Part shown: in pieces, positions 1 to 35,813 of the stretch
Numbering within the stretch: position 1 is the first letter of the stretch
How the letters are laid out: every line of letters starts with the position of its first letter
Origin: an uncultured Ectothiorhodospiraceae bacterium
Lineage (GTDB): Bacteria; Pseudomonadota; Gammaproteobacteria; XJ16; Halofilaceae
Assembly (NCBI GenBank): GCA_913055615.1
Contig: CAJXKK010000026.1
Span: forward strand, 1 to 35,813
Direction of reading: 5' to 3'
DNA: 35,813 nt
Position numbers and translations under genes: made by a program
Notes under the pieces: model-generated
What the model was told of the DNA's origin: nothing
The model's input: only the letters and a program-made list of their open reading frames with translations
The model's database searches: none

Positions 1-1607
1 TCGTAGAGCAGCTTGGTGACGCCGTCGTCGCGGCCCATGCCCAGCGCACGCCCGGAGGCGGCCCAGGGGAAGCTGGCCTTCTCGTAGGGGATGCCTTTGT
101 CTTTCGCCTCGTTCTCGGTCAGGCCCATCCACGCGATCTCCGGATCGGTATAGGCCACCGAGGGAATCGTGCGGGCGTCGAAGCCGGATTTCTGGCCGGC
201 GCAGACCTCTGCTGCGACCTTGCCCTCGTGGGTGGCCTTGTGGGCGAGCATGGGCTGGCCGACGATGTCGCCGATGGCGTGGATGTGATCGACGTTGGTG
301 CGCTGGTGTTCATCGACCGCGATGAAACCGCGCTCATCGACGCTGACGCCGGCGTTGTCGGCACCGATGTTGTGGCCGTTCGGGGTGCGGCCGACGGAGA
401 CGAGCACGCGGTCGAAGACATCGGTCTCCGCCACCTTGTCCCCCTCGAAGTGCACCTTGATGCCCTGTTTCTGGGCCTCGGCCTTCGCGACCTTCGATTT
501 CGTATAGATATTCTCGTAGCGCGACTTGATCCGCTTCTCCAGCACCTTGACCAGATCGCGGTCGGTGCCGGGCATCAGCCCATCCGCCATCTCGCAGACC
601 GTGACCTTCGAGCCGAGTGCATCGTAGACGCAGGCCATCTCCAGGCCGATGATGCCGCCGCCGATGACGAGAAGGCGCTTCGGGATCTCTTCGAGTTCCA
701 GCGCGGCGGTGGAGGTCATGACCCGCTCGTCGTCCCAGGGCAGGTTTGGGATCTTGACCGACTGGGAACCCGCGGCGATGATCGCCCGCTCGAACCCGAC
801 TGTCTTCGTGCCGTCCTTCGTCTCGACGGCCACGCTGTTCGGCGAAGTGAAACCGCCGTCGCCGTGGACGACCGTCACGCCGCGCTGCTTGGCCATCGAC
901 TTGAGCCCGCCGGTGAGCTTGCCGACGACCTTGTCCTTCCAGGCGGAGAGTTTCTCCGTATCGATCTTCGGCTTGCCGAATTCGACGCCGTGCTCGCCGG
1001 CGCGCTCGGCACCGGTGATGATCTCGGCGGTGTGCAGGTAGGCCTTGGAGGGGATGCAGCCGACGTTCAGGCAGACGCCACCGAGCGAGTCATAACGCTC
1101 GACCAGAACGACCTCGAGACCGAGGTCCGCGGCGCGGAAGGCCGCGGTGTAGCCGCCCGGACCGGATCCGAGCACCAGCAACTGGCACTGGATGTCCGTA
1201 TCCGAGGGCGCCGCCTTGGGTGCCGGCGCCTCTTTCTTCGCGGGGGCCTCTTTCTTCTCCGTCTCCCCGCTGTCGGTCTTTTCCGCGGGCTTCGGGGTTT
1301 CCTGCGTATCAGACTCGGCGCCGTCGTTGTCCCCGTCGTCACCATTGTCCGAGGTCGCACCGGCTTCCTCGGCCTCGAGCGTGAGGATGGTGTCGCCTTC
1401 CTTCACCTTCTGGCCGACCGACACCTTCACCTCCTTGACCTTCCCGCCTTCGGGCGCGGGGATCTCCATCGAGGCCTTGTCCGACTCGAGCGTGATCATC
1501 GAATCCTCGGCCGCGATCGAATCGCCCGGGGAAACCAGCACCTCAATGATCTCGACCTCGTCGAAATCGCCGATGTCCGGTACGGGAATATCCTTGGTCT
1601 GGCTCAT
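1..1607 (-). CDS. lpdA: Dihydrolipoyl dehydrogenase (E3) with N-terminal lipoyl domain, partial at left edge
   Basis: This is the E3 subunit of pyruvate dehydrogenase: it reoxidises dihydrolipoamide on E2 and passes electrons through FAD to NAD+ in the cytoplasm. About 535 residues are visible and the C-terminal dimerisation part lies beyond base 1. Residues 1-80 are a lipoyl domain with the lipoylation lysine K44 in ESDKASM. An acidic Ala/Pro/Lys linker runs to about 138. The FAD motif VLGSGPGG follows, then the redox pair C179/C184 (CLNVGC) and the NAD-binding [11 protein letters not shown]3 enzymes carrying a lipoyl domain are known, for example P64k of Neisseria and PdhL of Ralstonia. The first 83 residues differ from those of AceF at only about eight positions, so this domain arose by local duplication. 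It is the third gene of the operon, 216 bp after aceF, and that gap holds an inverted-repeat element. Confidence 0.96.
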
Positions 1608-1812
1608 GGTGGTTCCAGCGTGCAGAGCTTTGCGTTATTGGCCGAATCCGGCCCCGTGATGAGAACCACAGATGGACACAGATAAACACAGATGAGGCAG
1701 ATCTGCATCGAACCGGGAGTCAGCAGCCCGCATGGCGTGTGTGTCACGGCACGGCACGCGTGCGAACGCCTCCGTCACTATCTGTGTTTCTCTGTGTCCA
1801 TCTGTGGTTCTT
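1371..1812. repeat. Duplicated 442-bp block, copy 1 (lipoyl-domain coding end, leader, element 1)
   Basis: This block lines up with 2970-3411 at a constant offset of 1599 bases and without gaps. It covers the lipoyl-domain codons of lpdA (1371-1607), the 53-base leader (1608-1660) and the inverted-repeat element (1661-1812). By eye the leader differs at roughly ten of 56 positions counted from the start codon, and the coding part differs at scattered positions. Similarity ends at 1812. The central core of the element aligns only when one copy is reversed. Confidence 0.85.
1661..1812 (+). repeat. 152-bp inverted-repeat element (MITE-like), copy 1
   Basis: The left arm is 1661-1692 and the right arm 1781-1812. 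They are reverse complements over 32 bases with two mismatches and are built on the phrase CCACAGATGGACACAGA. The 88-base core (1693-1780) has no ORF. Transcribed within the operon, the arms would fold into a long hairpin between aceF and lpdA. I recall ACAGATGGACACAGAT-type intergenic sequences from other bacterial genomes but know no established name for them. Confidence 0.85.
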
Positions 1813-1823
1813 TCCGCTTCAAA

Positions 1824-3206
1824 TCACAACAACATCCGCCGCGTGTCCGAGAGGAGGCGGCCGACGTAGGTGGTGAAGCGGGCGGCGTCGGCGCCGTCGA
1901 TGACGCGGTGATCGTAGGACAGCGACAGCGGTAGCATCAGGCGCGGGACGAATTCCTCGCCGTTCCAGACCGGCTCCGTGCTCGCCTTGGACACGCCCAG
2001 GATCGCGACCTCCGGTGCGTTGACGATCGGCGTGAACGCCGTGCCGCCGACGCCGCCGAGGCTCGATATCGAGATGCAACCGCCCTTCATCTGTTTCGGC
2101 GAGAGTTTCTTGTCGCGCGCCGCCTGGCTGATATCCATCAGTTCGCGCGCGAGATCATTCAGGCTCTTGCGATCGACGTCGCGCAGGACCGGCACGACCA
2201 GCCCATCGGGCGTGTCGACCGCCACACCGACATGGAAATACTTCTTGAAAATCAGCTTCTCGCCAGCCGGGTCGAGCGAGCTGTTGAAGCGCGGGAACTC
2301 GCGCAGCGCAGATACCATCGCCTTGATCAGGAACGAGACCAGCGTGATCTTCACGCTGCTGTCCCTGTTCTCGGCGTTCAGTTCCTTGCGGAAGGCCTCG
2401 AGATCGGTGATATCCGCCTTGTCGAACTGCGTGACGTGCGGGACCGTGACCCAGTTGCGGTGCAGGTTCTGACCGGTCAGCTTGTTGATCTTCGTCAGCG
2501 GTTTCGTCTCGATCTCGCCGAACTCGCTGAAATCGATCTCCGGCATCGGCGGCACGCCGAGACCACCACCGGCAGCGGCGGCCGGCGCCTCCATTGCCTG
2601 CTTCACGTGGGCCTTTACGTCCTCCTTGAGCACGCGCCCCTTGCGCCCGGAACCGGTCACCTGCGTGAGATCGGCCCCGAGTTCGCGCGCGAACCGGCGG
2701 ACCCCGGGGGAGGCGTGGGCCTTGAGGTGTTTTTCCTGCTCGATGTGGGCGGTCGGCGAACCGCGCTCGCGCCCGGCCGGCTTCGGCGGTTCGGTCGGTT
2801 CCTCGCCCGCCGGGGCCGTATCCTTCGACGCAGCCTCTTCCTTGTTCGCGCCGGGGGCCTCGTCGTCGGCCTTTTCCGAAGTCTTCTCATCGGCGGATTC
2901 CTCCGCCGCCGGCTCCGCGTCGCCCCCATCCGAATCCGCTTCATCACCGCCGCTCGCACCTTGTTCGCCGGCCTCGAGCGTCAGAATGGTGTCGCCTTCC
3001 TTCACCTTCTGACCGACCTCCACCTTCACTTCCTTGACGGTGCCGCCCTCGGGCGCGGGGATCTCCATCGAGGCCTTGTCGGACTCGAGCGTGATCAGGG
3101 AGTCCTCCGCCTCGATCGTGTCACCCGGCGATACGAGCACCTCGATGATCTCGACCTCGTCGAAATCGCCGACGTCCGGTACGGGAATGTCCTTGGTCTG
3201 GCTCAT
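1824..3206 (-). CDS. aceF: Pyruvate dehydrogenase E2, dihydrolipoyl acetyltransferase
   Basis: This E2 core subunit transfers acetyl groups from lipoamide to CoA. It has 460 residues, short for the family because it has only one lipoyl domain (residues 1-80, K44) where E. coli has three. A long acidic Glu/Ala/Pro linker spans about 82-150. The peripheral subunit-binding domain lies at about 159-200 (SPGVRRFARELGADL). The acetyltransferase domain runs from about 235 to the end and carries the active-site motif DHRVIDG with H433 and D437. The start ATG is shared in sequence with lpdA and is preceded by a GGA about ten bases upstream. It follows aceE by 241 bp. That long gap is unusual inside an operon and is mostly a 152-bp inverted-repeat element. 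The lipoyl-domain copy on E3 may add to the swinging-arm count; that is inference. Confidence 0.97.
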   Translation of the reverse strand: MSQTKDIPVPDVGDFDEVEIIEVLVSPGDTIEAEDSLITLESDKASMEIPAPEGGTVKEVKVEVGQKVKEGDTILTLEAGEQGASGGDEADSDGGDAEPAAEESADEKTSEKADDEAPGANKEEAASKDTAPAGEEPTEPPKPAGRERGSPTAHIEQEKHLKAHASPGVRRFARELGADLTQVTGSGRKGRVLKEDVKAHVKQAMEAPAAAAGGGLGVPPMPEIDFSEFGEIETKPLTKINKLTGQNLHRNWVTVPHVTQFDKADITDLEAFRKELNAENRDSSVKITLVSFLIKAMVSALREFPRFNSSLDPAGEKLIFKKYFHVGVAVDTPDGLVVPVLRDVDRKSLNDLARELMDISQAARDKKLSPKQMKGGCISISSLGGVGGTAFTPIVNAPEVAILGVSKASTEPVWNGEEFVPRLMLPLSLSYDHRVIDGADAARFTTYVGRLLSDTRRMLL

Positions 3207-3411
3207 GGCGGTTCCAGGATGCAGAGCTATGCGTTATCGGTCGAATCCGGCCTCATCGTGAGAACCACAGATGGACACAGATGAACACAGATATTGAAGG
3301 AGCCTTTGGCCCGCGTGGTGATCATTGGCAGACACCCCGCTCGGGTCGCTGACTCGTGTTTCAGTCGAGGTTTGCCTCATCTGTGTTGATCTGTGTCCAT
3401 ATGTGATTCTC
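2970..3411. repeat. Duplicated 442-bp block, copy 2 (aceF lipoyl domain, leader, element 2)
   Basis: Partner of 1371-1812. It covers the AceF lipoyl-domain codons (2970-3206), the leader (3207-3259) and the second 152-bp element (3260-3411). Both copies have exactly the same segment lengths, so the block was probably duplicated as a unit. Which copy is ancestral cannot be told from the window, but AceF needs a lipoyl domain, so E3 is the likelier recipient. Confidence 0.85.
3260..3411 (-). repeat. 152-bp inverted-repeat element (MITE-like), copy 2, core inverted
   Basis: The arms 3260-3291 and 3380-3411 pair over 32 bases with three mismatches. The 88-base core (3292-3379) matches the core of copy 1 at 59 of 88 positions, ungapped and counted by hand, but only after reverse complementation. 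The flanks are in the same orientation in both copies. It lies between aceE and aceF. Confidence 0.85.
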
Positions 3412-3447
3412 TCGCGGAAGTCGGCCACTCACGGCGGATCGGTGGTA

Positions 3448-6114
3448 TCAGACCGTCAGCGGATTCGGTTTTTCGGGGTCGATGCCGTACTTCTTGATGG
3501 CCTCGGTGACGCGTTTGGCCTCGATCGTGCCTTCGTCCGCCAGCGCCTTGAGCGCGGCGACGGCGACCCAGTAGCGGTCGACCTCGAAGAAGCGGCGCAG
3601 GGCCTCGCGGGTGTCGCTGCGGCCGTAGCCGTCGGTGCCGAGTACGCGGAAGCGGTTGTTGATGAACGGGCGGATCTGGTCCGGCACCGCCTTGATGTAG
3701 TCGGTCGATGCGACCACCGGGGCGTCGCAGGCGCCGAGGCACTGCTGGACCCAGCTCGTGCGCTGTTTGCGCCCCGGGTGCAGCATGTTCCAGCGATCGC
3801 AGTCGAGGCCGTCGCGGCGCAGCTCGCTGAAGCTGGTCGCGGACCAAAGGGTACTGGCCACGCCCCAGTCATCGCGCAGCAGCTCGGCGGCCTCGATGAC
3901 CTCGCGGAAGATCGTGCCGCTGCCCAGCAGCTGCACTTCGGGGTGCTTCTTGTTGCCTTTCGGCTTCACCGAGTCGAACCGGTACAGGCCCTTGCGGATG
4001 CCGTCCTCGACGCCTTCGGGCATCGCCGGGTGATGGTAGTTCTCGTTCATCACCGTGATGTAGTAGAAGACGCTCTCCTGATCCTGATACATCCGGCGCA
4101 GGCCGTCCTGGATAATGACGGCGAGCTCGTAATTGAAGGTCGGGTCGTAGCTCACGCAGTTCGGGATCACCGTCATCGTGAGCTGGCTGTGCCCGTCCTC
4201 GTGCTGCAGGCCCTCGCCGTTGAGCGTCGTGCGCCCGGCGGTGCCGCCGAGCAGGAAGCCGCGTGCCTGCTGATCGCCGGCGGCCCACATGAAATCGCCG
4301 ACGCGCTGATACCCGAACATCGAGTAATAGATGTAGAACGGGATCATGTTGGTCCCGTGCGTGGAGTACGCGGTGGCCGCGGCCAGCCAGTCGCACAGGG
4401 CGCCGGCCTCGTTGATGCCTTCCTCGAGGATCTGGCCCTTCTTGTCCTCGCGGTAATACATGATCGAGCCGGCGTCCTCCGGCGTGTACATCTGCCCCAC
4501 GGGCGAGTAGATGCCGAGCTGGCGGAACATGCCGTCGATACCGAAGGTGCGCGCCTCGTCCGGCACGATGGGCACGATATTGGGGCCGATTTTCTTGTCG
4601 CGCGTGAGCAGCGTGAGCCCGCGCACGAAGCCCATGGTGGTCGACATCTCCCGATCGCCACTGGACTCAAGCAGGGGCTTGAAGGTGTCGAGCGTCGGTA
4701 CCTTGAGCGGGGTCGCCAGCGTCTTGCGCTGGGGCAGGTACCCGCCGAGCGCCTTGCGGCGCTCCTGCATGTACTGGATTTCCTCGCTGTCGTCGCCCGG
4801 ATGGAAGTACTCCGCGTTGCGGGCCGCCTCCTCGCTGATCGGGATCCGGAACCGGTCGCGCAGTTTCACCAGTTCATCGGCGTCCATCTTCTTCTGCTGG
4901 TGCGCGATCATCTGGCCTTCGCCGGCCTGACCCATGCCGTAGCCCTTCACCGTCTTGGCGAGGATGACCGTCGGCTGGCCGGTATGCTGCGTCGCCGCGT
5001 GGTAGGCGGCGTACACCTTGTGCGGATCGTGCCCGCCGCGGTTGAGGCGCCACACGTCCTCGTCGGACATGTTCGACACCATCTCCTTGAGCTTTTCGTA
5101 CTTGCCGAAGAAGTTCTCGCGTACGTAGGCGCCGTCCTTCGACTTGAAGGTCTGGTACTCGCCGTCGACGGCCTCGTCCATGCGCTGGCGCAGCAGTCCG
5201 TCGCTGTCCTTCGCGAGCAGCGGGTCCCAGTAAGAGCCCCACACGACCTTGATGACGTTCCAGCCCGCGCCCCGGAAGATCGCCTCCAGCTCCTGGATGA
5301 TCTTGCCGTTGCCGCGCACCGGGCCGTCGAGGCGCTGCAGATTGCAGTTGACCACGTAGACGAGGTTGTCGAGTTTCTCGCGCCCGGCCAGCGAGATCGC
5401 GCCCAGCGACTCGGGCTCGTCGACCTCGCCGTCGCCCATGAAGACCCAGACCTTGCGGTCCTGGGCGGCGGCCAGTTCGCGGTCGTTCATGTATTTCATG
5501 AACCGCGCCTGGTAGATGCCCATCATCGGCGACAGGCCCATCGACACGGTCGGGAACTGCCAGAAATCGGGCATCAGCCAGGGATGGGGATAGGAGGACA
5601 GCCCCTTGCCGTCGACCTCGTGGCGGAACTCGTCGAGCTGGTCGGTATTGAGCCGGCCCTCGAGGAATGCCCGCGCATAGATGCCGGGCGCGGAATGGCC
5701 CTGGATCATCACCAGGTCGCCGCCGTGCGAGGCGCTCGGCGCCCGGAAGAAGTGGTTGAACCCGACATCGTAGAGCGTGGCCGCGGATGCGAAGCTCGCG
5801 ATATGACCGCCGATGCCCTCGCTCTTCTTGTTCGCGCGCACCACCATCGCGGTGGCATTCCAGCGGATGTACGACCGCAGCTTCCACTCGAGGTCGTGGT
5901 CGCCGGGGCTGCGCTCCTCGCGGTGCGGCGGGATCGTGTTGACGTAGCCGGTGCGCGGCGAGAACGGGATATTGATCCCCGCGCGCCGCGATTCATCGAT
6001 CAGTCGCTCCAGCAGGAAGTGCGCGCGCTCGCCGCCGTCCGCCTCGATCAATGTGTCCAGCGAGTCGAGCCATTCCCGGGTTTCCTGCGGATCGATGTCG
6101 TTCTCTTCGGCCAT
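3448..6114 (-). CDS. aceE: Pyruvate dehydrogenase E1, homodimeric type
   Basis: This thiamine-diphosphate enzyme decarboxylates pyruvate and reductively acetylates the lipoyl group of E2. It has 888 residues, the normal length for the homodimeric AceE family. The TPP/Mg motif reads MGDGEVDEPES and is followed by the downstream NCN, and the transketolase-like fold runs through the middle. The reading frame stays open 140 codons upstream, but the ATG at 6112-6114 gives the family N-terminus MAEENDIDPQE and has a GAGG eight bases upstream, so I chose it. It is the first gene of the aceE-aceF-lpdA operon and is divergent from argG across 268 bp, where its promoter must lie. I could not identify a convincing promoter there. 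Confidence 0.97.
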   Translation of the reverse strand: MAEENDIDPQETREWLDSLDTLIEADGGERAHFLLERLIDESRRAGINIPFSPRTGYVNTIPPHREERSPGDHDLEWKLRSYIRWNATAMVVRANKKSEGIGGHIASFASAATLYDVGFNHFFRAPSASHGGDLVMIQGHSAPGIYARAFLEGRLNTDQLDEFRHEVDGKGLSSYPHPWLMPDFWQFPTVSMGLSPMMGIYQARFMKYMNDRELAAAQDRKVWVFMGDGEVDEPESLGAISLAGREKLDNLVYVVNCNLQRLDGPVRGNGKIIQELEAIFRGAGWNVIKVVWGSYWDPLLAKDSDGLLRQRMDEAVDGEYQTFKSKDGAYVRENFFGKYEKLKEMVSNMSDEDVWRLNRGGHDPHKVYAAYHAATQHTGQPTVILAKTVKGYGMGQAGEGQMIAHQQKKMDADELVKLRDRFRIPISEEAARNAEYFHPGDDSEEIQYMQERRKALGGYLPQRKTLATPLKVPTLDTFKPLLESSGDREMSTTMGFVRGLTLLTRDKKIGPNIVPIVPDEARTFGIDGMFRQLGIYSPVGQMYTPEDAGSIMYYREDKKGQILEEGINEAGALCDWLAAATAYSTHGTNMIPFYIYYSMFGYQRVGDFMWAAGDQQARGFLLGGTAGRTTLNGEGLQHEDGHSQLTMTVIPNCVSYDPTFNYELAVIIQDGLRRMYQDQESVFYYITVMNENYHHPAMPEGVEDGIRKGLYRFDSVKPKGNKKHPEVQLLGSGTIFREVIEAAELLRDDWGVASTLWSATSFSELRRDGLDCDRWNMLHPGRKQRTSWVQQCLGACDAPVVASTDYIKAVPDQIRPFINNRFRVLGTDGYGRSDTREALRRFFEVDRYWVAVAALKALADEGTIEAKRVTEAIKKYGIDPEKPNPLTV

Positions 6115-6382
6115 GATGTACCTCGTAAGCGGCAGGCTCGGGGCGGGCGGGGTGGCCCGACCGCCGTCCGGCGCGCGGGCGGGTTGTCGCCCCGCTACGC
6201 GGAACCGGTTGGATTGTGCCACGCGCCCCCGCGGGGTGGCTACTTGACGCCGTCGTCCCTGCCAGGAGGGTGCCGCCCCGGCTTTGGATGCGTGCCGGCA
6301 CGCGGCGGACCGGGGACCGGTGCGCCCGCGCTCTGTAGTAGAATCCCCGGTTTTCGGTCGCGGACAGCGGGAGCGAGACAAG

Positions 6383-7603
6383 ATGGGGCAGATTCGAAAG
6401 GCCGTGCTGGCGTATTCCGGGGGGCTGGACACCTCGGTGATCCTCAAATGGCTGGAGGAGGAGTACGGCTGCGAGGTGGTAACCTTCACCGCCGACCTCG
6501 GCCAGGGCGAGGAGGTCGAGCCGGCGCGCGCCAAGGCCGAGGCGCTGGGCGTGAAGAAGATCTATATTGAGGACCTGCGCGAGGAATTCGCCGCCGATTT
6601 CGTGTTCCCGATGTTCCGGGCGAACGCGATCTATGAGGGCGAGTATCTGCTGGGCACCTCGATCGCGCGGCCGCTGATCGCCAAGCGCCTGGTCGAGATC
6701 GCGCGCGAGACCGGGGCCGATGCCATCTCGCATGGCGCCACCGGCAAGGGCAATGACCAGGTGCGCTTCGAACTGGGTGCCTATGCGCTGTCGCCCGATG
6801 TGCACGTGATCGCGCCGTGGCGCGAATGGGACCTGAACTCGCGCGAGCGGCTGCTGGCCTACGCGGAGTCGCACGGGATCCCGATTGAGAAGAAGAAGGA
6901 CGGCGGCTCGCCGTACTCCATGGACGCGAACCTGCTGCATATCTCCTACGAGGGCGGCATCCTGGAGGACCCCGCCGCCGAGCCCGAGGAGGACATGTGG
7001 CTGTGGTCGGTCTCCCCCGAGAGCGCGCCCGACCAGCCGCAGTACATCGAGATCGATTTCGAGGGCGGCGACGCGGTCGCGATCGACGGCGAACGTCTGT
7101 CTCCGGCCGGGATCCTCTCCGAACTGAACCGTGTCGGCGGTGCCCACGGCATCGGCCGCCTCGATATCGTCGAGAACCGCTACGTCGGCATGAAGTCGCG
7201 CGGCTGTTACGAAACCCCGGGCGGGACCATCCTGCTCAGGGCGCACCGGGCGATCGAGTCCATCACGCTCGACCGCGAGGCGGCCCACCTCAAGGATGAA
7301 TTGATGCCTCGCTACGCCGAACTGGTCTACAACGGCTACTGGTGGGCGCCCGAGCGCGAGATGCTGCAGGCGCTGATCGACCGCTCGCAGTGGCATGTCA
7401 ACGGCCGCGCGCGCCTCAAGCTGTATAAAGGGGGGGTGAGTGTCGTCGGGCGCGAGTCAGTCAGCGACAGCCTGTTCGATGCGGCCGTCGCCAGCTTCGA
7501 GGATGATCGGGGTGCCTACGATCAGAAGGACGCGGAGGGCTTTATCCGCCTCAACGCCCTGCGCCTGCGGACCGCCGCGCGCAGCCGCCACGGGCGTTCC
7601 TGA
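6383..7603 (+). CDS. argG: Argininosuccinate synthase
   Basis: The enzyme joins citrulline and aspartate, using ATP, to give argininosuccinate in arginine biosynthesis. It has 406 residues, the usual length. The ATP pyrophosphatase P-loop AYSGGLDTS lies near the N-terminus at about residues 9-17, and the conserved stretches [15 protein letters not shown] and [17 protein letters not shown] follow. The frame is open from 6284, but the ATG at 6383 gives the family start [14 protein letters not shown] and has GGGAG about nine bases upstream. A possible -10 hexamer TAGAAT lies at 6339-6344, with no clear -35. It is divergent from aceE. No other arginine biosynthesis gene is beside it, though a methylarginine hydrolase that yields citrulline is encoded at 32256. 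Confidence 0.97.
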
Positions 7604-7632
7604 ACGACGCCAGCGGGCGACCGGACGCTTGA

Positions 7633-7992
7633 ATGGTGTCTGAGCCGGGCGAAGATCGTTCGCAGAGCCTGGATCGGGCCCCGGAGCCCGACCCCGATCC
7701 GCCGCCGGGGCCGCCATCGCTGATCCTGCGCCTGGCGCGCGGGAGTTACCGGATCGCACGGCGCATCGTGATCGCAACGGTTGGCGCGACCGTCGTACTC
7801 GTCGGCGCGGTGATGTTCTTCACGCCGGGGCCGGCCGTAGTCGTGATCCCGATCGGGCTCGCGATCCTGGCCCTCGAATTCGTCTGGGCGCGGCGCCTGC
7901 TGCGCCTGTTCCGCGTCCGCGCCCGCCAGGCCGCGCGCGCCTACCGGCGCGGCGACCGCGACTACTGGCGGCGTTGGCTCTGGCCCCGCTAA
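7633..7992 (+). CDS. PGPGW-family small transmembrane protein
   Basis: A 119-residue protein of unknown function. After an acidic, proline-rich N-terminus (residues 1-30) comes a membrane region at about 45-80 that carries the family signature, here FFTPGPAVVVIPIGLAILA. A basic, Arg-rich tail ends in WRRWLWPR. The family (putative transmembrane protein PGPGW) has the same hydrophobic hairpin around PGPG and no assigned role. It begins 29 bp after argG on the same strand and may be read through from it. I see no strong Shine-Dalgarno at the ATG. It converges with the gene at 8039. Confidence 0.75.
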   Translation: MVSEPGEDRSQSLDRAPEPDPDPPPGPPSLILRLARGSYRIARRIVIATVGATVVLVGAVMFFTPGPAVVVIPIGLAILALEFVWARRLLRLFRVRARQAARAYRRGDRDYWRRWLWPR

Positions 7993-7999
7993 CCCGTGA

Positions 8000-8015
8000 C
8001 CCCGGTGACCCGGGG
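8000..8015. terminator. Possible bidirectional hairpin between convergent genes
   Basis: A perfect 6-bp stem (CCCCGG/CCGGGG) with loop TGAC lies in the 46-bp gap between the convergent genes ending at 7992 and 8039. There is no T-tract on either side, so an intrinsic terminator is only a guess. Confidence 0.3.
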
Positions 8016-8038
8016 CGGCGTGCACCCGCTTGGTGCGC

Positions 8039-8563
8039 TCAGGCCGCGGTCGCGCCATCCGGGTCGGGCGCGGTCTCGTCCTCGAGATCGGCGACCAGGC
8101 GTGGGGAGTATTCCACCGCTACGGCGCGGTCGGTATAGCTCAGCACCCCGGCGAGCCCGGCGCCGGGCCAGCAGCGTTCGGCCCTGCCCATCGCACGCGT
8201 CAGCTCCGCGATGTGGCCCCAGTTCGGACGGCCGCCGTAGACGTCGTCATGGGCCTGCACGAGCCGGATGGCGTCGCCATCGGTCGCGCGGTAGATCACC
8301 ACGTCGGGGGTGCGAAGCAGCCGGATACCGTGACGCCCGCCCCGAGTGACCGCCCGAGCGCGGCCGCCCATACCGAGCGGTTGCCACTCGTCCATGGCCA
8401 GTCCGCCAGGCGCCGCCGTGTCATCGGGTGGCCTCCCGCCGCGGGCCTCGGCGGTGTCGTTGGTGTTCTGCGCGGCCGCGGCGGTCCGTCGACGCTGCAG
8501 CACCAGCAGGGCGATGAGGAGCAGCAGGGCCGCTCCCGCGGCGAGTGTCATGGGGACAGACAT
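8039..8563 (-). CDS. Unrecognised membrane-anchored protein
   Basis: A 174-residue protein that I do not recognise. Residues 5-22 form one hydrophobic helix (MTLAAGAALLLLIALLVLQ) followed by RRR, which predicts an N-out/C-in signal anchor with a cytoplasmic body. A low-complexity linker to about 55 leads into a compact domain (about 57-165) with GMGGRARAVTRGGRHGIRLL and VVIYRATDGDAIRLVQAHDD. The ATG at 8563 has a very good Shine-Dalgarno (GGGAGGT, seven bases upstream). An upstream GTG at 8626 would extend the frame by 21 codons without such a site. It is convergent with the PGPGW gene and 239 bp downstream of the response regulator gene on the same strand. Confidence 0.7.
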   Translation of the reverse strand: MSVPMTLAAGAALLLLIALLVLQRRRTAAAAQNTNDTAEARGGRPPDDTAAPGGLAMDEWQPLGMGGRARAVTRGGRHGIRLLRTPDVVIYRATDGDAIRLVQAHDDVYGGRPNWGHIAELTRAMGRAERCWPGAGLAGVLSYTDRAVAVEYSPRLVADLEDETAPDPDGATAA

Positions 8564-8802
8564 CAGGCGAACCTCCCTTCGGCAGTACCGGTCGCAGGCG
8601 GCGGCGATGGTGGAAATAATCGACACCGCCTGACGGTTTGTGACGAATCGTGTCAGCGCAACGCGCGGCCCGGCGCCGCGCCACTGCGTTCAACGGGTCC
8701 GCTTGCAGATGCCATGCCAGTCGCGGGCAGGGCGGTTTTCCCCGGCCGTGCGGTCGGGGCGTGGATGCGCGGAAACCGGCTGGCGAGGGACCAGCGCCGG
8801 GG

Positions 8803-9627
8803 TCAGACCGCCCGGCGCTCGACTTCGACGTCGAGGCAATAGCCTCGGCCCCAGACCGTAACGATGACGCGCGGCCGTGACGGCTCGGTCTCGACTTTCT
8901 TGCGCAGTCGTCGCACCTGATTGTCGATCGTGCGATCGAAGGGGCGCCCCTCGCGCCCGCAGGTCATCTTGAGGAGCTCGTCGCGCCCGAACACGCGTCC
9001 GGGATTGCGCAGGAAGACCATCAGCAGATCATATTCCGCCGGGGTCAGTTCGTGCCTCAGCTCGCCGGATGCGGATACGAGGCACTTCCTGCGGCGCTCC
9101 ACGCACCACTGATCAAAGGTGATGAGCCCGGTCTCACTGGACACGGTTTCCGGCGGCGGTATCGCATGGAGCAGACGCAGGATTGCTCTGATCCGGGCGA
9201 CGAGTTCGCGCGGGTTGAACGGTTTGACGACATAATCGTTCGCCCCGATTTCCAGCCCGACGACCCGGTCAGTGTCCTCGGTCTTGGCGGTCAGGAAGAT
9301 CACCGGCGTCTCGCGCGTGTCACGCAGATGTCGGCAGAGTGAAATACCGTCCTCCCCGGGCATCATGATATCGAGCACGGCCAGATCGATATCATTGTCC
9401 GCGGCGATCGCTCGTGCCTGGACGGCGCTGGCGGCGGTCAGCACCTGGAACCCGTTGTGCTCCAGGTATTCCTTCAGTGAGTCGCGGATTTCCCGGTGGT
9501 CGTCGACGACCAGAATCGTAGTGACGCGTTCACTGGCCACACGCGCGCCCGGCCCGAGGTGGCCTGCCCGATTAACGCGGTTTTGGCGAGCATCTGGGTG
9601 GGAAGCCGGATGATCTTGGGTGTCCAT
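8803..9627 (-). CDS. OmpR/PhoB-family two-component response regulator
   Basis: A 274-residue transcription regulator. The receiver domain spans about 37-155: acidic pocket D42/D43, phosphoacceptor D86 in LDIMMPGEDG, T113 and K135 in VKPFNP. The C-terminal winged helix (about 170-270) contains LTPAEYDLLMVFL, the recognition-helix stretch FDRTIDNQVRRLRKKVE and the wing VWGRGYCLDV. The ATG at 9627 adds an unusual 35-residue polar N-terminal extension before the receiver. An internal GTG at 9540 would remove most of it but lacks a ribosome site, whereas the ATG has AGGT four bases upstream. A hybrid kinase starts 570 bp away on the other strand, so the two probably form a divergent pair. The signal and target genes cannot be told from the sequence. 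Confidence 0.93.
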   Translation of the reverse strand: MDTQDHPASHPDARQNRVNRAGHLGPGARVASERVTTILVVDDHREIRDSLKEYLEHNGFQVLTAASAVQARAIAADNDIDLAVLDIMMPGEDGISLCRHLRDTRETPVIFLTAKTEDTDRVVGLEIGANDYVVKPFNPRELVARIRAILRLLHAIPPPETVSSETGLITFDQWCVERRRKCLVSASGELRHELTPAEYDLLMVFLRNPGRVFGRDELLKMTCGREGRPFDRTIDNQVRRLRKKVETEPSRPRVIVTVWGRGYCLDVEVERRAV

Positions 9628-10197
9628 CAGGACCTGACTCCGATCGCGAATCCGGGTAGGTCCGCGTTTTTGACATGAATGATTTGTAACCTCTTATATC
9701 GACTATTGCAAACGGATATGCGGAAAAATCGGTTTATAGACGGCGGACCAACTGCAAAATATCACGTGAACTCGTCAGAAAACCGGCAGTGGAGTCGATC
9801 CTGGCGGCTTGTCCGGTAAAGTCCGCGGGGCCGCAATTACGGGGTCATCCGGAGCGATCCGGGTGGCGCGTGGATGGACTCGCGGACGGTGCCATCGTGC
9901 ACGTTATGAGTTGCGTCCGCGGTGCGATGGGTCGTGATCGATGGCGCGCCGAGTGCCCAACGTGCGCCAGGGCATTATCGGAATCCGGGCGGGGCCCTGC
10001 TGCTTGACGCTCGCCCCCGATCGTGTGCCAATGAAAACAAGCGCCGAGCGTTTTTCACGTCACTGTCGGTCAGCCACGCGCGGCGTGCGCTCCCGGCCCC
10101 GGTCGCCCATGCGGTCGTGCACTGAATTATCCGATCAACGACAACAATCGCGGAACGCGCACAGCCGCCGCGCGGTGCTGGAAAGAGGGTTTCATAC
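9628..10197. other. 570-bp divergent intergenic region, AT-rich core, no gene seen
   Basis: The region lies between the divergent regulator and kinase genes. About 9660-9780 is clearly more AT-rich than its surroundings and is the likely promoter zone. The short ORFs in 9789-10125 have no recognisable product or ribosome site, and I do not call them. The kinase start at 10198 has GAGGG about eight bases upstream. Confidence 0.6.
9670..9700 (+). promoter_or_regulatory. Candidate sigma-70 promoter
   Basis: A perfect -35 TTGACA lies at 9670-9675, followed by a TATATC/TTATAT -10 around 9694-9700 with an 18-19 base spacer. It points toward the hybrid kinase, although the kinase start is about 500 bases further on. 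On the opposite strand TTGCAA (complement of about 9711-9716) and TACAAA at 17-base spacing could serve the regulator gene. Confidence 0.3.
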
Positions 10198-11961
10198 ATG
10201 GCCGAGATGTTCGACGCGGACCCGAAGGCCCTCCCGGCAGATTATTCCGCGATCTCGAATGAATTCGTCCACATGCTCTTCCAGAACGTCCCGCTGGTCC
10301 TCGTGCCCGCCATTGTGGTGATGGCGCTGACTGTGGGGCTGCTCTATCCGTATGTGCCGACCACCACCCTTGTGCTCTGGTCTGCCGCGGTCGTCGTGAC
10401 GCTGCTCGCCCGGTGGCCGATCTACCTGGGTTATCGGCACCGGTCCGGGGACGCCTCGAGCCTCCGGCGCTGGGCCCACCTGTATACCACCGCGGCGTTC
10501 TGCGCCGGACTCACCTGGGGCCTGCTCCCGGTACTGTTCCTGGATATCCAGCAGCCGGCCGTGTTTATCGGTATCAGCGTCGTCGTGGTCGGGATATCCG
10601 CCGGGATGATCTGGTTTTACGCCTGTTGGCCGCCCGCCTTCATCGCGTTTACGACGCCCGTATTGCTTATGTACGCCCTGAGCGTCATGCGCTTCGGCGA
10701 GGCGTACACAATGATCGGCGCGATGGGTCTGGTCGTTTATGGGGTCTACATGTGGCTGGTGCTGCTCTCGTATGGCCGCTTGCGACGCAGCGTGCTGACG
10801 CAGTTCTACAACGAGCATCTCGCCAGGAGTCTCGGTGCGGAGAAAGCGCGTGCGGAAGAGGCGAATCAGGCCAAATCCCAGCTGCTGGCCGCGATCAGCC
10901 ACGATCTGCGCCAGCCCCTGCAATCGATCCGGCTCTATACGGATCTGCTGCAGCAGAAATCGGCGGCCGCCGGTGTGGACGACCTGTGTGAAAAAATTGA
11001 GCACTCGGTCGGCGCGTTGACCGGGATGTTCAACCAACTCCTCGATATGACCCGCATGGACGCGCGTTCGATCGACGTCGAATTCCAGCGGGTCGAGCTT
11101 GAGCGCCTCGCGGAGCGTGTCTACTCGCAGTTCATTCCCATGGCCGACCAGAAAGGTATCGGCCTCGAGGTCGATTGCCCGGATGTATGGGCATGGGCGG
11201 ATCCGGTCCTGCTTGGACGCGTCCTTGATAACCTGGTCACGAACGCGCTGCGTTACACGGAGGAGGGCGACGTCTGCGTCGTCTTCGCCCGTGTGGGCGG
11301 CTGGATCGAGATCAACGTCCTTGACTCGGGGCCGGGCATCCCGCTCGCGGAGCGTCAGCGTGTGTTCGAGGAGTTCTATCAACTGCACAACGAGTCGCGG
11401 CAGCGCAGCGAAGGACTCGGCATCGGCCTCGCCATCGTGCGGCGTCTGTGCACGCTGATGGACATCGGCGTCGAGATCATTCCGACAGAAGGGGGTGGCA
11501 CGCGTGTGCGCCTGCGGCTGCCGGCCGCTGAACCCGAGCCGGTGCCGAAGGCGCAGGCGCCGTCGCCGATCGACAGCCAGCGCCTGGCTGGCCTGCACGT
11601 CATGGTCATCGAAGACGACCCGGAAGTCCGTGTCGCCATGGAGGAAACACTGGCCAGCAGCGGCTGCCACGTCTCGGGCTATGCCTGCGGCGAAACGGCG
11701 GTGGCGGGGCTGGATCCGGCCGATCCACCGGCAGCGGTGGTCTCCGACATCCGCCTGTCCGGCAATCTCGATGGACATCGCGTCGTGACGATCCTGAGCG
11801 AGCGTGTCGGGCGTGCAGTGCCCGCCGTTTTGATCACCAGTGGGCCAGCCCCCGCGGATATCGGTACCGGGGCGGAGCGCGGGCCCGAGATCCTCCTCAA
11901 ACCGGTGCATGCCGATGCCCTGCTCGCGAGCGTTGCCGGTTGCGTTGGCGAGGGCTTGTGA
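10198..11961 (+). CDS. Hybrid sensor histidine kinase, multi-pass membrane, with C-terminal receiver
   Basis: A 587-residue sensor kinase. Residues about 31-192 hold six or so hydrophobic helices with no obvious periplasmic or PAS sensor domain, so the signal may be read in the membrane. A short coiled linker leads to the H-box AISHDLRQPLQS with phosphorylatable His235. The N-box (DNLVTNALRYT), G1 (DSGPGIP) and G2 (GLGIGLAI) follow. A Pro-rich linker (about 440-460) joins a receiver domain with EDD near 475, phosphoacceptor D517 and LLKPV. The SHDLRQPLQ-type H-box is typical of a group of hybrid kinases that act in multi-kinase networks. It is divergent from the OmpR-type regulator at 8803. 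Whether it phosphorylates that protein or sequesters phosphate on its own receiver cannot be told. Confidence 0.93.
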   Translation: MAEMFDADPKALPADYSAISNEFVHMLFQNVPLVLVPAIVVMALTVGLLYPYVPTTTLVLWSAAVVVTLLARWPIYLGYRHRSGDASSLRRWAHLYTTAAFCAGLTWGLLPVLFLDIQQPAVFIGISVVVVGISAGMIWFYACWPPAFIAFTTPVLLMYALSVMRFGEAYTMIGAMGLVVYGVYMWLVLLSYGRLRRSVLTQFYNEHLARSLGAEKARAEEANQAKSQLLAAISHDLRQPLQSIRLYTDLLQQKSAAAGVDDLCEKIEHSVGALTGMFNQLLDMTRMDARSIDVEFQRVELERLAERVYSQFIPMADQKGIGLEVDCPDVWAWADPVLLGRVLDNLVTNALRYTEEGDVCVVFARVGGWIEINVLDSGPGIPLAERQRVFEEFYQLHNESRQRSEGLGIGLAIVRRLCTLMDIGVEIIPTEGGGTRVRLRLPAAEPEPVPKAQAPSPIDSQRLAGLHVMVIEDDPEVRVAMEETLASSGCHVSGYACGETAVAGLDPADPPAAVVSDIRLSGNLDGHRVVTILSERVGRAVPAVLITSGPAPADIGTGAERGPEILLKPVHADALLASVAGCVGEGL

Positions 11962-12128
11962 TCCCCCAATCGTGCACGATCCGGGGTTGCCGATTGGCGC
12001 GCCAGGGGGTAGCGTCCGCGTCCCGCTGCGCGCCCGACCCGGATGATGGCGTCAGCAAGGCGGTGGTGCGCCGGATTGCCGGTACCGCACCGTAGTTCGA
12101 CGAGTCGCGCCCACGGGAGGCCGCCGCC

Positions 12129-13943
12129 ATGACCCTGCTGTACGAGGCCGCCATATTTCTCGCTGCCGCGGTCGTCGCGGTGCCGCTGTTCCGCCGGATC
12201 GGCTTCGGCTCGGTGCTCGGTTATCTGGCGGCCGGCCTCGCGATCGGGCCGCACGGCTTTGGGCTGATCACCGACGTCGAGGACATCCTCAAGTTCTCCA
12301 AGATCGGCGTCGTGCTGCTGCTGTTCATCATCGGCCTCGAGCTGCAGCCGGCGCGGTTGTGGGTGCTGCGCCGCAATGTCTTCGGCCTTGGCTCGCTGCA
12401 GTTGCTCGCCTGCTCGGGGGCGCTCGGCACCGCCGCGTGGATGCTCGGGCTGTCGCCCGGTGCCGCATTGGTGGTAGGCGTGGGCCTGGCGTTCTCCTCC
12501 ACGGCACTCGTGCTGCAGTCGCTGGCCGAGCGCGAGGCCCTGACCACGCGTCACGGCCGCGCCGCGTTCGCCATCCTGCTGTTCAAGTACATCGCGCTGC
12601 TGCCGCTGCTCGCGGTGCTGCCCATGCTGGGCGGCGGGGCCGACGGCCTGGAGCCGCGTGCGCTCGCGATCGACACCGTAATCAGCCTCGCCGTCATCGC
12701 CGCGATCGTGGCGGGCGGGCATGTCGCCCTGCGCCCGGTCTTCCGGCTGGTGGCGGCGACCGGCACGCACGAGACGTTCGCGGCCATGGCCCTGCTGGTG
12801 GTCATCGGTTCCGCGCTGGCGGTCGATGCGACCGGCCTGTCGATGGGCGTGGGCGCGCTGGTCGCCGGCGTGCTGCTGGCCGACTCGGAGTTCCGCCACG
12901 AAATCGAAGCGGACATCGAGCCGTTCAAGGGGCTGCTGCTCGGGCTGTTCTTCATCGCCGTGGGCATGTCGGCGGACCTCGGGCTGGTGGTCGAACAGCC
13001 GGCCGTGGTCTTCGGCCTGGCCGGCGGTCTGATCGCCATCAAGCTGGTGCTCATCTACTCGATCGGCCGAGCCTGGGGGCTCGGCGACGGCCAGGCGCGC
13101 TCGCTCGCGGCGGTCCTCCCGCAGGGCGGCGAGCTGGCCTTCGTCGTGTTCTCCTCCGCCGCCCAGGAGGGCGTGCTCAGCGCCACCGAGGTCGATTACC
13201 TGATCGCCGCGGTGACGCTGTCCATGGTCGCCACGCCGCTGACCGTGCTGTTCAACCAGCGCGTGCTGGCACCGCGGCTGGACCGCTCCGACGAGCGCAT
13301 GTACGACACCATCGACACGCCCGCGCCCGGCGTGATCATCGCCGGCTTCGGGCGCTTTGGGCAGATCGTCGGGCGCGTGCTGCACAGCGCCAACGTCCCG
13401 TTCACCGCGCTGGAGATCAATCCGGTGCAGGTCGATTTCGTGCGCCGTTACGGCAACCGCCTGTATTACGGCGACGCCTCGCGCATCGATCTGCTGCGCT
13501 CCGCGGACGCCGGCGAGGCGCGCGCGTTCGTGCTCGCCATCGACGATGTCGAGGCCTCGGTGCGCACGGCCGAGGCGGTGCGTCGGCATTTCCCGAACCT
13601 GCCCATCTTCGCGCGGGCGCGGAACCGCCAGCACGCGTTCCGCCTGCGGGATCTCGGCGCCCGCATCGTCGTGCGCGAGACCTTCCCCTCGAGCCTGGAG
13701 CTGGGCGAGGGCGTGCTCGCCTGGGCGACCGGCGACGAGGAGGAGGCGCGCCAGGCGGCTGCCGGCTTCCGCGAGCACGACGAGGCGATCCTGGAGCGCC
13801 AGTACGCCGTCCATCGCGAGCGCGACGCCCTGCAGCTGTCGACCAGCCAGGCGGCGGACGAACTGGAGGGGCTGTTCGAGCGCGACGACGCCGAAGACAC
13901 CACGCCGACCGATCCCGACGCCCAGCCCGACGGCGGGCGCTGA
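12129..13943 (+). CDS. KefB/KefC-like CPA2 monovalent cation:proton antiporter with RCK domain, altered ion site
   Basis: A 604-residue inner membrane protein. Residues about 1-385 form the CPA2 transporter domain. Residues about 400-520 form an RCK/TrkA-N domain with the Rossmann motif AGFGRFGQ and a C-terminal RETFPSSLELGEGVLAWATG region like that of KefC. An acidic tail ends the protein. The match to E. coli KefC is close by memory: FKGLLLGLFFIAVGMS, QGGELAFVVF and the GDASRIDLLRSADA segment. One thing is odd. In KefB/KefC the fifth-helix motif is LLFQDIA, with the Asp needed for ion binding. Here it is LLFKYIA (K153, Y154, codons 12585-12590). The ATG has GGGAGG about nine bases upstream. 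It may still be a gated channel or transporter of another kind. No KefF/KefG partner is beside it. Confidence 0.9.
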   Translation: MTLLYEAAIFLAAAVVAVPLFRRIGFGSVLGYLAAGLAIGPHGFGLITDVEDILKFSKIGVVLLLFIIGLELQPARLWVLRRNVFGLGSLQLLACSGALGTAAWMLGLSPGAALVVGVGLAFSSTALVLQSLAEREALTTRHGRAAFAILLFKYIALLPLLAVLPMLGGGADGLEPRALAIDTVISLAVIAAIVAGGHVALRPVFRLVAATGTHETFAAMALLVVIGSALAVDATGLSMGVGALVAGVLLADSEFRHEIEADIEPFKGLLLGLFFIAVGMSADLGLVVEQPAVVFGLAGGLIAIKLVLIYSIGRAWGLGDGQARSLAAVLPQGGELAFVVFSSAAQEGVLSATEVDYLIAAVTLSMVATPLTVLFNQRVLAPRLDRSDERMYDTIDTPAPGVIIAGFGRFGQIVGRVLHSANVPFTALEINPVQVDFVRRYGNRLYYGDASRIDLLRSADAGEARAFVLAIDDVEASVRTAEAVRRHFPNLPIFARARNRQHAFRLRDLGARIVVRETFPSSLELGEGVLAWATGDEEEARQAAAGFREHDEAILERQYAVHRERDALQLSTSQAADELEGLFERDDAEDTTPTDPDAQPDGGR

Positions 13944-14020
13944 GCGCACCGCTGGCGGCCCGATGCCGCATTGCCTACCATCGGCGCGCGCCAGCGCGTG
14001 CCCGTAACCGGACCGAGCCG

Positions 14021-15145
14021 ATGCATTACGATTTCGACGAACCGATCGATCGCCGCGACACCGCCAGCGACAAGTGGGACCGCTTCCGCGATCGCGACAT
14101 CCTGCCGATGTGGGTGGCGGATATGGACTTCCGCGCGCCGCCGGCGGTACTCGATGCCCTGCACGCGCGCGTCGATCATGGCGTGTTCGGCTACACCAGC
14201 GCGCCCGACGAGCTGGTCGATGCCACCGTGGCGATGCTGCGCGCGAGTCACGGCTGGCAGGTCGAGCCGGAGTGGCTGGTCTGGCTGCCGGGGCTCGTCC
14301 CGGGCATCCATCTGACGGCCGCCGCCGTCGGTGGGCGCGGCGACGCCGTGATGACCTCCACGCCCGTCTATCCGCCGTTCCGGGCGGCGCCGGCGCGGGC
14401 GGGGCGCGAGCGCATCGAGGTGCCGCTGGCCGCCCCCGATGGGCGTATCGACTTCGACCGGCTCGAGGCGGCCGTCACCGAGCGCACGCGGCTGCTGCTG
14501 CTGTGCAACCCGCAGAACCCGACCGGGCGCGTGTATCGAAGCGAGGAACTCGAGGCGCTGGCGGCCTTCTGCGAGCGCCACGATCTGGTCATCTGCAGCG
14601 ACGAAATCCACTGCGCCCTGATCCTCGACCCGGAGCGCGGCCACGTCCCGATGGCGACCCTGGGTCCGGAGATCGCACGGCGCACGATCACCCTGATGGC
14701 GCCGAGCAAGACCTACAACATCGCCGGCCTCGGCTGTTCGCTCGCGATCATCCCGGATCCCACCCTGCGCCGGCGCTTCCAGTCCGTGCGGGCCGGTTTC
14801 TTGCCCGGCGTGAACGCGCTCGGTTTCACCGCCGCGCTGGCTGCCTGGCGCGACAGCGATGACTGGCACGACGCGCTGATCGACTACCTGCGCGGCAATC
14901 GCGATCGCGTGGCCGCGGCCATCGCCGGGCATCCGCGGCTGCACATGGCCACGCCCGAGGCGACCTACCTCGCCTGGCTGGATGCGCGCGAGCTCGGCGT
15001 CGATGACCCGGCGGCCGCCGCGGAGGCCGTCGGGGTGGGCCTCTCCGACGGCGCCGACTTCGGTGCCCCCGGCTACCTGCGGCTCAACTTTGGCTGCCCC
15101 CGCGCCACGCTCGAAGAGGGCCTGCGCCGTCTGGCCCGGCTGTAG
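14021..15145 (+). CDS. PatB/MalY-type pyridoxal-phosphate C-S lyase (cystathionine beta-lyase-like aminotransferase)
   Basis: A 374-residue fold-type I PLP enzyme. The N-terminus DFDEPIDRRDTASDKWD and LPMWVADMDF are diagnostic of the MalY/PatB subfamily, which cleaves the C-S bond of cystathionine or cysteine conjugates to give pyruvate, ammonia and a thiol. Other conserved parts are CNPQNPTGRVY, SDEIHCALIL and the PLP lysine K230 in APSKTYNIAGL. Members of this family in Bacillus (PatB) and E. coli (MalY) differ in side roles, so the substrate is not certain. The frame is open far upstream inside the preceding gene, but the ATG at 14021 gives the family N-terminus. It follows the KefC-like gene by 77 bp and precedes the channel gene by 54 bp on the same strand. 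Confidence 0.92.
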   Translation: MHYDFDEPIDRRDTASDKWDRFRDRDILPMWVADMDFRAPPAVLDALHARVDHGVFGYTSAPDELVDATVAMLRASHGWQVEPEWLVWLPGLVPGIHLTAAAVGGRGDAVMTSTPVYPPFRAAPARAGRERIEVPLAAPDGRIDFDRLEAAVTERTRLLLLCNPQNPTGRVYRSEELEALAAFCERHDLVICSDEIHCALILDPERGHVPMATLGPEIARRTITLMAPSKTYNIAGLGCSLAIIPDPTLRRRFQSVRAGFLPGVNALGFTAALAAWRDSDDWHDALIDYLRGNRDRVAAAIAGHPRLHMATPEATYLAWLDARELGVDDPAAAAEAVGVGLSDGADFGAPGYLRLNFGCPRATLEEGLRRLARL

Positions 15146-15199
15146 GCCGCGCGTGGCCGTGCCGTTAGACTGTCGCCCCGGCCCCCTCGCCTGATCACC

Positions 15200-17629
15200 A
15201 TGCCCCGTTCCCCGTTGCCCGTCTTTGTCGCCCTGCTGCTGGCGCTCCTGTCGCCGCTGGCGGCGGCATCGGCCCATGCCGACGGTGCCATACCCGCGGA
15301 GGAGGTCCACCAGGCGGAAGCCCAACTCACGGCGATCAAGCAGGCGCTGGATTCCGCGGAGGCCCCGGAGCGTGCGGCCCTGCGCGAGTATCTCGGTGAG
15401 ATCCCGGGCGCCCGGGATCTCGCCGCGGAATGCATCGAGCGCAACGAGAGCCGTCTGGCGAATATCGAGGAGAGCCTCGAGACACTCGGCGAATCGGGAC
15501 CGCAGGAGGCCGCGGGGGTACAGCAGCAGCGGGCCAACTTCCAGCAGCAGAAGCTCGACGCCGAGAACCAGCTGCAGCTCTGCCAGGTGATCAAGCTGCG
15601 CGCCGACCAGCTGCAGGACCGCGTGACCCGCCTGCAGCAGGCCATCCTCACGGACCGGCTGGCCCTGCGTGAACAGCCCGCCTGGGAGATCATCGGGGAG
15701 AACCTGCGCGAGCCGGGGCGCCTGTGGAGTACCGCGCGCCTGTTCCTGCTGCGCGAGAGCGGCCTCGACACCCTCAACTGGATCGAGTTCATCGGCCTGC
15801 TGGGCCTCGCCCTGGTCGGCATTGGCGGCTCGCTCTATGTGCGCGCGCCGATGTTCGCAATGGCCGAACGCGTACCCGAGACCGGGACCATCGCCGCCGG
15901 CTTCCTGCGCTCGCTGCTCGCCTGCGCGGCGAACACACTGCCGGCGCTGGTCACCTCCGTGGCGGTGGCGCTGTACCTCACCGTGGTCGGCGTTCGCGAG
16001 GAGGGTTGGGCCTTCATCACGCTGCTGTCGTACGGCCTGTCCGGCTACTTCCTCTTCAGCCTGGCCGTGAGCCTGTTCCTGGCACCGTGCCCGCCGGCAA
16101 AGCCCTACCTGCCCGCTCCGGCGCCGGTCCTGCGTTCGCTGACGCGCCGCCTGCGCGTCCTCGCGATCGTGGTGCTCACGGTCTCGGTGTTCTCGGCCAC
16201 GCTGGTCGTGGAGAGCTTCCCCGAACCGGTGCGCGATCTGCTGCGCCTGCTCGTGGCCACGCTACTCATCATCAATCTCACGCGGATCATCTGGCTGGCC
16301 GGGGATCTGCTGCACTGGCACGACACGCACCTGCCGCGCATTTTTCTCACCGCCGGCATGCTCATCGCGCTCGGGGCCGAGTGGCTCGGTTACCTGGAAC
16401 TCTCCGAGTACATCATCACCGGCATCGCCGGCACTATCGTCGTGTTCTGGGGCAGCTGGTTCATCTGGCGCCTGTTCGGCGAGCTGTTCGACGGCCTCGA
16501 TGAAGGCCGCCGCCGCTGGCACCGTTCCATACGCCGCTCACTCGGCGTGCGCGCCGATCAGTACATGCCCGGGCTGACCTGGCTGCGCGTGCTGCTGGCG
16601 ATCGTACTCGGGAGCGGTTTCGTGGTGCTCACCCTGCTCATGTGGGGGCTCTCCGATACCGGGCTCGCGCTCATCCTGCCGATGCTCAACGAGGGCATCG
16701 CGCTCGGCGAGTTCGAGATCGTGCCGATCCGTCTGGTGTGGGGGCTGATCGCCCTCATACTGGGCATCGGGGTCACCGGCTGGTTCAAGCAGCGCCTGGA
16801 TCAGCACTGGCTCCGGCGCTCGCGCATGGAGCGCGGCGCGCACGAGGCGCTGGTCACGGTCACCGGTTATCTGGGCGTGGCGCTCGCGCTGATTATCGGG
16901 CTCGCGGTGGCCGGCGTGCAGTTCACCAACCTGGCGATCATCGCGGGCGCGCTCTCGGTCGGTATCGGCTTCGGCCTGCAGAATATCTTCAACAATTTCG
17001 TCTCCGGCCTGATCCTGCTGTTCGAACGCCCCGTAAAGACCAACGACTGGGTCGTGGTCGGCCCGACCGAGGGCTACATCAAGCGCATCAGTATCCGCTC
17101 AACCCAGATCGAGACCTTCGATCGCGCCGACGTGATCGTGCCCAACTCGGAACTGATTCAGGGGCAGGTCACGAACTGGATGCTGCGCGACCCCTTCGGC
17201 CGCGTGATCGTGCCTGTGCGGGTGGTCTACGGGAGCGATCCGGAGCAGGTGCGCGATCTGTTGCTCGGAATCGCCCAGCGGCATTCGCAGGTCGTCAACG
17301 ACGCGCTGCTGGCGCCCACGCCCGTCGTGCTGTTCATGCGGCTCGGCGAATACGCGATGGAGTTCGAGGTCCGCGCCTTCATCCGCGATATCGAGTATTT
17401 CCTCTCGGTGGTGAGCGACCTCAACTTCGAGATCGAACGCATGTTCCGCGAAAACGGCATCGAGATCGCTTATCCGCGCCAGGATATCCACCTGCACCGC
17501 GCCGCCGATGACGGACCGCGTCTGGAACGCGACCCCGGCTCGACCCGCCCCGTGCGCAGCGGCCGCGGCGGCGGCACCGGCGAGATGGGCGACGGCGACT
17601 CACCTGACGGCGGCGCACCCGACGGCTAA
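15200..17629 (+). CDS. Large MscS-family mechanosensitive channel with N-terminal periplasmic domain
   Basis: An 809-residue inner membrane channel expected to release solutes on hypo-osmotic shock. A signal peptide (residues 1-27, ending ASAHA) precedes a periplasmic coiled-coil region rich in Glu and Gln (about 30-155), as in the DUF3772/MscK-like architectures. Many membrane helices run from about 195 to 570. The pore helix and beta domain show the canonical MscS motif at about 580-625, including SVGIGFGLQNIFNNFVSG and FERPVKTNDWV. The C-terminal mixed domain ends near 770, and a Gly/Asp/Arg-rich tail of about 40 residues follows. It is larger than MscS (286) and shorter than MscK (about 1120). 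The ATG precedes a normal signal peptide. The ribosome site is weak. Confidence 0.93.
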   Translation: MPRSPLPVFVALLLALLSPLAAASAHADGAIPAEEVHQAEAQLTAIKQALDSAEAPERAALREYLGEIPGARDLAAECIERNESRLANIEESLETLGESGPQEAAGVQQQRANFQQQKLDAENQLQLCQVIKLRADQLQDRVTRLQQAILTDRLALREQPAWEIIGENLREPGRLWSTARLFLLRESGLDTLNWIEFIGLLGLALVGIGGSLYVRAPMFAMAERVPETGTIAAGFLRSLLACAANTLPALVTSVAVALYLTVVGVREEGWAFITLLSYGLSGYFLFSLAVSLFLAPCPPAKPYLPAPAPVLRSLTRRLRVLAIVVLTVSVFSATLVVESFPEPVRDLLRLLVATLLIINLTRIIWLAGDLLHWHDTHLPRIFLTAGMLIALGAEWLGYLELSEYIITGIAGTIVVFWGSWFIWRLFGELFDGLDEGRRRWHRSIRRSLGVRADQYMPGLTWLRVLLAIVLGSGFVVLTLLMWGLSDTGLALILPMLNEGIALGEFEIVPIRLVWGLIALILGIGVTGWFKQRLDQHWLRRSRMERGAHEALVTVTGYLGVALALIIGLAVAGVQFTNLAIIAGALSVGIGFGLQNIFNNFVSGLILLFERPVKTNDWVVVGPTEGYIKRISIRSTQIETFDRADVIVPNSELIQGQVTNWMLRDPFGRVIVPVRVVYGSDPEQVRDLLLGIAQRHSQVVNDALLAPTPVVLFMRLGEYAMEFEVRAFIRDIEYFLSVVSDLNFEIERMFRENGIEIAYPRQDIHLHRAADDGPRLERDPGSTRPVRSGRGGGTGEMGDGDSPDGGAPDG

Positions 17630-17710
17630 GAGCCCGTCCGGGGGGTCCGTGCCATGCGCGCAGCAGGCATATGGTTTCCCGGACAGGCTCCTGGGCGCAT
17701 CACGCCACCG

Positions 17711-18241
17711 TCATGCACTCTCGTCGGTATGCCGCCGGAATTCCGTCTTGTGGCAGCGGGGGCAGGGCGGGATATGCCCTGGCTCATGGAAATGCATCAA
17801 CTGCCCGCAATTGCCGCAGCGCAGCGTGCCCGGGCCGGTCATCTCGCCGCTGCGGTACAGCGGGCCGGATTTGAGTTCCCGGTTGAACGCCTCCATCTCC
17901 AGCCGCGTGCGATCGGCCGCGCGCACGAACAGGTCCACCAGCCCGTGCTCGACCATCGACAGATCGATCTGCGCCCATTCGCGCAGCTCGCGCCCCGTGC
18001 GCGAGAGGTAATCGCCGGCATCGTGCAGATCGCGCTTGAGATAGCCGGCGACCTGGTCCGCTTCTTCCCGCGTCACCTCACCGAGCTCCGTCGTGCTCTT
18101 GCGCGCACGCTCGACCGCATCGTGCAAAGACGGGCGCGTCTCGTTCTCCAGGATCTCGCGGGCGCGCTCGAGCATGCGGCGGTAGGCGCGTACAAGGTGC
18201 GGGCTGGTCACGTCCCCCTCGGTCTTATGGTCGTCGGCCAT
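17711..18241 (-). CDS. YbeL-like zinc-ribbon protein (DUF1451 family)
   Basis: A 176-residue cytoplasmic protein of unknown function. Residues about 15-125 are helical and charged, with coiled-coil character. The C-terminus is a zinc ribbon with two Cys pairs, CGNC and CPRC, separated by a His-rich loop (LMHFHEPGHIP). The E. coli homologue ybeL is likewise divergent from leuS, so the neighbourhood supports the call. The frame extends to a TTG at 18268, but the ATG at 18241 has GGAG eight bases upstream and is preferred. In other species the gene is near leuS without a known functional tie. Confidence 0.88.
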   Translation of the reverse strand: MADDHKTEGDVTSPHLVRAYRRMLERAREILENETRPSLHDAVERARKSTTELGEVTREEADQVAGYLKRDLHDAGDYLSRTGRELREWAQIDLSMVEHGLVDLFVRAADRTRLEMEAFNRELKSGPLYRSGEMTGPGTLRCGNCGQLMHFHEPGHIPPCPRCHKTEFRRHTDESA

Positions 18242-18355
18242 CGCTGTCTCTCCGTCAAACCGGTTCAATCACCACCCCCATTGTAGCGCCGGCAACCCGC
18301 GTTGTACCCCGGAACACGAGCGCCGCCCTCGCCAACGCCGACCAACGACCCGCCC

Positions 18356-21244
<2,889 letters not shown>

Positions 21245-21333
21245 CCCCATGACCAAAACCCGGACTCACTGCGGTAACGCGGATTGGCCTCGAACCCGAC
21301 AAAACGAAACGCGGACCTTCTGCGGGATCGCAG

Positions 21334-21351
21334 GTCGGGTTGTAATCCGAC
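21334..21351 (+). repeat. REP-like hairpin GTCGG...CCGAC
   Basis: The stem GTCGG/CCGAC surrounds GTTGTAAT in the 202-bp leuS-lptE gap. It is a degenerate relative of the hairpin at 21450-21466 (GTCGGGCTGTAAGCCCGA). Confidence 0.6.
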
Positions 21352-21446
21352 ATGCCACGCATCGGCCCCGAACGCCCCGGATCGAAATCGCGACGCCCGA
21401 TCCATCCGCAACCCGCGTTGCCCCCCGAAACGCCGCGGGCACCCCA

Positions 21447-22007
21447 ATGTCGGGCTGTAAGCCCGATCCACGATGGGGATGCCTCGCGCCACGGCACCGT
21501 ACGCTGCGCTCGGTCACCGTCGTCCTGCTGGTCACGGCCCTGAGCGCCTGCGGCTGGCAACTACGCGGCAGCTACAACCTGTCCCCGGGCATCACGCCGA
21601 TCGCCGTCACGGGGGGTGGCGGCGCCGCCGGCGCACTGCGCGACAGCCTGCGCAGCAGCAACGCCCTTGCGCAGTCGACCGAGGAGACCGCCGCTTCCGA
21701 CCTCGAGATCCTGAAAGAGGAGACCAGCCGTCGGGTCATTTCCGTGGATGCCAATGGCAAGGTCGACGAATATGAACTCCGCTACGCGGTGCGCTGGCAG
21801 CTCACCGCCGAAGGCAGCGACGACAAGAGCCGTCGCATCCTCATCGCCCCGACGACCCTCCGCGCGAACCGCAGTTACGATTACAGCGCCAATACCGTCC
21901 TCTCGACCAACGAGCAGGAACAGCGGCTGATCGAGAATATGCGCGACGACATCGCCCAGCGCATCCTCTTTCGCCTGCAGGGCGTACAGCTCACCGACGA
22001 CGACTGA
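21447..22007 (+). CDS. lptE: LPS-assembly lipoprotein LptE
   Basis: This outer membrane lipoprotein plugs LptD and completes the LPS export machine. With the ATG at 21447 it has 186 residues. The hydrophobic stretch VTVVLLVTALSAC ends in a lipobox with C35, followed by GWQLRG, the usual first residues of mature LptE. The rest fits the family (ISVDANGKVDEYELRYAVRW, then RILIAPTTLRANRSYDYSAN). The ATG is the only one in frame close to the signal peptide. It sits at the edge of a REP-like hairpin and has no good ribosome site, so the true start could also be a CTG near 21504. Position after leuS matches E. coli, but the usual next gene holA is missing. Confidence 0.88.
   Translation: MSGCKPDPRWGCLAPRHRTLRSVTVVLLVTALSACGWQLRGSYNLSPGITPIAVTGGGGAAGALRDSLRSSNALAQSTEETAASDLEILKEETSRRVISVDANGKVDEYELRYAVRWQLTAEGSDDKSRRILIAPTTLRANRSYDYSANTVLSTNEQEQRLIENMRDDIAQRILFRLQGVQLTDDD
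21450..21466 (+). repeat. REP-like hairpin at the lptE start
   Basis: A perfect 6-bp stem TCGGGC/GCCCGA with loop TGTAA begins one base after the proposed lptE ATG (21447-21449). GTCGGGCT(G)AAGCCCGAC sequences are common intergenic repeats in gammaproteobacteria. Confidence 0.7.
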
Positions 22008-22135
22008 TCCCCCACAGAGTAGGCCATACCTGGCCTGATCATTCGCCTGCAAGGTTTTCTGTCGCTGATGCGCGCACTTCGCATGGCACGTATCATGCTC
22101 GAAGGCTGGATCCGGACGCGGCCCGAGGGATCGCT

Positions 22136-23353
22136 TTGTCCGGCACGCAACGGTGGATCGATGCCATGGCCAGCAAACGAGGGCACGTGCATGTGCCCCA
22201 TGACGTCATCGCCCGCCAGCGGCCAGGGTCGTGGACGCCGCCACCGGACAGTCCGGAGCAAACGCCTCAACGACAGGCAATCCTGATCATTCGTCTATCG
22301 ACGCTCGGCGACGTCGCCCTGGCATCCGCCGTCATCGATCCGCTGCGGCGCCGATACCCCCACGCCCGGCAGGTATGGTTGGTATACCCGCAAGCCGCCC
22401 CGCTGATCGCCGGGAACAGGGCTTTGGACGACGTCATCACCGTCCCGCATGAGGAATGGGGTCGTCTGCTGCGCCGCGGGCGCTGGCTGCGTCTCGTGCG
22501 CGAGTGCAGGGCATTGATCCGCCGCCTCCGCGCGGGACGCTTCGGTCTCGCGCTCGATCTGCAGGGCCAGTGGAGCAGTGCGATCTGGGCGCGGCTGGCG
22601 AACGCGCCGCAGCGTATCGGCGTGGGGCCGCGCGACGGCAGTTCCGTTCTGCTCAACGCCCTGGTTGAACGCAACCCCACCCTGGCCACACCATGTGGCG
22701 AGTATGACCCGCTGCTGTGGCGGCTCGGCGCCGACCGGGTCCGCTCCCGTCTCGGCATCGCCCCCCCGCCTCTCGCCCGGGAGGCGGCGGAAGAGCGGCT
22801 CGTTGGTGCGAATGTGAGCCGGGGCTTCGTCGCGCTGTGCCCTTTCAACGCGGACCGGCGCAGGCAATGGCCCGCCGAACGCTGGGCCGCGCTCGCGGCG
22901 CATCTGCGCGAGCAGACTTCGTTGCCGGTTGTCCTGTTCGGTGGTCCGCAAGATCACGACGCCGCGGCGTCCATCCTCGCCGCGCCGGGAGGCGAGGAGA
23001 TCGTCAACTGGACCGGCGCCACCGACATCGGTGAAGCCGCCGCGCTGCTCGGTCGCGCGACGCTGGTGATCGGCGTCGATACCAGCCTCACCCACATCGC
23101 CGCCGGCCAGGGTCGCCCGACGGTTGCGCTTTTTGGCGCCACGCGCCCATGGCGGGCAACGCAGTCGCAGCCGATCCGCGTACTCGGTCAGGAATCGTCC
23201 GATGCGCCATCGGATCAGCGACCCACCGCCGACAGCATCAGGACCAGTGGCATGGAGGCGATCGCTGTGGAGGAGGTGCTGACGACCGCATACCTGCTGC
23301 TCGATCGGCGCGTTGACGGCGCGCGCGCGGATATGGAGCGCCGCGGCGCCTGA
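22136..23353 (+). CDS. Glycosyltransferase family 9 (heptosyltransferase-like)
   Basis: A 405-residue GT-B enzyme of the ADP-heptose:LPS heptosyltransferase family, expected to add heptose to the LPS inner core at the cytoplasmic face. The N-terminal domain begins ILIIRLSTLGDVALASAVIDPL at about residue 49. The C-terminal domain has CPFNADRRRQWPAERWAALA, VLFGGPQDHD and the donor-site GVDTSLTHIAAGQGRPTVALFG. Proteins of this family normally start at the ILIIRLS stretch, so the first 48 residues are an extra or untranslated stretch. The TTG at 22136 has AGGGA six bases upstream and is the best-spaced start. An ATG at residue 11 is an alternative. It follows lptE by 128 bp, a sensible partner because both serve LPS. 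It could be WaaC/WaaF-like or another GT9 member. Confidence 0.88.
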   Translation: MSGTQRWIDAMASKRGHVHVPHDVIARQRPGSWTPPPDSPEQTPQRQAILIIRLSTLGDVALASAVIDPLRRRYPHARQVWLVYPQAAPLIAGNRALDDVITVPHEEWGRLLRRGRWLRLVRECRALIRRLRAGRFGLALDLQGQWSSAIWARLANAPQRIGVGPRDGSSVLLNALVERNPTLATPCGEYDPLLWRLGADRVRSRLGIAPPPLAREAAEERLVGANVSRGFVALCPFNADRRRQWPAERWAALAAHLREQTSLPVVLFGGPQDHDAAASILAAPGGEEIVNWTGATDIGEAAALLGRATLVIGVDTSLTHIAAGQGRPTVALFGATRPWRATQSQPIRVLGQESSDAPSDQRPTADSIRTSGMEAIAVEEVLTTAYLLLDRRVDGARADMERRGA

Positions 23354-23360
23354 AGGGAAC

Positions 23361-23428
23361 GCCGCCATTGCGCGGTGATGTGCCCCGGACGGGTATCCAC
23401 CCCAACGGACCGCGCAAAGCCGGCCTAC
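23361..23428 (+). repeat. Dispersed repeat module A, solo copy
   Basis: TTGCGCGGT (23368-23376) and ACCGCGCAA (23409-23417) are perfect 9-bp inverted repeats, and the module ends GCCGGCCTAC. It matches the A parts at 23503-23571 (direct) and 18480-18549 (inverted). Confidence 0.8.
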
Positions 23429-23440
23429 GGCGCTGTGGAT

Positions 23441-23571
23441 GTAGGCCGGTTTTCCCCGACGTTCGCCGTGTTTCGCGCGTGCGTCGGCATCCGCCGCCGG
23501 GGAATGCCGGCATTGCGCGGTAACGTGCACCGGGCGGATATCCCCCACGGACCGCGCAACGCAGGCCTGCG
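23441..23571 (+). repeat. Composite inverted repeat (module B plus module A), direct copy
   Basis: It begins GTAGGCCGG (23441-23449), shares CCGGGGAATGCCGGCATTGC with the reverse of 18480-18612, and carries module A framed by TTGCGCGGT (23513-23521) and ACCGCGCAA (23551-23559). Confidence 0.8.
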
Positions 23572-23608
23572 TGCGTTGTCCGAAACGCCGAATCCCGTCA
23601 AACGCCGA

Positions 23609-23643
23609 ATGCGCGCGTTCGCCTTCGGCGAAAACGCGCCTAC
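23609..23643 (+). repeat. 35-base dispersed repeat, copy 2
   Basis: Identical to 18428-18462 and in the same orientation on this strand, although the neighbouring B+A composite is inverted between the two sites. Confidence 0.85.
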
Positions 23644-23661
23644 GAACGGCGTAACGCGATA

Positions 23662-23690
23662 CCTGTGCAGGAGCGAGCTCGCTCGCGATC
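23662..23690 (+). repeat. REP-like hairpin, GCGAGC/GCTCGC type, copy 2
   Basis: The stem GCGAGC (23673-23678) and GCTCGC (23681-23686) has a two-base loop and follows CCTGTGCAGGA. It is related to 18356-18380. Confidence 0.7.
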
Positions 23691-23740
23691 GTACCCGGAC
23701 ACGGCTCGGCATCGACAACGGTCGCGTATGCCGGCCCGAA

Positions 23741-23839
23741 TCCCCGGATTCCGCTTTCGGCTGCATCCGGGCTACGGTTATGCAGGATGGTTTCGAGTCT
23801 GCCGTAGCCCGGATGGCGGCGCCAGCCGAAATCCGGGGG
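23741..23839. repeat. Pair of inverted REP-like units (BIME-like)
   Basis: Unit one (23741-23777) read on the minus strand begins CCGTAGCCCGGATGCAGC and ends CCGGGGA. Unit two (23802-23839, plus strand) begins CCGTAGCCCGGATGGC and ends ATCCGGGG. The two face each other across 24 bases. Confidence 0.75.
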
Positions 23840-23890
23840 AGCGTTTGCAAGGTGGTGGCTGATTTCCCCGCGGTATGCCCGCCAGCCCCC

Positions 23891-24646
23891 TCAGTTGATC
23901 CACCCCTTCCACCGATACCACGCCATGCCGATGTATTCGTGCAGTGCGCGGCCGGTCTGCCAGAAGGCCTCGCTGCTTGGGAGCCAGGGGTGGGTTCTCG
24001 CTTGGGGGCTTTGCACGATCTCGTAGTCGGTCGGTGCCGGGAATACGCGTACCTGTGCGGAGCGGAAGGTGGCCAAGGCGCGCGGCATGTGCAGGGCGGA
24101 GGTGACGAGCAGCACGCGGCCGAGCCCTTCGCGCTCGACGATCTCGCCGACGATTTGTGCATCCGTGTAGGTCCGCAGGCTGCGGCCCGGCGCGATGATG
24201 GCGTCCCCGGGCACGCCGAACGCCTGCAGTACCTCGGCGCCGGCCGCGGCGGCGGTCTGCCCCTGATCGGTGTAGGGGCGCATGCCGGTGGTGATGACCA
24301 GCGGCGCCTTGTCCGCCTGGTAGAGCCGGGCGCCGAACCAGATCCGGTCCGCGGAATGGCGGAGGTCGGGCCCGATCCGCGGCGGCGCCTGCGGGTTGAC
24401 GCCGCCGCCGAGTACGACGATGGCGTCGGCGCTCGGGATGCGGTCGATGGTGGTCGGCGGGTACTGGCGTTCGAGCGAGTGCATCAGTCTCTGCGCCAAG
24501 AACGGTGTGGCCGCCAGCCAGGTGCCGGCGAGGGTGATCAGAAGGATGAAGATCGCCGTGCCGCGCCGGTTGAGAAACAGCAGCAGGATAGCGAGGGCCA
24601 GCAGGGCGAGGGTGAGCGTGAGCGGGTGCGCGAGGTGTTGCAGCAT
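23891..24646 (-). CDS. YdcF/ElyC-family membrane protein (DUF218)
   Basis: A 251-residue protein. Two N-terminal hydrophobic helices (about 8-25 and 30-50) anchor a periplasmic DUF218 domain with the family landmarks DAIVVLGGGVN, ADRIWFGARLY, LVITTGMRPY and LLVTSALHMPRALATF. E. coli relatives include ElyC, which affects envelope polysaccharide metabolism, and SanA. The exact reaction is unknown. A much longer open frame runs upstream antisense to the ABC permease, but the ATG at 24646 gives the normal N-terminus and has GGGA about ten bases upstream. It is convergent with the glycosyltransferase gene and lies 89 bp after the DUF3299 gene on the same strand. Confidence 0.88.
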   Translation of the reverse strand: MLQHLAHPLTLTLALLALAILLLFLNRRGTAIFILLITLAGTWLAATPFLAQRLMHSLERQYPPTTIDRIPSADAIVVLGGGVNPQAPPRIGPDLRHSADRIWFGARLYQADKAPLVITTGMRPYTDQGQTAAAAGAEVLQAFGVPGDAIIAPGRSLRTYTDAQIVGEIVEREGLGRVLLVTSALHMPRALATFRSAQVRVFPAPTDYEIVQSPQARTHPWLPSSEAFWQTGRALHEYIGMAWYRWKGWIN

Positions 24647-24735
24647 GGGGCCGATTCCCTTGGCGTCGCCCGGGGCGCGCGGCCCCGATTTTGACGATGC
24701 CGCGCATGGTAACGCGGGTTGGGGTTTGGCGCTCG

Positions 24736-25275
24736 TTAGCGGAATTCGCTGATGGAGTCGGCTGCGATGGTGTAGGTTGAGAGGCCGAGTTCGTTTTCGG
24801 TGGTGTCGATCTCGAGCTCGCCGACGACGTTGTAGGGGGCGTACAGGTCGGTGGGCATGCCGCCGGAGAAGGTGACGTGGACGATCTGGTTGGGCGGCGG
24901 CGGTGGCGAGTGGATGCAGGCGCCGAAATACGGTACGAGGAAAAAGCGGAATGGGTCGCCGTTTTCGGTATGCTCCAGCGGCACCAGGAAACCGGGGATG
25001 CGCACGTATTCCCCTTCGAGGTCGCCCCGCACGCGCGTCGACGAGAGGACCTCGGGCATCTTCACGTCGTCGGTGAGTTCGTCCTTGCCCGACTCGAGCT
25101 GTTCGCGGTTGAGTTCGGCCATGGTCTCGGGGAGCTGTTTCATGGCCTCGCGATCCTCCTCCGGGAGCAGGTCGAACCAGTCGAGGTCCCGGGCCTCGCG
25201 CGCATGGGTCGCGAGCGGTAATGTCAGCAGGCTGGCCAGGATGAGCGCGGTCGCGGTGCGGAGCGGGCGTGCCAT
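24736..25275 (-). CDS. DUF3299 periplasmic protein
   Basis: A 179-residue exported protein. The signal peptide spans residues 1-25 (MARPLRTATALILASLLTLP, ending THA). The mature part opens with an acidic region, then the conserved DUF3299 core: GEYVRIPGFLVPLE at about 88-101, FFLVPYFGACIHSPPPPPNQ at about 111-130 with C119 and H121, and a beta-rich end. Its biochemical role is unknown. Cys and His in the core suggest metal or redox chemistry, but that is inference. It is divergent from a MacB-like ABC transporter, with start codons only 29 bp apart (36 if the internal ATG is used). From memory, DUF3299 genes travel with such transporters, including zinc-regulated clusters in vibrios. Confidence 0.85.
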   Translation of the reverse strand: MARPLRTATALILASLLTLPLATHAREARDLDWFDLLPEEDREAMKQLPETMAELNREQLESGKDELTDDVKMPEVLSSTRVRGDLEGEYVRIPGFLVPLEHTENGDPFRFFLVPYFGACIHSPPPPPNQIVHVTFSGGMPTDLYAPYNVVGELEIDTTENELGLSTYTIAADSISEFR

Positions 25276-25304
25276 GGTCGTGTCCGGCGACGGGAGATGA
25301 GTGT

Positions 25305-26027
25305 GTGAGTATGCCCGAAAGCGCCCCCCGCAACAGTGGCGCGGTCACACTGCGCGATGTGCGGTTCGCGTGGCCGCGCGCGGCCGAGCCGGTCCTCGCG
25401 CTCGAGTCGTTCGCCATCGAGCGCGGCGAGCGCGTGTTCCTGTGCGGCCCGAGCGGCAGCGGCAAGAGCACCCTGCTGGGCCTGATCGGCGGCGTGCTGC
25501 AGCCGGGTGGGGGTGAGGTCGGTGTGCTCGGCACGGATCTCGCCCGGCTTTCGCCGGCCGCGCGCGATCGTTTCCGCGCGGACCAAATCGGCCTCGTGTT
25601 CCAGCAGTTCAACCTGCTGCCGTACCTCGGCGTGGTCGATAACGTCCTGCTTGCGACGCGGTTCTCATCGCGCCGTGCGGCCGCGGTCGGAGGGGACGCC
25701 GCCGGCGCCGCGCGTGATCTGCTGGCGGTGCTGGGCCTGGAAGACGCGCGGCTGCTGCGCTCGCCGGTGACCGAGCTCAGCGTCGGCCAGCAGCAGCGGG
25801 TCGCCGTCGCGCGCGCGCTGCTGGGCGCGCCCGGTCTGGTGATCGCCGATGAGCCGACCTCCGCGCTGGACAGCGATGCCCGAGCCGCGTTCATGGATTT
25901 GCTATTCCGGGAATGCGTGCGTACGGGGGCGACGCTGCTGTTCGTCAGCCACGATCGTGCGCTCGCGGATGGATTCGATCGCGTGGTCGAGCTGCCGGCC
26001 CTGAACCGCGCGCCGGTGCCGGCATGA
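25305..26027 (+). CDS. ABC transporter ATP-binding protein (LolD/MacB type)
   Basis: A 240-residue ATPase of the FtsE/LolD/MacB group. Walker A is GPSGSGKST. The Q-loop region is VFQQFNLLPYLGVVDNVLL. The signature motif is LSVGQQQR, a mild variant of LSGGQ. Walker B is VIADEPTSALD, with the H-loop SHD. The GTG at 25305 has GGGAG eight bases upstream. The ATG at 25311, two codons later, is an alternative with poorer spacing. The stop overlaps the permease start (ATGA at 26024-26027), so the two are translationally coupled. No membrane-fusion protein gene is nearby, unlike macAB. The substrate is unknown. Confidence 0.92.
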   Translation: MSMPESAPRNSGAVTLRDVRFAWPRAAEPVLALESFAIERGERVFLCGPSGSGKSTLLGLIGGVLQPGGGEVGVLGTDLARLSPAARDRFRADQIGLVFQQFNLLPYLGVVDNVLLATRFSSRRAAAVGGDAAGAARDLLAVLGLEDARLLRSPVTELSVGQQQRVAVARALLGAPGLVIADEPTSALDSDARAAFMDLLFRECVRTGATLLFVSHDRALADGFDRVVELPALNRAPVPA

Positions 26028-27289
26028 AGGCGCTGTTCGGGATCGCCCTGCGCAGCCTTGCGAACCGGCGGCTGACAGTCGGTCTCACGATTATCGGCCT
26101 GACGGTCAGCGTGGCGCTGCTGCTCGGGGTCGAGCAGGCGCGAAAATCCGCCCGCGAGGGTTTTACCCAGACCATCTCGGGGACCGACCTGATCGTCGGC
26201 GCGCGCAGCGGCCCGGTGCAACTGCTGCTCTACTCCGTGTTCCACATCGGCAACGCGACCAACCAGCTCTCCTGGCAGAGCTACGAGGAGATCGCCGCCA
26301 GCGATGCCGTCGCCTGGACGGTGCCGATCGCGCTCGGTGATTCCCACCGCGGGTTCCGGGTGATGGGCACCACCGACGCCGTGTTCGAACACTATCGCTA
26401 CGCGCGCTCGCGCGAACTGCGCTTCGCGGAGGGCGAGGCTTTCGCCGGCGTGTTCGATGCCGTGATCGGGGCCGATGTCGCCGCGCGGCTGGGCTATGAC
26501 GTTGGGCGAGAGATCGTGCTCAGCCACGGGGTCGCCACGACGAGCTTCCTCGACCACGGCGACAAGCCGTTCACCGTGACCGGCATCCTCGAGCGGACCG
26601 GGACGCCGCTGGACCGCAGCGTGCTGGTCTCGCTGGAGGGGATCGAGGCGATCCATGTCGACTGGCAGCAGGGGCGGCCACCGACGCCGGGCCAGCGGGT
26701 CTCGGCGGACGACGCCCGCGCCATGGATCTGCAGCCGAAGGCCATCACCGCGTTCCTGGTGGGTCTGGAATCCCGCGTTGCGACCTTCGGCCTGCAGCGG
26801 GCGATCAACGACTATACGGATGAGGCGCTCACGGCGATCCTGCCCGGGGTCGCGCTGTCCGAGCTGTGGTCGGTGATCGCCACCGTCGAGCGCGTCCTGC
26901 TGGCAATCTCCGCCTGCGTGGTGCTGGCGGGCCTGATCGGCATGGTCACGACGCTTTTGACCAGCCTGAGCGAGCGGCGGCGCGAGATGGCGATCCTGCG
27001 GGCGGTCGGCGCTCGGCCATGGCACATCTTCGTGCTGTTCATGCTGGAGGCGACCGCGATCGGGGTCGCGGCGGCGGTGCTCGGCAGTGCCCTCGTCTTC
27101 GGCGGCTTCTGGCTCGGGGCGGGCGTGATCGCCCGGGAGACCGGCATCCATCTTGAGCTCGTCGCCCCCGGGCAGAGCGAGGCCATTATCGTCGGGCTGG
27201 TGATCGCGGCGAGCGCGCTGGCGGGTGCCATTCCGGCCTGGCGCGCGTGGCGGACATCGCTCGCTGACGGCCTCTCGATCCGGCTGTGA
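26024..27289 (+). CDS. FtsX/MacB-like ABC transporter permease
   Basis: A 421-residue inner membrane protein with type VII ABC topology: one N-terminal helix (about 15-36), a large periplasmic domain (about 40-285), and three C-terminal helices (about 290-410) with the conserved cytoplasmic ERRREMAILRAVGARPWHI. It ends AWRAWRTSLADGLSIRL, typical of these permeases. Such proteins transmit force to the periplasm (LolE, MacB, FtsX) more often than they form a channel. It pairs with the ATPase at 25305 by a four-base overlap. With the divergent DUF3299 protein it may form one periplasmic system. The frame opens upstream at 25913, inside the ATPase, but that part is out of family. Confidence 0.92.
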   Translation: MKALFGIALRSLANRRLTVGLTIIGLTVSVALLLGVEQARKSAREGFTQTISGTDLIVGARSGPVQLLLYSVFHIGNATNQLSWQSYEEIAASDAVAWTVPIALGDSHRGFRVMGTTDAVFEHYRYARSRELRFAEGEAFAGVFDAVIGADVAARLGYDVGREIVLSHGVATTSFLDHGDKPFTVTGILERTGTPLDRSVLVSLEGIEAIHVDWQQGRPPTPGQRVSADDARAMDLQPKAITAFLVGLESRVATFGLQRAINDYTDEALTAILPGVALSELWSVIATVERVLLAISACVVLAGLIGMVTTLLTSLSERRREMAILRAVGARPWHIFVLFMLEATAIGVAAAVLGSALVFGGFWLGAGVIARETGIHLELVAPGQSEAIIVGLVIAASALAGAIPAWRAWRTSLADGLSIRL

Positions 27290-27335
27290 GCCTCGGCGGG
27301 CGCCGTACATCGCCCTTCATTCCGGCCAACATGCA

Positions 27336-27354
27336 AATGCAAATCGTTCCTGTT
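27336..27354 (+). promoter_or_regulatory. Fur-box-like site upstream of exbB
   Basis: AATGCAAATCGTTCCTGTT matches 13 of 19 positions of the palindromic consensus AATGAGAATCATTCTCATT. It lies 41 bases before the exbB ATG. Iron repression of exbB-exbD-exbD-tonB is the natural reading, since such operons are usually Fur controlled. Binding is not shown. Confidence 0.6.
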
Positions 27355-27395
27355 TGTGCGACCATCGCCGGTCTCGATGGTAGGGGAGATGAACG

Positions 27396-28121
27396 ATGAA
27401 CGAGTCGGGTTCGATACTCGCCCTGCTCGAGGCCGGCGGTACCGTCATGTGGATCCTCGCCGGCCTCTCCGTGTTCGCGCTGGCGATCCTATTCAACAAG
27501 TTGTGGGATTTCGCGCGCGCCGGGATCTGGCGCCGCAAACCCGTGAACCGCGCGCTGGCCGAGTGGCAGGCCGGGCGCGATGCCACGGCGGTGCAGCCGC
27601 TGGAGCATGCGCGCGATCCGGTCTCCGATGTGCTGCGCGTGGCGCTGGCGGGGTGCATGGACACGGGCGTCGATGACGCCGCGGTGCGTGAAGAGGTGGC
27701 GCGCCGCGGGGCGGCGTGGCTGGAGTCGCTGCGCGGTGGACTCCGGCCGCTGGAACTCATCGGCACGCTGGCGCCGCTGCTGGGCCTGCTGGGCACGGTG
27801 ATCGGCATGATCGACGCCTTCCGCGAGCTCGAATCCGCCGGCAGCCAGGTGGATCCGTCCGTGCTCTCCGGCGGTATCTGGGTGGCCCTGCTGACCACCG
27901 CGGCGGGGCTGTCGGTGGCGATCCCGGCGGTCGCGGCGCACACCTTCCTCGAGCGCCAGCTCGAGGGGTTGCATCACCGGATGCAGGACGCGGCGACGCG
28001 GGTGTTCAGCCGCTCCGTCGGTCGCGTCACGGCGTCCGAGCGGGCGCGCGGCGATACCGTGGCCGACGAGCGGGCGGAGCCCGGTGGGGCGAGGCTGGCG
28101 GAGGCGGCCGGTGCGGATTGA
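27396..28121 (+). CDS. exbB: ExbB-like proton channel subunit (MotA/TolQ/ExbB family)
   Basis: A 241-residue inner membrane protein that, with ExbD, uses the proton gradient to energise TonB. The first helix is at about 12-35, and helices 2 and 3 lie at about 118-140 and 155-180. The conserved Thr-bearing stretches are TLAPLLGLLGTVIGMI and WVALLTTAAGLSVAIPA. A 30-residue charged tail follows. The ATG has GGGGAG nine bases upstream. It is the first gene of a four-gene operon whose members all overlap or abut, which implies a fixed stoichiometry of translation. Confidence 0.93.
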   Translation: MNESGSILALLEAGGTVMWILAGLSVFALAILFNKLWDFARAGIWRRKPVNRALAEWQAGRDATAVQPLEHARDPVSDVLRVALAGCMDTGVDDAAVREEVARRGAAWLESLRGGLRPLELIGTLAPLLGLLGTVIGMIDAFRELESAGSQVDPSVLSGGIWVALLTTAAGLSVAIPAVAAHTFLERQLEGLHHRMQDAATRVFSRSVGRVTASERARGDTVADERAEPGGARLAEAAGAD

Positions 28122-28509
28122 TGTGCCCCGGCGCCGGCCGGTCGGTATCCGCCTGACACCGCTGATCGACGTCGTCTTTATCCTGCTGGTGTTCTTCATG
28201 CTGGCCTCCAGTTTCATGGACTGGCGCGGGTTCCGCCTGGACCTGCCGGCGGCCGATGCGACCCCGGATGCGGACGTCGATCCGCTGGTCGTGCGCGTGC
28301 TGGGCGACGGGGGCTACCGTCTCGGCGGCGTGGACCTCGCCGCGGAGGAACTGGTGGAGCGGGTACGCGCGGCCCGGGACGGGTCCGACCAGCGCCCCGT
28401 CGTTATCCAGGCGGCCCCGGACGCGCCGGTGCAGGCCATGGTGCGCGCGCTCGACCGGCTGCACGGCGGCGGTATCGAGGGGGCGTCGCTGGCGGGTGAC
28501 CCGGGATGA
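28111..28509 (+). CDS. exbD: ExbD-like protein 1, with intact membrane Asp
   Basis: A 132-residue ExbD: short cytoplasmic N-terminus, one helix at about 16-38 (LTPLIDVVFILLVFFMLASS), and a periplasmic domain. The proton-carrying Asp is present (D20, codon 28168-28170). The GTG at 28111 overlaps the last 11 bases of exbB and has GGAGG about seven bases upstream. A longer frame from 28084 is less likely. Its stop overlaps the next gene by four bases. Confidence 0.92.
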   Translation: MRIDVPRRRPVGIRLTPLIDVVFILLVFFMLASSFMDWRGFRLDLPAADATPDADVDPLVVRVLGDGGYRLGGVDLAAEELVERVRAARDGSDQRPVVIQAAPDAPVQAMVRALDRLHGGGIEGASLAGDPG

Positions 28510-28928
28510 TCGTGCCGCTGCCGCGCAGCCGCCGGACGTCGGAGGACAACGTCCTGCCGCTGATCAATATCGTCTTCCTGCTGTTGATTTTCTTCATGAT
28601 CGCCGGGGCGCTGTCGACCCGGCCGCCGTTCGAGCTGCAGCCGCCGCGCGCGCAGGCGGCCCCGCAGACGTCGGCGCCGGCGAGCGCCGGGATCGCGATC
28701 GCCGCCGATGGCCGCATCGCGTTCCGGGGCGAGGAGACCGCGCTCGAGGCGCTGGCGGAGCGCGCCCGCGCGTGGGCCGAGGGCCATGACGAAGACAGGG
28801 CGCTGACCCTGCGCGCCGATGGCGGTGCGGACAGCGAACGGCTGCTCGCGGTGATGACGGCCCTGCGGGAAGCGGGGATCGAACGCATCCGTATGCTGGC
28901 GGTTGGCGGCCAAGACGGAGCCGGCTGA
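28506..28928 (+). CDS. ExbD-like protein 2, membrane Asp replaced by Asn
   Basis: A 140-residue ExbD paralogue. The single helix reads [18 protein letters not shown], at about 17-35. The position of the essential ExbD Asp is Asn (N21, codon AAT at 28566-28568). In E. coli ExbD the Asp25-to-Asn change abolishes function. The periplasmic domain is intact, with no frameshift, so the gene is not simply decayed. Its ATG overlaps the stop of exbD (ATGA), and its own stop overlaps the tonB ATG (TGATG). A mixed ExbD pair with one proton-carrying residue is the obvious model, but it is inference. Confidence 0.9.
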
Positions 28929-29839
28929 TGCGTGGTATCCGCTGGCTGCTCGTCGGCGCGCTCGCGCTCGCGCTGCACATCGCCGTGTTCTTCGGGCTGG
29001 CCCGGGTCGTCGATGACACCGGGGCCCGGGCCAGAGGGCGCGACGGGCTGCTGGTGTCGCTCGCACCGGCCGGCAGTGCGGCCGGAAACGCCGAAGAAAC
29101 ACGCCGTACCGAGGCGCAGGAACCCCACCCCGAAACGCAGGCGGAGCCGGAACCCGAGCAGGACTCGGAGCCGGAGCCCGAACCGGAGCCCGAACCGGAG
29201 CCTGAACCGGAGCCTGAACCGGAGCCTGAACCGGAGCCTGAACCGGAGCCTGAACCGGAGCCCGAACCGGAACCGGAGCCGGAGCCGGAGCCGGAGCCGG
29301 AACCGGAGCCGGAACCGGAGCCGGAACCAGAGCCGGAGCCGGAGCCGGAACCGGAGCCCGGGCTGGAATCAGAAATCGAAGCCGACGCCCGAGCGGAACG
29401 CGAATCAGCGGTCGCGGCCGCGTCAGGCGAGGAACCACCGGTCGAGGATCCGGACGAGCGCGAGACCACGGCGGGCGACGCGGGGCAGGTCGAGCCCGAG
29501 GGCGATGCGGGTTCCAGCGCCGATGGCGCCTCCGGTGGCGGTGACCCGGGCGCCCGCGCCGACTACCTCGATCGGCTGCGCGCACACCTCGGGCGTCACA
29601 AGGCGTATCCGCGCCGCGCCCGCGCGCAGCGCATCGAGGGGACGGTAACCGTGGGCTTCACCGTCCATCCGGATGGCCGCATCACCGATATGCGGGTCGA
29701 CGAGCCCTCCGGTCACCGGATCCTGGATGAGGCGGCCGCGCGCATGCTCGAGCGGGCCTCCCCGGCGCCGTCGTTCGACGAGGATATGGATCAGTCGCCG
29801 ATCACGCTGAGCCTGCCGGTCAGTTATGGGCTGCGGTAA
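28928..29839 (+). CDS. tonB: TonB energy transducer with an exceptionally long Glu-Pro spacer
   Basis: A 303-residue protein spanning the envelope. The N-terminal anchor helix is at about 5-25, with His17 in ALHIAVF, similar to the TonB signal-anchor His. Residues 81-144 are 32 consecutive Glu-Pro pairs (29168-29359). Most TonB spacers mix EP with KP or other pairs, and this one is wholly acidic. A second acidic linker follows. The C-terminal domain starts near 215 ([23 protein letters not shown]) and has the TonB fold signature [20 protein letters not shown]. It ends the operon, and the ATG is coupled to the second exbD. Confidence 0.93.
29168..29359 (+). repeat. Hexanucleotide tandem array coding (Glu-Pro)32
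   Basis: 32 six-base units of the GAGCCG / GAACCG / GAGCCT / GAGCCC type fill 192 bases without interruption. Synonymous changes between units show it is not freshly amplified. It is prone to expansion or loss in multiples of two residues without a frameshift. Confidence 0.95.
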
Positions 29840-30156
29840 CGCTGCCTCCTGCCCCCCGAAGGCCATCCGCCCCCGAGTGCATTGCAACAGCCCGTGCACG
29901 TGAAACGACCATCCACCGGTCCTCTCTCCGGTACGCAATCGACTCAGGCACGGCTTCAGCATTCCCTGCGGCGTGCTGGCCCCGTGCTGTGTGCCTGGAT
30001 CGTCGGTATCGCACGACGCGAGTCAAGTGACGGTTGGCAAATCCAAAGTAGAGCAATTGCATATCCTCGGTGGCCAACTATACGAATACGGCAGCGGTGC
30101 GGCGGTGGGATTCTCCGATCGAATCGACACCGGGCGGCTTGCGGGAGAGTTTGACA
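29840..30156. other. Gene-poor region downstream of tonB
   Basis: No supported gene, terminator or repeat is seen in these 317 bases. The end, about 30020-30110, is less GC-rich than the neighbours and includes TTGGCA at 30034-30039, but no well-spaced -10 follows. Confidence 0.5.
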
Positions 30157-30384
30157 GTGATAGAGAAGAACGGGGAGCGCGTGCCGGTCATTGCCGTGCT
30201 GGGTCATTACGGCAACCGCAATCTCGGCGAGGAGTCGATTATCGCGGCAACGCTTTCCGGGTTGCGGCAGGCGATACCGGGTGTTGTGCCGTTCCCGGGC
30301 ATTAACGCCGCTATAGGCAGACGTCTTCTCCAGAACAGCCCGGTCACCTTCGCCTGCCTGCAGAATCCGAACGTAGACCCCTGA
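30157..30384 (+). pseudogene. Truncated polysaccharide pyruvyl transferase N-terminus
   Basis: This 75-codon reading frame begins GTG and contains VIAVLGHYGNRNLGEESIIA and LSGLRQAIPG. That is the N-terminal motif of the polysaccharide pyruvyl transferase (CsaB-like) family, whose members are about 350-400 residues long. After about residue 45 the similarity is lost and a stop appears. I find no continuation in the next 230 bases in other frames. It is most likely the stump of a deleted gene, perhaps left by rearrangement. GGGAG lies about ten bases before the GTG. A short free-standing protein is less likely. Confidence 0.5.
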
Positions 30385-30618
30385 TCTTTCTGCAATTGGC
30401 TTTGTCGAGCGTTCAGTGGGCTCCGACCGCTGGAGGCGTTCGATGCCGAGGGCAGGATGGCTACCCTTGAACGAGTGTTCAATCCGCAATATCTTGCGCT
30501 TTTGCTGGCAGTGCTTTCCAGAGGGCGCAATGTAGGTGGCGGGCTGCGGCATTGCCGCAGCGATCGGCCGTTGCTCGCATGCAACCGAGGCTACCCGGGC
30601 AAGAGAGCGAAGACTCTG
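30385..30618. other. Non-coding stretch before the FAD oxidoreductase gene
   Basis: The oxidoreductase frame is open back to 30457 but the sequence there resembles no known N-terminus. A small hairpin CTGCGGC/GCCGCAG with loop ATT lies at 30544-30560. No promoter is clear. Confidence 0.45.
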
Positions 30619-32211
30619 ATGGACTATGATGCAGTGGTAGTCGGTGGCGGCCACAACGGCCTGACCTGCGCTTGCTATCTGGCCCGGGCCGGGCTGCATG
30701 TCCGCCTCCTCGAGCGTCACGACATCGTCGGTGGTGCGGCCGTGACCGAGGAATTCCATCCCGGCTTTCGCAATTCCACCGCCAGCTACACGGTCAGCCT
30801 GCTCAGCCCGCGCGTGATCGAGGAGCTGCATCTGCACGCGCACGGGCTACGGATCCTCGAGCGGCCCGTGGGCAATTTCCTGCCACTGGCGGACGGCGAC
30901 TTTCTCGTGGCGGGTGGCGAGGCCGACACCGAGGCGCAATTCGCGCGGTTCTCCGAACGCGATGCCCGCAATCTCGCCGGCTACGAGGCCATGCTCAATC
31001 GGGTGGCGCGCGTGCTGCGCGAGATCACGACCATGACGCCGCCCAACGCCGGGGGCGGGCTGGCCGATCTGTGGCAGGCGCTGCGCCTCGCGCGGCGTGT
31101 GAACAAGCTCGACCTCGCCGCGCAGCGCGATGTGGTCGACCTGTTCACGCGCTCGGCCGCGGAGATTCTCGATCAGTGGTTCGAGTCGGAGCCGGTCAAG
31201 GCGTTGTTCGGCTTCGATGCCGTGATCGGCAATTTCGCTTCGCCCTATACCCCCGGTTCGGCGTATGTGCTGCTGCACCATGTCTTCGGCGAGGTAAACG
31301 GCAAGCCCGGGGCCTGGGGGCATGCGGTCGGCGGCATGGGTGCGATCACGCAGGCGCTGGCGCGCGAGGCCGAATCGCTCGGCGTCGAGATCACGACCGA
31401 GGCCCGTGTGACCCGGGTCCTGGCGCGCGATGGCACCGCGAGCGGGGTCGAACTCGCGAATGGTGAGAACGTCACCGCCCGGCGCGTGGTCGCCAACGTC
31501 ACGCCGCATCATCTGTTCCACGATCTGGTCGACGAATCGCAACTGCCCGAGGATTTCCGCACGCGGGTCCAGCGCAGTCAGTACGGCTCGGCGACGCTGC
31601 GCATGAATGTCGCGTTGTCCGAACTGCCGCGCTTCACCGCGCGACCGGAACCCGGGCCGCACCTGTCCGCCGGGATCGTGATCGCGCCCTCGCTCGATTA
31701 CATGGATCGTGCGTGGTTGGATGCGCGTGAACACGGGATCTCGCGCGAGCCGGTGGTCGAGATGCTCATCCCCTCGACCCTCGACGACAGCCTGGCGCCT
31801 CCCGGGCGGCATGTCGCCAGCCTGTTCTGCCAGCACTTCAGCCCGGAGCCGCCGGGCGGCGAGAGCTGGGACGAGCTGCGCACGCGGGCCGCGCAAACCG
31901 CGATCGACGCCGTCGAGCGCCAGGCGCCCGGTTTCCGCGAGAGCATAGTGGGCGAACAGGTGTTCACGCCACTCGATCTGGAGCGGCGCTTCGGACTCAC
32001 CCGCGGCGACATCTTCCATGGGCGCCTGAGCCTCGATCAGTTGTTCTCGGCGCGCCCGGTACTCGGCCACGGCGATTACCGCATGCCGCTGAGCGGCCTG
32101 TACCTCTGCGGCGCCGGCGCGCACCCGGGCGGCGGTGTGACCGGCCTGCCGGGGCGCAATGCGGCGCGCGAGATCCTCAGGGATGCCGGGCGCCGTCCGC
32201 GGCCGCACTGA
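30619..32211 (+). CDS. FAD-dependent oxidoreductase, PYROXD2/phytoene-desaturase-like
   Basis: A 530-residue flavoprotein. The N-terminal dinucleotide motif is VVGGGHNGLTCACYLARAG, followed by LLERHDIVGGAAVTEEFHPGF. The C-terminal FAD-binding segment is GLYLCGAGAHPGGGVTGLPGRNAA. This domain order and the GHNGL variant are those of the PYROXD2-like branch of the phytoene-desaturase superfamily; substrates of the bacterial members are mostly unknown. No carotenoid gene is near, so a pigment role is not supported. The ATG at 30619 gives the normal start (MDYDAVVVGGG). It is followed after 44 bp by the methylarginine hydrolase gene, on the same strand and likely co-transcribed. Confidence 0.88.
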   Translation: MDYDAVVVGGGHNGLTCACYLARAGLHVRLLERHDIVGGAAVTEEFHPGFRNSTASYTVSLLSPRVIEELHLHAHGLRILERPVGNFLPLADGDFLVAGGEADTEAQFARFSERDARNLAGYEAMLNRVARVLREITTMTPPNAGGGLADLWQALRLARRVNKLDLAAQRDVVDLFTRSAAEILDQWFESEPVKALFGFDAVIGNFASPYTPGSAYVLLHHVFGEVNGKPGAWGHAVGGMGAITQALAREAESLGVEITTEARVTRVLARDGTASGVELANGENVTARRVVANVTPHHLFHDLVDESQLPEDFRTRVQRSQYGSATLRMNVALSELPRFTARPEPGPHLSAGIVIAPSLDYMDRAWLDAREHGISREPVVEMLIPSTLDDSLAPPGRHVASLFCQHFSPEPPGGESWDELRTRAAQTAIDAVERQAPGFRESIVGEQVFTPLDLERRFGLTRGDIFHGRLSLDQLFSARPVLGHGDYRMPLSGLYLCGAGAHPGGGVTGLPGRNAAREILRDAGRRPRPH

Positions 32212-32255
32212 ATGCGCTTTGCCAGCGAAACCCATCAACGGGAGTATCGGATTCA

Positions 32256-33023
32256 ATGACCTGCATTGCATTCACACGCAGCGTGCCGCAGTCGCTCGCG
32301 CAGGCGGAGTTGACGCATCTGGAGCGAACGCCGATCGATCCCGTTCGCGCCCGGCAGCAGCACGATCAATACCGGAGCGTGATTGACTCGCTCGGTTGCA
32401 GTCTGCGCGAACTGCCCGCCACGCCGGAGTTGGCGGACTCGGTGTTCGTTGAGGACACCGCGGTCGTGCTCGATGAGATCGCCATCATCACACGCCCGGG
32501 TGCCGAATCCCGTCGCCCGGAGACCGCGTCCGTGGCCGAGGCTCTCGGCCCATTACGCTCGCTCGCGTTCATCGAAGCGCCGGGGATTATGGATGGCGGT
32601 GATGTCCTGTGCCTGGGGCAACGGATCTACATTGGCCGGACGCCGCGCACCAATGTCGAAGGCATTGAGCAGTTCCGGGCGATCGTCGAGCCGCTGGGCT
32701 ACGCCGTGTACAGCCTGCCCGTCACCGGCTGCCTGCATCTCAAGTCCGCCGTCACGCCACTGGACGCCTCCACGTTATTGCTCAACCCCGCATGGATCGA
32801 TCGCAATGCGTTTGCTGACTACCGCTGCATCGAGGTGGATCCACAGGAGCCATTCGCGGCCAATGCACTGTGGATCGACGACCAGGTGCTCTTGCCCGCC
32901 GCAGCGCCGCGCACGCGCGAGCGCGTCGAGCAGGCCGGGCTGCCTGTGATCCCGGTCGAGGCGGACGAGCTGGCGAAGGCGGAGGGCGGCCTCACCTGCT
33001 GCAGTCTGCTCGTGCGCGACTGA
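32256..33023 (+). CDS. N(G),N(G)-dimethylarginine dimethylaminohydrolase
   Basis: A 255-residue amidinotransferase-fold enzyme that hydrolyses methylated arginines to citrulline and methylamines. Catalytic elements in order: the substrate-binding E66-D67 in SVFVEDTAVV, the motif GIMDGGDVLCLG, His161 in GCLHLKSAV, and Cys248 in GGLTCCSLLV. Length and motif spacing fit the Pseudomonas and mammalian DDAH enzymes. An arginine deiminase is excluded by its short length. The ATG has GGGAG about 12 bases upstream, a loose spacing. It lies tail-to-tail with an amino acid ABC transporter of the cationic type, and its product citrulline could feed ArgG encoded at 6383. Confidence 0.92.
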   Translation: MTCIAFTRSVPQSLAQAELTHLERTPIDPVRARQQHDQYRSVIDSLGCSLRELPATPELADSVFVEDTAVVLDEIAIITRPGAESRRPETASVAEALGPLRSLAFIEAPGIMDGGDVLCLGQRIYIGRTPRTNVEGIEQFRAIVEPLGYAVYSLPVTGCLHLKSAVTPLDASTLLLNPAWIDRNAFADYRCIEVDPQEPFAANALWIDDQVLLPAAAPRTRERVEQAGLPVIPVEADELAKAEGGLTCCSLLVRD

Positions 33024-33134
33024 GGCTGCCACTGGCCCTTGATGAAGCGCTCGACGGCGATAATGCTTGCGGCGAACTGCAGGAGCGGGCGAGGGGATTT
33101 CCCCACGGCGGGCGCGTAGCCCTGGTCCGTGTCG

Positions 33135-33851
33135 CTATCGGGCGGTTCCACCCGCTGGCCGAACACCGGGGAAATTCCGTTCGACCGCGCGCATGCCGAG
33201 CGTGAGTACCATGGTCATCGCGATGTAGATGCCGGCGATCAGCAGCAGGGGTTCGTAGACCAGGAAGGTCTCGTCGCGAACGATGTTGGCTGCCTGAAGC
33301 AGGTCCATCACGGCGATGGTGGAGACGAGCGGCACCGACTTCAGCAACAGGATGATCTCACCCGTCAGCGTGGGCAGGCAGATCTGGATCGCGTGCGGCA
33401 GCCAGATGCGGTAGAGGATCTTGAAACGCGACATGCCGAACGCGCGCGCGGCCTCGAGTTCGCCGCGCGGGACGCTCAACATCGCGCCGCGGATGACCTC
33501 GCCCGCGTAGGCACCGACGCTCACCGTGAACGTGAGGATGCCGTAGAAGAACGGGTCGCGCAGGATCGGCCAGATCCACATCTCGCGGATGCCCTCGATC
33601 TGCGGCAGCAGTCGCCCGACGCCGTCGTAGAAAAAGAACAACTGCAGCAGCAGCGGCGTGCCCCGTACGACGGTGGTGATGCCGCGCGCCAGCCAGGCCA
33701 GTGGGCGCGGCCCGCTGATCTGCGACAGCGCCAGCGTGATCGCCAGCGCGAAGCCGAGGACGCCGGAGACCACCAGCAGGATCATCGTATTGATGAAGCC
33801 TTCCCACAGGTATTCGAGGTAAACCGGGTTGGTGAGCCAGGCGTAGTCCAT
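33135..33851 (-). CDS. Amino acid ABC transporter permease, HisM/ArtM-like
   Basis: A 238-residue inner membrane permease of the polar amino acid family. It has about five helices and the EAA loop, with EVIRGAMLSVPRGELEAARAFGMS and the following LP. The ATG is nine bases after the stop of the other permease, and its ribosome site GAGGGGG overlaps that stop. It is the last gene of the operon ATPase, binding protein, permease, permease, read on the minus strand. The cluster fits uptake of arginine, ornithine, lysine or histidine rather than glutamate, but specificity cannot be fixed from the permeases. Confidence 0.93.
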   Translation of the reverse strand: MDYAWLTNPVYLEYLWEGFINTMILLVVSGVLGFALAITLALSQISGPRPLAWLARGITTVVRGTPLLLQLFFFYDGVGRLLPQIEGIREMWIWPILRDPFFYGILTFTVSVGAYAGEVIRGAMLSVPRGELEAARAFGMSRFKILYRIWLPHAIQICLPTLTGEIILLLKSVPLVSTIAVMDLLQAANIVRDETFLVYEPLLLIAGIYIAMTMVLTLGMRAVERNFPGVRPAGGTAR

Positions 33852-33860
33852 GGTTCCCCC

Positions 33861-34565
33861 TCAGACGCCCGGTTGCCCGCGGCGCACGCGCCGCTCGACC
33901 CGGTTGAAGAAGACGTTCGACGTCATCGTCATGAGCAGGTAGATCACCCCGGCGGCGGCGTAGAAAATGAAATAGGAACGCGTGCTCGCCGCGGCCTGCT
34001 GGGTCGTGAAGAACAGCTCCTGGAAGCCCACCACACTGACCAGCGCGGTGTCCTTGACCAGGATGAGCCAGATGTTGGACATGCCACTGAGGGCATTGGG
34101 CAGCATCTCCGGCAGGATGATCCTGCGGAAACGCTGGCGGCGGGTCATGCCGAAGGCGTCGGCCGCTTCGATATGGCCGCGCGGGATGGCGAGGATCGCG
34201 CCGCGGAAGATCTCGGTGAGATAGGCACCCTCGACCACGGCGAGGACCGCGATCGCAGCGGCGAAACCGCTGATGTCGTATGTGCCCTCGACCTCGAGCC
34301 ACTGCAGCAGCGCGTTCAGCGCCTGCTGGCCCGAATAGTAGAGGATGATGATCAACAGCAGTTCGGGCACGGCCCGCACGATCGTGGTGTAGCCGGTCGC
34401 GAGGCCCTTCAGTGCGCGGCTGCCGCTGAGTTTCGCGGTCGCGCCGAGCAGGCCGAGCACCAGGCCGATCAGATAGGCGGCGATCGCCATCTGTATCGTC
34501 ACGAGCGCGCCGCTGAGGATTGGGCCCGTCCACTCGAGCAGGCCGGAGCTACCGAAGGTTTCCAT
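33861..34565 (-). CDS. Amino acid ABC transporter permease, HisQ/ArtQ-like
   Basis: A 234-residue permease of the same family. The EAA loop reads EIFRGAILAIPRGHIEAADAFGMT. VRAVPELLLIIILYY is the conserved HisQ-type segment. It forms the heterodimeric channel with the permease at 33135. The ATG at 34565 has no convincing ribosome site, and a very stable hairpin (34599-34626) lies just before it. This may lower its translation relative to the binding protein gene upstream. Confidence 0.93.
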   Translation of the reverse strand: METFGSSGLLEWTGPILSGALVTIQMAIAAYLIGLVLGLLGATAKLSGSRALKGLATGYTTIVRAVPELLLIIILYYSGQQALNALLQWLEVEGTYDISGFAAAIAVLAVVEGAYLTEIFRGAILAIPRGHIEAADAFGMTRRQRFRRIILPEMLPNALSGMSNIWLILVKDTALVSVVGFQELFFTTQQAAASTRSYFIFYAAAGVIYLLMTMTSNVFFNRVERRVRRGQPGV

Positions 34566-34598
34566 GGCGTGTCAGTCCATGCGCCGGTCCGGGGAAAT

Positions 34599-34626
34599 CC
34601 CCGGCGGCGCCTGCGCGCCGCCGGGG
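34599..34626 (-). terminator. Strong intercistronic hairpin between binding protein and permease genes
   Basis: A perfect 12-bp stem (CCCCGGCGGCGC / GCGCCGCCGGGG) with a CTGC loop. It lacks a T-tract, so it looks like an RNA-stabilising or attenuating element. An alternative 6-bp hairpin, CCGGGG/CCCCGG with AAAT (34589-34604), uses the same strand of the stem. Confidence 0.65.
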
Positions 34627-34645
34627 CATGGGACCGCCGGGGCCG

Positions 34646-35434
34646 TCAGCCGCCGCAGATGTCCTGGTCGAAGTACTTCTGCGAGAGTTCGCCGCAGGTA
34701 CCGTTGTCGATCACGGTGTGGATCGCTTCGCTCAGGGTCTTCTGCAGTTCCTCCTCACCCTCGCGCAGGCCGATGCCGATGCCCTCGCCGAAGGCGGGGT
34801 GCTTCGGTGTCATGCCCTTGATCCCGTAGTTCTGCGCCTCGTCGCGCTTTACGAACTCGCCCATGGCGATCTGATCGGCAAGCATGACGTCGATGCGTCC
34901 GGCCATCAGGTCGCGGTTGACCTGCTCCTGCTTGTCATAGATGCGGATATCGGCCGCGATGTCGCGCAGTTCCTGGCGGGCGAAGTTGGCATGGGTGGTG
35001 GCCGCCTGCACACCGACGGTCTTGCCGGACAGATCCTCCGGCGGATCCAGGTTCATGCCTTTTTCCGCGACGTAGGCGCCGAGCGTGTAGTAGTACGGAT
35101 CGGTGAAGTCGATCACCTTGTCCCGCTCCTCGGTGATCGACATCGAGGTCATGATGATATCGATCTTGTTCGAGTTCAGCGCGGGGATGATGCCGCTCCA
35201 CGATGTCGGCGTGATCTTGCAGTCGTGTTCGATGCGTGCACAGATCGCCTCGGACAGCTCGACCTCGAAACCGGTCCAGCCGCCGTCGGAGGCCTTGTAG
35301 GTGAAGGGCGGATAGGGCTCGGCGGCGATACCGATCCGCAGTGTGTCGGCGGCCGCTGCCGGTGCGGATGCGCCAAGCATCAGCAGGGCGCTACCGAGAG
35401 CGGCGAAGAGCTTGTTCTTCATCGTGCTCATCAT
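34646..35434 (-). CDS. Periplasmic amino acid-binding protein (ArtJ/HisJ/AotJ-like)
   Basis: A 262-residue solute-binding protein of family 3. The signal peptide ends near residue 29 (SAPAAAADT). LRIGIAAEPYPPFTYKASDG begins the mature protein. The Cys pair CARIEHDC is the disulfide of the HisJ/LAO group. DIIMTSMSITEERDKVIDFTDPYY, GVQAATTHANF and DVMLAD are binding-pocket landmarks, and these fit a cationic ligand. AGGAGGT lies five bases before the ATG at 35434; a second ATG follows directly and a third at 35422, so the exact start is open. It is the second gene of the operon. Confidence 0.94.
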   Translation of the reverse strand: MMSTMKNKLFAALGSALLMLGASAPAAAADTLRIGIAAEPYPPFTYKASDGGWTGFEVELSEAICARIEHDCKITPTSWSGIIPALNSNKIDIIMTSMSITEERDKVIDFTDPYYYTLGAYVAEKGMNLDPPEDLSGKTVGVQAATTHANFARQELRDIAADIRIYDKQEQVNRDLMAGRIDVMLADQIAMGEFVKRDEAQNYGIKGMTPKHPAFGEGIGIGLREGEEELQKTLSEAIHTVIDNGTCGELSQKYFDQDICGG

Positions 35435-35475
35435 GTCTTACCTCCTGGGTTGATCGACCCGTGGGCCATCTTGCG

Positions 35476-35500
35476 CCGTGGCCTTGCGTTCAGGCCACGG
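35476..35500 (-). terminator. Hairpin spanning the ATPase stop codon
   Basis: CCGTGGCC (35476-35483) and GGCCACGG (35493-35500) form an 8-bp stem that includes the stop codon at 35490-35492. No T-tract follows, and the ribosome site of the next gene is about 30 bases downstream. It may act as an mRNA stability element. Confidence 0.5.
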
Positions 35501-35813
35501 CGGATACGAACTGCCGGCAGCGTTCGCTGTCGGAGTGCTCGAATACGTGTTGTGGCGAGCCCTGCTCCTCGACCTGGCCGTCGTGCAGGAAAACCACCTG
35601 GCTCGAGACGTCGCGCGCGAAGCCCATCTCATGAGTCACCATCACCATCGTCCGGCCCTCCTCGGCAAGGCCGCGTATCGCGCGCAGTACCTCGCCAACC
35701 AGTTCCGGGTCGAGGGCCGAGGTGGGTTCGTCGAACAGCAGCACGCGCGGCTCCATGGCCAGCGCGCGCGCGATGGCCGTGCGCTGCTGCTGGCCGCCGG
35801 AGAGGAACGCGGG
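35490..35813 (-). CDS. Amino acid ABC transporter ATP-binding protein (HisP/ArtP-like), partial at right edge
   Basis: The last 107 residues are visible and the N-terminus lies beyond base 35813. The signature motif LSGGQQQRTAIARALA, Walker B VLLFDEPTSALDPELVGEV, and the H-loop MVTHEMGFARD are complete. The C-terminus ends HSDSERCRQFVSAVA, typical of HisP/GlnQ-type ATPases of the polar amino acid family. This is the first visible gene of the operon. The binding protein gene begins 55 bases after its stop. Confidence 0.95.
   Translation of the reverse strand, partial: PAFLSGGQQQRTAIARALAMEPRVLLFDEPTSALDPELVGEVLRAIRGLAEEGRTMVMVTHEMGFARDVSSQVVFLHDGQVEEQGSPQHVFEHSDSERCRQFVSAVA

Follow-up and report, generated by a model that had tools for sequence, protein, structure and literature searches.

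E. coli KefC (PDB 8BXG, 8BY2 and 9EMB), like KefB, is a glutathione-gated K+/H+ exchanger, and it is switched by glutathione adducts. In E. coli an ancillary gene, that of KefF or KefG, lies beside the exchanger gene, though this feature is not universal. In the available part of the structural work on KefC, a dehydrated K+ is held by the side chains of Gln155 and Asp156, by Thr127 and by the carbonyl of Ser125, and Phe338 forms a hydrophobic lid adjoining the ion (PMC11150392). The same part of that source reports that D156N shows no K+ density, that Q155D abolishes K+ binding and that with T127V clear K+ binding is lost. Of CPA sequences, 94% have the Asp, which has repeatedly been shown to be essential, as stated in the accessible part of a wider survey (PMC6181914). 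With this residue regarded as essential and near-universal in cation/proton antiporters, and with laboratory changes of it or of its neighbour killing binding, a selected lineage that lacks the Asp, has Lys and an altered gate, and keeps its fold and RCK domain would be a natural test of substrate choice in this fold.

A Kef-type protein with Lys-Tyr at the ion site

The window (the whole stretch of 35,813 nucleotides analysed) carries on its forward strand, at 12129-13943, an open reading frame without internal stop for a KefB/C-like CPA2 protein of 604 amino acids. Profile searches give 180 bits for PF00999 (Na_H_Exchanger) and 84 bits for PF02254 (TrkA_N), and the score for TIGR00932, the CPA2 antiporters, places it in that family (246.7 bits, cut-off 238.3). 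It falls below both NCBI equivalog cut-offs for KefC and KefB (NF002924, 677.5 against 752; NF002973, 596.7 against 804). The closest PDB match, by sequence and by fold, is E. coli KefC, with which it shares the fold, the broken TM5 and TM12 and the RCK domain; broken helices are seen in its AlphaFold model (mean pLDDT 80.5, pTM 0.59, 26 rows). The RCK domain (13332-13676, forward strand) has the GxGxxG motif as GFGRFG and retains most residues of the KefC glutathione pocket, among them the equivalents of Q412, R416, R498 and R516. The description of the protein in the original prediction, as a KefC look-alike with an intact frame and an RCK domain, is thus borne out.

At 12585-12590, codons AAG and TAC specify Lys153-Tyr154, and a phmmer alignment to 8bxg sets this pair on KefC Q155-D156 without a gap, confirming the predicted replacement of Gln-Asp by Lys-Tyr (KY, as against QD). 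Its placement in the fifth helix is right in NhaA numbering (TM5), while in KefC numbering, as given in the part of PMC11150392 available, the helix is TM6. Of the DD, ND or QD pair of CPA2 proteins the ion-binding Asp is absent, with Tyr154 in its place. Since the predicted helix (residues 141-168) has neither Asp nor Glu, the Asp has not been displaced to a neighbouring residue; the gap-free alignment rules this out likewise, and so disposes of one of the ways in which the prediction could have failed. Where the Kef signature is L-S-S-T...QD...K, the KY protein reads F-S-S-T...KY...K, with the Lys equivalent to K307 present in all three KY proteins described below. The Ser-Ser-Thr turn (S125, S126 and T127 in KefC numbering) and E337 are also retained, and the differences from KefC and KefB are Q155K, D156Y, E60K, F338L and L124F. 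TtNapA and other CPA2 Na+/H+ antiporters are alike in fold and in having a Lys on TM11, but NapA has a DD pair where the window protein has KY. The QD Kef-like CPA2 transporters of the same class (for example L061, L063, L064 and L008) are 52-56% identical with the same domain order, but all have QD, E60 and F338. Loss of KefC-like K+ binding in the KY proteins is very probable, the D156N and Q155D results for KefC lending the predicted loss of the cation site good support.

One clade and its wider substitutions

KY is found in all three genomes examined of the order, which belong to one genus: the window genome (G000), G002, whose protein is 97% identical to that of the window, and G001, with 58% identity. 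Kef matches occur at 84 loci: two that are the window itself, two same-genus KY relatives and 80 with Asp, these last having been chosen by similarity and being mostly from the same class; the residue before the Asp is Gln in nearly all of the 80 and Glu in five. In a tree of 48 rows made with the trait columns removed, the three KY proteins form one group (SH-aLRT 99) nested among QD proteins, the method being a quick one and several deep forks weak. The original prediction had looked for a clade sharing KY with an intact RCK domain, which is what was found, and had allowed that QD in close relatives would undo it; both same-genus relatives carry KY.

Wider searches added none among the motifs that were read. 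A degenerate LLFKY.A pattern matched 20 loci in 20 of 398 genomes of the phylum, of which only that of the window is a Kef; as none of the other 19 is, they look like chance. In a genome contig collection 25 relatives were found, none with KY, where one of six degenerate peptides covered KY and entries close to the genome of the window may be missing. No KY relative was found in viral contigs, and the Kef proteins present in plasmid records are all less than 60% identical. Of 369 genomes sampled from the class, 83 gave a match, and the motif was read for the best loci (up to 30), with distant Kefs there outside this scope. The restriction to one genus is what might be expected of a sequencing error, pseudogene or recent mutation. 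This is refuted, and its probability reduced to almost nil, by three separate assemblies, a KY homologue only 58% identical, intact frames and a dN/dS of 0.04.

That ratio comes from the comparison of G000 with G002, where dS for the KY gene is 0.45 and dN/dS 0.044 (membrane part 0.037, RCK domain 0.013); two neighbouring genes, for a PatB-family protein and an MscS-type channel, are both higher, at 0.11 and 0.20. With G001 the KY gene gives 0.55 by a counting method and the PatB gene 0.32 for the same pair, values that are unreliable at such divergence, and the ratio for this pair by itself does not show strong constraint on the KY gene. Between the window and G001 the KY protein has changed more quickly than PatB (58% against 71% identity). 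Around the site, 47 residues are 72% identical between these two, the same as the average over 183 QD pairs (72%), and the core helices, when their identity is set against that of the scaffold helices, fall within the range seen in QD pairs. From these values and the low dN/dS we conclude that the KY membrane domain still performs something that requires its fold. The charged Lys and bulky Tyr are maintained by selection, and the protein probably has a role other than K+ export.

The changes reach beyond the Lys-Tyr pair. When the three KY proteins are aligned with 76 other loci and E. coli KefC (80 rows), 66 columns are conserved in at least 90% of the 77 non-KY rows, and four of these are changed alike in all three KY proteins: E60K, Q155K, D156Y and F338L. 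The residues replaced occur in 74, 72, 77 and 77 of the 77 rows, respectively. By comparison, each of twelve QD sets spanning identities of 0.49 to 0.76 (0.57 for the KY set) has 0, 1 or 2 shared changes of this kind, mostly conservative. In the KY proteins the four replacements are fixed together across three species, with the remainder of the core under strong purifying selection. Conserved columns at the K+ site are changed in 3 of 10 cases against 1 of 56 elsewhere (Fisher p about 0.01, a post hoc value with the site list taken from the KefC paper). In the window the residues concerned, besides the pair itself, are Lys58 at 12300-12302 (E60 of KefC, in TM3) and Leu336 at 13134-13136 (F338, the hydrophobic gate beside K+). 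Two less conserved columns are also specific to the clade: L124F, Phe122 at 12492-12494 in the helix break of TM5 (Phe in 1 of 77 other rows), and A/V159L, Leu157 at 12597-12599 (A159 in KefC; Leu in 0 of 77). Overall the charge rises by about +4, each of the replacements E to K, Q to K and D to Y acting in the same direction. The order of the helices would place E60 in the scaffold domain, in its outer half, on a helix that we take to be the equivalent of one lining the funnels in NhaA. That NhaA helix is described as lining both funnels in the part of the source available (PMC9408914). The original prediction, which stood as to the clade and the loss of the cation site, had overlooked these wider changes (E60K, F338L, L124F and A/V159L), as well as the C-S lyase gene treated below.

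Readings of the altered site

What the KY protein carries and how it is gated we infer from its sequence. The original prediction had offered an ungated channel, a sensor and a carrier for another ion, which stand here as candidates. It keeps a membrane fold of NhaA type and the RCK gate, and appears to have exchanged the K+ site for a positive one. A pocket of Lys153, Lys305 (K307 of KefC), Tyr154 and the Ser-Ser-Thr turn may bind an anion, and sensing of a ligand by the RCK dimer would then cause the anion to be released or exchanged. An anion site is favoured because all the charge changes go in the same direction, the hydroxyl-rich turn and a Tyr stand at the crossover, and the gate is altered. 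CLC-type sites bind chloride by way of Ser and Tyr. This genus-specific, RCK-gated Kef with a positive site, as a carrier or pore for an anion, is the reading we prefer, tentatively and at somewhat less than even chance; that a charge-reversed member of the antiporter superfamily would move the anion along the old K+ pathway under a glutathione-type RCK gate is unlikely. Weighing against an anion, E337 and most acids of the cytoplasmic loop are still present, and a Lys in a buried position might carry no charge; the KefC pocket is suited to a dehydrated cation, and two lysines may simply block it.

The strongest rival is a protein that senses and no longer transports: Lys153, as a tethered cation, would lock the elevator, and the membrane part would serve as scaffold or anchor for an RCK domain that signals the presence of nucleotides or glutathione adducts to a partner. 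An inactive carrier would be in keeping with a permanent positive charge where the ion would sit and with the missing essential Asp. In the comparison of G000 with G002, no part is as constrained as the RCK domain, which speaks for the sensor. It counts for this also that in other transporter folds (ApcT, CaiT) the bound cation is replaced by Lys or Arg. However, the constraint on the core helices matches that in pairs of QD Kefs, beyond the need of a pure scaffold; the gate residue F338 is changed too, which a dead site does not need; and no partner protein has been identified. G000 and G002 carry QD Kef paralogues as well, but G001 (99% complete, 200 contigs) has, besides the KY protein, a single Na_H_Exchanger match, which lacks a Kef-type QD, so that an inactive subunit paired with a QD Kef is unlikely as a general answer. 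Overall, a sensor dead to transport is a rather doubtful but serious candidate.

Two further readings keep ion movement. Retention of S125, S126, T127, K307 and E337 would suit a protein that is still a cation/proton antiporter, the ion or proton being carried by E337 or by a deprotonating Lys. Against it stand the near-universal presence and repeatedly shown essentiality of the Asp, the abolition of KefC K+ binding by Q155D alone and a charge reversal that reaches E60, and this is improbable. The lost coupling Asp and the gate-side changes L124F and F338L could instead have left an RCK-gated pore or leak uncoupled from protons; as elevator proteins rarely turn into open pores, and as conservation of K307 and E337 suggests that the alternating core is kept, this is quite improbable. 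A narrow literature search for Asp-less or anion-carrying antiporters and for CPA2 motif variants returned nothing on point, and to our knowledge no Kef-derived anion carrier or sensor has been described. The KY protein could be one or the other, and brings with it a short list of positions to revert.

The gating ligand and the neighbouring genes

In the preferred reading of an anion released on RCK sensing, the ligand would probably be glutathione or its adducts, within the same thiol or electrophile stress response as a C-S lyase encoded next door. Directly downstream of the KY gene, in all three members of the genus, lies a PatB-family gene on the same strand (14021-15145, forward strand, in the window; TIGR04350, 450.5 bits against a cut-off of 340). 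The gap is 77 bases in the window, 121 at L122 (gene at 12717-13841) and 89 at L123 (7834-8973). The interval separating the two genes was scanned and showed no terminator, a result that does not in itself prove an operon. No PatB relative was found at the other Kef loci, where 64 of the 84 loci had at least 1200 bases downstream and the others less, nor beside the same-class QD Kefs. A gene of KefF/KefG type (Flavodoxin_2) gave no match on the KY-gene contigs of the three genomes; where E. coli KefC and KefB have such an adjoining gene, the KY gene has the PatB C-S lyase instead. Each of the three genomes encodes glutathione synthetase, divided between two contigs in the case of G000. Cysteine S-conjugates are cleaved by C-S lyases, in the part of the source available (PMC11203769), and from this together with the switching of KefC by glutathione adducts a common thiol or electrophile role for the KY protein and PatB is a reasonable guess. 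The three genomes are related, and the gene order may be shared by descent alone; a narrow literature search for a link between KefC and C-S lyases found nothing on point.

At the place of KefC N551 the window protein has Asp, as have all 18 close QD relatives. Since N551D in E. coli KefC weakens inhibition by glutathione, the gating ligand is uncertain, and this whole branch, KY protein and QD relatives together, may respond differently to glutathione. The G001 protein (L007/L123) has His and Ser at KefC positions 262 and 264, where the regulatory HALESDIE loop has Glu and Asp, both of which the window protein retains. E262K alters gating in E. coli KefC (PMC2920069), so regulation may differ within the KY clade.

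Some other neighbours are also shared in part. In G000 and G002 a gene for a mechanosensitive channel of MscK/MscS type (15200-17629 in the window) accompanies the KY and PatB genes, and in G001 PatB is followed by a different gene. In the window a hybrid histidine kinase (10198-11961) lies upstream of the KY gene and is divergent from a response regulator (8803-9627); G002 retains the regulator (66%), but the interval from there to the KY gene showed no relative of the kinase. At 3-1607 and 1824-3206 two adjacent reverse-strand genes have a common N-terminal stretch, presumably the lipoyl domain of two dehydrogenase-complex subunits.

Follow-up and report, generated by a model that had tools for sequence, protein, structure and literature searches.

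The window analysed here, a 35,813-nt stretch of DNA from an uncultured Ectothiorhodospiraceae bacterium, carries an operon of the order exbB-exbD1-exbD2-tonB (27396–29839, + strand, all genes overlapping), and it raises the question of what an ExbD protein does in a Ton motor when it lacks the aspartate that carries the proton. Translation of the open reading frames confirmed the preliminary description of two tandem ExbDs of which the second is without the membrane Asp, the motif context being TPLIDVVF in ExbD1 and LPLINIVF in ExbD2. The overlaps claimed there are also present, an ATGA shared by exbD1 and exbD2 (28506–28509) and a TGATG at the junction of exbD2 and tonB (28926–28930). The end of exbB overlaps the start of exbD1 when exbD1 is read from 28111; a GTG at 28123 is an alternative possible start.

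Table 1. Features of the exbB-exbD1-exbD2-tonB operon, in window coordinates.
Feature	Position	Strand	Product	Profile match and details
Fur-like box (GCAAATGCAAATCGTTCCTGTTT region)	27333..27355	+		upstream of exbB
exbB	27396..28121	+	241 aa, MotA/TolQ/ExbB family	PF01618 103 bits
exbD1 (Asp-bearing ExbD)	28111 (GTG)..28509	+		PF02472 79.1 bits; PLIDVVF; Asp codon GAC 28168-28170
exbD2 (Asn-bearing ExbD)	28506 (ATG)..28928	+	140 aa	PF02472 80.2 bits; PLINIVF; Asn21 codon AAT 28566-28568
tonB	28928..29839	+	303 aa, TonB C-terminal domain	PF03544 71 bits
tonB His17	28976-28978			in TM helix
tonB D-box-like LLVSLAP	29048-29068
tonB long Glu-Pro repeat

Apart from this one residue, ExbD2 is an ordinary ExbD by Pfam and by predicted fold. 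The PF02472 scores of both ExbDs (Table 1) widely exceed the Pfam cut-off of 25.4 bits, and a phmmer search against the PDB aligned Asn21 of ExbD2 with Asp25 of E. coli ExbD (6tyi). The AlphaFold model of ExbD2 (mean pLDDT 80) has a single TM helix (residues 19–35) followed by a periplasmic domain, and its best PDB matches by Foldseek, 8p9r and 8vgd, are ExbD bound to TonB or to a D-box peptide; the one TM helix and the periplasmic fold of the family are thus both found in the predicted structure. By translation and alignment, the TM-helix Asp equivalent to E. coli D25 is absent from ExbD2, where Asn21 takes its place, and present in ExbD1. Judged from its sequence, ExbD2 is a member of the ExbD family by descent and cannot be classed as a proton carrier.

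To see how constant this split is, loci of the order exbB-exbD-exbD-tonB were gathered by profile, protein and pair searches that were blind to the residue, covering 369 genomes class-wide and 398 genomes phylum-wide plus follow-up regions; the search profiles were built from Asn-bearing members, which gives a slight bias toward Asn. The alignment column reads Asp/Asn in 44 of the 49 loci, Asp/Ser in three and Asp/Asp in two, and since the loci were found without selection for the residue, the Asp/Asn pairing is not a matter of chance. The D/N type occurs in no fewer than 23 of the 369 class genomes and no fewer than 20 of the 398 phylum genomes (the two sets overlap). The same Asn is present in the two other genomes of the genus, whose ExbD2 proteins are 88% and 54% identical to this one, so the residue is not a sequencing error. 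Among 85 ExbD2s with less than 80% pairwise identity, most of which come from an Asn-selected scan, the Asn is 97% conserved as against an overall column identity of only 43–47%, which argues for selection on the Asn rather than a decayed Asp.

The preliminary description had asked whether the second ExbD always has Asn, and had named Asp in close relatives as the finding that would count against it. Asp never occurs there, and nearly all relatives pair Asn with an Asp-bearing ExbD1, but the rule is broken by two distant loci (L196:1600-2405 and L206:1498-2383) that have the same gene order and Asp in both ExbDs. These could represent an ancestral-like state or a return to Asp. With support 98, the ExbD2 of L206 is sister to the Asn-bearing ExbD2 of L198; between these two sisters there has been at least one change of residue, and the residue can thus differ without loss of the operon. 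The three Ser cases belong to one family (L053, L054 and L188, from genomes G319, G220 and G104) with small genomes of 1.6–1.9 Mb. Pfam found no TonB-dependent receptor in two of these three, G319 and G220, and for this reason their Ser-type motor may drive something else. Over these alignments, the Asp/Asn asymmetry proves to be both old and conserved.

A scan of 84,980 species genomes with the pattern N[IV]VFLLL[IV]F returned at least 533 related stretches, in Gamma- and Alphaproteobacteria. Because this pattern demands Asn, we rejected the 80 loci taken from it as a test of Asn conservation and used them for taxonomy, the partner Asp and neighbouring genes only. Among the matches listed, the named gammaproteobacterial range comprises Ectothiorhodospiraceae, Thioalkalivibrio, Halorhodospira, Nitrococcus, Salinisphaera, Alloalcanivorax and Thiocapsa, and the alphaproteobacterial range many Rhodospirillales, Kiloniellales and others. 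Such exbD pairs are not found mainly in marine gammaproteobacteria, where the preliminary description had placed similar ones; they occur in halophilic, alkaliphilic and phototrophic Gammaproteobacteria and in very many Alphaproteobacteria. Of the 80 loci read, nearly all have an Asp-bearing exbD as the preceding gene. In 112 D/N or D/S operons the junction of exbD1 and exbD2 is mostly overlapping or nearly so, with a gap of −4 in 30, −1 in 10 and mostly within 12 bases. Two Aurantimonadaceae loci (L139:5821-9719 and L153:5863-9731) have the operon broken up and partly inverted, with exbD-N, exbD-D and exbB within about 4 kb.

Two trees placed ExbD1 and ExbD2 in two parallel clades, though many forks are unresolved and the sequences are short, and by this arrangement the two copies arose early, before the operon spread. 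By these trees and alignments the two are an ancient paralog pair in which ExbD1 keeps the proton-carrying Asp and ExbD2 has a neutral polar Asn, rarely Ser. ExbD1 and ExbD2 distances remain correlated once ExbB and TonB are taken into account (partial r 0.54, versus 0.25 and 0.32 with ExbB), which weakly backs a heterodimer, adjacent genes having a shared history. In a Rhodovibrionaceae MAG (L140:4085-4600), a third exbD precedes exbB. It carries Asp, falls within the ExbD2 clade and seems chimeric, with an ExbD1-type start containing PLIDVIF and ExbD2-type sequence past the TM helix.

The rest of the motor looks functional, since ExbB keeps both essential threonines and TonB keeps its TM His and an ExbD-binding motif. 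T134 and T168 of ExbB match T148 and T181 of E. coli ExbB, and across 110 ExbBs from D/N or D/S operons the equivalents of these two are invariant (100%). In sampled sequences read by eye, the TonBs of D/N loci have the TM-helix His and a short alternating hydrophobic strand, the D-box call being a pattern match only, to the D-box pattern of PMC10907165. The features expected of a Ton motor, namely the ExbB pore Thr, the TonB TM His, the D-box by pattern and the TonB C-terminal domain, are thus all present. Loss of the glutamate close to the ExbB pore (E. coli E176) was considered as a matching change and rejected, as this position varies in D/N and other ExbBs alike.

The likely job of the operon is Fur-regulated iron (siderophore) uptake, a reading supported by Fur-like boxes and by the TonB-dependent receptor and FecCD permease that lie upstream of the operon on one contig in the closest relative. 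Fur-like 19-mers with at least 12 matches occur upstream of exbB in 38 of 103 D/N or D/S loci, where about 8 are expected from mononucleotide shuffles. The box in the window, taken alone, is weak: it matches the classical consensus at 11 of 19 positions, with 6.9% of shuffles as good, and a variant consensus picked after seeing the site at 15 of 21. Receptors also flank the operon in the named loci L105 and L149 and adjoin it by coordinates in six genomes (G040, G091, G129, G203, G243 and G346). In genome G186, which carries TonB-dependent receptors, the only intact TonB is that of the D/N operon, a second TonB match holding a stop codon, and by gene content it is therefore very likely that this operon works as a Ton system in G186. 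The two TonBs of G040, an 81% complete genome, both belong to D/N operons.

The host genome (3.0 Mb, 87 contigs) has four ExbDs: the D/N pair, tolR in a tolQRA cluster that meets curated cut-offs, and one in a cluster of comEC-exbB-exbD-msbA-type (ABC transporter)-lpxK. Since the other two sit in these clusters, the D/N operon is the only exbB-exbD-tonB operon of the host. We rejected the stronger idea that it is the host's only ExbBD motor, given the second exbB-exbD pair beside comEC and lpxK and the tolQRA cluster. The genome has six TonB-dependent receptor matches, one of them partial. Further TonB C-terminal domains were seen at C10:59154-59390 and C21:1236-1469, neither of them near an ExbD match in the genome; a TonB-dependent receptor match lies some 0.9 kb from the former.

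Compared with the E. coli Ton motor (ExbB5-ExbD2-TonB), the operon shares both ExbB threonines, the ExbD fold, the Asp in ExbD1 and, in TonB, the TM His, the D-box-like strand and the C-terminal domain, but E. coli has one ExbD forming a homodimer with two Asp and the window has two paralogs, one with Asn. Tandem exbD genes as such are already known from Xanthomonas, Stenotrophomonas, Flavobacterium, Riemerella and Sphingobium. The tonB-exbB-exbD1-exbD2 operons of Xanthomonas campestris and Stenotrophomonas maltophilia (PMC3551730, PMC11002078) likewise combine two tandem exbD with one exbB and one tonB, though there tonB comes first and here it comes last. A locus with tonB first (L066), likened to Xanthomonas by gene order only, carries Asp in each of its ExbDs, and these two group together in the tree, pointing to a separate duplication; the window operon differs from this type in order, residue and duplication. 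Another tandem, exbB-exbB-exbD-exbD-tonB with two exbB-like genes (L065 and L197), also has two exbD before tonB but keeps Asp in both, in another clade, and both of these tandem types fall outside the ExbD1 and ExbD2 clades. Among the Bacteroidota, Riemerella anatipestifer has two adjacent exbD in the same gene order, exbB-exbD-exbD-tonB, and Flavobacterium psychrophilum has a Ton system with two adjacent exbD, likened here by gene content (both PMC4446302, PMC3551730).

The AglR-AglQ-AglS gliding motor of Myxococcus, like this operon, combines one ExbB-like with two ExbD-like proteins (PMC9389320), and whether AglQ and AglS heterodimerise is stated there as unknown. Eight Agl-like loci (L068–L072 and L074–L076; e.g., L068:1759-2786), which by gene content we infer to be AglRQS homologs, have longer ExbDs, the first with Asn (TAFMNLMVIL) and the second with Asp (SLMDIFTIL) in 7 of 7 read. 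AglQ and AglS of Myxococcus are both reported with Asp (PMC9389320), whereas these gammaproteobacterial pairs are Asn/Asp. They are common in larger gammaproteobacterial genomes, with a TonB-like protein next in most loci, and form their own supported clade away from ExbD1 and ExbD2; the window proteins fall outside that clade of long ExbDs. From these trees, the one-sided Asp/Asn pattern seems to have two origins, with the gene order reversed between them.

With modest confidence, we take the best explanation to be a Ton energizer whose axle consists of two specialised ExbD paralogs, an obligate ExbD1-ExbD2 heterodimer in the ExbB pentamer. An ExbBD motor has two ExbD chains inside five ExbB, and because the two paralogs are co-translated, one ExbD1 with one ExbD2 would be the simplest assembly. 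Such an axle would leave a single proton site in the motor, with ExbD1 taking up and releasing the proton and ExbD2 acting as a permanently neutral partner that resembles protonated Asp. In MotB, Asn is used to imitate a protonated Asp (D22N; PMC9389320), and by the same reasoning a fixed Asn in ExbD2 would be a permanently neutral site. ExbD2 would also fill the other half of the periplasmic groove gripping the TonB D-box. One D-box is bound between two ExbD periplasmic domains, with the chains contacting it differently (PMC10907165), and an ExbD heterodimer would fix this two-way contact.

It is possible, and we offer this more tentatively, that the operon encodes a naturally occurring rotary motor of 5:2 stoichiometry, its axle a fixed Asp/Asn heterodimer with a single proton site, which powers uptake, and that an Agl-like motor reached the same asymmetry separately. 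A dimer that still turns would move 72 degrees per proton and use 5 protons per turn, with a torque limit half that of the normal 5:2 motor and its 10 protons; one whose two sites have to alternate would only rock back and forth. Published models have two axle Asp that alternate, so that each proton drives a step of 36 degrees and a full turn takes 10 protons (PMC9389320, PMC12215075). If it exists in nature, a motor with one Asp would tell these models apart and make them directly testable. In our own reading, the rail model (PMC9389320) needs the charged and neutral sites to swap, so continuous rotation should come to a halt when one site is a fixed neutral Asn; the Santiveri model (as described in PMC9389320) needs both sites to be neutral, so steps of 72 degrees would be open to a motor with such an Asn. 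Unlike homodimeric motors, an asymmetric complex would have ExbD chains distinguishable by cryo-EM or labelling. We found no description of a conserved Asp-lacking ExbD partner or an ExbD heterodimer in openly licensed papers, and an earlier mention elsewhere is possible.

Against a D/N motor stand the two Asp/Asp loci described above and the behaviour of mutants. As the preliminary description had stated, Asn at this position abolishes activity in E. coli, where ExbD D25N is inactive (PMC11658791). In Myxococcus, proton conductance is lost with AglQ D28N (PMC3858216), even though AglS too is reported to have the Asp (PMC9389320), so an artificial D/N pair may not work. ExbD1 alone might form a working homodimer, with ExbD2 in separate proton-tight (or mixed) ExbB complexes serving as a brake, reserve or signalling unit. 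The inactive E. coli mutant fits this, as does exbD2 of Xanthomonas, from another tandem, which is dispensable for iron uptake and needed for pectate-lyase induction (PMC3551730). Neither the strict translational coupling to exbD1 nor the keeping of Asn or Ser across wide divergence would be expected of a dispensable brake, however, and the Xanthomonas gene order, as in L066, goes with Asp in both copies and a different clade; we regard this alternative as unlikely. Less likely again is that ExbD2 is mainly a structural half of the axle, giving an asymmetric dimer for D-box or peptidoglycan binding, in a motor where a single Asp suffices, so that losing the other is tolerated and serves no mechanistic purpose. 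Its predicted periplasmic domain does match the D-box-bound ExbD fold, and the D-box does contact the two ExbD chains differently (PMC10907165), but a tolerated loss should give varied residues where only Asn, Ser and Asp are seen, and the Agl-like pair reached the same split separately. That ExbD2 is a degenerate duplicate without function is very improbable and was rejected: it does lack a residue essential in E. coli ExbD (PMC11658791), but the gene is intact, overlapping and kept across families of two classes with this position almost invariant.

Two further features of the region may be mentioned. The TonB linker (window 29166-29358) has about 30 EP units encoded by a GAGCCGGAACCG-type tandem repeat and is unusually acidic. 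Directly upstream of exbB (window 24736-27289), a DUF3299 gene on the − strand lies beside an ABC ATPase and an FtsX/MacB-type permease, and an FtsX-type permease is found upstream of the operon in the closest relative too (L211:10608-12197).
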